Shown piece after piece: positions 1 to 64,000 of a stretch of DNA of 64,000 bases. This DNA comes from Halarcobacter anaerophilus (GTDB lineage: Bacteria > Campylobacterota > Campylobacteria > Campylobacterales > Arcobacteraceae): NCBI RefSeq assembly GCF_006459125.1, contig NZ_CP041070.1, forward strand, positions 1,860,001 through 1,924,000, in the 5' to 3' direction. A program made the position numbers and the translations under genes. The notes beneath the pieces were generated by a model that did not search any database, was not told the origin of the DNA, and worked only from the letters and a program-made list of their open reading frames with translations. Position 1 is the stretch's first letter, and the number at the start of each line of letters is the position of its first letter.

Positions 1-30
1 ATCTGCTGTTCGCATTGTTTTTGTTTTCAT
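1..30 (-). CDS. 5' end of an unidentified gene cut by the window edge
   Basis: Reading leftward, an ATG at 28-30 follows an AAAAGGA ribosome binding site by six bases and opens a frame starting MKTKTMRTAD, which runs off the window. A TATAAT -10 box on the minus strand at 61-66 would give a leader of about 25 bases. Ten residues are too few to name the product. Confidence 0.5.
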   Translation of the reverse strand, partial: MKTKTMRTAD

Positions 31-107
31 TTCAAATCCTTTTAAATATCGTTATATATGATTATAACTAACTTGAAGATAATACAAAATAAATAAGTGT
101 TTTTTGC

Positions 108-968
108 TTACTTTTTAGTAACTAAGATACCGCCTATCACAATAAATACAATACCTATAAAAGTGTAAATATCAGGAAACAAATCCCCAAGCATAACACC
201 GAAACCTATGGCAAAAGGAATATTGGCATAACTTACTACTCCTATAATACTTGCTTTACTTATACTATAAGCTCTGGTAAGAAACCATTGTGACGTCGTT
301 GAGACAACAGCCATAAAGATAATAAGCAGCCATACAAAAAGATTTGTATGTATTTGAAAATGTACATAAGGAGTAAATAAAAACAAACAAAAAGGTATAA
401 GCACCCCTGCACCCATAAAAGAGAGCATAATAACTCTAGCATCGTAAATATCTTTTATCTTTTTTATCGTTGCATATGCCGCTGCTGCAAAAAAACCGCC
501 CAATACTCCTAAAATATGTTCATGAGATATAACAAGTCCTAAAGGTTTCATTATAAATAGAACTCCTATAAAACCGATAATCAAAGCAAAAAACGTACGC
601 AAATTTATAGACTCTTTCATTAGATAATAAGCAAGTATAGTTACAAAAAAAGGTGAAGTTTTATTTAATACAACAGCTTCTCCAAGAGGAATAGTCGCAA
701 TTGTATAAAAAAACAGCACCATTGCCAAAGCACCGAAAAGTCCCCTTAAAATAAGCAAATGCAATTTTGAGGTATCAATAGAGACATGAAACTTTTTTAT
801 ACTAAATAGAATAATCAAAAAACCCAGTAAATTTCTATAAAATACTATTTCAAGTGGATCCATACTTTGAGATAAAAATTTTGCGAGAGCTCCGTTAAGT
901 GCTCCAAGTAAAGCACTAACAAGCATAAAAAGTACACCTTTATCCATTGATTTTAATTTTTCCGACAT
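108..968 (-). CDS. EamA/DMT-family drug/metabolite exporter
   Basis: Inner-membrane transporter of the drug/metabolite (EamA, RhaT-like) superfamily. The 286 residues form about ten hydrophobic helices in two homologous EamA halves, each of five helices. The family usually exports amino acids, metabolites or drugs; the substrate cannot be told from sequence. The start at 968 directly abuts the stop of hrpB upstream, so the two are probably co-transcribed. A short lysine pair ends the protein, as is common for cytoplasmic C-termini. Confidence 0.85.
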   Translation of the reverse strand: MSEKLKSMDKGVLFMLVSALLGALNGALAKFLSQSMDPLEIVFYRNLLGFLIILFSIKKFHVSIDTSKLHLLILRGLFGALAMVLFFYTIATIPLGEAVVLNKTSPFFVTILAYYLMKESINLRTFFALIIGFIGVLFIMKPLGLVISHEHILGVLGGFFAAAAYATIKKIKDIYDARVIMLSFMGAGVLIPFCLFLFTPYVHFQIHTNLFVWLLIIFMAVVSTTSQWFLTRAYSISKASIIGVVSYANIPFAIGFGVMLGDLFPDIYTFIGIVFIVIGGILVTKK

Positions 969-3500
969 TTACAACCTTTTATCTTTCATCATATTTTTTT
1001 TGGTTTTATTTGTTGCAACAGCTTCAAAAGGATTTTCCGGCCAATAATGCTTTTTGTATTTTGAAAACAGCTCTTTTCTAACTTCTTCATATGAATTTTC
1101 CCAAAAACTTTTTAAATCATATGTTATTTGTATGGGTCTTTGTGCAGGACTTAAAAGATGTATTTGCAGTGCAATTTTATTGTCCAATATTTTTGGAGTT
1201 TGTTTTAAACCGAAAATCTCTTGTATTTTTACCGCTAATATAGGCGTTTTACTGTTTGAGTAATCAATCTTTATATTTGAACCGCTTGGCACTTTTATAT
1301 AACTTGGGGCTAAAGTATCTATAAGCTGTTGATTTTCCCAAGAAAGTCTTCCTAATAAAATAGAATAGAGATCCAAAGCTTCGAGTTGTTTTATTGTTTT
1401 GATTTCATTTAAATAAGGAGTAAGCCACTCTTGCATGGTATCTAACAATGAAGTTGTTTCAAAACTAGGTAAAGCAATATCCATATTTTCATTTATAAAA
1501 TTAATTCTGTTTTTTAAATCATTTGCTTTTTTGCTCCAAGTTAAAAGTTCTAAGCCCTCTTTTTTAATCAAATCTAAAAGAAGCTTTGAAAAATCATATT
1601 CTGACTCCAAGGAGATAGGTTTGGAATATAGTTTTAGTTCGTAAAAATAGTACTCTTCTTTTGTATCAAACTTTTTATTCTCTTTGTTATAGATAATTGA
1701 TTTTTTTCTCTTTATATATGAAGCAAACTTTTCTTCTATAGTGTGCAAAGATATTTTAAGAGCAAGATTTATATATGAGTTTTTATTTTGTGCATTTAAA
1801 ACAGGTGCTATTAAAAACTCTTCGTTAAAAAGTGAATCTTCGGGATTTAAAATAGCACCTTTGCCGTTACTTAGTTTATATCTATTCTCATTTTTTTCTC
1901 TTTGATGTGCCAACCTGTCAGGATAGGCAAAAAGAAGCAAAACAGCTAAAGTTTCTTCATCTATTTTTGTTTTATTTACATTAACTGTTTGTATAGCTTT
2001 TAATTTGGAATAAAAAAACTGAGCTTGTTTTAAAATATTTTTTGCTAGATATGAGTTTATATAAGTATTATCAAACTCCTTTTCATACAAATGTATAAAT
2101 CTTAAATAAATATCACTGTCAGTATAAGTATTTTTAAAAATATCTTTTTCACTTAAAAGTGAAGATAAAAGAGAAGCTTCATAAGCAAAACCTAGATCAT
2201 TTGCTTTTAATATCATAAAAGCAAATCTAGGATGAACTCCCAAACTTAGAGCTTTTTTGCCTATTGATGTTATTTCATAATTTTCATCTAACATTTTAAG
2301 CTCTTGTAACATCTCTTTCGAACCGGCTTCCACCTCTTTTTGAGGATAGTCTAAAAAGTTCAACTCTTTTATATCTTTAGTACCCCAAAGAGCCAAATCA
2401 AGGAAAAATGAACTTAAATCACATCTTAATATTTCAGGTTTAGTTGCTTTTTGCAAAATCTTACTTTTGTGCCAAAGTCTATAACACTTTCCTTCACTTA
2501 ATCTTCCGGCTCTACCTGCTCTTTGAATTGCACTATCTTCTGATATAAAAGAGAGATTTAAATGATTCATTCCAGTAGAATAGTTATAAAGTGCCAACTT
2601 CTCTAAGCCTGTATCAATTACAACTTTTACACCCTCTATTGTCAATGAGGTTTGGGCTATATTTGTAGCTAATATTATTTTTCTTTTTTTTGATTTCCTT
2701 ATGGCTCTATCTTGCTCTATTTTACTAAGAGCAGAATATAAAGGAAAGACTTCTATCTCTTTTTCTTTTTTATTTTTTAATCTCTCTTCAAGCAAAGTCT
2801 TAAGTCTTCTAATCTCTTTTGAACCTGCTAAAAAGACTAAAATATCCCCATCATCGCCTTCCAAGGCTTTAAATATAGTATTTAAAATAGTTGTATTTAT
2901 ACTTTTTATATCAGGTTGTTTTATATTTGCTTCAAGATAAATATTTTCTACACTATAGGCTTTGCCTTTTGAAGTTATAACGGGAACTTTTCCTAAAAGA
3001 TTTTGTAGCTCAGATGAATCAAGAGTTGCAGACATAATAAGCAGTTTTAAATCATCTCTTAAAAGCTCTTGAACTTGTAAAGATAAGGCTAAAGAGAGAT
3101 CAGTATGTATACTTCTTTCATGAAATTCATCAAAAATAACCATAGCAACATCTTCCAAAGCCTGGTCATTTTGAAGTTTTCTCACTAAAATAGCCTCTGT
3201 TACCACAAGTAGTTTTGTACTCTTAGAGAAGCAACTATCCATTTTAACTTGATAACCGACGCTTTGCCCTACTTTTTCATTTAAAAGTCTAGCCATTTGC
3301 TCTGCAACCATACGGGCAGCAACCCTGCGAGGTTCAAGCATAATAATCATTTTTCCCTCAAGCCAAGACTCATTTAATAAAGAGATAGGAACAACCGTAC
3401 TTTTCCCTGCTCCTGGAGGTGCTTGAAGTATCAAAGTCGAGTTGTGATTTAATCTGCTTTTTATATCATCTAAAACATCATGGATAGGTAAATTTTTCAT
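969..3500 (-). CDS. hrpB: ATP-dependent helicase HrpB
   Basis: DEAH-box helicase of the HrpB family, of uncertain RNA substrate. Motifs appear in order: Walker A APPGAGKST, the Walker B/DEAH variant DEFHERS, SATLDS (motif III) and QRAGRAGR (motif VI), followed by the long HrpB-specific C-terminal region, in total about 843 residues, the usual size. The frame can be opened from a TTG at 3536, but the ATG at 3500 (MKNLPIHDVL) aligns better with the usual HrpB N-terminus; neither has a good Shine-Dalgarno. A TACAAT sequence lies just before this ATG. The stop abuts the start of the downstream exporter gene. Confidence 0.9.
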   Translation of the reverse strand: MKNLPIHDVLDDIKSRLNHNSTLILQAPPGAGKSTVVPISLLNESWLEGKMIIMLEPRRVAARMVAEQMARLLNEKVGQSVGYQVKMDSCFSKSTKLLVVTEAILVRKLQNDQALEDVAMVIFDEFHERSIHTDLSLALSLQVQELLRDDLKLLIMSATLDSSELQNLLGKVPVITSKGKAYSVENIYLEANIKQPDIKSINTTILNTIFKALEGDDGDILVFLAGSKEIRRLKTLLEERLKNKKEKEIEVFPLYSALSKIEQDRAIRKSKKRKIILATNIAQTSLTIEGVKVVIDTGLEKLALYNYSTGMNHLNLSFISEDSAIQRAGRAGRLSEGKCYRLWHKSKILQKATKPEILRCDLSSFFLDLALWGTKDIKELNFLDYPQKEVEAGSKEMLQELKMLDENYEITSIGKKALSLGVHPRFAFMILKANDLGFAYEASLLSSLLSEKDIFKNTYTDSDIYLRFIHLYEKEFDNTYINSYLAKNILKQAQFFYSKLKAIQTVNVNKTKIDEETLAVLLLFAYPDRLAHQREKNENRYKLSNGKGAILNPEDSLFNEEFLIAPVLNAQNKNSYINLALKISLHTIEEKFASYIKRKKSIIYNKENKKFDTKEEYYFYELKLYSKPISLESEYDFSKLLLDLIKKEGLELLTWSKKANDLKNRINFINENMDIALPSFETTSLLDTMQEWLTPYLNEIKTIKQLEALDLYSILLGRLSWENQQLIDTLAPSYIKVPSGSNIKIDYSNSKTPILAVKIQEIFGLKQTPKILDNKIALQIHLLSPAQRPIQITYDLKSFWENSYEEVRKELFSKYKKHYWPENPFEAVATNKTKKNMMKDKRL

Positions 3501-3564
3501 CTGGCGTATTGTACATGAAAAAGGAGAGTTTTTCAATACAGGAACTTCAAAGGTTAAAAGCTTT

Positions 3565-3602
3565 ATGCAGCTTGTGTAACATTAAACATACACAAGCTGC
3601 AT
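3565..3602. terminator. perfect 13-bp inverted repeat after the flavocytochrome gene
   Basis: Arms ATGCAGCTTGTGT (3565-3577) and ACACAAGCTGCAT (3590-3602) are perfectly complementary around a 12-base loop. It lies just past the stop of the leftward gene 3614-4948. There is no clean T-run on either side, so it may stabilise a 3' end rather than act as a strong intrinsic terminator. Confidence 0.6.
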
Positions 3603-3613
3603 TTAAACTACAA

Positions 3614-4948
3614 TTAACGCATTTGAAAGATTTCTTGGTGGAAACGTTCAGACGGCAAGTCATGAGAGATAAAATCTTCACGTAAAGCCTGACCAAATCC
3701 TTGTGGTCCACAGAACCAAATACTTGATGATTCCCACTTTGGAACTGTAGTACGAATACGTTCTGCATTTAATCTTCCGTCTTTACTGCTTACTAAAAGA
3801 TGAAGATTAACACCTGCTGCTTTTGCATCGGAAGTAAGTTGCTCAAGCGCAGACTCATCAAAATCTGAAGTTGTATGGAAAAGGTCAATGATCTTATCAT
3901 CCGAAACTTTTGCTCGTTGTTTAAGCTTGGCAATAAAAGGTGTGATACCGATACCTGCGCCTACCCAAATTTGACGAGGCTGCTCATCTTTAAAATCAAA
4001 ACAGCCGTAAGGACCTTCAACGGTTACAGACATACCTTTTTTTAGTTTATCTTTTAACCTGCTTGTATGATCGCCAAGTGCTTTAGTTATAAAAACAAGT
4101 TCACGATTTTCACTACTCCATGCAGAGGCAATAGTATAAGGATGAGCTCCCTCTTTTTTATCTGTTGTAACAAAAGCAAATTGCCCTGCTGTATGACCTT
4201 TCCAAGCTTTATCCATAACAATAGTTGTTTCCAAAACTCTTAACGCAGGATAAAATTTCAGTTGAGAAATAGTTCCTTCCAACTTGCGATTAATTCCAAT
4301 ACGACCTGTTAAAGTCAATATTGCAGCCACAGTTCCTCCAAGTAGTAAAAGTGCCATAAGCCAGCCTACAGGTTGAGACCAATACTCTATTTTCATAAGG
4401 ATTACTGAGTGATAAACAAAAGCAAGGTATGCAAGGGCAATCAATTTATGAGTTTTAACAAACCAATGATAAGGAAAATACTTAACTAATGCAAGAACAA
4501 CAAGTATAAGTGCAGCGTAAAATGCCCACTCTCCCACACTTTCTGCAAAACCTTTTTGGGCATGAAACCAGTTTTCAACAGCACTTAAAGTCTTTCCGTC
4601 TCCTCCTTTTCGAACTGGCTTTTCTAACCAGCCCCAGCCTACCATCCATTTTGTACCTTTGGCAAACCACCAGTGAGCTATTGCAAAAATAAATGCCGTA
4701 ATTCCCAGCCACTTGTGAAGACGATACATTTTGTCCATACCATCTAAGTATGGCTCAATAAATTTCGGTCTTAAAGCTAATAACATAGCAACACTCATAA
4801 GACCTGTAGCTACTACTCCGCTATATTGAACAAATACCGAACGAAAGGAAAAATACGTAAACGGCTCAGGAATTAATGTATCAGCTGCTAACCATAAAAC
4901 TGTTAACAGAACTAACAGAGATAGAAATAAAATCTTGATATATTTCAT
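3614..4948 (-). CDS. ferric reductase-like transmembrane flavocytochrome
   Basis: Membrane oxidoreductase of the FRE/NOX type. Residues 1-210 hold about six helices with histidine pairs H78/H92 and H167/H180, spaced as in bis-haem ferric reductases. A FAD-binding barrel follows, with HPYTIAS at 269-275, then an NAD(P)-binding lobe with GAGIGITPF at 330-338 and a C-terminal FCGPQGFG. It would pass electrons from cytoplasmic NAD(P)H across the membrane to iron, copper or oxygen; the acceptor is unknown. It is a single gene with its own upstream space (4949-5057). An AT-rich stretch near 4980 vaguely resembles a Fur site, but not well enough to call. Confidence 0.85.
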   Translation of the reverse strand: MKYIKILFLSLLVLLTVLWLAADTLIPEPFTYFSFRSVFVQYSGVVATGLMSVAMLLALRPKFIEPYLDGMDKMYRLHKWLGITAFIFAIAHWWFAKGTKWMVGWGWLEKPVRKGGDGKTLSAVENWFHAQKGFAESVGEWAFYAALILVVLALVKYFPYHWFVKTHKLIALAYLAFVYHSVILMKIEYWSQPVGWLMALLLLGGTVAAILTLTGRIGINRKLEGTISQLKFYPALRVLETTIVMDKAWKGHTAGQFAFVTTDKKEGAHPYTIASAWSSENRELVFITKALGDHTSRLKDKLKKGMSVTVEGPYGCFDFKDEQPRQIWVGAGIGITPFIAKLKQRAKVSDDKIIDLFHTTSDFDESALEQLTSDAKAAGVNLHLLVSSKDGRLNAERIRTTVPKWESSSIWFCGPQGFGQALREDFISHDLPSERFHQEIFQMR

Positions 4949-5057
4949 TGATTACCTTTTTTAAATTTAGAGTATAAAATGATTATTTATTAGAATTATA
5001 TTTTATAGGAAATAGCCTTAAGCTTGATTAGAAGATAACACATATGAGACTTCAAAT

Positions 5058-5711
5058 CTAACGCTTAATAGCTTTAATTGCCTCATTAATAGGTTTATCA
5101 CCATCCACAAGCTCAAAAATCTCTTTTTTTATTGACGGTTCATTTATAAGTGCTGCTAATACACTTGCAACATTACCTCTAGCTACATTTCCATAAGAGA
5201 TTGCACGTTCTAAATTTACTAAGCCGCTTCCCTCTTCACTCACTAAAGTTCCCGGTCTTAAAATAACCCAATCAAGTTTTGAAGCAACTACAGCATTGTC
5301 AGCTTGTCGTTTCATTTTCATATAGTGTTCAAAGTTATCATTACGTGGTTTATCTCTAATTGAATCCATAAATGCAGAGATTAAATAAAATCTTGAAATA
5401 CCGTTTGCTTTTGCAGCTTTAAGAAGTTTTACAGGTGTTTCATAATCTATTGCAGTAGTTCTATCTAAACCGCTTCCAGCCGCACCCGCAGAAAAAACAA
5501 TAACATCATGATCTTTTGTTATTTCTATAAAATCATCCACAGACATATCCATCAAATCACCCAAAAAAGGTTTAATACCCAGCTCTTTTAAAGAGGATTC
5601 TTTCTTTTTATCTCGATAAAGTCCAGATACGCTATGACCTGATTTAAGAAGCTTTGGAGCTAATCTTGAACCTACACCGCCAGTTACGCCGACAATAAAA
5701 ACCTTGCTCAT
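5058..5711 (-). CDS. NAD(P)-binding SDR-type oxidoreductase (NAD(P)H-binding family)
   Basis: Atypical short-chain dehydrogenase of 217 residues in the NAD(P)H-binding (NmrA/YwnB-like) group. The N-terminal Rossmann motif GVTGGVGSR (about residues 8-16) and the later WVILRPGTLV segment are characteristic. These proteins act as small reductases or redox-sensing regulators, and no substrate is evident. It is the last gene before a short HTH gene on the same strand, 50 bases away, with which it may share a transcript. Confidence 0.8.
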   Translation of the reverse strand: MSKVFIVGVTGGVGSRLAPKLLKSGHSVSGLYRDKKKESSLKELGIKPFLGDLMDMSVDDFIEITKDHDVIVFSAGAAGSGLDRTTAIDYETPVKLLKAAKANGISRFYLISAFMDSIRDKPRNDNFEHYMKMKRQADNAVVASKLDWVILRPGTLVSEEGSGLVNLERAISYGNVARGNVASVLAALINEPSIKKEIFELVDGDKPINEAIKAIKR

Positions 5712-5761
5712 AATAATATCTCCCTTTTTTATTAATTTTATTATAATACAATAATAACTAT

Positions 5762-6109
5762 CTATTCACCATTTAATACAGACATAACCGTAGCTCTACT
5801 TGTTTTTAATTCTTTTGTAATCTTAAGTATATTTATATCACCATTTTTGCTGTAATACTCTTCATCATCTAACATTCTTAAGATTTCATCTTTTTTATCA
5901 AGTATCTCTTGCGAAGTTTCTCTTTTAGCAAAAGTAAAATCTTCTTCACTCATAGTTTTCATAGCTTCTAAATCTCTTTTGATAGTAGGAACAGTAACGT
6001 TAAGCTCTTTTGCTAACTCTTTTGGGTCATCAATACCATTTGAGATTAGTTCTCTTATAGCTATTCGTCTAGTTTTAATCTTTCGTCTGCGATGATATGA
6101 GATTTTCAA
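5762..6109 (-). CDS. small double helix-turn-helix DNA-binding protein
   Basis: A 115-residue protein with a basic N-terminus (HRRRKIKTRR) and two helix-turn-helix-like stretches: one around residues 25-50 (DDPKELAKELNVTVPTIKRD, DeoR/crp-like) and a second at the C-terminus (ILKITKELKTSRATVMSVL). I do not recognise a named family. It probably regulates locally, perhaps the downstream NAD(P)-binding gene on the same strand. Confidence 0.6.
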   Translation of the reverse strand: MKISYHRRRKIKTRRIAIRELISNGIDDPKELAKELNVTVPTIKRDLEAMKTMSEEDFTFAKRETSQEILDKKDEILRMLDDEEYYSKNGDINILKITKELKTSRATVMSVLNGE

Positions 6110-6202
6110 TTTTTCTCCATGTATTTATAATATATTGTATTAAAAAAGTAGTTAAGCTCTCTAAAATATTGCTTTTTATCAAACAAAAGTTAGTCGATTG
6201 AT

Positions 6203-7279
6203 TTATATATTCTCGGACTTTGGAATAAAATAAAGAACAGTTTCATATATACCCTCCATATAATGTCTCAAATAAAGTTTGTAGCCACTATGAAAGGAAA
6301 GAACCCTTTGAGGTATTTTATACCAATCTTGGGCTTTGTGATAAATACAAATTGCCAAAATAGGTTTATATCTTTTTATCGTCTGCTTTGCACCCTCTAT
6401 GGCATCTTGTTCTGCACCTTCAATATCCATTTTTATGAAATCTACTTTTTCTTTTATAATATTATCCAAGGTATCGGTATTTAGAGCATTATAATTATGG
6501 TCACAATTGTTTGATGAAATTTTATCGTCAACAATAACTTTTTGATTTGATAATCCACACTCTATAAACTCTATATTTTTTGTATCTGCAAATTTTCGTT
6601 TGGCAATATTGATATGCAGTTTATTCGGCTCTATTGAATATATTTTCTTATAATCAGGGAAATTGCTGATTATATTAGGGATTGTATCTCCCACATATCC
6701 ACCACCGTCCACAAAACTTATGTTTTTTATATTTGGAATAATCTCTTTATCGAAATATTGTTCTTTATGATTATTTGTAAAGCCTTTCATAAAATTATAA
6801 TCGCCGGTTATCTTAAAATTTAAAACCTTTTGAAAAACAGTTTTTGATTTTTCATCTTCCAGTAGATTAAAAATCTTTTCATATTGGTCTCTATTTTGCT
6901 TGAAGTCATCTTCAAAATCATCCATAAAAGGAGCAGAAGGAAGAGTAAATGAGCTATACTTATAAAAAGAGAGATAGCTTATATTTTCTATGCCCATAGA
7001 ATCAAGTTTTTCTTTAACTTCCAACGGACTTCCCCATGACACCCAAAGAACTATAGAGTTCTTATCTATCTCATTTATCTCTAATATCTCTTTCTTCCTA
7101 GATTTTTGAACCCTTGTAAAATCATCTATGACACCGTCAACAGAGATATGTTTTTGTATGGCTTTCGTATATTTGTTTATTCCAAGAATATATTTTTTTA
7201 TATCTTTTGACTCTATAAAAAGCTTTACAAGTTTTTTATCTCTTTCATTTATATAGTCAAAATCTTTTATATCTACCAT
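6203..7279 (-). CDS. FkbM-family methyltransferase
   Basis: The C-terminal half (about residues 185-340) is a class I SAM-dependent methyltransferase of the FkbM type, with the glycine motif FVDGGGYVGDTIP, the acidic loop SIEPN and the FkbM hallmark VDFIKMDIEGAEQDAI. The N-terminal 180 residues are a separate region of unknown function, often seen in surface-polysaccharide FkbM proteins. The likely role is O-methylation of a sugar or glycan, but no glycan genes lie nearby. It stands alone with about 80-90 bases of non-coding DNA on each side. Confidence 0.8.
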   Translation of the reverse strand: MVDIKDFDYINERDKKLVKLFIESKDIKKYILGINKYTKAIQKHISVDGVIDDFTRVQKSRKKEILEINEIDKNSIVLWVSWGSPLEVKEKLDSMGIENISYLSFYKYSSFTLPSAPFMDDFEDDFKQNRDQYEKIFNLLEDEKSKTVFQKVLNFKITGDYNFMKGFTNNHKEQYFDKEIIPNIKNISFVDGGGYVGDTIPNIISNFPDYKKIYSIEPNKLHINIAKRKFADTKNIEFIECGLSNQKVIVDDKISSNNCDHNYNALNTDTLDNIIKEKVDFIKMDIEGAEQDAIEGAKQTIKRYKPILAICIYHKAQDWYKIPQRVLSFHSGYKLYLRHYMEGIYETVLYFIPKSENI

Positions 7280-7356
7280 AAAATGTGTTTTGCCTTTATA
7301 TTATTGTTTGTTTGGCGATAGTATAGCATATTGTATAGGATTGCTTAATGGTGCAA

Positions 7357-7941
7357 TTAATTTATTGCATCATTAATACTAGGTATAGAAGCCACTTCTC
7401 CAGGTGTTAAACTATCTATATAAATATCACCTATTCTAACTCTTACAAGTCTTAATGTAGGAAAACCAACAGCAGCAGTCATCTTTCTTACCTGACGCTT
7501 TTTACCTTCACAAATGGTAATTGAAACCCAACTTGTAGGACCATGTCTTGGATGACGAATATTCTTTCCACGTGGTGGTAACTCTGGCTCTTCGTTAAAA
7601 GCAAAAGCTTTACAAGGAAGAGTTGCATACTTTTTCCCACTTACAGTAATCTCAACACCCTTTTGTAGTTGTGATATAGCTTCTTGAGTAATCACTCCAT
7701 CAACTTGCACATAGTACTCTTTTTCTATACTTTTATTTCTAACATTGTAACTTGTCATCCCATCAGTTGTAAGTAACAATAACCCTTCTGAATCATGGTC
7801 GAGCCTTCCAATAGCCATTGTATTTTCAGGAAAATCATAAAAATCACCTAATAAACTTTTATTCTTCATCTTTTCTTGTTTAAATTGACTTAAACAACCA
7901 TATGGTTTAAATATTTTAAAGTGTTGATAAGTATTTGGCAT
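7357..7941 (-). CDS. rluE: 23S rRNA pseudouridine synthase, RluE type
   Basis: RsuA/RluB/RluE/RluF-family pseudouridine synthase, 194 residues with no S4 domain, as in RluE. The catalytic motif GRLDHDSEGLLLLTTDG carries the conserved aspartate. The RluE-like segment PRHGPTSWVSITICEGKKRQVRKM follows. It would modify one uridine of 23S rRNA (position 2457 in E. coli numbering). It lies immediately left of the cassette array and an unusual non-coding stretch. Confidence 0.85.
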   Translation of the reverse strand: MPNTYQHFKIFKPYGCLSQFKQEKMKNKSLLGDFYDFPENTMAIGRLDHDSEGLLLLTTDGMTSYNVRNKSIEKEYYVQVDGVITQEAISQLQKGVEITVSGKKYATLPCKAFAFNEEPELPPRGKNIRHPRHGPTSWVSITICEGKKRQVRKMTAAVGFPTLRLVRVRIGDIYIDSLTPGEVASIPSINDAIN

Positions 7942-7963
7942 AAAACTTTTCCTTGAAATTATG

Positions 7964-8064
7964 TGGAATTGTAGCTTTTGTTTTATAAAGTAGAGATTTA
8001 ATATATTATAACAGTTGTTCTTATGGAATTGTAGCGACTTTTTTTATCTGCATAAGTAGAGATT
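7964..8064. repeat. two imperfect direct repeats upstream of rluE
   Basis: The words TGGAATTGTAGC (7964-7975 and again 60 bases on, 8024-8035) and AAGTAGAGATT (7988-7998 and 8054-8064) occur twice in the same order, with the spacer differing by six bases. This looks like a degraded tandem duplication of about 60 bases. There are only two units, so it is not a CRISPR array. Confidence 0.5.
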
Positions 8065-8134
8065 CAACTTCTGCTCAGTTGTCCGCTCGGATAGTATTTT
8101 TAAAGCTACATGAATGAAGTCTAACTTTTTCAGT

Positions 8135-8254
8135 CCTGTCATATAGCTGCTGTATCCCAGCGCTCTAACTTTTATATCGCTCCCATCAGGTTCGAAAAGT
8201 CAAGTATTTAACACACCCTGAAAAACCTTCTGTACTAGTAGGTCGCTGTCAAGG
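8135..8254 (+). other. possible degenerate 5S rRNA-like sequence
   Basis: The 3' part AGTAGGTCGCTGTCAAGG matches the usual 3' end of campylobacterotal 5S rRNA (AGTAGGTCGCTGCCAGG), and TCGAAAAGTCAAG resembles the loop around the conserved CGAAC...GAAGT...AAG. The distance from CCTGTC to the end is 120 bases, the size of 5S rRNA, and a T-run follows. However, the terminal helix does not pair well, so at best this is a relic. A bulged hairpin (AGCTGCTG/CCAGCGCT) lies in its 5' half. Confidence 0.15.
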
Positions 8255-8300
8255 TTTTTTGAATGTTCTACTACAATGTAGCATTTTATTTCCTTTTCTT

Positions 8301-8368
8301 CATAACGTTTGAAATGAGCCAATAAATTGCCCGCAGGGTAATTTATTGGCTCCACTGACTTGTTAGCC
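8301..8368 (-). repeat. attC site of cassette C
   Basis: On the minus strand it starts GGCTAACAAGTCAGTGGAGCC, has a long imperfect palindrome (AATAAATT.../AATTTATT around a GCGGG loop), and ends GGCTCATTTCAAACGTTATG. The core boxes and inner boxes are arranged as in classic 60-base elements. It begins directly at the TAA stop of the SH3-domain gene. Confidence 0.85.
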
Positions 8369-8980
8369 TTATTTAACTTTGATATTTTCTTTTGTCACCC
8401 ATCCAATTTTTCCTTTATCAGTACCAGCCAAAACTCTGATTTTATACCATGTCAAAGAGTCTATGGTTTGTTCTTCAAGTATATTGAGAGGTGTGCCAAT
8501 CATTAGCCTTGGAATATCTTGGTTTGATTTTGATAGTAGATTGAACAATTCTTGTTTATTTGGTTTATTAAATAATCTATTACCTAGACCATTGTCCTTA
8601 ATTACATATTGTGTTTGAGATGTTGATGTATAACTTTGAATTCGATGCCTTTCTTCAAGAAGAAGAAAAGCAATTTCTTTTTTACAAGTTCTTGAATCTT
8701 TCATTTGATCAGGTAGAGAATCGTATGGTAACCCCTGATATTCAGTATTGTTAAGAGTGTACATACCTTCAGCGTTAAATTTTACACCCAAAAGTTTTGA
8801 TAAGGGTTTTATATTACCTGCTATTTCTGCTTTTATCGTTGAACGATTAATAGAACCTGATAGACTTACTTCATCACATATTGATTTTGCAAAAGTAGAA
8901 ATATCATTTAGTGTTTCTGCATAACATGAAATAGTAAGTGCTATTACTAATGGAAATAAAACAATTTTTTTTGGAAACAT
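8369..8980 (-). CDS. cassette C: secreted SH3-domain protein
   Basis: A 203-residue protein with an N-terminal signal peptide (lysines, hydrophobic stretch, probably cleaved near SCYAE) and a C-terminal bacterial SH3-like domain around residues 155-203, including WYKIRV and GKIGWVTKENIK. The middle region is of unknown family. It is likely periplasmic and may bind peptidoglycan. It is the only gene of its cassette: AGGAG precedes the ATG by six bases, and the start lies about 30 bases from the recombination point. Function is unknown. Confidence 0.7.
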   Translation of the reverse strand: MFPKKIVLFPLVIALTISCYAETLNDISTFAKSICDEVSLSGSINRSTIKAEIAGNIKPLSKLLGVKFNAEGMYTLNNTEYQGLPYDSLPDQMKDSRTCKKEIAFLLLEERHRIQSYTSTSQTQYVIKDNGLGNRLFNKPNKQELFNLLSKSNQDIPRLMIGTPLNILEEQTIDSLTWYKIRVLAGTDKGKIGWVTKENIKVK

Positions 8981-9003
8981 TATTACTCCTATGTTTGTTG
9001 TGT

Positions 9004-9072
9004 GGCTAACGTTTGAGTTGAGAAATATTTGAGCCGCAAGGTCAAATATTTCTCTCCAATGTTTTGTTATAT
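9004..9072 (-). repeat. attC site of cassette B
   Basis: On the minus strand: core TATATAAC, then inner arm GGAGAGAAATATTTGACC, loop, complementary arm GCTCAAATATTTCTC, then AACTCAAACGTTAGCC. The stem GAGAAATATTTGA/TCAAATATTTCTC is 13 bp. The TAA stop of brnA sits inside the core box. Confidence 0.85.
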
Positions 9073-9321
9073 ACCTGTTACTTTTGAGTTCAAACCTTGC
9101 AGTCTTTCAGCTAACCACATTTTTATAACTGCCTGACGACTTACCCCGATATGTTTAGCTTCTTTATCCAAAGAATCAACCATCCAAGAAGGGAAATCAA
9201 TGTTTACTCTTTTAGGTTCTTCATTTATCATTTTGATTTTTGATGTATCAAAATACTCTAAAATATCTTCTTGATTTTCATCAAATTTTTTATCTAGCTC
9301 TGATGCTTTCATAAAGTTCAA
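9067..9321 (-). CDS. brnA: cassette B: BrnA-type antitoxin
   Basis: An 84-residue antitoxin of the BrnA/CopG kind. An acidic N-terminal part is followed by a ribbon-helix-helix segment (RVNIDFPSWMVDSLDKEAK, then GVSRQAVIKMWLAERL). It should neutralise BrnT and, with it, repress the brnTA promoter. Its start lies 32 bases inside the 3' end of brnT, so the two are translationally coupled. Its stop codon lies in the attC core. Confidence 0.88.
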   Translation of the reverse strand: MNFMKASELDKKFDENQEDILEYFDTSKIKMINEEPKRVNIDFPSWMVDSLDKEAKHIGVSRQAVIKMWLAERLQGLNSKVTGI

Positions 9322-9565
9322 TCTCCTTTTTTCTTGATCTTCTCACAGAAATAATTCTAATAACATCATCTCTATAAGTTATAATTGCAGTATAGTTTTT
9401 AGAAGTTATTTGACCTAAAACTAAAAACCTATCTTCATCTTCACTTTGAATAGATGGTAATTCAAAAGAGTATGGATCTTCCCATAACTCTTTTGCTTCT
9501 TCAAAATCAATACCATGTTTTGACTTATTGGTTTTACTTTTATTTTCATCATATTCAAATTTCAT
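9290..9565 (-). CDS. brnT: cassette B: BrnT-type ribonuclease toxin
   Basis: A 91-residue BrnT toxin with the family start FEYDENKSKTNKSKHGIDFEEA, the central strand pair RFLVLGQI and the C-terminal IRIISVRRSRKKEIELYE. BrnT is a RelE-fold ribonuclease that halts translation. TATAAT on the minus strand (9572-9577), preceded by TG with one spacer base, ends only six bases before the ATG and there is no ribosome binding site, so its own transcript is probably leaderless. An inverted repeat CATAT-TT-ATATG (9579-9590) just upstream of the -10 may be the BrnA operator. Confidence 0.9.
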   Translation of the reverse strand: MKFEYDENKSKTNKSKHGIDFEEAKELWEDPYSFELPSIQSEDEDRFLVLGQITSKNYTAIITYRDDVIRIISVRRSRKKEIELYESIRAR

Positions 9566-9578
9566 ACTAAAATTATAC

Positions 9579-9590
9579 CATATTTATATG
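9579..9590. promoter_or_regulatory. candidate BrnA operator next to the brnT -10 box
   Basis: CATAT and ATATG half-sites separated by TT lie directly upstream of TATAAT (minus, 9572-9577). The placement suits autorepression by a ribbon-helix-helix antitoxin. The repeat is short and AT-rich, so chance is possible. Confidence 0.35.
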
Positions 9591-9630
9591 AGATTTTGTT
9601 TTATTTGTAGGTTTGGATTATATTTTTAGA

Positions 9631-9972
9631 TTAAAGTGCATCAAAAATATTTTTTAGAGTTGACAAACTTGTACTATTATCAAATTCATGTAAGTTTGAA
9701 CCTTGTATAGTTTTCTCTCTCATGTCAATTTTACCAGTGTCATGATTGTAAACAAAAGCATACTTTTTACCATTTATATTTACCCATAAAACATTTTTAG
9801 TTTCGCTTTCTCTTTCCATAACCTTTATTGATGCGATATCTTTTTTCCACACAATAGCACCAGCCAATGCCAAAGCAATTTCATTTACATTTCCTGCATG
9901 ATGGTCTGCTCTACCCATTACACCTATAATATATTCTTGTAATGTATCTACATCTTTTACTGTTACTGCCAA
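9631..9972 (-). CDS. cassette B: small conserved protein of unknown function
   Basis: A 113-residue soluble protein with the segment GRADHHAGNVNEIALALAGAIVW followed by basic and acidic residues and NGKKYAFVYNHDTGKIDMR. It resembles small hypothetical proteins often carried on cassettes and other mobile DNA, but I cannot name a function. The start is a TTG at 9972 with AAAGGAT placed correctly, about 20 bases from the recombination point, a typical first-gene-in-cassette position. It shares the cassette with brnTA, 65 bases downstream, with no attC in between. Confidence 0.65.
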   Translation of the reverse strand: MAVTVKDVDTLQEYIIGVMGRADHHAGNVNEIALALAGAIVWKKDIASIKVMERESETKNVLWVNINGKKYAFVYNHDTGKIDMREKTIQGSNLHEFDNSTSLSTLKNIFDAL

Positions 9973-9987
9973 TTTAAATCCTTTTGT

Positions 9988-10118
9988 ATATAACGTTGGA
10001 ATTGAAAAACAAGGAAAGATATCACTTGTTTGTTCAAAACCATTTAATTGTTCTACTTACGATTATAAGTTTGAAACCGCAAGTATCTCCTTGTTTTTTT
10101 CCAAAGTGTTGTTATGTG
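9988..10118 (-). repeat. attC site of cassette A (long form)
   Basis: About 130 bases. On the minus strand: core CACATAAC, then AACACTTTGG, stem AAAAACAAGGAGATA, a roughly 70-base terminal region, stem TATCTTTCCTTGTTTTT, then CAATTCCAACGTTATAT. Its length and layout resemble the long repeats of chromosomal integrons. It starts 18 bases after the TGA of the 253-residue gene. Confidence 0.85.
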
Positions 10119-10135
10119 ATTCTTACACATTAAAA

Positions 10136-10897
10136 TCACTCATAAGGGTCAACACACAAAGATTTTAATAACATTTTTATTTCATCTAAAGTTGTAAAAC
10201 TTGAATCTATTAAATATGGATTATTTTCATCATTATCACATCCAATAGATTTATCTATTGTAATATTCTTTTTAACTATATTATTATCAACAAAAATATC
10301 CATATTTTTATTGATATTATTTTTTGTAAATTTACATACTTTTTCTAAACCTTGTTTAGAGAAATAAAGATTAAAACTAAAATCTTTATAAGCAACTCCT
10401 CTGATATCTTTTATATCATCACAAGAAAAATTTAATTTTTCTTTTCCTATATTAAAATTTAAAGTTCCTTTTTGTTGTATGACCTTTTTTTCTTTTGGAT
10501 ATTGTATTACATTTTTACAATGCTTAAAAGTATTTATGAAAGCATCTATGTTACCTGTTTCTGAGTGAAGAATCATTCCTGAATGTTCTCCTTTGGGTAG
10601 TTTTTTATTTCCCATCGGTTCAGTAATTTTTATGGGCTTAAAAATCACTTTATCATTTGATATTAACATTAAATCTTTATTTACATTATTTTTAGTGAAT
10701 TGATATATCTTATTTGCACCTTCTTTGGTATAATCGATATCAGCTGTGTAGTTACTGATTTTTTTAATATAGTTAACATCTTTACATTCTAAAGTCACTG
10801 ATTCATTTTTTATTATGAAATGATTAAAAGAATGTGCTAACAATAAATTAGATATTAAAGTTAAAAATAATAATGATTTCATTTTAATAAAACTCAC
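10136..10897 (-). CDS. cassette A: secreted protein with duplicated SecDF-head-like domain
   Basis: A 253-residue protein with a signal peptide (cleavage near LLAHS). Two repeats follow, at about residues 33-128 and 153-249. Each has a cysteine near its start (LECKDV / FSCDDI), a central FTKNN(V/I)NK segment, then a strand pair and a terminal helix ending in a cysteine. The middle of each repeat resembles the head subdomain of the SecD periplasmic P1 region (T-x-N-x-x-K followed by strands and I-D/T-x-x-I). It is free in the periplasm rather than membrane-embedded, so it is not SecD itself. It overlaps the preceding gene by 14 bases. Function is unknown. Confidence 0.6.
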   Translation of the reverse strand: MSFIKMKSLLFLTLISNLLLAHSFNHFIIKNESVTLECKDVNYIKKISNYTADIDYTKEGANKIYQFTKNNVNKDLMLISNDKVIFKPIKITEPMGNKKLPKGEHSGMILHSETGNIDAFINTFKHCKNVIQYPKEKKVIQQKGTLNFNIGKEKLNFSCDDIKDIRGVAYKDFSFNLYFSKQGLEKVCKFTKNNINKNMDIFVDNNIVKKNITIDKSIGCDNDENNPYLIDSSFTTLDEIKMLLKSLCVDPYE

Positions 10898-11195
10898 ATC
10901 TAATTATTTGTCCAGTTCCAAAACTTTTTGCACTAAAACTAATGTTTTGTATATTTCCATCATATGGAAAATCTTTTTTATTTGGTCCATTAAATTCTAT
11001 TGTTTCATTAAATAAATGAATTCTAAATTTAAATGGAGATTTTATGCTAGATTCTGATGAAACTTTTATTTTTCTAGTTCCAGAGGAACCAAAAGGAGGT
11101 TTATCCATCTGTATTTCAGGACCCCAAGTCATTGGTCCTGCATAGACTTTGTAAATCTTTGGGCTGTTATCATATATTGGCCAAACTCCTGCCAT
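10884..11195 (-). CDS. cassette A: 103-residue unknown protein
   Basis: I do not recognise the family. The sequence begins MAGVWPIYDNSPKIYKVYAGPMTWGPEIQ, is rich in strand-forming and aromatic residues, and has no signal peptide or membrane helix. The start has AAGGATTAGAT just before the ATG. Its 3' end overlaps the secreted duplicated-domain gene by 14 bases, so the two are translationally coupled and probably act together. Confidence 0.6.
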   Translation of the reverse strand: MAGVWPIYDNSPKIYKVYAGPMTWGPEIQMDKPPFGSSGTRKIKVSSESSIKSPFKFRIHLFNETIEFNGPNKKDFPYDGNIQNISFSAKSFGTGQIIRCEFY

Positions 11196-11252
11196 ATCTA
11201 ATCCTTAAAAATTAATTTTAATGGATAGTTATATTTTAACACAATGTTTATT

Positions 11253-11260
11253 CACATAAC
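11253..11260 (-). repeat. 5' core of cassette A (array boundary, attI-like junction)
   Basis: GTTATGTG on the minus strand is the exact complement of the closing core CACATAAC of cassette A's attC. It marks the right end of the array. No complete attC precedes it (context AATAAATAGTTATG), so it is either an attI-type junction or the insertion boundary. Confidence 0.65.
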
Positions 11261-11485
11261 TATTTATTGAATCCACATTATATAAATAAAGTACTTAAAT
11301 CTACTTATTTATTATATATTTAAAAAAGAGCTTAATTTAAGTATATTTATAAAAAAAGATTACAAATTATAATAATTTTTATATATATTTTTATTATAGC
11401 TTATAATTTCTTTTTTTATTTTATATTGATATTTAGAGCTTTAATATACATAGTGTATGTTAAATACAAAAACATTCAGGAAGTA
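11261..11485. other. AT-rich flank right of the cassette array
   Basis: A very AT-rich stretch with no frame worth calling and no recognisable integrase remnant. If an integron platform once lay here, no trace is visible. Confidence 0.5.
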
Positions 11486-11674
11486 TTATTTACCTACAGA
11501 TTGCTTAATCTTTATGTCTGTTTTATATTGACCTAAAGAATATACAGACCAAATGGCAGCTGGAATCCAACCAAGAAGTGTAAGTTGAAGAAGCAAACAA
11601 ATAAAACCTGAAATTGGCTTTCCTATAGTAAAAAAGTTTAACCATGGAATTAAAATTGCTAGTATAAGTCGCAT
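11486..11674 (-). CDS. YqaE/Pmp3-family small membrane protein
   Basis: A 62-residue protein with two membrane helices and the typical Pmp3/YqaE sequence: N-terminal MRLILAILIPWLNFFTIGKP, then LGWIPAAIWSVYSL, then a short basic tail. Such proteins influence membrane potential and stress tolerance. AAAAGGAAC precedes the start. It is a single gene in AT-rich surroundings. Confidence 0.9.
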   Translation of the reverse strand: MRLILAILIPWLNFFTIGKPISGFICLLLQLTLLGWIPAAIWSVYSLGQYKTDIKIKQSVGK

Positions 11675-11871
11675 AATGTTCCTTTTAATTGAGATTTATA
11701 AGTATAAAATAAATAAGCTTAAACTTTATATGTTTATTAATTATTTATAATAAATAAATTTATCACTTTATTTTAGCTATATAAAGTTTTATTTGAAATC
11801 CTAGTGTCGAATATCTATTTCCAATTATTCATTATATAGAGTTTGTAATATATTTTAAATCTCTTTCCTAC

Positions 11872-12330
11872 TCAATTAGTTTTGACCTTTTTAGCTTGAT
11901 TAACCATTAGAATAAATAGCAAAAAAATTCCTAAGATTAAAGATATTGTACACATTCCATACACATGCCCTGGCCATATTCCTAATGGTGCATAATAATC
12001 ACATTGAAATCTCATTTCAATATGTTTAGGAGCTGCATATAAATAAAATATCCCTGAAGCGATTGCAAAACTAAGAAAAAACCAAATAAGAAGTAATATT
12101 TTTGTTATTTTAAGTCTTCCAGATTGTCCTAACACTTTTTCTCTAAATGCAACACTTAATCCAAGTAGTGTAATTGCTAATGTAATAAAAACTTCTGTAC
12201 TTGATGTATATAAAGGCATAAATTCTTGGTTTATTAATGTATGATAGGCATAATTACTTAATTCTTTATTACTTAAAGAATTACATTGACTATAACTTTG
12301 TAATAATTCTATTCTTTCTTGCAAGGTCAT
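11872..12330 (-). CDS. unknown three-helix membrane protein
   Basis: A 152-residue protein with a soluble N-terminal part of about 40 residues and three likely membrane helices (about 42-62, 78-98 and 122-143). The two cysteines of RFQCDYY and YGMCTI could pair outside the cytoplasm. I recognise no family. It lies between the cassette array and guaA on the same strand and may be accessory. Confidence 0.6.
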   Translation of the reverse strand: MTLQERIELLQSYSQCNSLSNKELSNYAYHTLINQEFMPLYTSSTEVFITLAITLLGLSVAFREKVLGQSGRLKITKILLLIWFFLSFAIASGIFYLYAAPKHIEMRFQCDYYAPLGIWPGHVYGMCTISLILGIFLLFILMVNQAKKVKTN

Positions 12331-12410
12331 TTAGTTTACCTTATATACAAATTTAATAATATTATGATTAATATTTTATCTAAAAAAAAAGAAAAGTCAA
12401 TTTTATATTT

Positions 12411-12442
12411 AGAAAAGTTATTTACAAAAAAATAACTTTTCT
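12411..12442. terminator. hairpin after guaA
   Basis: AGAAAAGTTATT (12411-12422) pairs with AATAACTTTTCT (12431-12442), a 12-bp stem with a short A-rich loop, directly after the guaA stop. A T-rich tail is present only on the plus-strand side. Confidence 0.65.
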
Positions 12443-12448
12443 TTTATT

Positions 12449-13984
12449 CTATTCCCACTCAATAGTTGCAGGCGGTTTAGATGAGATATCATAAACCACT
12501 CTGTTAATGCCGTCAACTTCATTGATTATTCTTCTTGAAATTGTCTCTAGGATATCATGCGGTATATATGAAAATGTTGCTGTCATACCGTCTGTTGCAT
12601 CTACTATTCTTACGCATACAGTATTATCATAAGTTCTGTTATCACCCATAACTCCTACTGATTTTACATTTAGAAGTACTGTAAAAGCTTGCCATGTTTT
12701 ATCATAATATCCTGTTGCTCTTAGAACATCAAGCATGATTACATCGGCTTTTCTTAGAAGTTCCAAATCTGCTCTATTCACATCACCCATAATTCTAATA
12801 GCAAGTCCAGGTCCGGGGAAAGGGTGTCTTCCTATCATATCTTTAGGTAAACCTAATTCAAGTCCCAATTTTCTAACTTCATCTTTGAAGATTTCTCTTA
12901 AAGGTTCGATAAGTTCGAAAGTCATCCAATCAGGAAGTCCACCTACATTGTGATGTGATTTGATTGTTTTTGAAGGTCCTTTTACTGAAACAGACTCAAT
13001 TACATCCGTATATAGTGTACCTTGTGCCAAGAATTCTATTCCATCATGTTTTTTTGCTTCTTTATCAAATACTTCGATAAAAGTTTCACCAATAATTTTT
13101 CTTTTTTTCTCAGGATCCGTTACACCTTCAAGTTTTTTCAAGAAGATTTCAGAAACGTCAACAGTAATTAGGTTTATTCCTCTAGCTGCAAACATTGCTT
13201 CAACATCTTCTCTTTCATTTGCTCTTAATAATCCATGGTCAACAAATACGGGAATAAGTTGATCTCCTATTGCTTCGGCTAAAAGTGTAGCTACTACGGA
13301 AGAATCAACTCCTCCACTTACACCGCAAAGAACTTTTTTATTTCCGACTTTTTCTTGAATTTTTGCAATTTGCTCTTTTGCAAAAGAACCCATATTCCAA
13401 GTTGATTCACATCCGCAAATATATTTTGCAAAGTTTTTAAGGATTTTTGAACCCTCTTGAGAGTGGTAAACTTCGGGATGGAATTGAAAAGCGTAAATTT
13501 TTTCTTTCTCATTTGCAATAGCTGCAAAGGGTGAATTCTCACTTGTTCCGATTATTTCAAATCCACTTGCTAGTTTATCAACTTTATCACCGTGACTCAT
13601 CCATACAATTTGTCCGTCTTTTGTATCTTTGAAAATATCACTTTCTTTTTCAAAAGTAAGTTTTGCTTTCCCGTATTCATGATGATCCGCAGGAATTACG
13701 CTTCCACCAAAATATTGAGAAATAAGCTGCATACCGTAACAGATTCCTAAAACAGGAATTCCCAGTTTAAAAACCTCTTTATCGGGATGGTAAGAATCTT
13801 TAGCATATACTGAAGCTGGTCCACCTGAAAGAATTATTCCTTTTGGTGTTCTTTTTTTTATATCTTCAATTTTTTCGCTAAAAGGTACTATTTCAGAGTA
13901 AACTCCGGCTTCTCTAAGCTTTCTTGCAATGATTTGAGTATATTGACTACCAAAATCTAATACAACTATTGGTACATGTTTCAT
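12449..13984 (-). CDS. guaA: GMP synthase (glutamine-hydrolysing)
   Basis: Converts XMP to GMP in the purine pathway. The N-terminal class I glutamine amidotransferase has nucleophile C82 (GICYGMQ) and the FQFHPEV catalytic His/Glu near residue 170. The ATP pyrophosphatase P-loop SGGVDSS follows, and the C-terminal dimerisation domain ends in the conserved KPPATIEWE. The length of 511 residues is normal. A -10 TATAAT lies at 14022-14027 and AAAGGAT sits before the ATG. No purine riboswitch is visible in the 30-base leader. Confidence 0.97.
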
Positions 13985-14021
13985 AAAAAAGAATCCTTTG
14001 ATTTTATTAAAAGTATCCGCG

Positions 14022-14027
14022 ATTATA
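14022..14027 (-). promoter_or_regulatory. guaA -10 box
   Basis: TATAAT on the minus strand, about 37 bases before the guaA start codon, lying after the nhaD terminator. This makes guaA an independent transcription unit. Confidence 0.6.
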
Positions 14028-14088
14028 TCTAAAGTGTAATTTGAAGCTTATTAATTTAAATTAAATGATTATAAGAAAAATATATAAA

Positions 14089-14122
14089 AAAAGGAGCCTC
14101 ACTTAAAAGTAAAGCTCCTTTT
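14089..14122 (-). terminator. nhaD transcription terminator
   Basis: AAAAGGAGC (14089-14097) pairs with GCTCCTTTT (14114-14122). On the minus strand the hairpin is followed by a T-run, a good intrinsic terminator for the leftward lipoprotein-nadB-nhaD operon. Confidence 0.8.
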
Positions 14123-14143
14123 ATATTTTAGGTAATTAGTTTA

Positions 14144-15532
14144 TTAATGCCCTATTCCTAAAACCTGATATTGTAAATACCAAATTGAAACAGAAGCGAT
14201 ATATCCTAAAAGAATAGTCCAAGCATATTTCATATGGGCACCGAAAGTATAAACTCCTTTAAGTTTACCCATAACTCCAACACCTGCGGCACTACCAAAA
14301 GAGATTAAAGAACCTCCGACTCCCGCAGTCAGTGTTACTAACATCCATTGTTCAAGTCCCATATCAGGATTTGCTTTTAATACAGCAGACATTACGGGAA
14401 CATTATCAACAATAGCCGATAAAAATCCTACACTGATATTTGACCATGTTGCACCTAAAACAGACGGATCATAAACAATTACAGCTAAACCTAACCAACC
14501 AATAAAGTATAATGCTCCAACAGCAGCTAAAATACCAAAGAAAAACAGTAAAGTGTTATTCTCTATTTTTGCCATTGATTCAAAGATATTAAAGTGGTCT
14601 GAACCGTATTTCCTCTTAAGACCGTAAGAATAAACTTTTAGTAAAGACAGACCGAACATCATACCCCACATTGCAGGCATATGTAAAACTTGATGTGACA
14701 TTACGGCACAAAAAATCGTAAATACTCCAAGAGCTATAACAACTTTTGCTCCTTCTGCCATTGTAGGTTTCACTTCTTTTGAAGCATCAAAGTCAGGTTG
14801 TGTATTTGGAACAAATCTAGCTAAAATAAAAGCAGTAAGAAGATATCCGCCTATTGAAGCAGGGAATAAAAATAGGAAATCTTGGAAATGTCCTTTTCCT
14901 GCCGTCCATGCCATAAGAGTGGTAATATCACCAAACGGAGACCAAGCACCCCCTGCATTTGCAGCGACAACAATATTTATAGCTCCCGGAACCAAGAAGT
15001 CTTTTCTTGTTTTTTCAATTGTAATTAAAACAGTCGATAAAATAAGAGCTGTAGTTAAGTTATCTGCTATAGGTGAGATAAAAAATGCTAGAAAACCTGT
15101 AACCCAAAAAAGTTTTCTATATGTATATCCTTTTGAGATAAGATTATATTTTAATCTATCGAATACTCCCATATGAATAAGTGATTCAATATAAGTCATA
15201 GCAACAAAAAGGAAGAAGAAAATCTCGGCAATTTCCAAAATCAAATGTTCTGCTTGGGTATGAACCAATCCCATATCCAGACTATTTAAACTATAATAAA
15301 TAGCAACCAAAACAAACATAAATGTACCTATAAAAAGTGCCGGCTTAGCCTTGTCTATTTCATACTTCTCTTCCGCAGCTACAAAATAGTATCCAACAAC
15401 AAAAATAAAAAGGCATGCAAAACCAACCCAAGTCATCGTAAGATCAGGTACAGTATGTGCAGTTGACTCTCCTGTACTACTTGCAAATAAAGCTAGAGAT
15501 GATAACAATAATATCATCAGAATCTTTAACAT
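14144..15532 (-). CDS. nhaD: Na+/H+ antiporter NhaD
   Basis: Ion-transporter-superfamily antiporter of 462 residues with an N-terminal signal-like helix and about twelve membrane helices. Family segments include FFISPIADNLTTALILS, NIVVAANAGGAWSPFGDITT and the C-terminal VDNVPVMSAV. It expels sodium at alkaline pH, typical of marine bacteria. Its ATG overlaps the nadB stop by one base (TAATG), so the two are coupled. Confidence 0.92.
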   Translation of the reverse strand: MLKILMILLLSSLALFASSTGESTAHTVPDLTMTWVGFACLFIFVVGYYFVAAEEKYEIDKAKPALFIGTFMFVLVAIYYSLNSLDMGLVHTQAEHLILEIAEIFFFLFVAMTYIESLIHMGVFDRLKYNLISKGYTYRKLFWVTGFLAFFISPIADNLTTALILSTVLITIEKTRKDFLVPGAINIVVAANAGGAWSPFGDITTLMAWTAGKGHFQDFLFLFPASIGGYLLTAFILARFVPNTQPDFDASKEVKPTMAEGAKVVIALGVFTIFCAVMSHQVLHMPAMWGMMFGLSLLKVYSYGLKRKYGSDHFNIFESMAKIENNTLLFFFGILAAVGALYFIGWLGLAVIVYDPSVLGATWSNISVGFLSAIVDNVPVMSAVLKANPDMGLEQWMLVTLTAGVGGSLISFGSAAGVGVMGKLKGVYTFGAHMKYAWTILLGYIASVSIWYLQYQVLGIGH

Positions 15533-16983
15533 TAATTCTCCTTAATAAAGTGTGCTCCAAGTGATTCTTTCCTATCAAGTGCAGCTTTAAGAATAGATTT
15601 TGCCGTAAGCAACCTTAAAAAAAGCAGTCTACCCACATCCTCTTTTAAGAAATCATTTATTTCATCTAAAGCCTTTTGCAATGATTTAAAATCCCTTACA
15701 ATAGCAGCACTCTCCCACATAAGTCTTCTAACTCTATCTTTTATTTTTTTATCTATTTCTTTATTTCTAATATAATATTTTATCTCTTTCGTATACTCTT
15801 TTTCATTGATTTTAAAATCATTTTTAAGACTATAATTTACTGCAAGTTTTGAAAATACGATTCCTTCCAACATTGAGTTTGATGCAAGTCTATTTGCTCC
15901 ATGAACTCCCGTACAAGCAGCTTCTCCTACAGCATAAAGGTTTTTCATATTTAAAACTTTTGAGTTTAAATCTGTCGCAATTCCACCCATTGAATAATGA
16001 AATGCAGGTGAAATAGGAACTTTTTCAAAAGGTAAATCATAACCGAAGTCATTAAACGTAGCATATATATTTGGAAATCTTTTTCTAAAATAGTTTTTAT
16101 CGAATTTATCAAAAGAGAGAAATATTTTATGCCCTGTTTTCTGGTGATAATCAAAGATTGATCTGCTTACTACGTCTCTTGGTGCCAATTCACCGTCTTT
16201 GTGATAATCAAACAAAAATCTATAATTGTTTTCATCGACTATATAAGCACCCTCTCCTCTTAAAGCTTCACTTAAAAGAGTCTTTCTCGCATATGATGTG
16301 CCTTTAAATACCGTAGGGTGAAACTGCATCATCTCCATATCTTTTAAGATCAAACCTTTTTCAAGACAAATACCTTGTACTTCACCTGCTACGGTTGTAG
16401 AGTTTGTATGATATTTGTAAATTGATCCTACTCCTCCGCTTGCTATAATCGTATTGTGCGCATAAGCTATTTTTTCTTCTGTTTCACTTACGAAGTATTT
16501 AACCCCGTAACAAATATCATCTTGAATCAACAAATCATTTACCACGCAGTTCGTTTCTAGCCTATGCGGGAATTTTCCCATTAAAAAAAGATGCAGCATT
16601 CTTCCCGTTGCATCTCCGTCTGCGTGCAAAATTCTACTTCTGCTGTGGGCTGCTTCTTTTGTAAAAGCCAATTCGCCTTTTGCATTTAAATCAAATTTTA
16701 ATCCATCATGAATCAAATTATCAATAGAAGCTCTTGAATTTTCGCTTAAAACCGTCACAGCTCTTTTATCGTTGTGAAAAACTCCTGCAACCATAGTATC
16801 TTTGATATGTAAAGGTATATCCTCTTTATCAACCGCAGTTGCAATTCCACCTTGAGCATAAAATGTATTACACTCCCAAGGCTCTTTTTTACATAAAATT
16901 AGAACTTTTTTTGTTTTAGGGATCAAACGAGCCGCATTTAATCCTGCAACTCCCGAACCTATAATAATATAATCGTAAACCAT
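15532..16983 (-). CDS. nadB: L-aspartate oxidase
   Basis: FAD enzyme that oxidises aspartate to iminoaspartate, the first step of NAD synthesis. The FAD motif GSGVAGLNAA lies at the N-terminus, FYAQGGIATA follows, then MEMMQFHPTVFKGT at the active site and HGANRLASNSMLEGIVF near the C-terminal FAD contacts. The length of 483 residues is slightly short but normal for this group. Its start codon shares one base with the stop of the small lipoprotein upstream, and its stop shares one with nhaD. Confidence 0.95.
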   Translation of the reverse strand: MVYDYIIIGSGVAGLNAARLIPKTKKVLILCKKEPWECNTFYAQGGIATAVDKEDIPLHIKDTMVAGVFHNDKRAVTVLSENSRASIDNLIHDGLKFDLNAKGELAFTKEAAHSRSRILHADGDATGRMLHLFLMGKFPHRLETNCVVNDLLIQDDICYGVKYFVSETEEKIAYAHNTIIASGGVGSIYKYHTNSTTVAGEVQGICLEKGLILKDMEMMQFHPTVFKGTSYARKTLLSEALRGEGAYIVDENNYRFLFDYHKDGELAPRDVVSRSIFDYHQKTGHKIFLSFDKFDKNYFRKRFPNIYATFNDFGYDLPFEKVPISPAFHYSMGGIATDLNSKVLNMKNLYAVGEAACTGVHGANRLASNSMLEGIVFSKLAVNYSLKNDFKINEKEYTKEIKYYIRNKEIDKKIKDRVRRLMWESAAIVRDFKSLQKALDEINDFLKEDVGRLLFLRLLTAKSILKAALDRKESLGAHFIKEN

Positions 16984-17108
16984 TATTTTGATACTTCCTG
17001 TTTGTCATCTACATAAGTTGGAGGTGCTTTGTATCCACATCCGCTTAAAGATAATAAAATTCCTGCTATAATTACAACATGAAAAAATTGAATGAAATAC
17101 TTTGTCAT
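16983..17108 (-). CDS. small LptM-like lipoprotein
   Basis: A 41-residue lipoprotein that is easily missed. Signal sequence MTKYFIQFFHVVIIAGILL, lipobox LSGC, then GYKAPPTYVDDKQEVSK. The LSGCGYKAPP segment resembles LptM (YifL), the LPS-translocon maturation lipoprotein, which is also tiny. AGGA lies ten bases before the ATG. The stop overlaps the nadB ATG by one base (TAATG). Its first codons overlap the divergent gene at 17079 by 30 bases on the other strand. Confidence 0.7.
   Translation of the reverse strand: MTKYFIQFFHVVIIAGILLSLSGCGYKAPPTYVDDKQEVSK
17067..17072 (+). promoter_or_regulatory. extended -10 box for a leaderless gene
   Basis: TGCTATAAT, an extended -10, ends six bases before the ATG at 17079. 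Transcription would begin at or next to the A of the start codon, and no ribosome binding site is present. Confidence 0.5.
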
Positions 17109-17495
17109 CTTAAAAATAATCCTGAATTCAGAAGAATTAATACACAAAAGACAATTCAGAAGATAATTGAATTACTTCCTCTTAAAATGAAGAAAGGGGT
17201 CAAATTCGCCTATATTAGGAATCAAATCTTCTTTTTTGTATTAACACATCCTGTTTATAAAATGGAGTTTGAGTATAACAAGAGTTTAATAAATGACTTA
17301 TTAAAAAAATCTAACATCGCAAATATTGATGAAATACGATTTTTCGTAACAAACAAAATAGAAAAAAAAGAAAAGCCTTATGAAACACCAAGCAGTTACC
17401 AAGAGCGTTCTTACGGTATATTTGAAAACTCAATCAAAGATGAAAATTTACATGAAAAGTTTGAAGAGATAAGACAAATTATAAAAAACTCTTAA
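17079..17495 (+). CDS. DUF721/DciA-like protein
   Basis: A 138-residue basic protein whose N-terminal 100 residues resemble the DUF721 family (DciA-like), which in many bacteria helps load the replicative helicase DnaB. Visible features are the helical start, then FAYIRNQIFFFVLTHP and the helix KMEFEYNKSLINDLL. It has no Shine-Dalgarno and is predicted leaderless. It overlaps the divergent lipoprotein gene by 30 bases at its 5' end and the convergent metallopeptidase gene by 17 bases at its 3' end. Confidence 0.65.
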   Translation: MKKLNEILCHLKNNPEFRRINTQKTIQKIIELLPLKMKKGVKFAYIRNQIFFFVLTHPVYKMEFEYNKSLINDLLKKSNIANIDEIRFFVTNKIEKKEKPYETPSSYQERSYGIFENSIKDENLHEKFEEIRQIIKNS

Positions 17496-18117
17496 ACTCT
17501 TTTACTCTTTGCTTATAATCTTTGCAATAAAGTTCAACCAAAGCCCAAAAAGATTTAGAGTGGTTTTTATGTGTTATATGTGCCAATTCATGAACAACTA
17601 CATACTCAATCAAAGAAATAGGAAACTTCATTAATAAAATATTAAAATTTAACTCGTTTTTATAATTGCAACTTCCCCAAGTTCTTTTGTTTTTTCTAAA
17701 TTTTATTGCCGTGGGTTTCAAATTCATAAGAGAAGAGTATTCCAAAACTATTTTGGGAATCAGTTTTTTAGCCTCTTGTTTATAAAAACCATCTATATTT
17801 CTCTCATCTAAATTTTTATGTTTAATGCCTAAAAAAAGGAATTCATCATCATTTAGCAGATTTTTGTTCATCTGCTCTAAGTTTTTTTCAATCCAATCTT
17901 TTTTGTTTTTTATTAAAAGCTTTGCATCATCCAATGAGAAGTAACTATGAGAGGTAATAATTATCAAATCATAAGATTTAAGTCTTAAATAAGTATGTTT
18001 TTGACCTCTTTTTTTTTGTAAATTTACGGTAACCGTTCTATTATTAATATATGTTGAAAAATTCAAACTAATCCTTAAGTAACTTTTAGATATAATCCAC
18101 GAAATATTATGTCTCAT
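17479..18117 (-). CDS. YgjP/DUF45-type zinc metallopeptidase
   Basis: M48-like metallopeptidase of the YgjP (DUF45) family. The zinc motif HELAHITHKNHSKSFW carries HExxH plus the downstream histidine, and WGSCN is the family's second hallmark. The open frame extends to 18201, but that would cross the start of the divergent aspartate aminotransferase gene. An ATG at 18117 (MRHNISWIIS) is more likely, and the true start may be later still, because the aspC promoter also lies here. Confidence 0.85.
   Translation of the reverse strand: MRHNISWIISKSYLRISLNFSTYINNRTVTVNLQKKRGQKHTYLRLKSYDLIIITSHSYFSLDDAKLLIKNKKDWIEKNLEQMNKNLLNDDEFLFLGIKHKNLDERNIDGFYKQEAKKLIPKIVLEYSSLMNLKPTAIKFRKNKRTWGSCNYKNELNFNILLMKFPISLIEYVVVHELAHITHKNHSKSFWALVELYCKDYKQRVKEFKSFL
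18091..18096 (+). promoter_or_regulatory. -10 box of the aspartate aminotransferase gene
   Basis: TATAAT at 18091-18096, about 60 bases upstream of the start codon at 18156, with GAGGG at 18143-18147 as the ribosome binding site. It overlaps the predicted first codons of the divergent metallopeptidase gene. Confidence 0.5.
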
Positions 18118-18155
18118 AATATTAACATATTGAAAATTATTAGAGGGAAAAACTA

Positions 18156-19322
18156 ATGAAAATTGCGCAGAGAATGGAGAATTTATCTCCGTCAGTAACA
18201 ATGGCTATTACTGCTTTAGGTAGAGAACTTAAAGCGCAAGGTAGAGACATTTTAAGTTTTAGTGCCGGGGAACCGGATTTTGATACACCTGATGTTGTTA
18301 AAAACGCTGCTATTAAAGCAATAAAAGACGGTTTTACGAAATATACAGCAGTTGAAGGTATCACTGAAACAAAACAAGCAATTATAAAAAAACTAAAAAA
18401 AGATCACGGACTAAATTACGAACCTGCTCATATTGTTATAAGCAATGGAGCAAAACACTCTTTATTCAATTTATGCCAAGTTTTAATTGAAGAAGCAGAC
18501 GAAGTAATTATCCCTGCACCTTATTGGGTAACATACCCGGAACAAGTTAAATTTTCAGGTGGAGTACCTGTATTTATTGAGACAGATGATTCATCAGACT
18601 TTAAAATAACAGCTAAACAGTTAAAAGAGGCTATTACGCCAAAAACTAAAGCTATGATTTTAAATACACCTTCAAATCCAAGCGGAGCTGTTTATTCAAG
18701 AGAAGAGCTAGAAGAGATTGCGGAAGTTTTAAAAGGAACCGATATTTTAGTTTGGTCTGATGAAATGTATGAAAAAATCATGTATGACGGAAAAGAGTTT
18801 ACAGCTGCTGCTTCAATCAGTGAAGATATGTACCAAAGAACTATCACAATCAACGGATTAAGTAAAGCAGTTGCTATGACAGGATGGAGATTTGGATATA
18901 TAGCAACTCCTAAAGTTGAAATTGTAAAAGCTATGACAAAACTTCAAGGTCAAGTAACTTCAAATATCAACTCTATCACTCAACATGCTGCTATTCCTGC
19001 ACTTCAAGGCGATGCAGATGCAGATATTGAAATGATGAGAAAAGAGTTTGAAAAAAGAAGAAATATCGCTGTTGAATCTTTTAACGCTATCAAAGGTTTA
19101 AGTTGTGTATCTCCACAAGGAGCTTTTTATCTTTTTGTAAATATAAAAGAGATTTCATCAGATTCTATGAAATTTGCAGCCGATCTTTTAGAAGAGAAAG
19201 GTGTAGCTGTCGTACCTGGACTAGCTTTTGGTATGGAAGGTTATTTTAGATTCTCTTTTGCTACGGATTTAGTAAGTATTCAAGAGGGGATAAAAAGAAT
19301 AAAAGATTTTATAGAAAAATAG
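18156..19322 (+). CDS. aspC: aspartate aminotransferase (class I/II PLP enzyme)
   Basis: PLP-dependent aminotransferase of 388 residues in the thermophile-type aspartate aminotransferase (Ib) subgroup. It has FSAGEPDFDTP at the N-terminus, NTPSNPSGAVYSREEL, WSDEMYEKIMYDG and the PLP lysine in NGLSKAVAMTGWRFGY. It interconverts aspartate and oxaloacetate with glutamate. The next gene, a cation transporter, starts seven bases after its stop, so they probably share a transcript. Confidence 0.92.
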   Translation: MKIAQRMENLSPSVTMAITALGRELKAQGRDILSFSAGEPDFDTPDVVKNAAIKAIKDGFTKYTAVEGITETKQAIIKKLKKDHGLNYEPAHIVISNGAKHSLFNLCQVLIEEADEVIIPAPYWVTYPEQVKFSGGVPVFIETDDSSDFKITAKQLKEAITPKTKAMILNTPSNPSGAVYSREELEEIAEVLKGTDILVWSDEMYEKIMYDGKEFTAAASISEDMYQRTITINGLSKAVAMTGWRFGYIATPKVEIVKAMTKLQGQVTSNINSITQHAAIPALQGDADADIEMMRKEFEKRRNIAVESFNAIKGLSCVSPQGAFYLFVNIKEISSDSMKFAADLLEEKGVAVVPGLAFGMEGYFRFSFATDLVSIQEGIKRIKDFIEK

Positions 19323-19329
19323 TTTTAAA

Positions 19330-20235
19330 ATGACAGCACAAAAAAAAGCCACCGTCGTATCAAGTAGTGTTGCCGCACTTTTAACCTTACTTAAACTGGT
19401 TGTCGGGATTGCCAGTGGATCGGTTGCAGTTTTGGCTTCTGCAATTGATTCTGTTTTAGATATGTTTGTATCTGTATTTAACTACTTTGCAATTAATAAT
19501 TCAGAAAAACCAGCAGATGAAACTTTCAATTACGGACGTGGAAAGATAGAAGCACTAGCTTCTGTTATTGAAGGAACAATTATCAGTATATCGGGTATTT
19601 TTTTACTCTATCAAGCAGTAGAAAAAGCCATAAAAGGTGAAGTTTCTCACTACTTGGGAATATCTTTAACCGTAATGATTATTTCATTGATTATTACCGT
19701 ATGCTTAGTTCTTTTCTTAAACAAAGTTGCAAAACAAACACAAAATATGGTTATAAAAGCCGATGCTTTACACTATAAGACCGATGTTTATACAAACTTG
19801 GCTGTTTTGATATCTTTAGTACTCGTAAATTTTACTGGAATCGAACTAATTGACGTAATTGTAGGTGGCGGTATCTCTATTTTTATTATCTATTCTGCTT
19901 ATGAACTAATTCAAGAAGGAGTTTTAGTTTTATTAGACAGAGCAGTAGATGAAGAGATTGTCGAAAAAATCGTTAAAATAATTGAAGCCGAGGATAGAGT
20001 AAATACTCACCATCTTTTAAAAACAAGAGAAGCAGGCAATCAAACATTTGTTGACGTACATTTAGTTTTTGATTGTCTAATTACACTTATGGAAGCCCAT
20101 AGAATAACAGATAGAATTGAAGATAAAATCAAAATGATAGATCTAAAAAGAGACTGGATTATAAATACTCATATGGATCCTTATGATGACTTTGAAATAA
20201 ACGATTCTACTGAAAAAACTTGCTCAATAGAGTAA
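19330..20235 (+). CDS. cation diffusion facilitator family transporter (FieF-like)
   Basis: Inner-membrane divalent-metal/proton antiporter, 301 residues. It has six helices with the metal site AIDSVLDM in helix 2 and DALHYKTDVYTN (D-x-x-x-H/D) in helix 5, then a cytoplasmic domain with LLKTREAGNQTFVDVHLVF and ITDRIEDKI. The FieF subgroup usually exports Zn2+ or Fe2+. It lies directly behind the aminotransferase gene. Confidence 0.9.
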   Translation: MTAQKKATVVSSSVAALLTLLKLVVGIASGSVAVLASAIDSVLDMFVSVFNYFAINNSEKPADETFNYGRGKIEALASVIEGTIISISGIFLLYQAVEKAIKGEVSHYLGISLTVMIISLIITVCLVLFLNKVAKQTQNMVIKADALHYKTDVYTNLAVLISLVLVNFTGIELIDVIVGGGISIFIIYSAYELIQEGVLVLLDRAVDEEIVEKIVKIIEAEDRVNTHHLLKTREAGNQTFVDVHLVFDCLITLMEAHRITDRIEDKIKMIDLKRDWIINTHMDPYDDFEINDSTEKTCSIE

Positions 20236-20288
20236 AAAATATTTCTTTTATAAAAATAATCTGCTTACAGTTATAGTTTAACTTTATA

Positions 20289-20297
20289 TGATATAAT
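20289..20297 (+). promoter_or_regulatory. extended -10 box of the universal stress protein gene
   Basis: TGATATAAT at 20289-20297 matches the extended -10 form common in Campylobacterota. The expected leader is about 27 bases. Confidence 0.55.
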
Positions 20298-20330
20298 CAA
20301 ATAAATAATATTTTAATTTTGGAGTTTACT

Positions 20331-21188
20331 ATGAACAATACGGAAAACATAGTTGTAGGAATTGATGCTACAACATCGAGTATAGAGATACTTAAAAGAG
20401 CTATCCAATTAAGCAAAGAGAAAAAAGCAAAATTAATGCTAATCCATGTAATAAATCAATCATGGTTTAAAAAATTATTTCCTCATGTTGATACAAAAGA
20501 GGTAAAAGAAAAAATAGAATCTAAACTTGAAGATTTGTTAGAAAATGAAAGAATTGAAAAAAGTGAATATCAAATTAAAATCGTAGAGGGAAATCCTGCC
20601 GATGAAATTGTAAAATATGCAAAAGAGTTAAAAAGCAAATTGATTATAATAGGAGCAAACTCAAAAGAGGATTTCACTACTAAATTATTCGGTTCTACAG
20701 CTCATAAAGTGGCACAAAACGGACCTTGCCCTCTTCTTATAGTAAAAAACAGCTGCCAGGCTGAATATAAAAATATTTTGGCTTTTACCGATTTATCCGA
20801 TATTTCAAAAGAGAGTATACTTTTTGCAAAAAACTTTTTTGATAAAACAGATATAAAATTAATCCATGCCTACAAACAACTAACTGATTTTGTAATTTCA
20901 TTTTATAATGCTTCCCAAGACCAATATATTGCAAGAAAGCAGCTAAAAGAGGAAGCAAAAGAGGATTTTGATACTTTTGCAAAAGAAGTAGAAATTACAA
21001 ATAAAGAACTTTTGGAATCTTATTTCAATGTTACTGATATTTTAAAAGAAAAAGCAGAAGGTGAAAAAGCAGATTTGGTTGTATTAGGCTCAGCAGGAGT
21101 AAATAATGCAACATCAGCTTTACACGGTTCTGTTGCTGCATATTTAATGGAAACTTTAGATTGCGATATTTTACTTTTTGTTGAGTAA
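20331..21188 (+). CDS. tandem UspA universal stress protein
   Basis: Two UspA domains in one chain of 285 residues. The first (about 1-140) ends with the ATP-binding loop GANSKEDFTTKLFGSTAHKVAQ, and the second ends with GSAGVNNATSALHGSVAAYLME. The frame opens from a TTG at 20319, but GGAG at 20320 correctly serves the ATG at 20331 (MNNTENIVVG), so that start is chosen. It is a cytoplasmic stress protein with no specific partner visible. Confidence 0.88.
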   Translation: MNNTENIVVGIDATTSSIEILKRAIQLSKEKKAKLMLIHVINQSWFKKLFPHVDTKEVKEKIESKLEDLLENERIEKSEYQIKIVEGNPADEIVKYAKELKSKLIIIGANSKEDFTTKLFGSTAHKVAQNGPCPLLIVKNSCQAEYKNILAFTDLSDISKESILFAKNFFDKTDIKLIHAYKQLTDFVISFYNASQDQYIARKQLKEEAKEDFDTFAKEVEITNKELLESYFNVTDILKEKAEGEKADLVVLGSAGVNNATSALHGSVAAYLMETLDCDILLFVE

Positions 21189-21215
21189 TTTATAAAAAGT
21201 TTCAACAAAAAAACA

Positions 21216-21264
21216 GTGTGATAAGGGCTTAGTCTAAAACTTCTAATTAAGTCAGTTATCACAC
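21216..21264 (+). terminator. hairpin after the universal stress protein gene
   Basis: GTGTGATAA (21216-21224) pairs with TTATCACAC (21256-21264) around a long loop, followed by GATTTT. It is probably the 3' end of the stress protein transcript. Confidence 0.5.
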
Positions 21265-21347
21265 GATTTTAGATATTATCTTCTCTTAATTAAGAACTAA
21301 AACAGATTATAAACCTCTTTATTTTATTAGGAAAGAAAAATTAATAT

Positions 21348-23303
21348 ATGGCACTAATAGACTTACAAAACATAAATAAACAATATGATGTAAAAGTTAT
21401 CTTAAAAAATGTAAACTTCACTTTAACCCAAGGTCAAAGAATTGCTGTTATAGGACAAAACGGGCAAGGAAAATCAACACTTTTTAAAATAATTATGAAA
21501 CAAGTAGAACCTGATTTAGGAGAGATTTCTATTGATAAATCAATAAAAATAGAGATGCTTGACCAACAGCCTAAATTTAAAGCAGGTATAAAAGTCAGAG
21601 AAGCTATTGAAGAGCAGTTAACAGAACTTAAAACTGCTAAAATCGAATATGAACAAATCACAAATCAACTTATGAGTGATTATGAAAACAGTGAACTTTT
21701 AAAAAGACAGAGTGAACTTGCTACTTTTATCGAATTTCACAATGCTTGGGATTTGGATAATATGATTGAAAGGGTTTTAGAAGAGTTCCAGCTAAAACAG
21801 TATGAACACAAAGATGTAAATCTTTTAAGCGGTGGAGAACAAAGAAGAGTCTGCCTAGCAGGCTTGATTTTGAAAAAACCCGATGTTTTATTACTTGATG
21901 AACCTACAAACCATTTAGACGTTTATATGGTTGAATTTTTGGAATCTCTTCTTTTAAAAAATAATTTTACTCTACTTTTCATCTCACACGACAGATATTT
22001 TATAGATAATATTGCTACTTGCGTCGTAGAAGTAGAAGACGGAAATCTAAAAAAATTCAACGGAGGATACTCTTCATATTTGGAACAAAAAGCTCAACTT
22101 TTGGAAAACATACAAAAAGAGCATGAAAATCTTCTAAGACTCGTAAAAAGAGAAGCCCACTGGATGCAAAGAGGAGTAACGGCAAGAAGAAAAAGAAATG
22201 AGAGAAGAAAATCGGAATATTTTGAATTAAAGAAAAAAGCGAAATCAAATCCTTCTATCATAAGAAAAATGTCTTTGGAACTTCAAAGAGAGCAAAAAGC
22301 TTTTAACTCTCAAGAAAAACAGCAAAACAAAAGAAAAATGCTTTATGAGTTAGATAAAATCTCAAAAAGTTTGGGAGATAAACTCCTAATAAAAGATTTT
22401 TCAAGCAGGATTTTACAAAAAGATACTATTGCAATAGTAGGACCAAACGGCAGCGGAAAATCTACTTTGCTTAAAATTTTTATGGAAAAACTAAAAGTTG
22501 ACAGCGGAAAATTTAAAAAAGGCGATTTCAATATAGGATATTTTGATCAACAAAGAGAGATGCTAGATGATTCAAAAAACCTAATGGAGACTTTCTGCCC
22601 AAACGGCGGGGACAGAGTTGTTTTGGATGACGGCAGAAATATGCATGTTTTTGGCTATCTTAAAAACTTTCTTTTTCCAAGAGAGTATTTAGATAAAAAA
22701 ATAGGCGTATTAAGCGGAGGAGAAAAAAACAGAGTTGCCCTTGCACTTCTTTTTACAAAAAAAGTAGACTGTCTGATTCTTGATGAACCGACAAATGATT
22801 TGGATATTCCTACAATAAATATTTTAGAAGAGTATTTACAAAACTTCCAGGGAGCTTTAATATTTGTATCTCATGACAGATATTTTGTAGATAAAATTGC
22901 AAAAAAACTCTTTGTGTTTAAAGGTCAAGGTTTGGTTGAAGAGAGTTTTCAACCCTATACGGAGTATTTAGAGATTGAAAAAGAGTTAAGAGAGTTGGAT
23001 GCTTTTGAAACTCAAACTTCAAAACAAAATAGTAAAAACAGTTCTTTGGAGCAAAAAAACAAAGCTCAAAACAAACTTTCATATAAAGACCAAAGAGAGT
23101 ATGACTCTTTACCAAAAGAGATAGAAGAACTTGAAGAAAAAATAGAAAAGATAAACAACTGTTTATCAAACCCTTCTTGCTATGAAGAAAAAGGTATAGT
23201 AGCAGTTTCAAAAGAGTTGGAAGAGGCAGAAAATATATACGAAGAAAAAGTAGAAAGATTCCTTGAATTAGAGGAATTGGTTGAAACCTTTAACTCAAAA
23301 TAA
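21348..23303 (+). CDS. uup: ABC-F ATPase, Uup type
   Basis: Soluble ABC-F protein of 651 residues with two ATPase cassettes. Walker A motifs are GQNGQGKST and GPNGSGKST, signatures LSGGEQRRV and LSGGEKNRV, and Walker B regions LLLDEPTNHLD and LILDEPTNDLD. A C-terminal coiled coil of about 90 residues marks the Uup branch, which works on ribosomes and affects replication-related DNA stability. It is a stand-alone gene with no transporter partner. Confidence 0.92.
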   Translation: MALIDLQNINKQYDVKVILKNVNFTLTQGQRIAVIGQNGQGKSTLFKIIMKQVEPDLGEISIDKSIKIEMLDQQPKFKAGIKVREAIEEQLTELKTAKIEYEQITNQLMSDYENSELLKRQSELATFIEFHNAWDLDNMIERVLEEFQLKQYEHKDVNLLSGGEQRRVCLAGLILKKPDVLLLDEPTNHLDVYMVEFLESLLLKNNFTLLFISHDRYFIDNIATCVVEVEDGNLKKFNGGYSSYLEQKAQLLENIQKEHENLLRLVKREAHWMQRGVTARRKRNERRKSEYFELKKKAKSNPSIIRKMSLELQREQKAFNSQEKQQNKRKMLYELDKISKSLGDKLLIKDFSSRILQKDTIAIVGPNGSGKSTLLKIFMEKLKVDSGKFKKGDFNIGYFDQQREMLDDSKNLMETFCPNGGDRVVLDDGRNMHVFGYLKNFLFPREYLDKKIGVLSGGEKNRVALALLFTKKVDCLILDEPTNDLDIPTINILEEYLQNFQGALIFVSHDRYFVDKIAKKLFVFKGQGLVEESFQPYTEYLEIEKELRELDAFETQTSKQNSKNSSLEQKNKAQNKLSYKDQREYDSLPKEIEELEEKIEKINNCLSNPSCYEEKGIVAVSKELEEAENIYEEKVERFLELEELVETFNSK

Positions 23304-23305
23304 GA

Positions 23306-23311
23306 TATAAT
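23306..23311 (+). promoter_or_regulatory. -10 box of the YqeY gene
   Basis: TATAAT three bases after the uup stop codon and about 34 bases before the next start codon, with AAAAAGGA as the ribosome binding site. Confidence 0.5.
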
Positions 23312-23344
23312 CTTACTAAATACAGCATTAAAAAAGGACGTTTA

Positions 23345-23788
23345 ATGAGTTTAAAACAACAATTAAAAGATGATTTAAAAGTTGCAATGAGAGAAAAAAA
23401 CATTGTAAAAAGAGATTCAATCAGAGCAATAAATACTATGATAAAACAGATTGAAGTAGATGAAAGAAAAGATTTAAATGACGCAGATGTTATAAAATTG
23501 ATTCAAAAAGGTATAAAACAAAGAGAAGAGTCTATAGCTCAATACAAAGAGGCAGGAAGAGATGAACTTGTTGAAAAAGAGCAAGGACAAATTGATGTAT
23601 TTAACGAGTATATGCCAAAACAATTAAATGATGAAGAGTTAGAAGCAGGACTAAAAGAGATAATTGCAGCAGTAAATGCTCAATCGATGAAAGATATCGG
23701 TAAAGTAATGGGACAAGCTACCAAAAAATTTGCCGGTGTTGCAGACGGAAAAAGAATTAATGAAATGACAAAAAAAATCTTAGGATAA
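23345..23788 (+). CDS. GatB/YqeY-domain protein
   Basis: A 147-residue YqeY-family protein whose fold resembles the tail of amidotransferase subunit GatB. Family motifs include MREKNIVKRDSIRAI, QREESIAQYKEAGR, YMPKQL and GKVMGQATKKFAGVADGKRIN. It possibly interacts with tRNA; no enzymatic role is established. Fifteen bases separate it from the diguanylate cyclase gene. Confidence 0.9.
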   Translation: MSLKQQLKDDLKVAMREKNIVKRDSIRAINTMIKQIEVDERKDLNDADVIKLIQKGIKQREESIAQYKEAGRDELVEKEQGQIDVFNEYMPKQLNDEELEAGLKEIIAAVNAQSMKDIGKVMGQATKKFAGVADGKRINEMTKKILG

Positions 23789-23802
23789 GATAGGATTTCA
23801 GT

Positions 23803-25062
23803 ATGGATTCAAAAGTACAACAAGTAGTAAAAGAGACCATTTTAAACCTTCATAAAAAAGGAATTCCAGCAACTCCGAGTGAATATCAAAAAGAGTTCTG
23901 TGAAATATCTAAAGTTTATGATTTTTCCGTACAAGAGTGTGAAGTTTTTAAAAAATTTGTAGAAAAACTTAGTAAAAATGAACAAATTGAGATTAAGAAT
24001 AAAGAGATCGCTACTTTTGAAGATTTGATTCCAATTTTATTAAACAGAGTATCAAAAGAGAATCTGGACTCCCTTGCAAAACTTTTCCAGCAATCTATAA
24101 CTCCTTCAATCAGTATTGATATAGATGAAGATCTGCATAAATTTTCCGTAAAAATCGGTAATTCCCCTGCTCTTATGTTTGAAGATGATATTCAAAAAGA
24201 GATGCAGAATTTTATTACTAAAAGATTTGAAGCCGATAAAAAAGTAGTAAAAGAGAAAACGGCAGAAATTGCAAAAATGCTGACTTTGATGGGACAATAT
24301 TTCAGTGATGCCATTCAAAGCAGCGGAAACGGTTCAAAAGAAGTTTCCAATATAAAATCAGAAATTCAATCTATGGATATGCAAGCACCCAATATAGAGA
24401 CATTGACAAACTTACAATCAAAACTTATAAGTGCCGCAAAATCAATAGAAAATGAGATGAGTAATGTAGGAGAGAAACTCTCTTCGGGGAAATCGGAAGT
24501 TGAAACTTTGGAACAAAAAGTAATCCAACTTCAAGAAGAGCTGGAAAAAACAAGACAAGAGAGTATTAAAGATCATTTGACAGGACTTCTTACAAGAAGA
24601 GCTTATGATGATGCAATAAAAAGAATAGAGAATAATTTTATTCGAAATAATACTCAATATGCCATTGTTTTCTTTGATCTTGACCATTTTAAAAAAATCA
24701 ATGATAGTTTCGGACATGAAGCAGGAGATGTGGTTTTATCTACTTTTGCAAAGGTTTTAGGAAAAAACACCCGCGATTTGGATGTTGTATCTAGATATGG
24801 AGGAGAAGAGTTTGTTGCAATTGTTCATTTTAATTTAAAAAGAGAGTTGCTTAAATATTTAAAAAGAATAAAATCAATTATTCAAGAAAACAACTTTTTA
24901 TATAAAAATAACAAAATACACGTAACCTTTTCAGCAGGAGTTGCAATAAGAAACAACCACAGCAGTTATGACAGTACAATTCAAAAATCCGATATGCTCT
25001 TATATCAGGCAAAAGAGAGCGGCAGAAATAAAATAATTTTAGAAGATGGAACGGTTATTTAA
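23803..25062 (+). CDS. GGDEF diguanylate cyclase
   Basis: Makes cyclic di-GMP. The C-terminal GGDEF domain (about residues 255-419) shows DHLTGLLTRRAYD at its start, FFDLDHFKKINDSFGHEAGD and the active GGEEF motif. The N-terminal 250 residues are cytoplasmic, with a long coiled coil (about 200-255) but no recognisable sensor domain or membrane helix. I see no RxxD inhibitory site in the expected position. The last 17 bases overlap the start of the NagZ-like gene. Confidence 0.9.
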   Translation: MDSKVQQVVKETILNLHKKGIPATPSEYQKEFCEISKVYDFSVQECEVFKKFVEKLSKNEQIEIKNKEIATFEDLIPILLNRVSKENLDSLAKLFQQSITPSISIDIDEDLHKFSVKIGNSPALMFEDDIQKEMQNFITKRFEADKKVVKEKTAEIAKMLTLMGQYFSDAIQSSGNGSKEVSNIKSEIQSMDMQAPNIETLTNLQSKLISAAKSIENEMSNVGEKLSSGKSEVETLEQKVIQLQEELEKTRQESIKDHLTGLLTRRAYDDAIKRIENNFIRNNTQYAIVFFDLDHFKKINDSFGHEAGDVVLSTFAKVLGKNTRDLDVVSRYGGEEFVAIVHFNLKRELLKYLKRIKSIIQENNFLYKNNKIHVTFSAGVAIRNNHSSYDSTIQKSDMLLYQAKESGRNKIILEDGTVI

Positions 25063-26140
25063 ATTTTTACTGCTTTTTACTTTTTTAATCTCTTACGGTT
25101 TTTCAAAAGATTTAACTTCCGAAGAGATTAAAAAACTTATCGGTCAAACTATTATTATAGGATTTGACGGAACAAAACTAACAAAATCATTAAAAAATGA
25201 TATCGATAAATACAATCTTGGAGGAGTAATACTTTTTAATAAAGATTATAAAACCAAACAAACAAAAAATATAATAAATCCGACACAGCTTAAAAAACTT
25301 ACGACCCAAATACAAAATTATTCAAAATATAAAATACTTATTTCAATAGACCAAGAAGGAGGAAAAGTAAGTAGACTAAATCCAGACAACGGTTTTAAAC
25401 TTTTTCCAAGTGCTAAAGAGATTTCAAAAAAAGATAAGACAGAGGCAAAAAAAGAGTATAAAAACTTGGCTTTAATGCTCAAAAAAGAAGGATTCAATCT
25501 AAATTTTGCTCCGGTTGTAGATTTGGCTAAAAATCCGGACAATAAAGTTATAGTAAAACTACAAAGAGCTTATTCAAAAGATGTTAAAGAAGTAGTAAAA
25601 TATGCTTCAATCTTTATTCAAGCACAAAAAGAAAATAATATATACTCCGTATTAAAACATTTTCCCGGGCACGGCTCTTCAAAAGCAGATTCCCATAAAG
25701 GTTTTGTGGATATTACAAAAAGTTGGAGTAAAGAAGAACTTCTTCCATACAAAGAACTAATAGAAAAAGAAGAAATCAACTTTATAATGACAGCCCACGT
25801 ATATAATAAAAATCTTGATGAAAAATATCCTGCAACACTCTCTTATAAAATAAACACAAAACTTCTAAGAAAAAAATTAAAATTCAAAGGTTTAATTATA
25901 AGTGATGATTTACAAATGAAAGCAATAAGTGATCATTATAGTTTAAAACAAAGAATAAAACTGGCAATCAATTCAGGAGTAAATATTCTGCTTTTCGGAA
26001 ACCAGTTGGATAATACAAGTCTGAAAGATATTGTTGAAACTATTTATGAATTAATATTGGAAAAAGAGATTGATTTATCAAAAATTTTAGAAACAAACAG
26101 ATTAATAAATAAAATTATTGATAAGAAAGAATTGCAATAA
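25046..26140 (+). CDS. nagZ: glycoside hydrolase family 3 protein, NagZ-like
   Basis: Beta-N-acetylglucosaminidase-like enzyme of 364 residues. Unlike cytoplasmic NagZ it begins with a signal peptide (LFKFLLLFTFLISYGFS), so it probably acts in the periplasm on peptidoglycan fragments. Motifs are ISIDQEGGKVSRL, the catalytic loop KHFPGHGSSKADSHKG with the His-Asp pair, and the nucleophile in IISDDLQMKAI. Its start lies inside the end of the diguanylate cyclase gene. Confidence 0.85.
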   Translation: MERLFKFLLLFTFLISYGFSKDLTSEEIKKLIGQTIIIGFDGTKLTKSLKNDIDKYNLGGVILFNKDYKTKQTKNIINPTQLKKLTTQIQNYSKYKILISIDQEGGKVSRLNPDNGFKLFPSAKEISKKDKTEAKKEYKNLALMLKKEGFNLNFAPVVDLAKNPDNKVIVKLQRAYSKDVKEVVKYASIFIQAQKENNIYSVLKHFPGHGSSKADSHKGFVDITKSWSKEELLPYKELIEKEEINFIMTAHVYNKNLDEKYPATLSYKINTKLLRKKLKFKGLIISDDLQMKAISDHYSLKQRIKLAINSGVNILLFGNQLDNTSLKDIVETIYELILEKEIDLSKILETNRLINKIIDKKELQ

Positions 26141-26225
26141 TAAGAGTTTGAAGACCAAGAAGAATCCATATGATTTTACTCATGTTTTGGTCAAAATATT
26201 TGCTAAAATTTTTCCAAAAATCCAT
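26115..26225 (-). CDS. 36-residue membrane peptide
   Basis: Reading leftward: AAAGGTGATAA then ATG, then MDFWKNFSKYFDQNMSK and a single membrane helix (IIWILLGLQTLIIAIL) ending SYQ. The good ribosome binding site and the clean amphipathic-helix-plus-membrane layout support a real gene. It overlaps the convergent NagZ-like gene by 26 bases at the 3' end. Function is unknown. Confidence 0.5.
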   Translation of the reverse strand: MDFWKNFSKYFDQNMSKIIWILLGLQTLIIAILSYQ

Positions 26226-26292
26226 TTATCACCTTTAAATATAATTTTACACTCTTTTTTTCATAAAATCAAATAATTAGCCTTTCAACTTT

Positions 26293-26328
26293 TTTGTAGG
26301 ATTTGGTATAAGATTTGTAGAAATTGGT
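26293..26328 (+). promoter_or_regulatory. direct repeat with 21-bp phasing: candidate AraC-type operator
   Basis: TTTGTAGGATTTGGT (26293-26307) and TTTGTAGAAATTGGT (26314-26328) match at 13 of 15 positions, with starts 21 bases apart, two helical turns. The downstream copy lies just upstream of where the -35 region of the following promoter would be. This is the classic placement for an AraC-family activator, and an AraC-family gene lies just beyond the regulated gene. Confidence 0.6.
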
Positions 26329-26352
26329 CTTCAAAAAGTCCCCTATTGCTCC

Positions 26353-26358
26353 TATAAT
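26353..26358 (+). promoter_or_regulatory. -10 box of the YqhD-like gene
   Basis: TATAAT about 33 bases before the start codon, followed by the ribosome binding site AAAAAGGA. It lies 25 bases downstream of the AraC-type direct repeat. Confidence 0.6.
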
Positions 26359-26391
26359 TCACCTACAAAATTAACAAAAAGGACAAAATAG

Positions 26392-27531
26392 ATGGAATTT
26401 TCTTATCATAATCCAACAGGAATTGAATTTGGAAAAGGTAAAATAAAAGAGATTGCCAACTTAATTCCAAAAGACAACAAAGTATTAGTTGTTTATGGTG
26501 GTGGTTCAATCAAAAAAAATGGTGCTTATGACCAAGTAGCTGAAGCTTTAAAAGATCATGAATGGTTAGAATTCGGTGGAGTTGAAGTAAACCCTACTGT
26601 TGAAACGATGAATAAAGCAGCCCAAATCGTAAAAGCTGAAGGTGTTGATTTTATTTTAGCAGTCGGTGGAGGTTCTGTTATCGACGGTTCAAAATATCTT
26701 GCTGCGGCATCATTATATGACGGAGATGCATGGGATTTCTTAGACGGTACTGCAGAAGTTCAAAAAGCTTTACCTATCGGAGTTATTTTAACACTAGCTG
26801 CAACAGGTTCTGAATCAAATAACCTAACAGTTGTTTCAAGAAAAACAACTGATGAAAAAAGAATGTATTTTTCTGACCACTCTTACCCAAAATTCGCGGT
26901 ACTTGACCCGTCATTTATGGGAACATTAAGTGACAGACAATTAGGTAACGGTTTAGTTGACGCCTTTGTTCATATCTCTGAACAATATTTAACAAAAACA
27001 AATGATGTATTAGTAAATGACGGATATGCTGAAACTTTATATAAAGGTTTAGTAACACTTGCACAAAAATGGGATGAAAGAAGAACCTTATGGTGGCAAG
27101 AAAACTTAATGTATATCTGTAATCAAGCGTTAAATTTCCAATTGGCTAACGGTGTTTGCCAAGATTGGTCAACTCACTTAATCGGACATGAATTAACTGC
27201 ATTTTACAATCTAGATCACGCGAGATCACTAGCAGTTATCTTACCTCACCTTTTAAGAGAAATGATTGAAGAAAAACAAGAGAAATTAGCACAATTTGGT
27301 AAAAACGTATTTGGAATCGAAAATGACAATGAAGCTGTTATCAAAAAAATGGAAAAGTTATTTGAAAGCGTTGGATTACCTACTAAATTAACTGCATATG
27401 AAATTGATGATAAAGTAATTGAAAATGTTCACGGTGCGTTTAAATCTCACGGTTACTTAGAACTTGGAGAAAACGGAACAGTTACACTAGAAAAAGTTGC
27501 AAATATCTTAAATAGATCAATGGCAGCATAA
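26392..27531 (+). CDS. yqhD: iron/zinc-containing alcohol dehydrogenase, YqhD-like
   Basis: NADPH-dependent aldehyde reductase/alcohol dehydrogenase of 379 residues. It has the cofactor region VVYGGGSIKKNG with GGVEVNPTVETMNKA, then AVGGGSVIDGSKYLA. The metal ligands are supplied by GLVDAFVHISEQ (Asp and His) and by the histidines of HLIGHELTAFYNLDHARSLA. In E. coli YqhD detoxifies aldehydes and is activated by the AraC-type YqhC. Here an AraC-type regulator is encoded convergently, and a matching operator-like repeat precedes this gene. Confidence 0.88.
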   Translation: MEFSYHNPTGIEFGKGKIKEIANLIPKDNKVLVVYGGGSIKKNGAYDQVAEALKDHEWLEFGGVEVNPTVETMNKAAQIVKAEGVDFILAVGGGSVIDGSKYLAAASLYDGDAWDFLDGTAEVQKALPIGVILTLAATGSESNNLTVVSRKTTDEKRMYFSDHSYPKFAVLDPSFMGTLSDRQLGNGLVDAFVHISEQYLTKTNDVLVNDGYAETLYKGLVTLAQKWDERRTLWWQENLMYICNQALNFQLANGVCQDWSTHLIGHELTAFYNLDHARSLAVILPHLLREMIEEKQEKLAQFGKNVFGIENDNEAVIKKMEKLFESVGLPTKLTAYEIDDKVIENVHGAFKSHGYLELGENGTVTLEKVANILNRSMAA

Positions 27532-27559
27532 AACTCACCTTTTGTTCTCCTAAACAAAA

Positions 27560-28426
27560 CTATAAAGAGGTTTTTGCCTCTTTTGGTGAATATCCGAAAT
27601 AACTTTTAAAATCTCTGCTAAAATGTGAAGGATTGTCATATCCTAGCTCATTTGCAACATCTACTACTTTATAATCATATTTTACTAAAAACTCTTTTGC
27701 TTTTGTAAGTCTTATTTTTTTGATATATTGCAAGGGAGTATGAGAAGTGATTTTTTTAAAATGATTGTGAAAAGAAGATACACTCATATCACAAACTCTT
27801 GCAAGTGTTTCCATATCATGATTTTCATTATAGTTGTCATGAATTATTTTTAATGCTTTTGCGATTTTTGATTCAGTGTTCTCTTCCAAAAACATTTTAT
27901 GAAGCATTTTTGCATTTTTTCCTATGGCGATTCTGTAAAACAGTTCTGTTAATACACCTTTAGCCAGAATAGTCGATTCTTCTTTGGATTCTAAGATATC
28001 CAATAGTTTTGAAGTAATATCCTCAATCTCTTGTGTTACTTTATCTGCAAAAATACCGAAAGTACTGTTGTTTTTATTCTCAAAAGTTCTGGTGTTTAGT
28101 TTTTCGATAATATCATACATAATTTTTCTGTCAAGGGAGATAAGCAGACAAATAAAAGGTTCTTCTTTTGTAGCATAAGTCTCACACTCCAAAGGCAAAG
28201 TAGTAGGAACAACTAAATAATTGTCACAGTCAAAAGTGAAACTGTTGCTTGCCAAATTTGCTATTTTTTTACCTTGAAGAACTAAAATCAGACATACATC
28301 GTAAATCAAAGGACTTTTAGGCTCATAAGTTTGCGTTTTAAAAACCTTTACACTATCTAAATTTGTATCATGTACTCCATCTTCTATATATAATATTTTT
28401 CTATTTTCTATAATGCTTTTTTTCAT
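27560..28426 (-). CDS. AraC-family regulator with AraC_N domain
   Basis: A 288-residue regulator. Residues about 20-170 form the cupin-like AraC_N sensor domain of the YqhC type (LILVLQGKKIANL, NYLVVPTTLPLECETYA), and the C-terminal 100 residues hold two helix-turn-helix motifs (METLARVCDMSVSSFHNHFKKI and VVDVANELGYDNPSHFSRDFK). It probably activates the convergent YqhD-like gene in response to aldehydes, by analogy with YqhC. The gene is separated from yqhD by 28 bases, tail to tail. Confidence 0.88.
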   Translation of the reverse strand: MKKSIIENRKILYIEDGVHDTNLDSVKVFKTQTYEPKSPLIYDVCLILVLQGKKIANLASNSFTFDCDNYLVVPTTLPLECETYATKEEPFICLLISLDRKIMYDIIEKLNTRTFENKNNSTFGIFADKVTQEIEDITSKLLDILESKEESTILAKGVLTELFYRIAIGKNAKMLHKMFLEENTESKIAKALKIIHDNYNENHDMETLARVCDMSVSSFHNHFKKITSHTPLQYIKKIRLTKAKEFLVKYDYKVVDVANELGYDNPSHFSRDFKSYFGYSPKEAKTSL

Positions 28427-28532
28427 AATAAATCTCTGTTTTTATAATCGTGTAATTTTAGTACAATAATGTGGTGAAAAGGATTAAATTTTAATAATAA
28501 AAATAGAATATAAAAATCGTTAAATCTCTTTT

Positions 28533-30026
28533 TTATATGGGTAAAATAATATAAAACTTTGCCCCTTTATAAACTCTTTTTTCATACTCTATATCTTCAT
28601 TTTTTACAATAATCTCTCCTGAAAAGTGTTCATGAATAATTTTGGAACTCATATACAATCCTATACCTGTTCCCTGGCTTTTGTGTTTTGTAGTGAAATA
28701 AGGATCAAAGACTTTATCTATAATACTCTCTTCAACTCCGCCTGCATTGTCTTGGATTGTAATTATAAGTTTGTCGTTTTGTTTATAAAAAGATATTTGT
28801 ATCACTTTGTGTTCAATATTTTTTTCATTTAAAATATCTTTTGAATTATTCAGAATATTGATAAAAACTTGAGTTAATTCATTCATTATTCCATCTATAA
28901 ACAATTCCCCTTTTGATTTTGTAATATCAAGATTAATATCATTGTTTTTTAAAGAAGCAGAAACTATCTCTACGGCTTTGTTAAAACAGTTTTGAATACT
29001 AAAATGTTCTTTTTGAGGATTTACTTTCATAAAGTTTCTAAAATCATCAATCGTATTACTTAAATAATTTGCATACTTCATTACACTGTCTGCCGTATCG
29101 CTTATATCTTTATCTTCAAGCAAGTCTAACTCTTTTTTTAATTTCAGACTGCTTAATTGAATAGTAATAGCATTTAAAGGTTGTCTCCATTGATGAGCAA
29201 TATTATTTAACATCTCTCCTATAATTGCCATTCTTGTTTGATGTTTAAGAAGTAAATCCTGCTCATAATTTTTTTCTAGCTGGGATTTGAGTTTTTCAAA
29301 CAACTTTTTCTCTTTTTCATTTGAAAGTTTTAAATTCTCGATATTTTTTTCAATATTTATTGCCATAAGATTAAAAGATTCTTGTAATTGCAAAGTCTCT
29401 TTGCTGTCTCCTAAATCAATTCTTTGAGAATAATCGCCAAGGGCAATAGCATTTGCAGTGTGAGTTAATTTAACTAAATTTTTTATTATCCATTTACTAA
29501 CTGTTATTAATAAAAAAGCAGAAAGCAGCAGTTCAATTAAAGCAATAATTATACTTCGTATAATCATCTCCTCTTTTGCTTGAATATAGAATTTTGTAGA
29601 CAAGCCTAAATAAACTTTTCCTAAAGTTTGTGAAAAAAGAGTTATAGGAATACTTGTATCAAACCGTTCATCTTCTAAAGAGTTTTCACTAAAAGGATCA
29701 AACTCAACTGTAGGCAAATTTTTACAATCACTCCAGCCAACAGAAGAGATACAATTATTTTGATTATCTACAACAACCATATAATCAATAGTCGATATAG
29801 CTTTCGTCTCTTTTAAAATTGCATCAATAGTTGCATAATCCATTTGAGCAATAGGTGCAACAAGGGCACTTTGCAATAATATTTTCTGTTCATCAAGTCT
29901 GATATAAGTCTGAGTAGATAAATTGTTTTTTAATTGATCTACGTTTTTTATTACCATCAAGGTAAGCATAAGACTCTCTATTAATAAACTTGCAATTACC
30001 CATTTCCAAGCTAGTGATATCTTCAT
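28533..30026 (-). CDS. membrane sensor histidine kinase
   Basis: A 497-residue kinase with two membrane helices (about 8-28 and 157-178), a periplasmic domain between them, a HAMP linker (about 180-235), a coiled coil, then the kinase core. The phospho-acceptor H is in NIAHQWRQPLNAI. The ATPase part shows the N box INILNNSKDIL, DNAGGV and GTGIGLYMSS. No response regulator lies beside it. It starts at the base next to the stop of the periplasmic binding protein gene, so the two are cotranscribed and probably form one sensory unit. Confidence 0.9.
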   Translation of the reverse strand: MKISLAWKWVIASLLIESLMLTLMVIKNVDQLKNNLSTQTYIRLDEQKILLQSALVAPIAQMDYATIDAILKETKAISTIDYMVVVDNQNNCISSVGWSDCKNLPTVEFDPFSENSLEDERFDTSIPITLFSQTLGKVYLGLSTKFYIQAKEEMIIRSIIIALIELLLSAFLLITVSKWIIKNLVKLTHTANAIALGDYSQRIDLGDSKETLQLQESFNLMAINIEKNIENLKLSNEKEKKLFEKLKSQLEKNYEQDLLLKHQTRMAIIGEMLNNIAHQWRQPLNAITIQLSSLKLKKELDLLEDKDISDTADSVMKYANYLSNTIDDFRNFMKVNPQKEHFSIQNCFNKAVEIVSASLKNNDINLDITKSKGELFIDGIMNELTQVFINILNNSKDILNEKNIEHKVIQISFYKQNDKLIITIQDNAGGVEESIIDKVFDPYFTTKHKSQGTGIGLYMSSKIIHEHFSGEIIVKNEDIEYEKRVYKGAKFYIILPI

Positions 30027-30848
30027 TTAGTTATACAGCCTTTTCATAGTTTTATCTACTATTTCATCAAGATTATCCAAATCTTTCGGAGATATTTTTT
30101 TAAACCCTTCAAGTTTTGTAATCTCTAAATGATGTTTTCCTTCAACAGATTTTGAAAAAGCTTCCAAAGCTTTTTGCCACTGTTTTAAAGTAATTTTATT
30201 TTTGTCTTTTGCCAGATATATTCTACTTGGCTTTGGTTCACTTTTGTAAATCACATGAACCAAAGCTTTATTTTTTTTATTTATCAGTTTTAAATAGTTG
30301 GGCAATGACATTATTATCATATCTGCATGATTGTTCATAAGTATAGATATTGCACTATCTGTCGCGCTTGTATAAGTATATTCTACTTTTTCTTTCTCTT
30401 TAAATCCTTGTTTTGACAACCACTCCTGCGCATCAAGAGTAGGAAAAGAGACAGGATCCAAACCGACTACATGCAAAGGAAACTTATCTTTTTTTAAAAT
30501 ATTTTTATCTTTTGACAAAATAATAGTCGATAAACCCTTTTTATAAGTCATAATTGGAGTATAACCACCTAATCTTTGAGCAAGAACAGCTAGATTTGGA
30601 GAAGTTAAGATTAGATCATAAAAAGTTCCTTTGTCTGAACGTTTTGTAAACTCGCTAAAATTTTTGGCTGTTAAAATTTCTACAGATCTGTGAAAAAACT
30701 TCTCTAAAAAAAGTCTTAAATCTTGATGTGATTCTAAAATAACCCTAGTTGACGAATGAGGTGCAATTCCAATGGTAATAGGATTTTTTTCTGCACTTAA
30801 ACAATTTGTTGCAAACAAAATTGATAGAAATAATAATTTTATTTTCAT
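30027..30848 (-). CDS. PhnD-like periplasmic binding protein
   Basis: A 273-residue phosphate/phosphonate-type (PhnD) substrate-binding protein with a signal peptide ending near CLSAE. Family features are ITIGIAPHSSTRVI, DLILTSPNLAVLAQ, then VVGLDPVSFPTLDAQEWL and ISILMNNHADMIIMS. No ABC transporter genes accompany it; instead a histidine kinase follows with no gap, so it most likely presents a ligand to that kinase. TtrS-type kinases carry the same fold within one chain. The ligand is unknown. Confidence 0.85.
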   Translation of the reverse strand: MKIKLLFLSILFATNCLSAEKNPITIGIAPHSSTRVILESHQDLRLFLEKFFHRSVEILTAKNFSEFTKRSDKGTFYDLILTSPNLAVLAQRLGGYTPIMTYKKGLSTIILSKDKNILKKDKFPLHVVGLDPVSFPTLDAQEWLSKQGFKEKEKVEYTYTSATDSAISILMNNHADMIIMSLPNYLKLINKKNKALVHVIYKSEPKPSRIYLAKDKNKITLKQWQKALEAFSKSVEGKHHLEITKLEGFKKISPKDLDNLDEIVDKTMKRLYN

Positions 30849-31278
30849 ATTATTTTATTTCCCTAATTAAAAAATATATTTAATTATATCAAAGAAAAAA
30901 GCCATTTTCTATAAAATATAACTTTTTTGATTAAATTATTATATCTAGGATTGTAAGAAGTGAACAAACTTTATGAGCATTTAAAAATCTTGATATTAAA
31001 AAAGAAGTCTTTCTCATATATACTCTTTTTCTTTTTTATCATAGCCAATGGAAAAAATTAAGAGACATGACTTTGTTATATCTTCTTTATTAGAAAAATT
31101 TATGAACTATTTAAATAATCATCGTTTTCTTCCCATAATTTTTCAAAGACTAATTTTCTATATTAACTGTTTTATCAAGCATATAATAATATTCAAGAAT
31201 TAGAAAGACTTTTATTGACTTCTTAACTATGTAATCTAATTTGAACTGATATGTCTATAATCTAAAAGCCTTCCCTTT
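30849..31278. other. intergenic stretch with possible gene remnants, left edge of the defence island
   Basis: There is no intact gene. A plus-strand GTG at 30960 opens 33 codons (MNKLYEHLKILILKKK...) with a hydrophobic tail and then stops. A minus-strand frame around 31095-31150 ends RKLVFEKLWEENDDYLNSS, which looks like a protein C-terminus without an upstream part. Both may be debris from insertion of the neighbouring defence genes. Confidence 0.35.
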
Positions 31279-33258
31279 TTAATTTATAAATCCTCTATTT
31301 CTCCATCGTCTACCATTAACTAAATTTTCAAAATCTTCATTTTCTAAATCTAAATGATCTGCATGATCTATAATTATTATCTGAGGTTCAATACCTGTTT
31401 CTTTTTGTGTATTTTTACAATATGATACAAATTGATTAAAAATATTTGTTACAGCTTCCATATCTTCGTCAAGATTACTATTCACATCTCCTTTTTTCTC
31501 TTCTATTTTTTGAGCACTAAACTCATCTTCATTATCTTTTATAGTAGTTGGGAAATATACTTGTGTAGGTTGATCTAAAAATAAAATCTGAGGGACTAAA
31601 GAGTCTCTACCTCTTAAAGAAAAAAACTTATGTATAGCTAGAAATAAAGTTAAATGACTGTATAACCAATTGGCACCACTTCCCATAGACCTTAAATATA
31701 CTTTACTCCCATCTTCTTTTTCATGCCATAAATCAAAACTATCTAATGAAAATCTTAAATTTATAGGTTTATAGGATTTTTCAAAATAAAAGTTTTTACC
31801 AATTTCTTTCATTTCATTATTAATATAGGTTTCTGTCTCTTGAATTTTTTTATCAATATCAAATTTAGATTTCAAAGAAGTTTTAAAACCTTTAATATCT
31901 TTTTTCACTTCTTTTATATCTTTTTCAAGGCTATTATCTCTTTTATTAAGTAAACTTTCAAGTAGGTTTTCTATTTTTAATTTAGCTTTTAATGTTTGCT
32001 CATTTAGACTTTTATTTTTTGCTAAATTTTCTGTAATCTTTTCTAAAGTTTCCATTTCTTTTTTTTTATTCTTTAAGTTATTGTCTATTTCAGCAATTTT
32101 TCTTTTAACTTCATTTTTATCACTTTCAAAAGAATCAAGGAGATAAGGAGATTTTTTGAGTTCATCATTTAGCCAATTTATAGCTTCTTCTAACTGATTA
32201 GCTTCACTCATTGTACTTTTTGATTTTTCATTACAAAATGGACATTTTGAGGAATGAATAATAGCTTTAATTGTATTTTTATTATTGGCTAATTCTTCTT
32301 TATATTGTTTAGCATATTTTGTTGATGAATCAATATTTCTGTATTTATAAACTAGTTTTCTTTTTTCTGATAAAAGTTTGTTATACTCCTCTTTTAGTAA
32401 CAATAATTTTTCGATTGAATTATCACTATCTTCTTTTATTAATATACTTTTAGCATCAAGTTTATCAAGATAGTTAGCAGGATTTGAAAGAATAATAGTA
32501 GCATTTTCTTCTAAAAGTTTGGTTCCACTAATTGTTTCATATTCTTCTAAAAGTATATTAAGTCTTCTAGCATTAAAATCTCTTTGATAATTTATACTTT
32601 CTTGTTCTTTTTCAAATTTTTTTAATTTTCTTTCACTATCAGCTAAATTTTGTTTTAATATATAGTATTCTTGTGTTACAAAACCAGCAAAAATTTTAAA
32701 TTGATCAATCGTTTGTTCTCTTCTCTCTTTTTGATCAAATCTATAGAATAGTGAATGTTTATTTGCAATTAAATTTTGGTGTTGTAATAAATAAGGGATA
32801 AAATTTCTAATTGAAGGTCGCCCTTTTTTTCTTGTATACTGTAAAACTTCTTTATCTTCATCAATGTCATTTATATCAAGTCCAAAGTAATGTCCTAAAT
32901 TCACATTAAAATCACTAGTAAAATACTTCGATTCAAAATATTCTTTATTTAGAAACTCAATATCTGGTAATTGCTGCTCCTCTTTTAAAAATATTTTTGT
33001 ACTATCTTCCATTCTTCCTAAAACTAAAAATACCTCTTTAATAGATAAAACAATAAAGTATATATCTGCTTTATCTGTAATCTCTCCTGATGGGATATTG
33101 AACTCACTGCTTCCCATACAATAATCAAATATTTCAATCATTGCGCTTTTACCTGTTGAAGATCTTCCTGTTATAACATTTACACCTTTTGTAAATTCAA
33201 CACTATGAATATTGTTATTCTTGTCAACTACACCAATATGTTTTACATAACTTTTCAT
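31279..33258 (-). CDS. ABC three-component system ATPase (DUF3732)
   Basis: SMC/Rad50-like ABC ATPase of 659 residues, the ATPase of ABC three-component (ABC-3C) conflict systems. Walker A is GRSSTGKS at 31-38. Long coiled coils surround a CPFC pair at 339-342 like a zinc hook. The signature-like GSGAN follows, then Walker B LFLDQPTQ at 559-566 and the switch histidine region IIIDHADH at 628-635. By family knowledge it senses invading nucleic acid or protein and licenses the effector. Its ATG overlaps the stop of the middle component by four bases. Confidence 0.88.
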   Translation of the reverse strand: MKSYVKHIGVVDKNNNIHSVEFTKGVNVITGRSSTGKSAMIEIFDYCMGSSEFNIPSGEITDKADIYFIVLSIKEVFLVLGRMEDSTKIFLKEEQQLPDIEFLNKEYFESKYFTSDFNVNLGHYFGLDINDIDEDKEVLQYTRKKGRPSIRNFIPYLLQHQNLIANKHSLFYRFDQKERREQTIDQFKIFAGFVTQEYYILKQNLADSERKLKKFEKEQESINYQRDFNARRLNILLEEYETISGTKLLEENATIILSNPANYLDKLDAKSILIKEDSDNSIEKLLLLKEEYNKLLSEKRKLVYKYRNIDSSTKYAKQYKEELANNKNTIKAIIHSSKCPFCNEKSKSTMSEANQLEEAINWLNDELKKSPYLLDSFESDKNEVKRKIAEIDNNLKNKKKEMETLEKITENLAKNKSLNEQTLKAKLKIENLLESLLNKRDNSLEKDIKEVKKDIKGFKTSLKSKFDIDKKIQETETYINNEMKEIGKNFYFEKSYKPINLRFSLDSFDLWHEKEDGSKVYLRSMGSGANWLYSHLTLFLAIHKFFSLRGRDSLVPQILFLDQPTQVYFPTTIKDNEDEFSAQKIEEKKGDVNSNLDEDMEAVTNIFNQFVSYCKNTQKETGIEPQIIIIDHADHLDLENEDFENLVNGRRWRNRGFIN

Positions 33259-33734
33259 AATTCTTTTACCCCTAATTGTCTATAAATAGATATAACATCT
33301 AATTCTTTAAAAATATTACATAGTTTAGAGGATGCTTTAAAAGCATCACTCAAACTTACCATATTATTTTCTTGTTCTTCTATTACTACTATAGATAAAT
33401 CATCTTCTAATTTCAACCATTTATTCTCAATAGCATATAAAATACATTGATTAGTAATTTCTTTGTACTCTTGAACTCTTTTTTGAAGTCCGTAAACATT
33501 CTCTCTTTTTTCTTTTTTATTACTATCTAGGAAGCTAAATATACTACTTGTTTTTTTAGATGTTTTAATTTTTTTCTGGCTTGTTTTATATAAAATTAAA
33601 GGTAATACTAAATATGACAATAATAAATTTTTAGAAGTTGGTTTTAAATTTTTGTAAAAAACTAAAAATAGTGGTGTTAATACAAAAATATTGTTATTGA
33701 TTTTATGAATACTGTCTACATATTTACTCATCAC
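33255..33734 (-). CDS. ABC three-component system middle component
   Basis: A 159-residue protein typical of ABC-3C middle components: a short N-terminal helix, the hydrophobic segment LLLSYLVLPLILYK, a basic linker, then a winged-helix-like C-terminal part. It links the effector to the ATPase. The start overlaps the effector gene by 11 bases and the stop overlaps the ATPase start by four, so stoichiometric co-translation is likely. Confidence 0.8.
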   Translation of the reverse strand: MMSKYVDSIHKINNNIFVLTPLFLVFYKNLKPTSKNLLLSYLVLPLILYKTSQKKIKTSKKTSSIFSFLDSNKKEKRENVYGLQKRVQEYKEITNQCILYAIENKWLKLEDDLSIVVIEEQENNMVSLSDAFKASSKLCNIFKELDVISIYRQLGVKEL

Positions 33735-34857
33735 TTACCTCCAATTTCCAAACGAGTTTATTTGGATTTTCCTCATCATTTGCAATTTCATGTAAAAGAC
33801 CATTACGATATTTTTTAGGAGTATAATTATAATTATAAAAGTCGGGTGAGTTTTCACCAGTTACATCATCATATAAATCTTTAGATTTATCAATACAATT
33901 AGAAGAGTTAGCACTTCTCAAAGCTTTTCTACGTTTACTTTCAAAAGTTCTAAAAATTTCATCTTCATAAGAATCATATTCTTTCTTTGATATTTCAAAA
34001 TTTTTTAACTCTTCATTAAGTATTCTTCTTGCATAAATAAAATCACTAATCACATCACTTTTAACTTCTTTATATTCTATATCTTCTATTTTATTAACAA
34101 AGGAGTAAGATTGATGAGTAGATAGGTCCTTTTCTGTTATAGGATTCATTTCAACTTTGGGGAATACTTTAGTTGTGGAAGTATATGTTTCTATTAAAGA
34201 AGTTGTTTTTTGTCTAAAATCTTTATTTTTTATTTCCCATCCACCTGATGTAATTTCTGGTTTAATGATATAGCCTACAAGGGAGTCTATATATTCATCT
34301 CTTTTAGCTTCAATTATCCCGTCAGTCCTTGTTTCTATAAATTTATCATACAAAACTTCATCATTATCAACTCCACTTTCTATAATAAAAATATCTAAAA
34401 TTTCTAATAACTTATCATTCTTATTAGCATCTAATACTCTATCTAGTAACATCTGAGTTTTTTTTGCTTTTTTTAGCTGATGATTATACTCATCGGCAAT
34501 AGAATTTAAGATTTCTAGTTTTTGATTTTTATCTTTAATGTTCCATTCAATAAATTTTGAATTAGGACTAATAGTTTGAGTAGTTAATAAAATAAAACTA
34601 TGATAATAAGATATATTAAACCCATCATCTAGCCAGTTTTTCATTGTTTTCCAAATATTATGATCTAAGTCTGTTAAATCTTTTTGATAATCTTTAACTT
34701 CTATTTGCACACCGTCAGAATTTGTAACATCACCATATTTCTCGATCCAAATGGATTCATCATTTTGCATTTCAAAACACTTTTCCAATGCAACTAAAAA
34801 CTGATAAATAATAGGTTTAAATGTCTTTGTTGAATCATGATTTAATTTACCACTCAT
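33724..34857 (-). CDS. ABC three-component system effector with nuclease-like N-terminus
   Basis: A 377-residue protein. The N-terminal 120 residues fit a PD-(D/E)xK nuclease fold: helix, then D43 in YGDV, then E53-x-K55 in VQIEVKDY, as in DUF4297/Cap4-type DNases. LTDLDHNIWKTMKNWL follows. The C-terminal part (about 240-377) is the ABC-3C docking domain that binds the middle component. The expected role is DNA cleavage when the ATPase is triggered. It starts 34 bases after the full-length stop of kwaB. Confidence 0.72.
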   Translation of the reverse strand: MSGKLNHDSTKTFKPIIYQFLVALEKCFEMQNDESIWIEKYGDVTNSDGVQIEVKDYQKDLTDLDHNIWKTMKNWLDDGFNISYYHSFILLTTQTISPNSKFIEWNIKDKNQKLEILNSIADEYNHQLKKAKKTQMLLDRVLDANKNDKLLEILDIFIIESGVDNDEVLYDKFIETRTDGIIEAKRDEYIDSLVGYIIKPEITSGGWEIKNKDFRQKTTSLIETYTSTTKVFPKVEMNPITEKDLSTHQSYSFVNKIEDIEYKEVKSDVISDFIYARRILNEELKNFEISKKEYDSYEDEIFRTFESKRRKALRSANSSNCIDKSKDLYDDVTGENSPDFYNYNYTPKKYRNGLLHEIANDEENPNKLVWKLEVSDE

Positions 34858-34891
34858 GTATTACAGCCCACCTAAATATATAAAGATTTAA

Positions 34892-35791
34892 TTATAATTC
34901 TTTTGAAGAATTACTTTCTAATTTTCTACCAGTTATTTCACCCTGATAAAAATTTTCAAAAATAATTTTTAATAAAGATGTAATATCTTTATTAGTTTTT
35001 AAAATATACTTACCATCTGATCTATAAAGTGACAATTCATCTTTATATTTTCTAATATAACTATTCACTTTTCTTGTTTATGATAATACTTCTTTAACCA
35101 TTCCATTATCTAATGCAAATTTTAATTTTTTTAAGTTTGTTGTTTGCAATTTTAGTTTTGAATCGTCAATCTCGAAATTTTCATGAGAATTAACTTCTTC
35201 AATAAATGTTCCTTGTTCTTCATCTGAAGCTTCTTGGTAAAGTTCTATAAAACTATCATCAATTTTCTTTAGATAATTAAAATGTTTGAAATATATCTTT
35301 TTTTCATTTTCATCTATAAAAATATCAATTTGATCTTTAAATTCTAAAACATTTTTTTCATGTTTGTATTCAATATGACCATCAAATATTTTTAAATAAT
35401 TTTTCGATTTTATAAAATATTTTGGCGTTATTGCTTGAATATTAACTTTATATTTATTATTAATTTTTTTACCATAAATTAAAAGTTCTATTTTGTCAAG
35501 ATTAACTTGAATTAGCGTAGCAATTTCAGCTGTAGAGTCTAATGTATTAAAGTATCTTTGAATTGAGTTTAATATACCTCCTTCACTTTGAGAATAATCT
35601 AAGAAATAATATTTTTCTGCTTCTAATTTGTGATCAGGTCTAACCATTGTATAATCAACTGAGTCACTAAAATCAAGTTCAGTATCAAAAAAAACTTCAT
35701 TATCTTGTTTAATCTGAGTGAACTCACTATCTCTATCAAAGATTTTATTAAAACCACTATTATTTTTTAATTGCCCTATAAAATGCCCCAT
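34892..35791 (-). pseudogene. kwaB: kwaB (DUF4868), interrupted by an in-frame TAA
   Basis: The frame starts at 35791 and encodes 237 residues, ending KLKFALDNGMVKEVLS at a TAA (35078-35080). The same frame continues without any frameshift for 61 further codons (TRKVNSYIRKYKDELSLYRS...) to a TAA at 34892. The part after the stop has the expected DUF4868 C-terminal pattern (dgkYilkT...L..if...GEITGRKLES). A full product would be about 299 residues, close to the usual KwaB length. One base change in the stop (for example to CAA, AAA or GAA) would restore it. KwaB is the cytoplasmic DNA-binding partner of KwaA in the Kiwa anti-phage system. Confidence 0.65.
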
Positions 35792-36333
35792 TACTCTTTC
35801 CTTTTTATAAATACAAATTCATCTACTTTTTTTACATTCCCAATTTTGTCAATAGATTTATAGTTTTTATTTTTATGCGCAATTAACGTATAAATTGCTT
35901 TATCATTATCTACTTTATAAATTCTATATCCCAGTAAAAACCATATTGGATTCAAATATCCAATATTGCTTATACTAAATAGTAAAAATATACCAAAGAA
36001 CAAGGAAGAAACGGTAGTTAAGTCATCAATTTCTATAAAATTATTTAAGCTAAAAGCAATTACAATTATTGATAAGAATACAGGCATCAATTCAGTATAA
36101 ATAGGATAAATTTTCTTCACTTTTAAACTATTTTCAGTATCACTATCAGTATGATTAATTATTACTTTTAAAGAACCCCACCCTAATATAACACCAATTA
36201 ATAGTAAAATAAATATTGATAAAATTCTATCTATATAATAAGAATCCAATATAATCTTATTTTGAATTAGATAAAAACATATAATCCAGTAGAAGGAAGC
36301 TATATTCATCAAAAATTTCAATTTATTTCTCAC
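35791..36333 (-). CDS. kwaA: KwaA-like four-helix membrane protein of the Kiwa system
   Basis: A 180-residue protein with four predicted membrane helices (about 8-25, 32-56, 86-104 and 109-134) and a cytoplasmic tail beginning LNPIWFLLGYRIYKV, the end typical of KwaA. KwaA anchors the Kiwa complex in the inner membrane. I chose the GTG at 36333; a TTG at 36351 and an internal ATG are alternatives, and none has a good ribosome binding site. Its stop overlaps the kwaB start by one base (TAATG). Confidence 0.65.
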   Translation of the reverse strand: MRNKLKFLMNIASFYWIICFYLIQNKIILDSYYIDRILSIFILLLIGVILGWGSLKVIINHTDSDTENSLKVKKIYPIYTELMPVFLSIIVIAFSLNNFIEIDDLTTVSSLFFGIFLLFSISNIGYLNPIWFLLGYRIYKVDNDKAIYTLIAHKNKNYKSIDKIGNVKKVDEFVFIKRKE

Positions 36334-36564
36334 ACATTGTAATTTCTGCAAATATAATATTTACTAAAATTAAGTTCTTTATTTTTTATTATTTTTATAT
36401 ACATAAATATTGGTATCCCTATTTTAATCAAGTTAGACAAATACATTTTATGATTATTTTATCTAAATAAATTTTAATATATAATTATATCTAGAGTTAT
36501 ATTATTAAAACACAGCTTATTCACATTATTACATTATAAATAATATTCAGTCAAAAAGCATCTA

Positions 36565-37347
36565 TTATAATATTTTCTCCTGCCCTATTCTATAAAGAGC
36601 AAAATCATATTTTATGGGATCATTTATATCAAACTCTTTTAGCTTTTGTGTTATTAGAAGTGCCGATTTCAAATCATAGGTTTTTCGTGTCAAAAGTCCT
36701 AGTTTTTGGGATACTTTAAAAGTGTGTGTATCAAGAGGTAAAATCAAATCTTTTTTATCTATGCCTTTCCAAAGTCCTAAATCAAGATTATCGTCTCTTA
36801 CCATCCATCTAAAAAACATATGCCATCTTTTATATGGAGCATTTCCTATCTCTTTTATTTCTCCTTTGGCATCTCTTTTCAATCTATTTGAAACCAAAAA
36901 AGTAAAACCTTGGGAGGTGTAGTTATTTGAGTATTTGTAAATTGTTTCTATTAAAAAATCTAAGCCTTCTAAAACATTGTTCTCTTTTTTATAAGCTTTA
37001 AAAAAAAGCTCTTCCAAAGAATTTTCCTGTTTCATCTTTCTAAAAGTTTTAAAGATCGTTTTTACATCTTGAGCATTTTGAAATCTATAATAAAATTTAT
37101 CCAGCTCTTTTTCTATTTTTTCTTCATTTTCATCCAATAAAGAAAAATCCAAACTATCCAAAAATTTTACAATCAGACTTGCTTTTCCGTAAGCAAACAA
37201 AGCACAAAGCAAAATTATATACTCATCTTTAAATCTGCTTGCAACCAAAAGTGGATCAGGTTTTTCATAACTTAATTCATCTGCGCAGTTTCTACAAAGA
37301 ATCTCTTTATCCAAAAGTTCTTTGATTTTTTTATCATTTTTTGTCAA
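36565..37347 (-). CDS. DUF2400/TIGR02757-family protein
   Basis: A 260-residue protein of the TIGR02757 (DUF2400) family, distantly related to helix-hairpin-helix DNA glycosylases. Family segments are DPLLVASRFKDEYIILLCALFAYG, RWHMFFRWMVRDDNLDLGLWKGI and the LDTHTFKVSQKLGLL helix-hairpin region. Its function is not established; DNA repair is a guess from the fold. Its ATG overlaps the stop of the Sir2 gene by four bases. Confidence 0.85.
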   Translation of the reverse strand: MTKNDKKIKELLDKEILCRNCADELSYEKPDPLLVASRFKDEYIILLCALFAYGKASLIVKFLDSLDFSLLDENEEKIEKELDKFYYRFQNAQDVKTIFKTFRKMKQENSLEELFFKAYKKENNVLEGLDFLIETIYKYSNNYTSQGFTFLVSNRLKRDAKGEIKEIGNAPYKRWHMFFRWMVRDDNLDLGLWKGIDKKDLILPLDTHTFKVSQKLGLLTRKTYDLKSALLITQKLKEFDINDPIKYDFALYRIGQEKIL

Positions 37348-38045
37348 TTGTTTATATATTCCTCTATATCTTTTTCTATTTTTTTATATGCAGTGTTTGC
37401 ATCTTCATAATATATTTTATCAAAACACTCTTCTACTATAGCACTGCTTGGTTCAAGATTATTTAGTATCGCTTTTTGCGCAAAATTTGCTAAAGAACTT
37501 ACATCTATAACATTTCCGCTAGTTCCTATAACTACCAAAAGTCCGCAATCTTCCAAGATTTTATAAAGTTTTTCATACATAGGTGCTGCTTCACCGAAAA
37601 ATACGATATTCGGTCTCATTTTTGCACCGCATTTTTTGCAAGTTGAGTTTGAACTATTTTGCATCTCATACTTTATATTTACGATATCATCGCAACTCAT
37701 ACATCTAAGTTCTTGCAAAAAGCCGTGAAGATGAATTATATCTTGGCATTTGGCTTTTTCCAGCAGATCATCTATATTTTGAGTGATAACTTCAATTTTT
37801 CGGGGATATTTGTTTTTTAACCTTGCAATCATTTTATGGGCATTATTAGGTTTTTTATTTTTTATATCTTCTCTTCTTTGATTATAAAAATTAACTGTAG
37901 CTTCATAATTCCAGTTTAAACATCCTGCCATACAGATTTCATTTATATCATGATTTTCCCAAAGCCCGCCTTTATCTCTAAAAGTTGAGATACCGCTGCT
38001 TGCACTAAGTCCTGCTCCACTTAAAATGACTACTTTTTTATCCAT
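37344..38045 (-). CDS. cobB: NAD-dependent protein deacylase, Sir2 family
   Basis: A 233-residue sirtuin. NAD-binding GAGLSASSGISTFRDKGGLW, the catalytic region TQNIDDLLEKA with the active HLHG histidine, and two zinc CxxC pairs (CMSC and CKKC) are all present, followed by FFGEAAP and IGTSGNV. It removes acyl groups from lysines. It is a canonical CobB-type enzyme, not a defence SIR2 effector. It is co-transcribed with the DUF2400 gene. Confidence 0.93.
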   Translation of the reverse strand: MDKKVVILSGAGLSASSGISTFRDKGGLWENHDINEICMAGCLNWNYEATVNFYNQRREDIKNKKPNNAHKMIARLKNKYPRKIEVITQNIDDLLEKAKCQDIIHLHGFLQELRCMSCDDIVNIKYEMQNSSNSTCKKCGAKMRPNIVFFGEAAPMYEKLYKILEDCGLLVVIGTSGNVIDVSSLANFAQKAILNNLEPSSAIVEECFDKIYYEDANTAYKKIEKDIEEYINN

Positions 38046-38106
38046 TTAAAATCCAAAATTATTATTTGTTTTGGTATTATATCAATTATTTAAAAAGGAT
38101 TTAATA

Positions 38107-38688
38107 ATGGATTTTAAAGAGTTTAAAGATTTAGTAAAAAATACAAGAACAACAAGAAGATTTAAAAAAAACATATCTATATTTAATAAAGATCTAGAAG
38201 AGATTATTGACACGGCAAGAGTTGTTTCAAGCGCTATGAACAAACAACCTTTAAAATATATAATAGTTACAAAAAAAAAGTTAGTAGAAAAATTAAGCAG
38301 CAGTTCAAAATGGGCAAGCCATCTTGAAAACTGGACTCAAAGTAAAGATGAACAGCCAAGCGCTTATATAATAGTTTTAAACGATAGTTCAATAGACGGT
38401 TACTCAATGTTAGATTGCGGTATTGCTTTAAATACTATTATGCTTGGTTTAAAGCTAAAAGGTTTTGCCTCTTGCCCTTTAGGTTCAATAGATAAAGAAC
38501 TTTGCAAAAATCTTTTCTCACTTTCAAAAAACTTAGAACCTATTTTAGGAATTGCAGTAGGAATTGAAAATGAAACGGTAAAACTTGTAGATTTGAAAAA
38601 AGATACAAACTATTATAGAGATGAAAACGATACTCATTGTGTTCCAAAAAGAGTTTTAAAAGATATTTTAATAAAAAAGTATAACTAA
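38107..38688 (+). CDS. nitroreductase-family flavoprotein
   Basis: A 193-residue FMN-dependent nitroreductase-type protein. The start MDFKEFKDLVKNTRTTRRFKK is typical, with the arginines binding FMN, followed by ALNTIMLGLKLKGFASCPLGSID. The frame opens from a TTG at 38071, but AAAGGA sits correctly before the ATG at 38107. The natural substrate is unknown. It is divergent from the Sir2 gene. Confidence 0.88.
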   Translation: MDFKEFKDLVKNTRTTRRFKKNISIFNKDLEEIIDTARVVSSAMNKQPLKYIIVTKKKLVEKLSSSSKWASHLENWTQSKDEQPSAYIIVLNDSSIDGYSMLDCGIALNTIMLGLKLKGFASCPLGSIDKELCKNLFSLSKNLEPILGIAVGIENETVKLVDLKKDTNYYRDENDTHCVPKRVLKDILIKKYN

Positions 38689-38697
38689 AGTAGATTA

Positions 38698-38912
38698 ATG
38701 ACAGATTTTATAACTGGAATAATCACAATTTTTTTTGGGTTTTTTTGCCATTAACCTTTTTATGTTTTATTTTCGGCTCAAAGATTTTGGGAATACTTGG
38801 AAAAAATGGACTCAATATTGTTACAAGACTTATGGGACTTATACTTAGAGTAATTGGTGTACAAAGGCTTATTGAAGGTGCAAGTGACATTTATACAATG
38901 TTGATAAAATAG
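38698..38912 (+). pseudogene. remnant of a MarC-family membrane protein gene
   Basis: An ATG at 38698 opens MTDFITGIITIFFGFF, resembling a MarC start, then hits a stop. After a frame change in a T-rich stretch, LPLTFLCFIFGSKILG and then LGKNGLNIVTRLMGLILRVIG follow, the conserved MarC C-terminus with GLN..TRLMGLIL. About 120 codons of the middle are missing. It is a decayed, internally deleted gene ten bases after the nitroreductase. Confidence 0.7.
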
Positions 38913-38944
38913 TTTTTCTAATTTAGAAAATATTTATATCTATT

Positions 38945-39562
38945 TTATATTTTTTTCTTATTCGAAACTCTATGTAGAACATAATCTTTTTTCAAGTTTT
39001 TGATAAAAACAATTAAAAAAACTAGAAAAATTGATATTATAAATCCTATTACAAAAGCTACAACTACTATTAATTTTTTCTTTGGTTTATTTATCGGATT
39101 ATTTCCAATTTTAACATCAGATATTTTTTTTGTCATAATAAAACTTTTATAATATTTAACTTTTTCTTCATGTCTTTGTATGATTGAAAAAAAAGCTTTT
39201 TGTAAACTATTTTTAATTTCATCTTTATTTGTTGAAATACTGATTAAAACCAATAACTTATTAGTTTTTTTAGGCAAAGAGACTTCAATATTATTCTGTT
39301 TTTCAAGAATAACTGAAAGATCATATGGATTATCTAAAGAAACCATTCCAAAATTTTCACTTTGAATTTCACCTATTTCTACTAATAATTCACCTTTGTA
39401 GATGGGTTTTGGATTTTTTAAATAGGTATATATTATACTACAAAGTGTAACAACTAAAGTAAAAACCATTATAAAGTTCTTTTTATCCCAAATTATTAAT
39501 ATCAACTCTTTTAAATCTATTTCATCTTCGTAAATATATGTTCTTTGATCATTCTCATTCAT
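38945..39562 (-). CDS. Wzz-type chain-length determinant protein
   Basis: A 205-residue protein with the Wzz/tyrosine-kinase-adaptor layout: N-terminal EDEIDLKELILIIWDKKNFI, a first helix at about 30-50, a periplasmic domain with KPIYKGELLVEIG, then a second helix at about 168-192 preceded by NNPINKPKKK. It normally sets O-antigen or capsule chain length, but here no polysaccharide genes adjoin it. The start overlaps the stop of a tiny membrane peptide by four bases (ATGA). Confidence 0.85.
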   Translation of the reverse strand: MNENDQRTYIYEDEIDLKELILIIWDKKNFIMVFTLVVTLCSIIYTYLKNPKPIYKGELLVEIGEIQSENFGMVSLDNPYDLSVILEKQNNIEVSLPKKTNKLLVLISISTNKDEIKNSLQKAFFSIIQRHEEKVKYYKSFIMTKKISDVKIGNNPINKPKKKLIVVVAFVIGFIISIFLVFLIVFIKNLKKDYVLHRVSNKKKI

Positions 39563-39657
39563 TCAGCAATTACCTTAATTAAATAAACAAAGGAAAATAC
39601 AAATATTACGAATGAAAAAAATGAAGCACATAAATAATATTTTTGTTTCTTTTTCAT
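39559..39657 (-). CDS. 32-residue membrane peptide coupled to the Wzz-type gene
   Basis: Reading leftward: AAGGTGATT then ATG, then MKKKQKYYLCASFFSFVIF and VFSFVYLIKVIAE. One membrane helix follows a basic start. A strong ribosome binding site and an ATGA overlap with the downstream Wzz-type gene argue that it is translated. Function is unknown; it may be a partner of the Wzz-type protein. Confidence 0.6.
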   Translation of the reverse strand: MKKKQKYYLCASFFSFVIFVFSFVYLIKVIAE

Positions 39658-39671
39658 AATCACCTTTTTAT

Positions 39672-39683
39672 AGACTATAGTCT
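39672..39683. promoter_or_regulatory. 12-bp palindrome between the Wzz-type operon and the XRE gene
   Basis: AGACTATAGTCT is a perfect palindrome in the divergent promoter region. A related half-site GACTATGGT occurs at 39730-39738, just before the XRE start codon. It is a good candidate operator for the adjacent XRE regulator. Confidence 0.5.
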
Positions 39684-39745
39684 GTTGTTAAAAGAAGTAT
39701 ATCTAGTTAAAGTTAAAATTCAAATTAACGACTATGGTATATTAA

Positions 39746-40000
39746 ATGAAAAATATTTATATTGATTTTAGTGAAGAAGAAATTGCGAACTTCTATAAAT
39801 TAATTGGTAAAAACGTTAAAAGATTAAGAATGCTGCATAATTTTACTCAAATGGATTTAGGTATTGCACTTGGGCATACAGGTATTGGAACAGTTTCTGT
39901 TGCAGAAGTTTATTATAATAAGAAACATTTTAATTTAGAACATTTATATAAAATGTCAAAAATATTCAATTGTGAAATTAATGAATTTTTTAAGTCATAA
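39746..40000 (+). CDS. XRE-family helix-turn-helix regulator
   Basis: An 84-residue protein made almost entirely of an XRE/Cro-type HTH domain: IGKNVKRLRMLHNFTQMDLGIALG, then the recognition region and LEHLYKMSKIFNCEINEFFK. It probably controls the divergent Wzz-type operon and itself through the nearby palindrome. No ligand or peptidase domain is attached. Confidence 0.85.
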   Translation: MKNIYIDFSEEEIANFYKLIGKNVKRLRMLHNFTQMDLGIALGHTGIGTVSVAEVYYNKKHFNLEHLYKMSKIFNCEINEFFKS

Positions 40001-40275
40001 AAAATAAATTTAATATAGATTAAAAACAAAATTATAAATAAAATATTTTAAGGTCTTATAAAGGTAAATAACACCATGATTCTTTTAACAACATCACAGT
40101 GCTTCTAAATTGAAGGATTATATCTCTTGTAAAAATCCATCTAAGGATATATCAACTTTCAACTACAACATGGAGTTATTTTCATTTATCAAGTAAATTT
40201 AAAATCCACTTAATGTAGGAAACTAGAGTAGAAGATAAAATAATTAATATTATAAATAAAAGGATTTAATAATTA
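40001..40275. other. AT-rich non-coding stretch before the SDR gene
   Basis: No gene, hairpin cluster or known RNA is visible. It ends with AAAAGGA, the ribosome binding site of the SDR gene. Confidence 0.4.
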
Positions 40276-41097
40276 ATGAAAAACATACTTATTACAGGAT
40301 GTTCATCAGGAATCGGACTTGAAACTGCAAAAATTTTGAAAAACAACGGTATAAAAGTTTATGCAAGTGCAAGAAAACAAAAAGATGTAGAGATGTTAGA
40401 AGAGCTGGGATTTGAAACTTTTTTACTAGATGTTACAAAACCTCAACATATAACAACAGCTTTAGAGCAGATTATCAAAAACGACAACAAAATCGATGCC
40501 GTTTTCAACAACGCCGGCTTTGGACAACCTGGAGCCGTAGAAGATATAAGTGTAGATATTCTAAAAGAGGAATTTGAAACAAACTTCTTTGGAATGCATG
40601 AAATGACAAGACAAGTTCTGCCTTTCATGAGAAAACAAGGGTATGGGAAAATAATACAGCACTCTTCGGTTTTAGGAATAATAAGTTTAAAATTTAGAGG
40701 AGCATACAATGCTTCTAAATATGCGATTGAAGGACTTGCCGATACTCTAAGACAAGAACTGTCAAATACGAATATTAGTGTTAGCACTATAAATACAGGA
40801 CCCGTTACAAGTAAATTTAGAGAAAATGCTCTGAATAATTTTAGAAAAAATGTCGATATTGAAAATAGTGCTTTTTCCAAAACTTATAAAAATGAACTAA
40901 AACAAAGACTTGAAAACGATAAAGACGATACGCCTTTTAATCTGCCGCCAAGTTCTGTTGCAAATGTTGTTTTAAAAATAATAAATACGCAAAAACCAAA
41001 ACCTAGATATTATGTTACAAAAGCAACATATATCTTAGGTTTTGCAAAAAGAGTTTTATCAACTTCTTTACTGGATAAAATTCTAAATAGAATATAA
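40276..41097 (+). CDS. short-chain dehydrogenase/reductase
   Basis: Classical SDR of 273 residues. It has NAD(P)-binding TGCSSGIGLETAK at the N-terminus, NNAGFG, the catalytic serine in IIQHSSVLGI and the YNASKYAIEGL Tyr-Lys pair, then INTGPV. The last 60 residues resemble acyl- or retinol-type SDRs that associate with membranes. Substrate is unknown. It ends in a terminator shared with the convergent NhaC-type gene. Confidence 0.88.
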   Translation: MKNILITGCSSGIGLETAKILKNNGIKVYASARKQKDVEMLEELGFETFLLDVTKPQHITTALEQIIKNDNKIDAVFNNAGFGQPGAVEDISVDILKEEFETNFFGMHEMTRQVLPFMRKQGYGKIIQHSSVLGIISLKFRGAYNASKYAIEGLADTLRQELSNTNISVSTINTGPVTSKFRENALNNFRKNVDIENSAFSKTYKNELKQRLENDKDDTPFNLPPSSVANVVLKIINTQKPKPRYYVTKATYILGFAKRVLSTSLLDKILNRI

Positions 41098-41124
41098 AAG
41101 AGGGTTTAATAAGCCTCTTTTATA
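41093..41124. terminator. bidirectional terminator between the SDR and NhaC genes
   Basis: TATAAAAGAGG (41093-41103) pairs with CCTCTTTTATA (41114-41124), an 11-bp stem. The SDR stop codon is in the left arm and the NhaC stop is in the loop. Confidence 0.75.
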
Positions 41125-42821
41125 TACGGTTTTCCGTAAAATCTTAAAACTAAAAAGATTACCAAAAATCCCAAAGGCAATAAAATATAAGTTGAAACTC
41201 CAAAGGCTGCAGGTAAAAAACCACAGACAATAGCTACAATTCCTACAAAAAGCGCATAATATAACTGGGTTGAGATATGATCCATATGATGGCAAGATGA
41301 TGCCATTGAGGATAAAATAGAAGTATCTGAAATCGGAGAACAGTGATCACCGAAGATTGCTCCTGTTAATACCGCACCGACATTTAAAACAATATAATCA
41401 TGCAAATCCGCACCTTCAAGTCCTGTTTGAATTCCAACCGCATTTGCCAAAGGAATTGTTAAAGGCATTAAAATTCCCATTGTTCCGTATGATGTTCCTG
41501 TCGAAAATGAGATAATAGAACCTAAAACAAATATTATAGTAGGAAGTATGAACTGAGGAGTAGAATCAGAAAGAATAGTTACCAAATAACTTGCCGTACC
41601 AAGCTCTTTCATAACAGCAGATAAAGACCAAGCTAAAATCAATATCACAGCAGTTATAACTAAAGCTTTTACACCGTGAACCCAAGTCTCTATAGCTTCA
41701 TGAAGTGAAAATATTTTTTGTTGTAATCCCATTGCAATAGCCACAAGAGAAGCAAATAACGCTGCTTGAAAAATTACCACTGAGGCATCAGCAGAACCGA
41801 AAGACTCTCTTATTGCATAAAAAGAGAAAGGATCTGCTTCAACAGCTTTTAAAACTTCACCTTCTAAAGCAGAAACTCCGTTCATATAAAACCCTACAAT
41901 AGCAACAATAATTAAAACAAAAATCGGAATAATTGCATTAAAAATAGAGTAAGATACACCCTCTTTTGGCAGCATAAAAGAGTTTTCCTGATTCATTAAA
42001 GAACTCTCGTTTTTTGGATCTGTTAAATGTCCTTTATGATGGGCTCTTTTTGCAGCTTTATACATCGGTCCAAACTCTCTTAAAGTAAGTGCCGAAAAAA
42101 GAACGAAACCTAACATTAAAATATTATAAAACCTATAAGGCAAAGTCTCAACAAAAATTGCAAAAGCGTTTATATCAGGCTGACCGATTGTTACATAAGC
42201 ATCTTTTATTAAAGATAATTCATATCCCACCCAAGTAGAAATTAAAGCAAGTCCCGCAATAGGAGCAGCCGTTGCATCAATTACAAAAGCCAGTTTTTCT
42301 CTTGCTATTTTAAGTCTATCCGTTACGGGTTTCATAATAGGACCAATAACCAAAGAGTTTGCATAATCATCAAAAAATATAAAAAATCCCATAATCCAAG
42401 TATAGATTTGCGCACTTGCAGGTGTTTTTGCCCTGCTTGCAAGTTTTTCCGCAATTGCTCTTGGTCCTCCCATTTTAGTAATTACGGCAATCATACCACC
42501 AATAGTTAAGACTTGCATAACAATTCCCGCATTCCAAGAATCGGCTAAAGAGCCGACCATTTTTGATGACATATCCACAAAAGCTGCAAAAAATGAAACA
42601 AAAATATTCGAGCTAGTTACATTTACTATAAATGTACCGACAAATATTCCGACAAACAGTGAGAATACTACATTTCTTGTAATAAAAGCCAAAACAATCG
42701 CAACCAAAGGAGGTAAAAGAGTGAAAGCTCCAAAAAGTGTAGAATTATCACTTACATTAGAAGCAAAGCCCGAAAAAGGGACTAAACTTAAAAATAATAT
42801 AGCAATAAATATATTTTTCAA
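41106..42821 (-). CDS. NhaC-family Na+/H+ antiporter
   Basis: A 571-residue secondary transporter of the NhaC family. An N-terminal signal-like helix is followed by about twelve membrane helices. Family motifs are IFFDDYANSLVIGPIMKPVTDR, ATAAPIAGLALISTWVGYELSLI, SFSTGTSYGTMGILMPL and FGDHCSPISDTSILSSMAS. It exchanges sodium for protons, possibly coupled to organic acids in some members. It is a single gene with about 95 bases upstream before an ABC permease gene. Confidence 0.9.
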   Translation of the reverse strand: MKNIFIAILFLSLVPFSGFASNVSDNSTLFGAFTLLPPLVAIVLAFITRNVVFSLFVGIFVGTFIVNVTSSNIFVSFFAAFVDMSSKMVGSLADSWNAGIVMQVLTIGGMIAVITKMGGPRAIAEKLASRAKTPASAQIYTWIMGFFIFFDDYANSLVIGPIMKPVTDRLKIAREKLAFVIDATAAPIAGLALISTWVGYELSLIKDAYVTIGQPDINAFAIFVETLPYRFYNILMLGFVLFSALTLREFGPMYKAAKRAHHKGHLTDPKNESSLMNQENSFMLPKEGVSYSIFNAIIPIFVLIIVAIVGFYMNGVSALEGEVLKAVEADPFSFYAIRESFGSADASVVIFQAALFASLVAIAMGLQQKIFSLHEAIETWVHGVKALVITAVILILAWSLSAVMKELGTASYLVTILSDSTPQFILPTIIFVLGSIISFSTGTSYGTMGILMPLTIPLANAVGIQTGLEGADLHDYIVLNVGAVLTGAIFGDHCSPISDTSILSSMASSCHHMDHISTQLYYALFVGIVAIVCGFLPAAFGVSTYILLPLGFLVIFLVLRFYGKPYIKEAY

Positions 42822-42920
42822 AAATATCTTCCTTAAAAAAAGTTAGAGAAAATTATAACATATAAGCAGTTAAAAGTATCAAATTAATTATATATTTATT
42901 TTAGATAAATTTCATAAGTA

Positions 42921-43721
42921 TCAAGTTTGCTGGATCTCTTTTTCATTTGTTTTACTTTGTAAAAAGTCAGATATCTGCATTAAACAAAAAGTGACGATAA
43001 AGATCATAAGACCGGGGAAAAAACTCACCCACCAAGCTATATCTATAACAGCCTTTCCGTCACTTAAAAGTGTTCCCCAAGACATTTGGGGCGGATTTAT
43101 TCCTAATCCTAAAAAAGAGAGTCCTGATTCTGCTAAAATTGCGCCTCCTACTCCAAAAGTAAAAGAAATTAAAAATATCGGAGCCAAAAGAGGAGCAAAA
43201 TATTTGAATATTATCTTTAGTTTTGAAACTTTTGCCAATTTCAAAATTTTTATGTAAGCTTTATTTCCTATAGCAAAACTTTCACTTCTAATAAGTCTTG
43301 CCATTCCCATCCATCCGGTAATTGATATAACTACGATAAGAACAAAAGAGGAAGCTTGTATATATGAAACTAAAGCCAAAAGAAGAAAGAAAGTAGGAAA
43401 GGTTAAAAACAGATCAATCAAAATAGTAATTGTTTTATCTATTTTCCCTTTAAAAAACCCTGCATTAATACCGATAAAAAGTCCTACCAAAGAGGCTATT
43501 GCGGCACTTATAAAACCGATTAATAAAGAGGTCTGACCTCCTGCTAAAATTCTTGCTAAAATATCTCTTCCTAATCTATCCGTACCCAGAATATGTTCAA
43601 AAGAAGGTGCCTGCAAAATTTTTTGGGGATTTAGTTCAAAAGGAGAAACAGTATAGAAAAAAGGCATTATGAAGATTATAAGAATTAATGAAATTAAAAT
43701 AAGAAATGCCGTTTTTGCCAT
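42921..43721 (-). CDS. peptide-type ABC transporter permease (OppC/DppC-like)
   Basis: A 266-residue permease with about six membrane helices. It has the OppC N-terminal segment ILGTDRLGRDILARILAGGQTSL, the EAA-like loop near FAIGNKAYIKILK, and LAESGLSFLGLGINPPQMSWG near the end. It would form half of a peptide or nickel importer channel. No partner permease, ATPase or binding protein lies next to it, so the other subunits must be encoded elsewhere. It follows rsmD by four bases on the same strand. Confidence 0.87.
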   Translation of the reverse strand: MAKTAFLILISLILIIFIMPFFYTVSPFELNPQKILQAPSFEHILGTDRLGRDILARILAGGQTSLLIGFISAAIASLVGLFIGINAGFFKGKIDKTITILIDLFLTFPTFFLLLALVSYIQASSFVLIVVISITGWMGMARLIRSESFAIGNKAYIKILKLAKVSKLKIIFKYFAPLLAPIFLISFTFGVGGAILAESGLSFLGLGINPPQMSWGTLLSDGKAVIDIAWWVSFFPGLMIFIVTFCLMQISDFLQSKTNEKEIQQT

Positions 43722-43725
43722 GTTT

Positions 43726-44316
43726 TTACTTATAAGTATAGTAAGACAAAGAACTCTTACCGAATTTTTTTGTTTTATTCAAAATAAATTTACCTAAACG
43801 TTCAGGCATTTCAAGAGTCGAAACATGTTCAAATATAATCATAAAGATATTTTCATTTTCAATATTTTCAATCATATCAAAACTTTTTTTATAAACTTCA
43901 TCCATCCCTTCTCTATAATCAAAAGGAGGATCTACGTATAAAATCAATTCATCATTTGAGTTTTTCAAACTATTTAATATACTTGGAGTTTGAATAAAAG
44001 TATCTCCCATAAAAGTTTGACATTTTTGAGGTTCGATTGCATTACAATTTTTAGTTAATATTCTATAAGAGTTTTTGTCTAATTCAACAAAATATGCTCT
44101 TTTTGCTTCTCTGCTTACTGCTTCAAGTCCTATGCTTCCGCTTCCTGCAAAACTCTCAATAAAAATTTTATCTATAATATCAAATTGGAGGACATTAAAC
44201 AAAGACTCTTTTAATCTAGCTTTTGAGCTTCTTGTTACTTCCAAAGAAGGCAATTCCAAAAGTTTGCCTTTATATTTACCCGCAATGATTTTTGTAGTAG
44301 GTCCGTTGTGTTTCAT
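43726..44316 (-). CDS. rsmD: 16S rRNA (guanine966-N2)-methyltransferase RsmD
   Basis: A 196-residue SAM-dependent methyltransferase. It has IIAGKYKGKLLELP and RSSKARLKESLFNVL at the start, the SAM motif ESFAGSGSIGLEAVSR, then YVDPPFDYR (the DPPF catalytic motif). It modifies G966 of 16S rRNA. The gene is divergent from the DUF4405 gene and four bases upstream of the ABC permease gene. Confidence 0.92.
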   Translation of the reverse strand: MKHNGPTTKIIAGKYKGKLLELPSLEVTRSSKARLKESLFNVLQFDIIDKIFIESFAGSGSIGLEAVSREAKRAYFVELDKNSYRILTKNCNAIEPQKCQTFMGDTFIQTPSILNSLKNSNDELILYVDPPFDYREGMDEVYKKSFDMIENIENENIFMIIFEHVSTLEMPERLGKFILNKTKKFGKSSLSYYTYK

Positions 44317-44466
44317 TCATTTTCACCATTAAATTTTGGCGTATTATAGTAAAAAATTGTTGAGGATTTAATTTGGAATTGATTTTGTTAATATTGTATT
44401 AATATAAAGTTTAACTTTTGTAAAATTTATCGCTTATAATTTCATTAGATAAAGTAAGGAGAAAAA

Positions 44467-44952
44467 ATGAAATTTAAGTTAAGAGATATAGCAACATCAA
44501 GTACGACCGTTGTATTTTTTATAGTAGGACTAAGCGGTGTTATGCTCTATTTTAAAATATTTGACTCTCAAGTAAAAGAGTTGCATGAGATATTGGGATT
44601 AGCTTTTGTTGCAGCTGCCGTTTTACATGTTTTTGTAAACTGGAAAGCAATGAAAAACTACTTTAAGAAAAAGACTTTTATTAGTACTTCAGTTATTGTT
44701 TTAGCTATAAGTGCTCTATTTATTTCACAAACTTTTAATCAAGGGCAAAACCCTAAAGGTTTAGTTTTAAAAAGTGTAATCAATGCCCCTATAAACACTT
44801 CACTTCAAGTTTTAAATATAGATTATGACAGTGCATTAAAAAAATTGGAAAATAGAAACTATAAAGTAGCAAAAGAAGAGACTATTATGGCAATTGCAAA
44901 AGCAAATAGCATAAGTCCCTTTAAAGTTATTGCAATTATAACTTCTAAATAA
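44467..44952 (+). CDS. DUF4405-type membrane protein
   Basis: A 161-residue protein with three N-terminal helices containing conserved histidines in LHEILGLAFVAAAVLHVFVNW, typical of DUF4405 and suggesting haem binding in the membrane. The rest is a soluble tail with KALENRNYKVAKEE-like helical repeats. A TATAAT lies about 35 bases before the start and TAAGGAG is the ribosome binding site. Function is unknown. Confidence 0.8.
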   Translation: MKFKLRDIATSSTTVVFFIVGLSGVMLYFKIFDSQVKELHEILGLAFVAAAVLHVFVNWKAMKNYFKKKTFISTSVIVLAISALFISQTFNQGQNPKGLVLKSVINAPINTSLQVLNIDYDSALKKLENRNYKVAKEETIMAIAKANSISPFKVIAIITSK

Positions 44953-45016
44953 ATTTTGTAATTAAAAAATCACCCTTTGTTTGATAAAATTCTACAATTT
45001 TAACAAAGGGGTCTTT

Positions 45017-45520
45017 TTGCCGAGAAAAAAATTAAAAAAGATTTTACCGACGCATGAAAAAATAAAAGAGCAGAAACTCTTAAAAATCTTTGGGGACTTT
45101 TTACATAAAAGAGAGATTTGGAGTCTAAGCAGAAAAAAAGTTTTAGGCGGAGTATTTATAGGTATTTTCGTTGCAGCACTTCCTATGCCTTTTCAAATGG
45201 TTTTAGCCTCTTTATTGGCAATAATTTTTAATGTAAACCTGCCTATTAGTTTTGCACTTATTTTTATAAGCAATCCTCTTACAATGCCTTTTATGTTTTA
45301 TATAGAGTATGAAATCGGAAATTTTATATTAAATCCGCCAAATCCGGTGGAGTTTAATTTTGACTCAATGTATGAAAACTTCGATCAAATTGCACTTTCA
45401 TTGTATCTTGGTTCAATAATACTTGGATTAAGTTCGGCTGTTTTTTTAAGAATGCTTGTTAATTTTTTATGGATAAGAACTGTTAGAAAAGATAGAAAAA
45501 CAAATAAGAGATATAAGTGA
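45017..45520 (+). CDS. DUF2062-domain membrane protein
   Basis: A 167-residue DUF2062 protein. It starts MPRKKLKKILPTHEKIKEQK at a TTG (45017) preceded by AAAGGGG; the frame extends upstream to 44981 but without a ribosome binding site. Segments FIGIFVAALPMPFQM and FISNPLTMPFMF are the family hallmarks, with two or three helices. Often linked to envelope lipid or glycan biosynthesis; the role is unproven. The TGA lies in a terminator stem. Confidence 0.85.
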   Translation: MPRKKLKKILPTHEKIKEQKLLKIFGDFLHKREIWSLSRKKVLGGVFIGIFVAALPMPFQMVLASLLAIIFNVNLPISFALIFISNPLTMPFMFYIEYEIGNFILNPPNPVEFNFDSMYENFDQIALSLYLGSIILGLSSAVFLRMLVNFLWIRTVRKDRKTNKRYK

Positions 45521-45538
45521 GAATTACCTCACTTATAT
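45511..45538. terminator. bidirectional terminator between DUF2062 and TOBE genes
   Basis: ATATAAGTGAG (45511-45521) pairs with CTCACTTATAT (45528-45538), an 11-bp stem with a six-base loop. The plus-strand TGA stop at 45518-45520 is inside the left arm. Confidence 0.75.
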
Positions 45539-45540
45539 AA

Positions 45541-45954
45541 TTAGAATACTAAAATAACGCTTGAAGCTTTAAAGATTGCATATGCAATTTCACCCTCTTT
45601 AAAACCTAAATCATCAACCGCATCATTTGTAACAATCGCACAAATTGTATTATCACCTACAGATAATTTAATTTCAGTATTTACTTGCCCTTTAATAAGC
45701 TCTTTAATTTCACCTTTTATAACGTTTCTAGCTGTAGCTTGTAGAACCTCTTTTGAAAGAATCACAGATGATGATTTTATTAAGGTACATATATCTGAAC
45801 CTACTGTTAAATCTAAAGAATCAGTAGCTTCTTTTGTAATTAAAGCCGATATAACAACTCCTGCTGCAACTTCAACTTTAATCTCAGACATAACTTGCCC
45901 TGATTTTACCTCAACAATTTTCCCCGCTAATTCATTTCTTGCACTTGTTTTCAT
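45541..45954 (-). CDS. molybdate-binding tandem TOBE (Mop) protein
   Basis: A 137-residue protein built of two TOBE/Mop domains (about 1-68 and 72-137), each with SARNxLxGxIxEIxxGxVxxEIKxxxG followed by an I-T-x-x-A/D-V strand. It is like ModG, which binds molybdate and tungstate in the cytoplasm as a store or buffer. No other molybdenum genes are next to it. A 263-base non-coding stretch follows to the right. Confidence 0.88.
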   Translation of the reverse strand: MKTSARNELAGKIVEVKSGQVMSEIKVEVAAGVVISALITKEATDSLDLTVGSDICTLIKSSSVILSKEVLQATARNVIKGEIKELIKGQVNTEIKLSVGDNTICAIVTNDAVDDLGFKEGEIAYAIFKASSVILVF

Positions 45955-46193
45955 CCCTACTCCTTTTTTAAATATTGTAATTAATTATAATCCTTAAAAA
46001 CTTAATTACTTATAAAAAATAACTGTAAAATAAGAATTTTCATTATCTACATAAAGCTATAAAGAATCCCTATATAACGCACTTTTAAAGAAAAAGATTT
46101 CCTAAAGTGTTGAAATAATAACCAATTTTAAATTATTTTAATAAATGATATATTTTATATACAGATTTTTAGAAGATTATTTAAAAAAGACGA
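45955..46193. other. AT-rich intergenic stretch right of the TOBE gene
   Basis: Contains the upstream region of the leftward TOBE gene (AAAGGAG before its ATG). No further gene or structured RNA is evident. Confidence 0.4.
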
Positions 46194-46217
46194 GAAAGCT
46201 ATAAAGATATAGCTTTC
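46194..46217 (-). terminator. rny terminator
   Basis: GAAAGCTATA (46194-46203) and TATAGCTTTC (46208-46217) pair over ten bases around a four-base loop. On the minus strand TCGTC and then TTTTTT follow. It starts directly after the rny stop. Confidence 0.75.
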
Positions 46218-47768
46218 CTAACGAGCATAAGATTGAGCTCTAAGCTCTCTTATTACATTTACTTTGATTTCACCTGGATATTGAACTTTTTCTTCAATCT
46301 CTTTAGCTATCTCAGTAGCCAGTAAAATTGCTTCATCATCGTTAACTAACTCTGCTTTTACTATAACTCGGACTTCTCTTCCCGCATTTATTGCATAAGC
46401 ATTTAAAACTCCTGTTTTAGAAGTAGAAATATTTTCAACCTCTTCAACCCTTTTTAGGAAACTCTCTAAAACTTCTCTTCTAGCTCCCGGTCTTGCCGCA
46501 CTTAAAGCATCAGCAGCACATACGGCAGCAGATTCGACGTTTATAGGTTCTTCATGTCCGTGATGGGCATAAATTGCATTTATAACAGTATCAGGTTCAT
46601 CATATCTTCTACAGATCTCTGCACCTAAATCAACATGAGATCCAGGCATTTCATGAGTTAAAGCTTTACCTATATCATGAAGTAATCCCGCTCGTCTGGC
46701 TAAAATTGCATCTCCGCCCATTTGAGCAGCCAAAAGCCCTGCCAAATTTGCTACTTCCAAAGTATGAGCTAAAGCATTTTGTCCGTATGAAGCTCTATAT
46801 CTTAATCTACCTACTAATTTTATAAGTTCAGGATGCATTGACTTGATTCCAAGTTCCATGACTACATCTTCACCCTCTTTTAAGATATTATTGTCAAATT
46901 CTGTTTTAACTTTATTATATATCTCTTCAATTCTTGCAGGTTGGATTCTTCCGTCTTCCAAAAGTTCCTGTATAGTTCTTGTTGCTATTGCACGTCTGTA
47001 AAGATTAAAAGATGAAATTGTAATTGTATTTGGAGTATCGTCAATAATAATATCAACTCCCAGTAACATCTCCAATGCTTTGATATTTCTTCCCTCTTTA
47101 CCGATAATTTTCCCTTTTGTCTCTTCATCATTTAAAGGTAAATTATTTATAAGTCTTTCAGCTGCAAACTCACCTGCGTATCTTGTAACTGCCTGTGCAA
47201 GCATATTATTGATTTCATCTTTGCACTTTTGTTCTGCTAATTTATATTTTTTTCTGAAAATTGATGCGATTTGAGCTCTACTGTCCTCTTTTACTTTTTC
47301 AAGCATTAACTCTTTTGCTTCATCTTCGGTAAGTCCTGAAGCATTTTCCAAAATTTTTATTGCTTGTGAAATTTTTTCTTCATAAGTTTTTTGCTGTCTT
47401 TTTAAGCCGTCTTTGATTGTTGTGATTTTCTCATTTTTTTCAACAATCTGCGCTTTTTCTTCTTTAATAGATTTTAATTCCGATTCCAAATGATGATTTA
47501 ACTCTTTCTCTTTTTTCTCTATTTGAGAGAGCATCTCATCATAATCCCTTTTTGCACTTTTAAATTCTCTGTCATAATCCCTTTTTGCCCTGATTTGAGC
47601 ATCCTTTAAAAGTACTTCCGCTTCATGTTCTATAACTTTTGCTTTTGCTTTTGCTTGTTCAATATAAATCTCAAATTTTTCTTTATAGATTTTCTTTAAA
47701 ACAAACACGGTTATTATTACACTAAGAAGTGCAACAACTAGCCCGACTATTACTAATTCCATATTCAA
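46218..47768 (-). CDS. rny: ribonuclease Y
   Basis: Membrane-anchored endoribonuclease that starts mRNA decay, 516 residues. One N-terminal helix (about 4-25), a long coiled coil (30-190), a KH domain with IIGKEGRNIKALE (GxxG), then an HD domain with LLHDIGKALTHE, and the C-terminal EIKVNVIRELRAQSYAR. All catalytic residues are present. It starts four bases after the stop of the folate gene upstream, so the two are co-transcribed. Confidence 0.95.
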   Translation of the reverse strand: MNMELVIVGLVVALLSVIITVFVLKKIYKEKFEIYIEQAKAKAKVIEHEAEVLLKDAQIRAKRDYDREFKSAKRDYDEMLSQIEKKEKELNHHLESELKSIKEEKAQIVEKNEKITTIKDGLKRQQKTYEEKISQAIKILENASGLTEDEAKELMLEKVKEDSRAQIASIFRKKYKLAEQKCKDEINNMLAQAVTRYAGEFAAERLINNLPLNDEETKGKIIGKEGRNIKALEMLLGVDIIIDDTPNTITISSFNLYRRAIATRTIQELLEDGRIQPARIEEIYNKVKTEFDNNILKEGEDVVMELGIKSMHPELIKLVGRLRYRASYGQNALAHTLEVANLAGLLAAQMGGDAILARRAGLLHDIGKALTHEMPGSHVDLGAEICRRYDEPDTVINAIYAHHGHEEPINVESAAVCAADALSAARPGARREVLESFLKRVEEVENISTSKTGVLNAYAINAGREVRVIVKAELVNDDEAILLATEIAKEIEEKVQYPGEIKVNVIRELRAQSYAR

Positions 47769-47772
47769 AACC

Positions 47773-48312
47773 TTAACTTGTTATTATATAATCAGCTTGA
47801 ATATCGTACTTATCTGTTAGAATTTTGTTCGTTTTGCAAAGCGTTAATTGAGTAAAAACAATAACAGGCTTATAATTTAACCTATAAAAAAACCTATCAT
47901 ACATTCCCTTGCCAAAACCGATTCTTTTGCATACTTTATCAATTCCCACCACAGGAACTACAGCTAAGTCTATTTTTTTATGTATGCTAAAAGAGTTTCT
48001 AGGCTCTTTTATCCCAAATCTTTTGGTTTCTAAAGGTAATCTATACTTTACTAATTTAAAACTGTCCTCAACCATAAAAGGAACGTAGACGTTTTTTTGT
48101 TCCTTTCTTAAATAATTTATCAAAGGAAGTACATCGACTTCCATATCCATAGGAATATACAACAAAATATTTTTCGCATTATATTTGTCAATAATTCTTT
48201 TAATTTTTTCTACTGTTTTTTTCTCTTTGCTAAACTTTAAAAAACGGCTTGTAAATTCTAATCTATTTATACACGATTTTCTAAAATCACCTTTGTGATT
48301 TCTTTCCTCCAT
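47773..48312 (-). CDS. 5-formyltetrahydrofolate cyclo-ligase family protein
   Basis: A 179-residue protein of the 5-FTHF cyclo-ligase fold, which converts 5-formyl-THF to 5,10-methenyl-THF with ATP. The C-terminal motif CKRIGFGKGMYDRFFYRL matches the conserved R-G-x-G-x-G-x-Y-D-R/K ATP site (here GFGKGMYDRF). The N-terminal basic segment is shorter and less conserved than usual. It lies in front of rny. Confidence 0.87.
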   Translation of the reverse strand: MEERNHKGDFRKSCINRLEFTSRFLKFSKEKKTVEKIKRIIDKYNAKNILLYIPMDMEVDVLPLINYLRKEQKNVYVPFMVEDSFKLVKYRLPLETKRFGIKEPRNSFSIHKKIDLAVVPVVGIDKVCKRIGFGKGMYDRFFYRLNYKPVIVFTQLTLCKTNKILTDKYDIQADYIITS

Positions 48313-48372
48313 ATTTAAGCCTTACTTGGGTAAAATTCTTACCTTAAATTATTTTACCAGCAAGGAATTAAA

Positions 48373-48927
48373 ATGCAGTTTAAAAAAATAGCATTTTTCA
48401 TAATTTCAGTTATCTTACTTATTACTGGATGTGACTCGAAAAATGATGAGAATAAAGAGACAATAGAAAAAAAACAGACTAAATTTATTATCTCATCACA
48501 AATAACACCTACTATTACTTTAGAAAAAATCGATAATGGAATTGACTTTAAAGAGTTTAAAGGAAAAGTTGTTTTATTAAACTTTTTTGCTACATGGTGT
48601 CCTCCTTGCAGAGCAGAAATTCCACACTTGAATAATCTTCAAAAAAAGTATAAAGAGAGCTTTGAAGTAATTGCTCTTAATATGGGAGAACAAACGGGCG
48701 GACAAACACCTAAAGAGAAAATAGATGAATTTATACATGAACATTCAATAAGTTATAATGTTTCAAATGAAGAAACAAACTTCAAAATTTCGGATATGAT
48801 AGGTAATATTAAAGTTATTCCTACAATGTTTCTTTATGATACAAAAGGAAAATTAGTCCAAAAATACGTAGGTATAGTTCCCGAAGAGATGATGGAAACA
48901 GATATAAAAAGAGCATTAGGAAAATAA
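48373..48927 (+). CDS. TlpA-like thioredoxin-fold lipoprotein
   Basis: A 184-residue lipoprotein (lipobox LITGC) with a thioredoxin domain at about 55-180. The active site is CPPC in FFATWCPPCRAEIPHL. VIPTMFLYD contains the cis-proline. It would reduce periplasmic disulfides, often for cytochrome c maturation. It lies four bases upstream of ftsY. Confidence 0.9.
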   Translation: MQFKKIAFFIISVILLITGCDSKNDENKETIEKKQTKFIISSQITPTITLEKIDNGIDFKEFKGKVVLLNFFATWCPPCRAEIPHLNNLQKKYKESFEVIALNMGEQTGGQTPKEKIDEFIHEHSISYNVSNEETNFKISDMIGNIKVIPTMFLYDTKGKLVQKYVGIVPEEMMETDIKRALGK

Positions 48928-48930
48928 AAT

Positions 48931-49908
48931 ATGTTTAGTTTTTTTAAAAAAAATGATAAAGAAAAAGAAGAAACACCTTTAGAAGAAGAATCTGAAAATA
49001 AAGAGATACAGCAGACACAAGAAGAGGAAACAAAAGGTTTTTTTACAAAAGCATTATCTAAAACTTTTGAAAATATCAAAGCCGTAGTTCCCCAAAAAAA
49101 AGAGAAAATAGCCTTTGATGAAATAGAAGAGCTTCTAATTGAAGCCGATATGGAGTATGAAATTATAGAAAAGGCAATGGACGGTCTTCCTGATATGATT
49201 ACAAGAAAACAGTTAAGACATAGACTAGTAATGCTTTTTGAACATGCTCCTGATGTAGATTTAACAAACCTTCCAAAACCTTTTGTAAGATTAATTATCG
49301 GCGTAAACGGTGCAGGTAAAACAACAACTATCGCCAAACTTGCCAAAAAATGCAAAAATGAAGGTAAAAGTGTAATTCTTGGAGCAGGTGATACTTTTAG
49401 AGCAGCTGCTATTGAACAGCTTTCTACTTGGGCGCAAAGATTAGATGTGCCGATTATAAAAACAAAACAAGGTCATGATGCAAGTGCAGTTGCATATGAT
49501 ACAATTTCTTCTGCTCTTGCTAAAAATATAGATAATGTAATTATCGATACGGCAGGACGTCTTCAAACTCAAACAAATTTAAGTAATGAATTGAAAAAAA
49601 TCGTAAAAGTCTGCTCTAAAGCTATGGAAAATGCTCCACATCAAAAACTTATGATACTTGACGGAACGCAAGGAAACTCTGCAATTGCACAAGCAAAAGC
49701 CTTTAATGAAATGGTAGGAGTTGACGGAATTATAGTTACAAAGCTAGACGGTACGGCAAAAGGCGGAGCACTATTTTCTATCTCAAATCAACTCGAACTT
49801 CCTATTTTTTACGTGGGAGTCGGTGAAAGTGCCGATGACTTAATAGAATTCAGTCCTGATGAATTTGTAGATAGTCTACTTGATGAAATTTATATAGAAG
49901 AGAAATAA
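48931..49908 (+). CDS. ftsY: signal recognition particle receptor FtsY
   Basis: SRP receptor GTPase of 325 residues. A short acidic N-terminal A domain (about 1-50), the N domain, then G motifs GVNGAGKTTT (G1), ILGAGDTFRAAA (G2), DTAGR (G3) and TKLDG (G4), followed by FYVGVGE. It delivers SRP-ribosome complexes to the membrane. Probably co-transcribed with the TlpA-like gene. Confidence 0.96.
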   Translation: MFSFFKKNDKEKEETPLEEESENKEIQQTQEEETKGFFTKALSKTFENIKAVVPQKKEKIAFDEIEELLIEADMEYEIIEKAMDGLPDMITRKQLRHRLVMLFEHAPDVDLTNLPKPFVRLIIGVNGAGKTTTIAKLAKKCKNEGKSVILGAGDTFRAAAIEQLSTWAQRLDVPIIKTKQGHDASAVAYDTISSALAKNIDNVIIDTAGRLQTQTNLSNELKKIVKVCSKAMENAPHQKLMILDGTQGNSAIAQAKAFNEMVGVDGIIVTKLDGTAKGGALFSISNQLELPIFYVGVGESADDLIEFSPDEFVDSLLDEIYIEEK

Positions 49909-49980
49909 TATAAATAGAATATGCACTTTTTATATTATTTATGTTAAATTTAATATATAAAAAAAGGATATGCATATATT

Positions 49981-50877
49981 TTGAAAATATTTAACTATAT
50001 TATTAATCGATATATTTTTAGTATATTGATTGTTACTGCTATTCTTCTGTCATTTATTTATTATAAATTGAGTTTGATAGATAGAAGTAACAACTTATTA
50101 TCCCAATTAGAAAACGGTCTTGCTACGGCAAGATACCTTTTTGAAGAACAAAAACGTTATGCCTTATCACTCTCTCTTCTTTTATCCCAAGACAAAGAGA
50201 TACAAGAGAGTTTTATAAAAAAAGAGAGGCAAGAGAGTTTTAAAATTGTAAATAAAAAAATAGATCTTCTCAAAAAATTACAAAATAGTGAAATGGATGT
50301 CCAAATACACAATAAAAATCTAAGCACTTATATAAGAAGCTGGGATTTTAGTAAAAAAGATATTCCTTTAGAAACTTTTAGAAAAGGTTTGGTTAAAGTA
50401 AAAAAGCAAATGAAACCTTTAGTTTCAATAGAGTTAGGCAAACGTCTAAATATAAAAGCTATTTCTCCTCTTATTCAAAACAATCAATTTATAGGTTCCC
50501 TAGAAGTTATAATAGGTTTTGATTATTTGGAAAAAGAGTTAAAACAAAAAGGATTTGATACTTTTATTTTATTAAAAAACAAATTCCTTAATATAGCAGA
50601 TACTCTAAAAACAAATCCTAGCTTTAAAGGTTTCACTTTGGTAAATAATCAAAATCAGAATATAGACTCTTTGGAATATTTCAACCTAAAAGAGTTAAAA
50701 GATTACGGATACTTTACAAGCCAACACAAAGCATTTAGTTATTTTTCAATCTACTCTTTGGATAGGGAAAAACTGGGGTATATAATTATCTCTTTGGCAA
50801 ATAAAGACAATATCTTGATAAAATACTCTTATGAAAAAAGAAGAACAGAAGAAAACAGCGGGATTATAATAGAATGA
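49981..50877 (+). CDS. cache-domain membrane sensor protein without kinase
   Basis: A 298-residue protein with one N-terminal helix (about 10-28) and a large periplasmic part resembling a double-cache sensor (AISPLIQNNQFIGSLEVIIGFDYLEKEL is the typical cache strand-loop). There is no HAMP, kinase or cyclase domain. The start is a TTG with AAAAAAAGGAT upstream. The stop overlaps the response regulator ATG by four bases, so it probably feeds the following two-component pair. Confidence 0.7.
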   Translation: MKIFNYIINRYIFSILIVTAILLSFIYYKLSLIDRSNNLLSQLENGLATARYLFEEQKRYALSLSLLLSQDKEIQESFIKKERQESFKIVNKKIDLLKKLQNSEMDVQIHNKNLSTYIRSWDFSKKDIPLETFRKGLVKVKKQMKPLVSIELGKRLNIKAISPLIQNNQFIGSLEVIIGFDYLEKELKQKGFDTFILLKNKFLNIADTLKTNPSFKGFTLVNNQNQNIDSLEYFNLKELKDYGYFTSQHKAFSYFSIYSLDREKLGYIIISLANKDNILIKYSYEKRRTEENSGIIIE

Positions 50878-51542
50878 ATATACTTTTATTAGAAGACGAT
50901 TATGACTATAAAAATAGTATAAAAGAGTATTTGGAAGCTTTAAATTACAGTGTTGATGATTTTGAAAACGGAAGTGAAGCTTATGATGCAATATATGAAA
51001 AAAACTATCATCTGCTTATACTTGATATCAGAGTACCCGGATTAAGCGGATATGAAATCGTAAAAAATTTAAGGGAAAACAAAAATAATATTCCCGTTAT
51101 ATTTATCACTTCCCTTACGGATATAAATAATCTTAGTATGGGATATGAATTAGGTTGTAATGATTATATAAAAAAACCCTTCTCTCCCAAAGAGCTTAAA
51201 TATAGAGTAGAACAGCTAATCAAATCTTTTTATTTTACTCTAAACGAAAATAGAATTAAAATAAACGACGAATTTTCATATGATATTTCAACCATGCAGT
51301 TATACAAAAAAGAAGAGCTTGTAAATCTTACAAAAAAAGAGTTGGAAATAGTCTTTTTACTTATAACAAATAAAAACTGCTATGTAAGTATAGAGCAGCT
51401 GCGATGTGAAGTTTGGAATGAAAAATATATGAATGAAGCCGATATTAGAGTATTTATTAAAAACATAAGAAATAAAACTTCAAAAGATTTTATAGAGACA
51501 AAACGCGGTTTAGGATATAAAATTGCAAGACTTAATCAATAA
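50874..51542 (+). CDS. OmpR-family response regulator
   Basis: A 222-residue regulator. The receiver domain has ED (LLEDDYD), phospho-acceptor aspartate in LLILDIRVPG, then FITS and the lysine of YIKKPF. The C-terminal winged helix ends KTSKDFIETKRGLGYKI. It pairs with the histidine kinase starting 20 bases before its end. The likely target is tsdA, 82 bases past the kinase gene. Confidence 0.9.
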   Translation: MNILLLEDDYDYKNSIKEYLEALNYSVDDFENGSEAYDAIYEKNYHLLILDIRVPGLSGYEIVKNLRENKNNIPVIFITSLTDINNLSMGYELGCNDYIKKPFSPKELKYRVEQLIKSFYFTLNENRIKINDEFSYDISTMQLYKKEELVNLTKKELEIVFLLITNKNCYVSIEQLRCEVWNEKYMNEADIRVFIKNIRNKTSKDFIETKRGLGYKIARLNQ

Positions 51543-52650
51543 AAAACATCTTTTTAAACTATCTTTTGTTTACTCTTTTTTAATAATTATTCTAATTTGC
51601 ATTCCTGCATATTTTTATATGCAAAGTGAGATTCAAAGTTATAAATATAACCAAGCAAGCCAATTAGAACAACAAGGTTTAAATATTCAAAGAGCAATTT
51701 ATGACTTTAACAACTCAAAAAGCGATATTTTTTATTTTCCCAAATCATTTAGTTTTAATGCCTACGTATATGATAAAAACGATAAAATCATCTACTCAAC
51801 CGCAAATAAAATTTTAAACGGAAATAATGCGATTTTAAAAAAATACAGTTTAAACGAGAATCGTTTAAAAGCAAAAACACTTCTTCTAATTAAAGAACTG
51901 AATTTCAAAAAGATTTATTTGAAAATTTCCCTTCTTACTATTAGTATGGGTATATTTGTTTTTATAAGTGCTTATATAATATTAAAACAGACAATAACTC
52001 CTTATAAAAAAGCCAACAGTTATTTAGACAGATTTTTTAATGATGCTATGCATGAGATAAAGACTCCTTTGGGGATTTTACAGTTAAACCTTGAACTTTT
52101 AGAAGAAAAAGATAAAAAAGCAAAAGAGATAAAACGATCTTTAAATGCGGTAAAAACACTTCTACTTACCTACGAAGACATAGAATATATGATGAAACAA
52201 AAAAGAGTTTCATATACAAAAGAGATTGTCGATTTTACTATTTTTCTAAAACAAAGAGTTGATATGTTTGAAAGTTTAGCTGCTTCTAAGAAGATGAAAT
52301 TAAAAAGAGAAATTAAAGATAATATCTTTTTAGAGATAAATAGAGTTGAATTACAAAGAATAATAGACAATACAATATCAAATGCAATAAAATATTCAGA
52401 TGAATCTTCAGAAGTTATAATAAGACTAAACAGTAATAACGAACAGATAATTTTCAGTGTAGAAGATTTTGGGAAAGGTATAAAAGATACAACTAAAATA
52501 TTTAATAGATACCACCGTGAAGAGAGCATTAAAGGTGGATTTGGAATCGGATTAAATATAGTAAAAAACATATGCGAAAAAAACAATATTAAAATAGATG
52601 TTAAATCAAAATTAAAAGAAGGCTCAACGTTTATTTATCTATTCTCTTAA
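51523..52650 (+). CDS. sensor histidine kinase (HisKA)
   Basis: A 375-residue kinase with two membrane helices (about 12-32 and 145-165) and a short periplasmic part of about 110 residues. The phospho-acceptor histidine is in FFNDAMHEIKTPLGILQLNLE. Then come N box IIDNTISNAIKYS, VEDFGKGI and GGFGIGLNIVKNI. There is no HAMP domain. It starts from a TTG inside the response regulator gene. The small sensor region fits a kinase that depends on the separate cache protein upstream. Confidence 0.88.
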   Translation: MQDLINKKHLFKLSFVYSFLIIILICIPAYFYMQSEIQSYKYNQASQLEQQGLNIQRAIYDFNNSKSDIFYFPKSFSFNAYVYDKNDKIIYSTANKILNGNNAILKKYSLNENRLKAKTLLLIKELNFKKIYLKISLLTISMGIFVFISAYIILKQTITPYKKANSYLDRFFNDAMHEIKTPLGILQLNLELLEEKDKKAKEIKRSLNAVKTLLLTYEDIEYMMKQKRVSYTKEIVDFTIFLKQRVDMFESLAASKKMKLKREIKDNIFLEINRVELQRIIDNTISNAIKYSDESSEVIIRLNSNNEQIIFSVEDFGKGIKDTTKIFNRYHREESIKGGFGIGLNIVKNICEKNNIKIDVKSKLKEGSTFIYLFS

Positions 52651-52703
52651 ATTTATCTTAAATTATATATTTAAAAACCAACTTTTAATTTATATTTACT
52701 CGG

Positions 52704-52709
52704 TATAAT
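52704..52709 (+). promoter_or_regulatory. tsdA -10 box
   Basis: TATAAT 24 bases before the start codon; the ribosome binding site TAAGGAG lies six bases before the ATG. It shows that tsdA has its own promoter downstream of the two-component genes. Confidence 0.55.
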
Positions 52710-52732
52710 ACAAAAAAACATAAGGAGATAGA

Positions 52733-53668
52733 ATGAGAACTCTACTTTCAATGCTACTATTGGCAACATTTGCATGTGCAGCTCAAATGCCGACATCTGC
52801 ACCAAAAGAGTATCCGGCGGGAGAACTTGGAAAATTAGTTAAAACAGGTGAAGATATTGTAAACAATACAGATACACATCCGTTAACAAAAGATTTGGTA
52901 GGAAACAAATTACAATGTAAAAGCTGTCACTTAAAAGGTGCCGACGGTAAAGTTGGAACAGGAGAAGGTATATCAAGCTGGATTGGTACAGCTGCAACAT
53001 TCCCTGCATGGTCAAAAAGAGAAAAAACAGTTCAATCACTACAAGATAGATCAAATAACTGTTTTATGAGAAGTATGAACGGTAAAAGACCTATTATCGA
53101 TACTAAAGCTAGTATGGCAATAGCAGCATACATTACTTGGTTATCAACAGGTGTTCCTATGAATATGAATGCTATAGGACCTTGGAGTGAGCATAATACT
53201 AAACTTTATCCGAAAAATGTAAAAAAATTTAATGCGATTCAAAAAAAAGCAACTCATAAAAATTATTTGGCAGGTAAAGATGTATATACTAAAAAATGTG
53301 CTTCATGTCACGGTATGAACGGTGCAGGTATTCCAGGAGCATTCCCTCCGTTATGGGGTAAAGATGCAAACGGTAACTGGCTAAGCTACAATACAGGTGC
53401 CGGTATGAGTAAATTAGACAAAGCAGCAGCTTGGGTACAATCTAATATGCCTCTAGCTCAAGGTGGAAGCCTTTCTGATCAAGATGCAGCAGATGTAGTT
53501 ATCTACATGAATGCACAAGAAAGAGCACCTTTTGATCTTAAAAAAGGATTATTACCAAAAGAAGAGATGGGTTATTATAACTCAATTGTTTTAGAAGAAA
53601 AACATACAGTACAAAGTAATTTCAAAGCTTTAGGTCTTGATTTTAACACAATCAAAAACGGTAAATAG
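52733..53668 (+). CDS. tsdA: thiosulfate dehydrogenase/tetrathionate reductase TsdA
   Basis: Periplasmic dihaem cytochrome c of 311 residues with a signal peptide. Haem sites are CKSCH (62-66) and CASCH (189-193). The NNCFMRSMNGK segment supplies C110, the unusual cysteine ligand of haem 1 that marks TsdA. GNKLQCKSCHL and GEDIVNNT are also family features. TsdA converts thiosulfate to tetrathionate, or the reverse in some Campylobacterota, coupling sulfur compounds to respiration. No TsdB partner follows. Confidence 0.9.
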   Translation: MRTLLSMLLLATFACAAQMPTSAPKEYPAGELGKLVKTGEDIVNNTDTHPLTKDLVGNKLQCKSCHLKGADGKVGTGEGISSWIGTAATFPAWSKREKTVQSLQDRSNNCFMRSMNGKRPIIDTKASMAIAAYITWLSTGVPMNMNAIGPWSEHNTKLYPKNVKKFNAIQKKATHKNYLAGKDVYTKKCASCHGMNGAGIPGAFPPLWGKDANGNWLSYNTGAGMSKLDKAAAWVQSNMPLAQGGSLSDQDAADVVIYMNAQERAPFDLKKGLLPKEEMGYYNSIVLEEKHTVQSNFKALGLDFNTIKNGK

Positions 53669-53688
53669 TAAGCATTAGCTTACTATTT
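53663..53688. terminator. bidirectional terminator between tsdA and the tRNA-editing gene
   Basis: AAATAGTAAGC (53663-53673) pairs with GCTTACTATTT (53678-53688) around a four-base loop. Both stop codons (TAG of tsdA, TAA of the convergent gene) lie in the stem. Confidence 0.8.
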
Positions 53689-54321
53689 AACTTTAATTTC
53701 AACTCTCTCTTTACCTTTACCGATATTTTTACGTTTTAAACTTATTTTTCCTATTTCAGAAGTTCTTTTTAAATGCGTACCTCCACAAGGAACTTGCGAG
53801 AACCCCTCTATTTTCCAAAATCTTCTTCCTTTACTTTTATCTGAGAAATCACTTTGTATAGGCAAATCTTTATCTATCAGCTCTTGTGCTTTATTTTGAA
53901 TCTCCGTTAATAATGGTGAAATGTTTTCTTCCCATTCAAAATCAATACGGCTTTTATCTTCGGAAATATGTGCTCCGATTTTTTGTATGTATTTATATTT
54001 TTTATAAAATAGTTCCAAAACCACTTCTGCGGCAAAATGAAGCTTCATAAGTCGATATCTTCTTTTCCAGTCTATAATTGTATGAACCTCGTCACCTACT
54101 TTAAAATTCGGTTTACAAGCAAGAGTATAGATTATGGAATCATCTCTTTTTTCAGCTTTAATAACAGGAATATTGTTTATAGTTCCCTTATCACTCTCTT
54201 GTCCACCGGATTGTGCATAAAATATTGTTTGTGACAATTCTACTATATTGTCTTGTATAACTGATACTTTTGAATCTAATTCTGTTTTATAAGGGTCTAT
54301 CCAAAACAGTTTTTCACTCAT
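53683..54321 (-). CDS. AlaX-type alanyl-tRNA editing protein
   Basis: A 212-residue free-standing relative of the AlaRS editing domain that removes mischarged amino acids from tRNA-Ala. It has FYAQSGGQESDKG near the start and CGGTHLKRTSEIG (the C-x-x-x-H zinc pair) near the end. The first zinc motif reads HFAAE instead of the usual HxxxH, so one metal ligand is replaced by Glu. Length suits the medium AlaX class. Confidence 0.85.
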   Translation of the reverse strand: MSEKLFWIDPYKTELDSKVSVIQDNIVELSQTIFYAQSGGQESDKGTINNIPVIKAEKRDDSIIYTLACKPNFKVGDEVHTIIDWKRRYRLMKLHFAAEVVLELFYKKYKYIQKIGAHISEDKSRIDFEWEENISPLLTEIQNKAQELIDKDLPIQSDFSDKSKGRRFWKIEGFSQVPCGGTHLKRTSEIGKISLKRKNIGKGKERVEIKVK

Positions 54322-54408
54322 ATTAAGTCCTATGTTAAATAATTTTTTGTTTTTTTAAGTTTATATTATCAAAAAAAGATATGTCAGTAAATATTTAAGA
54401 TCATTAAA

Positions 54409-54426
54409 AGTAAGTTTTGACTTACT
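54409..54426 (-). terminator. hairpin at the end of the YqiA-like gene
   Basis: AGTAAGT (54409-54415) pairs with ACTTACT (54420-54426) around TTTG; the stop codon of the leftward gene is in the right arm. A short T-run follows on the minus strand. Confidence 0.45.
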
Positions 54427-54982
54427 CTTTAGACTCTAAAAAAACAGATATTTTTCTAAAATAACTCTCTATATCTTCAAAAGAGTGATTTCCACCCTCT
54501 TCAATTATTAATTCACTTTGAGGAAGTTTTTCAACTGCTTCATTATAATCCAGAATTTCATCATCGGTTTTTAATAAAACCATAAAATTCTCTTGATTTT
54601 TTAATTTTTCTATTTCAAATGCTTTTAACTCATTCATGTGCTCTTCTATTACTTCAAAAGAGCTACCGTCATAATAGTTCATCTGCATTCCGATTTTATT
54701 TAATGTTTTATACGGATAAATTGCAGGATTTATTAAAACAGCTTTTAAATCATATTTATTTGCTAAATATATTGCATAATATCCCCCTAAAGAGGAACCT
54801 ACTAAACCGACTTTTTCATCTCTTTGCAAAAATATTTCTATTATCTGTTCTAAAGTATCAATTGCTAAATTCGGTACATAAGATAAAGACGGAGTTACTA
54901 CTTCATCTTCAAAATATTCTCTAAAAAGTGTAGCTTTCCCACTATGTCCGTTACTTCCAAATCCATGTATATATATAATCAT
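54422..54982 (-). CDS. YqiA/YcfP-like alpha/beta-hydrolase
   Basis: A 186-residue alpha/beta-hydrolase. IYIHGFGSNGHSGKA starts the fold. The nucleophile serine is in GLVGSSLGGYYAIYLA. The acid Asp lies in LLKTDDEILDY and the catalytic His in EGGNHSFEDIE. This matches the YqiA/YcfP esterase group; the natural substrate is unknown. It lies 17 bases after the LysE-type exporter gene on the same strand. Confidence 0.87.
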   Translation of the reverse strand: MIIYIHGFGSNGHSGKATLFREYFEDEVVTPSLSYVPNLAIDTLEQIIEIFLQRDEKVGLVGSSLGGYYAIYLANKYDLKAVLINPAIYPYKTLNKIGMQMNYYDGSSFEVIEEHMNELKAFEIEKLKNQENFMVLLKTDDEILDYNEAVEKLPQSELIIEEGGNHSFEDIESYFRKISVFLESKE

Positions 54983-54999
54983 TTAATTTTCTCTCCGAT

Positions 55000-55635
55000 C
55001 TATTTGTTATCATTATCAAATAAAAGTTTTAACCCTACAATCGCAAAAGTAGCACCTACTAAACTATCAATATATCTCTTTAAATCGAAATATTTTTTAA
55101 CAACTTTTTTTGTTGAAAACATAAAAGCGTAACCTATAAAGACTATTATCCCTAAAGGCAGACAGACTAAAACAGGCAGATATACAGAAACTGAATTGCT
55201 GTTTATAGGTAAAGCAACTGCAATAATAGCTACCCAAACGGCAATTGCTTTGGGATTCAATAAATGCATCATAACACCTGAAATAAAATATTTAAAAAAG
55301 GAGTCGTTATTTTGAACGGTTTTCACTCTCTTATCTTCTTTTTTAAGAACCAAAGAGAAAGAGATATAAGCCAAATAAAGAAAATACAATCCACCTAATA
55401 TTTTAAGAAAATATAAAAAATTTCCATATTCAGTAAGTATCGGTTTTAATCCTGAAGCAGCAAGAACTCCCCAAAAAAAAGATCCGAAAGTTATACCAAG
55501 AGCAAAAAAAACTCCGGCTTTTCTGCCTGCATGAATTGAAGTATGTGCAATAGCAAGATTACTTGGACCGGGACTTGAGATTCCTAAAATATATATAGAA
55601 ACTGCAATGAATAGATCATAAGAAAAGAATTCCAT
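55000..55635 (-). CDS. LysE/RhtB-family amino-acid exporter
   Basis: A 211-residue membrane protein with six helices. ISSPGPSNLAIAHTSIHAGRKAGVFFALGITFGSF is the family N-terminal signature. LLNPKAIAVWVAI is the conserved NPK loop. It exports amino acids or related metabolites by proton exchange. Co-directional with rnhA upstream (25-base gap) and the hydrolase downstream. Confidence 0.9.
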   Translation of the reverse strand: MEFFSYDLFIAVSIYILGISSPGPSNLAIAHTSIHAGRKAGVFFALGITFGSFFWGVLAASGLKPILTEYGNFLYFLKILGGLYFLYLAYISFSLVLKKEDKRVKTVQNNDSFFKYFISGVMMHLLNPKAIAVWVAIIAVALPINSNSVSVYLPVLVCLPLGIIVFIGYAFMFSTKKVVKKYFDLKRYIDSLVGATFAIVGLKLLFDNDNK

Positions 55636-55660
55636 AATTTACTCCTTAAAGGCAATTATA

Positions 55661-56134
55661 CTACAAAAAATCCCTTAATGCTCTTCTTGAAGCCTTATCT
55701 ACTAAATTAAAAAGCTTATCTACTTCATTTTTCAGTTCTGTTTTTTTATGTCCTTTAACTTTTTTGAAAAGAAGAGATAATTTCTCATTTTGTCTATAAA
55801 AATCTTTATAAAGTTTATAATTTCTAATTTTTTTACCGCTTTTAGTAAAATAGTTATTTTTTTCCAAGCTTTTTTTTCTATCAAGAAGAGTTAAAATATT
55901 TTGGCAGTCCGTATAAACTATTATTTTACCCTTTTCTAAAAAGTTATCTTCCAAAGCCCAAAGTAAAACCTCTAATTCCAGCTTTGTAGAACTCGTATTC
56001 TCAAATCTTTTTATTTTTATATTTTGTCTTTTCAGTTTCTCATCAAAAATAAAATATGCACCGAAGCCTGTTTTTGTTTTAGGATCAACACTTCCATCAC
56101 AAAAAAGTTTTATAACTTCTTCACTCATTGACAA
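55661..56134 (-). CDS. rnhA: ribonuclease HI-type protein
   Basis: A 157-residue RNase H fold. Catalytic acids are visible as D in LFCDGSVDP, E in STKLELEVLLWAL, D in IVYTDCQNI and D in NLVDKASRRA. The basic handle region of E. coli RNase HI is not obvious. It cleaves RNA in RNA/DNA hybrids. It overlaps the 3' end of the DTW-domain gene by 14 bases. Confidence 0.85.
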   Translation of the reverse strand: MSMSEEVIKLFCDGSVDPKTKTGFGAYFIFDEKLKRQNIKIKRFENTSSTKLELEVLLWALEDNFLEKGKIIVYTDCQNILTLLDRKKSLEKNNYFTKSGKKIRNYKLYKDFYRQNEKLSLLFKKVKGHKKTELKNEVDKLFNLVDKASRRALRDFL

Positions 56135-56786
56135 TAGCTTTATTTCTTATTTCAGATCTTTTTGCACACTGTAATTGATACTCAACCATTTTGGAAAAAG
56201 GCTTTAAAAAATTATTGAAATTTTTCTCTTTTATAGATTCGATTTTTTGTTTATCTAATAACTTTAATATACAAAAAACAGACTCTATAGTTGAGAGACA
56301 ATAAAGATTCGGTTGTGTTTTTATTTTAAAAGCCGACTCATTTTTATAGTCAAAACTGAGTTTAGGTAATTTTTTTAAATTTTCACTCAATCTTATCATC
56401 TTTTTAGAACAAGACCAAGTTGAATCAACAATAAATATTACGTTTTTTTTATTGTTTAGACTTAATTTTTGGCTGTCTAGATTTATACTCTCTTTTGAAG
56501 GATAAAGAAGATATGAATTAAGTTTTGGATTCTCTATTATTTTATTTATCTCTTTATGCTTTGAAAAATCAATGCCCACATAAATCTCTGAGTTTTTCAA
56601 AGAAAGATTTGTTAAATGCCCTGTTCCGTTTTTTGTTTTTCTATACTCTTTTGGATGCATTAATATCACAAATTTCGTATTTGTATCAATTTTATCAATA
56701 AAACTGCACATGCAACTGCTTTTTGGTCTATAACATTTATAACAAACTTCTCTACTAATCAATTCAAAATTATCCAATATCATCAA
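56121..56786 (-). CDS. DTW-domain tRNA-uridine aminocarboxypropyltransferase
   Basis: A 221-residue protein with the N-terminal cysteine cluster CYKCYRPKSSCMC, then LMHPKEYRKTKNGTGHL and the signature VDSTWSCSKKM (D-x-T-W). This is the TapT/DTWD family, which forms acp3U in tRNA from SAM. A few residues vary from the E. coli pattern. Translationally coupled to rnhA by overlap. Confidence 0.87.
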   Translation of the reverse strand: MMILDNFELISREVCYKCYRPKSSCMCSFIDKIDTNTKFVILMHPKEYRKTKNGTGHLTNLSLKNSEIYVGIDFSKHKEINKIIENPKLNSYLLYPSKESINLDSQKLSLNNKKNVIFIVDSTWSCSKKMIRLSENLKKLPKLSFDYKNESAFKIKTQPNLYCLSTIESVFCILKLLDKQKIESIKEKNFNNFLKPFSKMVEYQLQCAKRSEIRNKAIVNE

Positions 56787-56896
56787 CTTTTTTAAATTTT
56801 AAGAGAATTTTATTGCTTTATGCCTTAAAAAAGCAGATTTTTAATATAAATTACAATATTTCAAAGCATTATCTTGCTTTTTATTAAAAATTAGGC
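56787..56896. other. intergenic stretch between the DTW and cold-shock genes
   Basis: A divergent promoter region, AT-rich. Nothing else recognisable. Confidence 0.4.
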
Positions 56897-57050
56897 TATA
56901 GTACACCTACAAAAAGATGATTCGAGTTACATCTTTAGTCTGCTTTACATAGATGACTTCTAGTTCACGGTACATACTAAAAGAAAAATCTCATATTATA
57001 TTTTTACAAAGCCTTAGAAATTTGGCACAATTAATTAATCAAGGAAAATA
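56897..57050 (+). promoter_or_regulatory. promoter and long 5' leader of the cold-shock gene
   Basis: A -10-like TATAGT at 56897-56902 would give a leader of about 140 bases, similar in length to E. coli cspA. A hairpin AAAGATG/CATCTTT (56913-56919 and 56930-56936) sits at its 5' end. Such leaders act as cold-responsive RNA switches; that role is inferred here. Confidence 0.45.
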
Positions 57051-57269
57051 ATGGCAACATTAGTAAATGGAACAGTAAAATGGTTCAATAGCGAAAAAGG
57101 TTTCGGTTTTATCGAACAAGAAAACGGTGGTAAAGATGTATTCGTACACTATAGACAAGTTAATCACAGTGGATACGGTAGAGTATCTTTAGATGAAGGT
57201 CAAAAAGTATCTTTTGAGATTGCTCAAGGTGAAAAAGGTCCACAAGCAGAAAACGTTACTGTACTGTAA
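57051..57269 (+). CDS. cold-shock protein, CspA family
   Basis: A 72-residue single-domain nucleic-acid chaperone. [15 protein letters not shown] contains RNP1 (KGFGFI) and DVFVHY is RNP2. AAGGAAA precedes the ATG. It binds single-stranded RNA and DNA and melts structures at low temperature. A strong hairpin terminator follows. Confidence 0.95.
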
Positions 57270-57278
57270 TTTCATCTA

Positions 57279-57304
57279 AACAAGCAGTCTAAAAGCTGCT
57301 TGTT
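57279..57304 (+). terminator. terminator of the cold-shock gene
   Basis: AACAAGCAG (57279-57287) pairs with CTGCTTGTT (57296-57304), ten bases after the stop. A T-rich tail follows after a few bases. Confidence 0.7.
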
Positions 57305-57321
57305 ACTTAAATATTTTTCTC

Positions 57322-57693
57322 TTATTTTAAAGAGTTTCTCCACTCTTCATATAAAGATTTTTTTTGCTTCTCTTTTATAAAAGCCCAAGTTTGACCCTTT
57401 TTTATAGCCTCTACTCTTTGAGTATATTTTTTTAAAGCCCTTGAAAATACCGATTTTATATCTATATCTTTCTCTTTATTTACAGCTATTAAAATATTTA
57501 AATAATCCCATAAAATATCACCTAATTCATCTTCTAAAAAACAATTCCTGTTTTTTTCATACTCTTCAAGTACTTCGTCGACTTCACTTTTCAGCTCATT
57601 TAAATAGATATTTGAACCGCCTTTCCAAGTACCGTTTTCATCGATTTTTGATTTCTGTTTTGCAAGTTCCAATAATTTGTAAAAGTCTTCCAT
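57322..57693 (-). CDS. MazG-like nucleotide pyrophosphohydrolase
   Basis: A 123-residue all-alpha NTP pyrophosphatase of the MazG/dUTPase superfamily. The metal-binding pattern is visible as ELKSEVDEVLEEYE (E-x-x-E) and FLEDELGDILWDYLNIL (E-x-x-D). It probably cleans up non-canonical or excess nucleotides. Divergent from radA. Confidence 0.82.
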   Translation of the reverse strand: MEDFYKLLELAKQKSKIDENGTWKGGSNIYLNELKSEVDEVLEEYEKNRNCFLEDELGDILWDYLNILIAVNKEKDIDIKSVFSRALKKYTQRVEAIKKGQTWAFIKEKQKKSLYEEWRNSLK

Positions 57694-57792
57694 TTTTTAA
57701 TAATCTTCTTTTTATTATAATTTTTTATTTTATCTACTTTATACAAAATATTGCATTTAGTCATATTTTTTATCTTCTTAAATTTTTTTCAT

Positions 57793-57798
57793 TATAAT
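57793..57798 (+). promoter_or_regulatory. radA -10 box
   Basis: TATAAT 27 bases before the chosen start codon, with AAAAGG as ribosome binding site. Confidence 0.5.
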
Positions 57799-57825
57799 TT
57801 CACTAGAAATTTAAAAGGTAAAAAA

Positions 57826-59175
57826 ATGGCAAAGAAAAAAACTTCACTTTTTGAGTGTCAACATTGTGGAGAACAGAGTACGAAATGGCTTGGAAAATGT
57901 CCTAGTTGCGGCTCTTGGGACTCTTTTATTGAATTAAACCAAGAGCAACAAGAGGTTTTAAAACAGAGTGCAAAAGTTGCAAACTCGGCATCAAAAGCAA
58001 CTCCCATTACAAAAATAGAACAAGATGATGTTACAAGATTTTCCTCTTTTAATGAAGAGTTTGATTTAGTTTTAGGAGGAGGAATTGTTCCCGGAAGTTT
58101 AACCCTAATAGGAGGAAGTCCAGGAGTCGGTAAATCTACACTTTTATTAAAAGTAGCAGGAAGTATTGCAAAATCGGGTAAAAAAGTTTTATATGTTTCA
58201 GGAGAAGAGAGTTCAGGACAAATAAAATTAAGAGCAAACCGTCTTGAAGCAAATCACGACAGCCTTTATCTTTTAAGTGAAATAAAACTTGAAGAGATTT
58301 TAGAAGAGCTTTTAAAAGAAGATTATGAAGTATGTATTATAGACTCTATTCAAACTATATATTCAAGTGCTTTAACCTCGGCTCCGGGAAGTGTTTCACA
58401 AGTAAGAGAGATAACTTTTGAATTAATGCGTAAAGCAAAAGAATCAGATATAGCAATGTTTATAATAGGACATATTACAAAAGACGGGAGTATTGCAGGA
58501 CCTAGAGTTTTAGAGCATATGGTTGATACGGTTTTATATTTTGAAGGAGAAGCCAGCAGAGAGTTAAGAATGCTTAGAGGATTTAAAAACAGATTCGGTT
58601 CTACTTCGGAAATAGGTATTTTTGAGATGACAGGAGAAGGATTAATCTCAGCAAAAGATATCTCCTCAAAATTTTTTGATAAAAGTAAAGCACAAAGCGG
58701 TTCGGCTTTAAGTGTCGTTATGGAAGGAAGCCGCGCACTTATTATTGAAGTACAGGCTTTAGTAACGGAAAGTACATATCCAAATCCTAAAAGAAGTGCC
58801 ACAGGATTTGACGCAAACAGATTAAATATGCTTTTAGCACTGCTTGAAAAAAAGATTGATTTACCTTTAAATCATTATGATGTTTTTATAAATATAAGCG
58901 GAGGAATAAAAATTAAAGAAAGCTCTGCCGATCTTGCAGTAATTGCGGCAATTATCAGCTCTTTTAGGGATAGACCCGTCTCTAAAGAATCAATATTTAT
59001 AGGAGAAGTTAGTTTAACAGGCGAAATAAAAGATGTATACTCTATAGACCTAAGATTAAAAGAGGCTCAAGCCCAAGGTATAAAAAAAGCCGTTGTTGCA
59101 CAAAAACCCAATTTAAAACTCTCTTTAAAAAGTTTTGCAGTAGATGAAGTAGCAAAAATGATAGAACTTTTTTAA
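57826..59175 (+). CDS. radA: DNA repair protein RadA
   Basis: A 449-residue RecA-like branch-migration helicase. The N-terminal zinc finger has CQHCG and CPSCGSW, Walker A is GGSPGVGKST, then the RadA KNRFG motif, and a C-terminal Lon-like domain ends the protein. The frame extends upstream to 57751, but the ATG at 57826 has the ribosome binding site and matches other RadA starts. It acts in homologous recombination. Confidence 0.95.
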   Translation: MAKKKTSLFECQHCGEQSTKWLGKCPSCGSWDSFIELNQEQQEVLKQSAKVANSASKATPITKIEQDDVTRFSSFNEEFDLVLGGGIVPGSLTLIGGSPGVGKSTLLLKVAGSIAKSGKKVLYVSGEESSGQIKLRANRLEANHDSLYLLSEIKLEEILEELLKEDYEVCIIDSIQTIYSSALTSAPGSVSQVREITFELMRKAKESDIAMFIIGHITKDGSIAGPRVLEHMVDTVLYFEGEASRELRMLRGFKNRFGSTSEIGIFEMTGEGLISAKDISSKFFDKSKAQSGSALSVVMEGSRALIIEVQALVTESTYPNPKRSATGFDANRLNMLLALLEKKIDLPLNHYDVFINISGGIKIKESSADLAVIAAIISSFRDRPVSKESIFIGEVSLTGEIKDVYSIDLRLKEAQAQGIKKAVVAQKPNLKLSLKSFAVDEVAKMIELF

Positions 59176-59215
59176 TAAAACTTGGATATAATCCCCAAAA
59201 AATAATGGGGATAAA

Positions 59216-59635
59216 GTGATTGACGTAGAGAATCAAACCAATAAAGAGATAGACCTAACTTCTTTGGAAGAGATTGCTAAAGATCTCACCTCCAAAGATA
59301 TAGAACTTATATTCGTAAATAATGAAACTATAAAAGAGTTAAACAAAGAGCATCGAAATATTGACAAAGCAACAGATGTTCTTAGCTTCCCTCTTGAATT
59401 TGAAATGCCCAATATGCCTTTAGGTTCTATTGTTATTTCTACTGATTTTGTTGAACAAAAAGCAGAAGAGTATGGACATAGTTTTGATAATGAGTTAAAA
59501 CTTCTTTTTATACACGGACTTCTTCATCTTTTAGGTTTTGACCATGAAATTGATAACGGTGAACATAGAAAAGAAGAAGAGAGATTGATAAGTAAATACA
59601 ATTTACCAAAAAGCTTAATAGTAAGGAACTCTTAA
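59216..59635 (+). CDS. ybeY: endoribonuclease YbeY
   Basis: A 139-residue metal-dependent RNase needed for 16S rRNA maturation and ribosome quality control. The zinc motif HGLLHLLGFDHEIDNGEH contributes three histidines, and ATDVLSFP is conserved upstream. It starts at a GTG preceded by GGGG. It lies 40 bases after radA and one base before the antiporter gene. Confidence 0.94.
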   Translation: MIDVENQTNKEIDLTSLEEIAKDLTSKDIELIFVNNETIKELNKEHRNIDKATDVLSFPLEFEMPNMPLGSIVISTDFVEQKAEEYGHSFDNELKLLFIHGLLHLLGFDHEIDNGEHRKEEERLISKYNLPKSLIVRNS

Positions 59636-59636
59636 T

Positions 59637-60554
59637 ATGGATATTTTAATTTTTATTGTAGCAATGACTGCTTTAATTTACGGAGCAGATTTTATCATTG
59701 CACAAAGTGAAAAAATCGCCCTTCACTACAAAATTTCTCCTTTTGTAATAGGAGCAACGTTAATTGCAGTAGGTACTTCTCTTCCTGAAATGGCAGTATC
59801 TATTTCAGCTTCCGCAAAAGGAAGTGGAGATATTGCAGTTGCAAACGTAATAGGAAGTACTATTTTTAACATAGCTTTGGTTTTAGGAGCAGTATTTTTA
59901 ATCTCTAAAAAAATTCAACCAAACAGAGACCTTTTTGCAAAAGATTCGGCATGGGCACTTTTTCCTATCTTAGTATTTATTCTAATGTCTATTGACGGAA
60001 AACTTAACTTTGTAGACGGTCTTTTATTTGTTTTTTTAATGTGCGGATATCTTATGTTTCTTATCAATTCAAATCAAATGGAAGAGATTGATGAAGATAT
60101 AAAAAAAGAGAAATTTGCCTGGGGAAGAACTTCCGTATTACTGTTAATAGGTTTTGTTCTTACTATTGCAGGAGCCGATTTTGCAATAGACAGTGCAGGA
60201 AATATAGCTAGAGATTTTGGAGTTAGCGAATGGGTTATCGGACTCTTTTTGGTTGCTTTTGGTACCTCTTTACCTGAACTAACCATCTCTATAAAATCTG
60301 CTTTAAAAAATAATGCCGATTTGGCAATCGGAAATATAATCGGTTCAAACGTTGCAAATTTTACAATGGTTTTAGGTGTCAGCTCTATGGTTAATCCTTT
60401 AAATGTAAATTTATCGGCAAACTTTTTTGATATTGCAGCTGCATTTATTCTTTCTCTTATGTTAGTATTTATAACAGCAAATAAACTATATAATAAAAGT
60501 GCCGGGATTGTATTAATGGTAGTATTAGGATTGGTAATTCAAAATAGCCTTTAA
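59637..60554 (+). CDS. CaCA-family calcium/sodium antiporter (YrbG-like)
   Basis: A 305-residue membrane protein of ten helices with two inverted repeats. Each carries an alpha motif: GATLIAVGTSLPEMAVS with NVIGSTIFN, and FLVAFGTSLPELTIS with NIIGSNVAN. It exchanges Ca2+ for Na+ or H+. Cotranscribed with ybeY and ended by a terminator shared with the convergent Fur-type gene. Confidence 0.92.
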   Translation: MDILIFIVAMTALIYGADFIIAQSEKIALHYKISPFVIGATLIAVGTSLPEMAVSISASAKGSGDIAVANVIGSTIFNIALVLGAVFLISKKIQPNRDLFAKDSAWALFPILVFILMSIDGKLNFVDGLLFVFLMCGYLMFLINSNQMEEIDEDIKKEKFAWGRTSVLLLIGFVLTIAGADFAIDSAGNIARDFGVSEWVIGLFLVAFGTSLPELTISIKSALKNNADLAIGNIIGSNVANFTMVLGVSSMVNPLNVNLSANFFDIAAAFILSLMLVFITANKLYNKSAGIVLMVVLGLVIQNSL

Positions 60555-60570
60555 GCTATTTTGAACTTTT
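60538..60570. terminator. bidirectional terminator between the antiporter and Fur-family genes
   Basis: TTCAAAATAGC (60538-60548) pairs with GCTATTTTGAA (60555-60565), an 11-bp stem, followed by CTTTTTT on the plus strand. Both stop codons fall inside the hairpin. Confidence 0.8.
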
Positions 60571-60969
60571 TTGGCAGTCTGAACAAGTTCCTGAAAAGAC
60601 TACTTTTGTATCTTTTACTTTAAAATCTGAAATTGTTGCTACAGAATCATTTAAAACAGATGTATCAATATAAATATCTTCTATTTTTCCACATGATGAA
60701 CAAATTAGATGAGAATGTTCCTCTTTTGCTAATTCATAAACAGATTTAGCTTCGGGAATTTTAACCTCATTTAAAAAAATCTTCTCAACCATTGCATTAA
60801 CATTTTTATATATTGTAGCAAGTGAAATAGAAGGAAATTTTTTCAACAAACTTTGATATAACTCATCAATGTTCATATGTCCATTTCTGTATAATTCTTC
60901 AACAATTGCAACTCTTTGTGGAGTTACTTTTAAATCATACTCTTTTAGTAAAACTGAACTATTGAACAT
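60556..60969 (-). CDS. perR: Fur-family regulator, probably PerR
   Basis: A 137-residue Fur-type repressor. The winged helix has VTPQRVAIVEELYRNGHMNIDELY and SLATIYKNVNAM. Metal sites include EEHSHLICSSCGKIEDI and a second CxxC (CSDC). The size and its position divergent from a desulforubrerythrin gene point to PerR, the peroxide sensor, rather than Fur; this is inference. AAAGGAAAAAA precedes the start. Confidence 0.82.
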   Translation of the reverse strand: MFNSSVLLKEYDLKVTPQRVAIVEELYRNGHMNIDELYQSLLKKFPSISLATIYKNVNAMVEKIFLNEVKIPEAKSVYELAKEEHSHLICSSCGKIEDIYIDTSVLNDSVATISDFKVKDTKVVFSGTCSDCQKSSK

Positions 60970-61140
60970 ATTTTTTCCTTTCCCGCATAATTTTACATAA
61001 AATTTAATAAATTTTACTTATATACGGAGCGTTTCATAATGAAATAGTATTATAAAAAACTTTTTTCTCTTTTATTAATTAATATTAGTAAAAGATAATA
61101 ATTTTCTTTTAAGATTAAAAAAGCTGTAAGTTTTATTAAC

Positions 61141-61155
61141 TTATAATCGTAATAG
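61141..61155 (+). promoter_or_regulatory. PerR-like box upstream of the desulforubrerythrin gene
   Basis: TTATAATCGTAATAG matches 12 of 15 positions of the PerR box TTATAATnATTATAA, 53 bases before the rrc start codon and in the divergent region next to the Fur-family gene. AT-rich background lowers confidence. Confidence 0.4.
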
Positions 61156-61207
61156 ATAAAATTTATTATAAAATAAGTCTTATTAAAATTTTAAGAAGGA
61201 GCTAAAA

Positions 61208-61861
61208 ATGAGACAATATGAATCATACAGATGTAACAAATGCGGGAATGTAATAGAAGTACAAAATGTAGGAGGAGGAGAACTTCACTGCTGTGGTCAA
61301 GCTATGGAAATGATTACCGAAAACTTAACTGCCGTAAACCTTATGAAGGCATTTGCAGGGGAATCTATGGCAAGAAACAAATATGAATATTTTGCAAAAG
61401 TTGCACAAAAAGAAGGGTATAGAGATATTGCCGAACATTTTCAAAGAGCTGCAAATAATGAAAAGAAACATGCAAATTTAGAATTAAGAGCCTGTAACGA
61501 AATGCTTAAAGGAAAAGAGTTAGGTGATACCGTAGAAAATCTAAAAGAAGCTATAGCAGGTGAAAGTTATGAAAACGTAACTATGTATCCTGATTTTGCA
61601 AAAATTGCAAAAGAAGAGGGTCTTTCTAAAATTTCAACTATGCTTAAACTCATAGGTAACATCGAAGTAGAACATGAAAATATGTATAAAATGCTTCTTG
61701 AAAGACTTGAATCAGGTAAAGAGTACGAAAGTGAAGATAGTGAAGAAGAGTGGATTTGTGAAGTCTGTGGACATGTACACAGAGGGAAAAAACCGCCTAA
61801 AAATTGTCCTGTATGTAAACATCCTCAAGAGTACTTTTCAAGACTTAATACAAAAAAATAG
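61208..61861 (+). CDS. rrc: desulforubrerythrin (Rrc-like)
   Basis: A 217-residue non-haem iron peroxidase with three parts. The N-terminal desulforedoxin-like centre uses C9, C12, C28 and C29. The di-iron four-helix rubrerythrin domain (about 40-175) has AGESMARNKYEYF, ANNEKKHANLE, AGESYENVTMY and GNIEVEHENMY. The C-terminal rubredoxin has CEVCGH and CPVCKH. This is the layout of Campylobacter Rrc. It detoxifies peroxide and is probably under PerR control. Confidence 0.95.
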   Translation: MRQYESYRCNKCGNVIEVQNVGGGELHCCGQAMEMITENLTAVNLMKAFAGESMARNKYEYFAKVAQKEGYRDIAEHFQRAANNEKKHANLELRACNEMLKGKELGDTVENLKEAIAGESYENVTMYPDFAKIAKEEGLSKISTMLKLIGNIEVEHENMYKMLLERLESGKEYESEDSEEEWICEVCGHVHRGKKPPKNCPVCKHPQEYFSRLNTKK

Positions 61862-61868
61862 CCATCAA

Positions 61869-61891
61869 AAGAGTAGATTTTATCTACTCTT
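61869..61891 (+). terminator. hairpin after the desulforubrerythrin gene
   Basis: AAGAGTAGA (61869-61877) pairs with TCTACTCTT (61883-61891). The T-run is weak. Confidence 0.55.
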
Positions 61892-61930
61892 AGATAAAAT
61901 AGCAAATTAACTCTATAATCCGGAGAAAAT

Positions 61931-63484
61931 TTGATAAAAATTATTCTATTTCTTCTTTTAAATCTTTGTTTATATGCCAAAACTTTCAATATTTCAACAT
62001 ATAATGTTGAAAACCTTTTTGATTTAAAAAACAACAGAAGTGATTATAAAGAGTATATTCCAAACGACTACTCTAAATGGGACAAAAAAAAATTTACTCT
62101 TAAATTGGCAAATCTAATAAAAGTTTTAAAAGATTTAGATAGCGATATTATAGCTTTACAAGAAGTTGAAAACAGAGAATTAATGCAGCTTCTTTTAAAA
62201 AAACTTCCGAAATATAAATACTACAGCTTCTCAAAATATGAAAATGCTAGTGTAGGAATTGGCTTTTTAAGTAAAATCAAGATTATAAAAAATCAAGATT
62301 TGAATATAAAATTTCCAAATAAAATATACAGACCTATTTTAGAAACAACTTTTAAAATAGATAATTACAAATTTAAAATTTTCAATAACCATTGGCCCTC
62401 AAAAAGAGTTGCCGAAAGTTATAGAATAAAATATGCAAAAAAACTCTTTGATAGAGTAAATGAACTTCCCAAAGATTATGACTATATTCTTTTAGGAGAT
62501 TTTAATTCAAATTATAATGAATTTGAGACCATATATTATGAAAAAAGATTGAATAATACTCAGGGAGTAACGGGAATAAATCAAGTTCTTAATACAACTG
62601 TTGATAAAAAATATATCACTGTTGATGATATTTTAAGAAGAGACAAAAGAGTTCATTATAATCTTTGGCTTCAAGTAGATTATCCAAAAAGATTTTCAAC
62701 CATATTTAGAGGAAACAAATATACTCCCGATAATATTATTTTATCCCCTGCTCTTTTTGATAATAAAAAACTCTCGTACAAACTAAACAGTTTCAAAGTT
62801 TTTGCTCCCCAATATTTGTATAAAAACGGGAAAATAAACAGATGGCAAATAAAAGACGGTATTCACACGGGAAAAGGGTTTTCAGATCACCTTCCACTTA
62901 CGGCAACCTTTAGCTCAAAAAAAGAGGATAAAAATCCTTTAAAAAAAATTCCCGAAAAAACTTTTAATAAAATCTCTGATTTTTATAACACGAACAAATT
63001 ACTAAAAGATGCGGATTTAAAAAATGTTGTAGTTATTTATAAAGATTCCAAAAGTGCAGTAATAAAACAAAAAAATGACAGAGCTATATATCTTTACAAC
63101 AATGTTGCAAAATTAAAAGAGGGGTACTCTTATGATTTAAGAGTCTCTCAAATAAAAGAGTTTTTTGGATTAAAAGAGATAAAAAAGTTTAAAATACTTG
63201 AAAAAAATAAAAAAATTCCTGATTATAAAAAACTCTATTTAGAGGGCAAAGATATTGATATTTTAGATTTAAAATATCAAAATGAAATCGTAACGAACAT
63301 ACAAGGAGTTTATAAAAACAAAAAACTCCTTTTTAACAATAAAGAGATAAAACTCTACTTTAGAAAAAAGAGTATTAACCCAAAAGAGGGAAGTTTTATA
63401 AAAATAAAAAGAGCACAAATCGGTTTTTTTAAAAACAGTGCTCAATTAGTAATTCATAAAAAAAGTGATATAGATGTTAATTAA
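61931..63484 (+). CDS. secreted endonuclease/exonuclease/phosphatase-family protein
   Basis: A 517-residue protein with a signal peptide (IKIILFLLLNLCLYAK). The N-terminal 320 residues are a DNase I-like EEP domain: ISTYNVENLFD, IALQEVENREL (catalytic Glu), FNNHWPSKR, LLGDFNSNY and SDHLPLTATF (final Asp-His). The C-terminal 190 residues include OB-like regions of unknown role. It is probably an extracellular or periplasmic nuclease for DNA scavenging. It starts from a TTG with CCGGAGAAAAT upstream and overlaps murJ by 11 bases. Confidence 0.85.
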   Translation: MIKIILFLLLNLCLYAKTFNISTYNVENLFDLKNNRSDYKEYIPNDYSKWDKKKFTLKLANLIKVLKDLDSDIIALQEVENRELMQLLLKKLPKYKYYSFSKYENASVGIGFLSKIKIIKNQDLNIKFPNKIYRPILETTFKIDNYKFKIFNNHWPSKRVAESYRIKYAKKLFDRVNELPKDYDYILLGDFNSNYNEFETIYYEKRLNNTQGVTGINQVLNTTVDKKYITVDDILRRDKRVHYNLWLQVDYPKRFSTIFRGNKYTPDNIILSPALFDNKKLSYKLNSFKVFAPQYLYKNGKINRWQIKDGIHTGKGFSDHLPLTATFSSKKEDKNPLKKIPEKTFNKISDFYNTNKLLKDADLKNVVVIYKDSKSAVIKQKNDRAIYLYNNVAKLKEGYSYDLRVSQIKEFFGLKEIKKFKILEKNKKIPDYKKLYLEGKDIDILDLKYQNEIVTNIQGVYKNKKLLFNNKEIKLYFRKKSINPKEGSFIKIKRAQIGFFKNSAQLVIHKKSDIDVN

Positions 63485-64000
63485 ATCAATTTTTACAAAC
63501 AGCAGCGGTATTTTATTATCAAGAATTTTAGGATTTTTAAGAGATCTTCTAACAGCTTCGATTTTAGGAGCAAATATCTACTCCGATATCTTTTTTGTAG
63601 CTTTTAAGTTGCCCAATCTTTTTAGAAGAGTATTTGCAGAAGGAGCTTTTACCCAAGCTTTTATGCCCTCTTATGCAAAATCAAAATATAAAATCAGATT
63701 CTCTTCTCTTATATTTTTACAGTTAATCTCTTTTTTGATAATCTTATCTTTGTTTGTAACTCTTTTTTCTTCTTTGATAACAAAAGCAATTGCCTTTGGT
63801 TTTGATAAAGAGACTATAGATTTAGCTTCTCCTCTTGTAGCTATAAATTTTTATTATCTCCCTTTGATTTTTATAGTTACTTTTATGGCAGCATTACTTC
63901 AATATAAAAACCATTTTGCAACAACGGCTTATTCAACGGCACTTCTAAATCTAAGTTTAATTGCAGCTTTACTAATCTCCAAAAATTTAGATAAATATGA
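63474..64000 (+). CDS. murJ: lipid II flippase MurJ (5' part, cut by window edge)
   Basis: The first 175 residues of MurJ, with SGILLSRILGFLRDLLTASILG and YSDIFFVAFKLPNLFRRVFAEGAFTQAFMP, the family N-terminal signature. It flips lipid II for peptidoglycan synthesis. The ATG lies inside the end of the nuclease gene. The rest is beyond the window. Confidence 0.93.
   Translation, partial: MLIKSIFTNSSGILLSRILGFLRDLLTASILGANIYSDIFFVAFKLPNLFRRVFAEGAFTQAFMPSYAKSKYKIRFSSLIFLQLISFLIILSLFVTLFSSLITKAIAFGFDKETIDLASPLVAINFYYLPLIFIVTFMAALLQYKNHFATTAYSTALLNLSLIAALLISKNLDKY

What the first reader, a model, noticed from the sequence alone, without database searches (positions are those of the whole stretch)
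9994..11259. Cassette encoding a secreted, duplicated SecDF-head-like protein and a coupled unknown partner
The 253-residue product has two copies of a fold that resembles the SecD P1 head, each with paired cysteines, but no membrane part. It overlaps an unrecognised 103-residue gene. A free, duplicated Sec-head-like domain on a mobile cassette with a partner could be a new effector, inhibitor or envelope-protection pair.
Basis: partly seen in the sequence, partly recalled or inferred. Interest (0 to 1): 0.55.

Follow-up and report, generated by a model that had tools for sequence, protein, structure and literature searches.

The report
Bacterial toxin with Sec-like immunity protein
A mobile gene cassette carries a small, probably bacteria-killing toxin related to colicin Js together with a secreted protein that most likely protects the producer, and that protector is built from two copies of a domain otherwise found in SecD, a part of the protein-export machine, which raises the question of what the toxin attacks.

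Summary
Window 10139-10882(-) encodes a secreted protein with two SecD-P1-head-like repeats (Pfam SecDF_P1_head over its cut-off; the seven best VIA fold matches are all SecDF/translocon). The 'unrecognised' 103-aa gene upstream is a divergent relative of the colicin Js / colicin Z C-terminal domain family. Of 23 distinct loci with this toxin domain (Arcobacteraceae, enterobacterial plasmids and genomes, phage contigs), 20 carry a P1-head-like secreted protein next door: same strand in Arcobacteraceae, convergent in Gammaproteobacteria. The exceptions are pColZ (a four-helix immunity protein instead) and two doubtful weak hits. The colicin Js plasmid has this arrangement, and orphan partner genes sit beside another bacteriocin-immunity gene. 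Best reading: a bacteriocin-immunity pair on an integron cassette, the duplicated P1-head protein being the periplasmic immunity protein. New here: a SecD-P1-head relative as immunity protein, its spread over two phyla, its duplicated cassette-borne form, and an argument that the shared C-terminal domain is the killing part. Whether the immunity protein mimics the toxin's target (SecDF) is open.

The parts
9994..11259 (-). integron-type gene cassette holding the pair
   Evidence: downstream attC-like hairpin 9986-10126; GTTATGTG junction sequence at 11253-11260 read on the minus strand
10884..11195 (-). 103-aa colicin Js/Z-type small beta-sandwich toxin (predicted)
   Evidence: NF041262 29.8 bits, E 5.6e-7, below its cut-off of 50; 30% identical over 91 columns to the L018 toxin, which passes the cut-off; AF2 pLDDT 83.5, eight strands
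10136..10882 (-). 248-aa secreted, tandem SecD-P1-head-like protein, predicted periplasmic immunity protein (253 aa if begun at GTG 10897)
   Evidence: PF22599 over cut-off; SecDF best fold matches; partner HMM
10829..10882 (-). signal sequence, no lipobox (read by eye)
   Evidence: sequence; helix 4-14 in the model
10493..10828 (-). P1-head-like repeat 1
10139..10480 (-). P1-head-like repeat 2 (VIA Z 8.7, rmsd 2.5, 97 residues, 21% identity to SecDF 5xan_A)
9986..10126 (-). attC-like site of this cassette
   Evidence: z -3.2, 2 of 200 shuffles as good
9004..9076 (-). attC-like site of the next cassette (VCH_CASS14 + BrnT/BrnA)
   Evidence: z -4.8, 0 of 200 shuffles as good
8300..8366 (-). attC-like site of the third cassette (SH3/GW-like secreted protein 8369-8980)
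   Evidence: z -5.0, 0 of 200 shuffles as good

Best explanation
The cassette is a bacteriocin-immunity pair of the colicin Js type. The 103-aa protein is the toxin: a stand-alone small beta-sandwich domain, the same domain that ends larger colicins (colicin Z family, Klebsiella and Yersinia colicins), acting in the periplasm or on the outer face of the inner membrane of competitors. The 248-aa protein is exported by Sec, stays soluble in the periplasm, and protects the producer by binding the toxin with its two SecD-P1-head-like domains. Most relatives do the same with one lipid-anchored domain. Shown here: homologies, folds, conserved pairing. Inferred: toxicity, direct binding, site of action, release route (lysis or an unknown exporter).
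For: Toxin-domain match. Pairing in 20 of 23 distinct toxin loci, including all 8 loci of the genome-contig scan, 7 of which have partner sequences not used in the HMM. Orientation differs between phyla while the pairing stays. The colicin Js plasmid carries a P1-head-like lipoprotein gene convergent to the activity gene; 34 plasmid records hold it at 99% identity or more. Partners look exported: 13 of the 18 in A8 have a lipobox. Orphan partners: one in G396, extra partner genes in Photorhabdus beside broken toxin frames or none, and E. coli plasmids near a colicin E1-type microcin immunity gene. That colicin Js has a plasmid-borne immunity gene is stated in the title of Smajs and Weinstock 2001, seen only in a reference list.
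Against: No experiment on the window's genes. The toxin match is below NCBIfam's cut-off. pColZ, the one toxin of this family whose biochemistry I read about, uses a different, four-helix immunity protein, although an 82% identical Serratia toxin sits beside a P1-head-like lipoprotein. No receptor-binding part or export signal is visible in the toxin. The histidine of the KSH..GQ motif is Phe in the window copy.
Confidence: 0.83

Rival explanations
1. Decoy: the immunity protein is a mimic of the toxin's target. The toxin binds the periplasmic P1 head of SecD and stalls SecDF-assisted export; the immunity protein offers extra P1 heads.
For: A partner HMM without any SecD row finds, after the pair genes, almost only SecD P1 heads: 32 of 41 matches in 104 genomes are 521-548-aa frames, and 15 of 15 fetched ones are SecD; hhalign E 1.7e-5; partner fold matches are SecDF. 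The toxin fold gives no enzyme-like match.
Against: Colicin Z is reported to degrade peptidoglycan (PMC6668396, passages). Enterobacterial partners are not closer to E. coli SecD than to the compact Arcobacter SecD, so they are not fresh copies of the host's protein. Homology shows origin, not target.
Confidence: 0.2
2. Peptidoglycan-targeting toxin: the beta-sandwich domain attacks or deregulates peptidoglycan as reported for colicin Z, and the P1-head fold was simply recruited as a binding scaffold.
For: Dye release from stained peptidoglycan and MALDI-TOF for colicin Z (PMC6668396, passages); telocins TelC/TelD described as like a peptidoglycan-degrading bacteriocin (PMC12042878, section 10); a periplasmic immunity protein fits.
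Against: Activity about 15% of lysozyme in that paper, which assigned it to the central part, absent from stand-alone members; no hydrolase-like fold match.
Confidence: 0.4
3. The shared domain is a receptor-binding module (as PMC6668396 proposed for the C-terminus of colicin Z) and the P1-head protein protects indirectly or does something else.
For: Colicins Js and Z share the CjrC receptor and this domain.
Against: Stand-alone 92-103-aa members have nothing else, and the Yersinia frederiksenii protein has only a Gly-rich low-complexity N-terminus besides it; the P1-head partner follows this domain across different N-termini.
Confidence: 0.12
4. Type VI-delivered effector-immunity pair.
For: The own genome has an Hcp gene.
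Against: Of 4 toxin-bearing Arcobacteraceae genomes only 2 (G000, G530) have Hcp; 20 of 104 in the family do.
Confidence: 0.12

Closest known systems
Colicin Js and its plasmid-borne partner (E. coli NZ_AP022653.1, L025)
   Same: 94-aa stand-alone toxin of the same domain family beside a P1-head-like secreted protein
   Different: convergent genes, small plasmid, single-domain lipoprotein; in the window same strand, integron cassette, soluble duplicated partner
Colicin Z (pColZ)
   Same: C-terminal domain of the toxin
   Different: extra N-terminal and central regions; four-helix immunity protein without P1-head likeness
SecD / SecDF P1 head (PF22599; 3aqo, 5xan)
   Same: fold and sequence signature of each repeat
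   Different: no transmembrane helices, duplicated, encoded beside a toxin
Klebsiella telomere-phage telocins TelC/TelD (PMC12042878)
   Same: bacteriocin-immunity cassettes said to resemble a peptidoglycan-degrading bacteriocin
   Different: sequence relation to the window not tested here; reference 44 of that paper was not read

Membership tests
NCBIfam NF041262 colicin_Z_Cterm | score at or over the curated cut-off of 50 bits | tested here: not met
   window 29.8 bits; bridging relatives over cut-off: own-genome second copy 91, L018 51.4
Colicin Js-type toxin-immunity pair | toxin domain next to P1-head-like secreted partner | tested here: met
Colicin Js-type toxin-immunity pair | killing of sensitive cells and protection by the partner | not testable with these tools
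   bench work
Pfam PF22599 SecDF_P1_head | score over the gathering cut-off of 27 bits | tested here: met
   33.8 bits, two stretches
SecD (TIGR01129) | match over the curated cut-off for the whole protein | tested here: not met
   24.7 bits against 244.4; the genome has its own SecD of about 524 aa
Integron gene cassette | attC site folding as a hairpin beside the genes | tested here: met
Integron gene cassette | integron integrase in the genome | tested here: not met
   best TIGR02249 match 51 bits, cut-off 265; an array without integrase
Type II toxin-antitoxin | cytoplasmic antitoxin | tested here: not met
   partner has a signal sequence, read by eye
Type VI effector-immunity | T6SS in the genomes that carry the pair | tested here: inconclusive
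   Hcp in the own genome but in only 2 of 4 toxin-bearing Arcobacteraceae

The most novel reading that the evidence does not exclude
The colicin Js/Z domain family kills by seizing the periplasmic P1 head of SecDF, a bacteriocin class aimed at the Sec export machine, and its immunity proteins are decoy P1 heads, taken to a tandem, soluble form on an integron cassette in Arcobacteraceae.
Probability: 0.18. Interest if true: 0.88.

Novelty: new variant of a known kind. Interest (0 to 1): 0.6.

Why it matters
It ties a poorly understood bacteriocin class (colicin Js, colicin Z) to one conserved immunity fold across two phyla, reassigns which part of colicin Z is likely the killing domain, and points to a directly testable target, the SecD P1 head. 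It also shows a bacteriocin-immunity pair held as an integron cassette.

Tried and rejected
G365/L007 and G372/L009 matches: chance, antisense or unrelated frames. G343/L012 (18.5 bits) and Buttiauxella L028: weak, no partner; kept in the denominator of 23. tblastn of the window toxin found nothing in plasmids (E to 10) or phages (E to 0.01); the Yersinia domain found nothing in phages; the viral scan with the single protein found nothing. tblastn of the window partner in plasmids gave two Novosphingobium hits at E 3-4 only. PADLOC gave nothing useful. PDB sequence search: none for the toxin; the partner's two hits were E 0.25 (an unrelated synthase) and 2.6 (SecDF 3aqo). Toxin fold matches are common beta-sandwiches, best Z 9.2; no family absence is claimed from that. 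The fresh-copy form of the decoy idea was tested and not supported. T6SS link not general. Literature: 'SecDF + immunity protein + bacteriocin' 0 papers, 'SecD + P1 head + immunity protein' 0, 'colicin Z + structure + cytotoxic domain' from 2020 0; 'bacteriocin + SecD + periplasmic + immunity' 5 and 'colicin Js + immunity + lipoprotein' 4, listings only, none by title or abstract start on this subject; integron + cassette + Arcobacter 46, six listed, none on this. Open-licence library only.

Full report
What is in the sequence. On the minus strand, a 103-aa ORF (11195..10884) is followed by a 253-aa ORF from GTG 10897 or, more plausibly, a 248-aa ORF from ATG 10882 with a clear signal sequence. 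The 2-kb block holding the pair is AT-rich (24% G+C against 31-32% in the blocks on either side; other blocks of the window are as low). Downstream, in the same orientation, lie a VCH_CASS14 integron-cassette protein (2.1e-41) with BrnT/BrnA, and a secreted SH3/GW-like protein. Three stretches beside these genes fold as attC-like hairpins (z -3.2, -4.8, -5.0); the stretches 9566-9640 and 11210-11300 do not. No integron integrase reaches the cut-off in the 3.02-Mb genome. So the pair is the first of three cassettes in an array without integrase.

The large protein. PF22599 (SecDF_P1_head) matches it over the cut-off in two stretches. Its halves align far above shuffles. An AlphaFold2 model (pLDDT 70.8; hardly any related row covered the second half) shows two similar repeats. 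Foldseek's best matches are SecDF entries, and VIA ranks 1-7 are all SecDF/translocon, best Z 8.7 over 97 residues at 21% identity on repeat 2; unrelated rows start at Z 5.3.

The small protein. NF041262, the colicin Z C-terminal domain, matches it with E 5.6e-7 but below the cut-off. The same model finds a second, strong copy in the same genome (91 bits) and copies in G396, G530 and G544: 4 of 104 Arcobacteraceae genomes. The G544 toxin links the window's copy to the family (30% identity over 91 columns). The model is an eight-stranded beta-sandwich, pLDDT 83.5, resembling common jelly-roll-like domains only.

The pair recurs. In all five Arcobacteraceae loci the toxin is followed on the same strand by a short secreted P1-head-like protein, overlapping by 14 (with the GTG start), 4, 1 and 1 bases or 13 apart. 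With these as bridges, plasmid records gave Klebsiella, Yersinia, Serratia, colicin Js and colicin Z, viral contigs gave two near-identical phage loci, and one genome-contig scan gave eight more. From the plasmid records eight neighbourhoods were read. Over 39 sources and 1324 ORFs, the toxin HMM marks 23 distinct loci (L035 has the L017 sequence and is not counted again); 20 have a partner next to the toxin, convergent at 33-192 bases in Gammaproteobacteria. The three without are pColZ and two weak hits (L028, L012). Some of the 20 toxin frames are damaged or cut (L031 tail, L033 contig edge, L036 fragment). Seven of the 20 had partner sequences not used to build the partner HMM. In this search the best partner-HMM hit outside the pairs is the genome's own SecD, E 5e-5.

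The partner is a SecD P1-head relative. A partner HMM of 18 rows, with neither window nor SecD rows, gave 41 matches in 33 of 104 Arcobacteraceae genomes: seven rows are pair or orphan partner genes, one a remnant with stops (G543), one an unrelated 299-aa frame (G377), and 32 are frames of 521-548 aa; all 15 of these that were fetched and compared are SecD, and where shown the match lies on the P1 head. hhalign gives E 1.7e-5, probability 79%, over 48 columns. Pfam finds PF22599 in 8 of 18 single-domain members at E up to 1, the next family in 2; among partners scanned only the window's is over the cut-off. For the colicin Js partner the best NCBIfam matches are SecDF models, E 1.5e-4. Pairwise, several partners show no significant similarity to any one SecD.

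Why immunity. Partners look exported, 13 of 18 with a lipobox. The colicin Js plasmid carries activity, immunity and release genes by the title of Smajs and Weinstock 2001 (seen in a reference list; the paper is not held); that the convergent 129-aa gene is the immunity gene is my inference and recollection. 34 plasmid records carry that partner at 99% or more, nearly all of them also in the toxin list. Partner genes without a working toxin neighbour, typical of immunity genes, occur in G396, in Photorhabdus and on E. coli plasmids, there near a ChaN-family lipoprotein gene (CjrA by recollection, i.e. near the colicin Js uptake genes) and a colicin E1-type immunity gene.

What the toxin does. 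PMC6668396 (abstract and passages) reports that colicin Z degrades peptidoglycan at about 15% of lysozyme activity, and guesses that the centre kills and the C-terminus binds the receptor. The distribution argues that the C-terminal domain is the killing part: it stands alone in 92-103-aa proteins, follows a Gly-rich low-complexity N-terminus in Yersinia frederiksenii and a ColA_N-type N-terminus in Klebsiella, and the P1-head partner goes with it. The puzzle is colicin Z itself: E. coli uses a four-helix immunity protein while the 82% identical Serratia toxin has the P1-head lipoprotein. I rank a peptidoglycan-related action first (0.4), a Sec-directed action with decoy immunity at 0.2, the rest unknown. 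Against the simplest decoy form, enterobacterial partners do not resemble E. coli SecD more than the compact Arcobacter SecD.

Delivery. The own genome has an Hcp gene, but only 2 of the 4 toxin-bearing Arcobacteraceae genomes do, so a T6SS is not required in general. Release and uptake remain unknown.

Verdict. A toxin-immunity pair of the colicin Js kind, in a variant form; the window's toxin fails the curated cut-off of the colicin Z domain family, so 'works like' is the stronger claim. The SecD-head immunity fold and its duplicated cassette-borne version were not found in print by the searches in an open-licence library.

Noticed in passing
G000:C1:924209-924855 (L011, L014): Second pair in the same genome, with a single-domain lipoprotein partner, between housekeeping genes.
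   Followed up: yes
L026 1892-2347 and L027 2335-2739: 82% identical colicin Z toxins with unrelated immunity genes: a four-helix membrane protein in E. coli, a P1-head lipoprotein in Serratia.
   Followed up: partly
L072, L073 2501-2881: Orphan P1-head-like gene on E. coli plasmids between a ChaN-family lipoprotein gene and a colicin E1-type immunity gene.
   Followed up: partly
L015 7329-7736: Orphan second partner gene in G396, near a repeated small membrane ORF.
   Followed up: no
L066, L069, L070, L071 (G562): Photorhabdus genome with four partner genes; toxin frames nearby are broken or absent.
   Followed up: partly
window 9067-9972: VCH_CASS14 cassette protein and BrnT/BrnA toxin-antitoxin appear to share one cassette (no attC-like hairpin between them).
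   Followed up: no
window 8369-8980: Third cassette: secreted protein with a C-terminal SH3/GW-like domain.
   Followed up: no
window 31279-34857: Three adjacent minus-strand ORFs (659, 159, 377 aa), the first SMC/ABC-like by eye; possibly a defence system, not searched.
   Followed up: no
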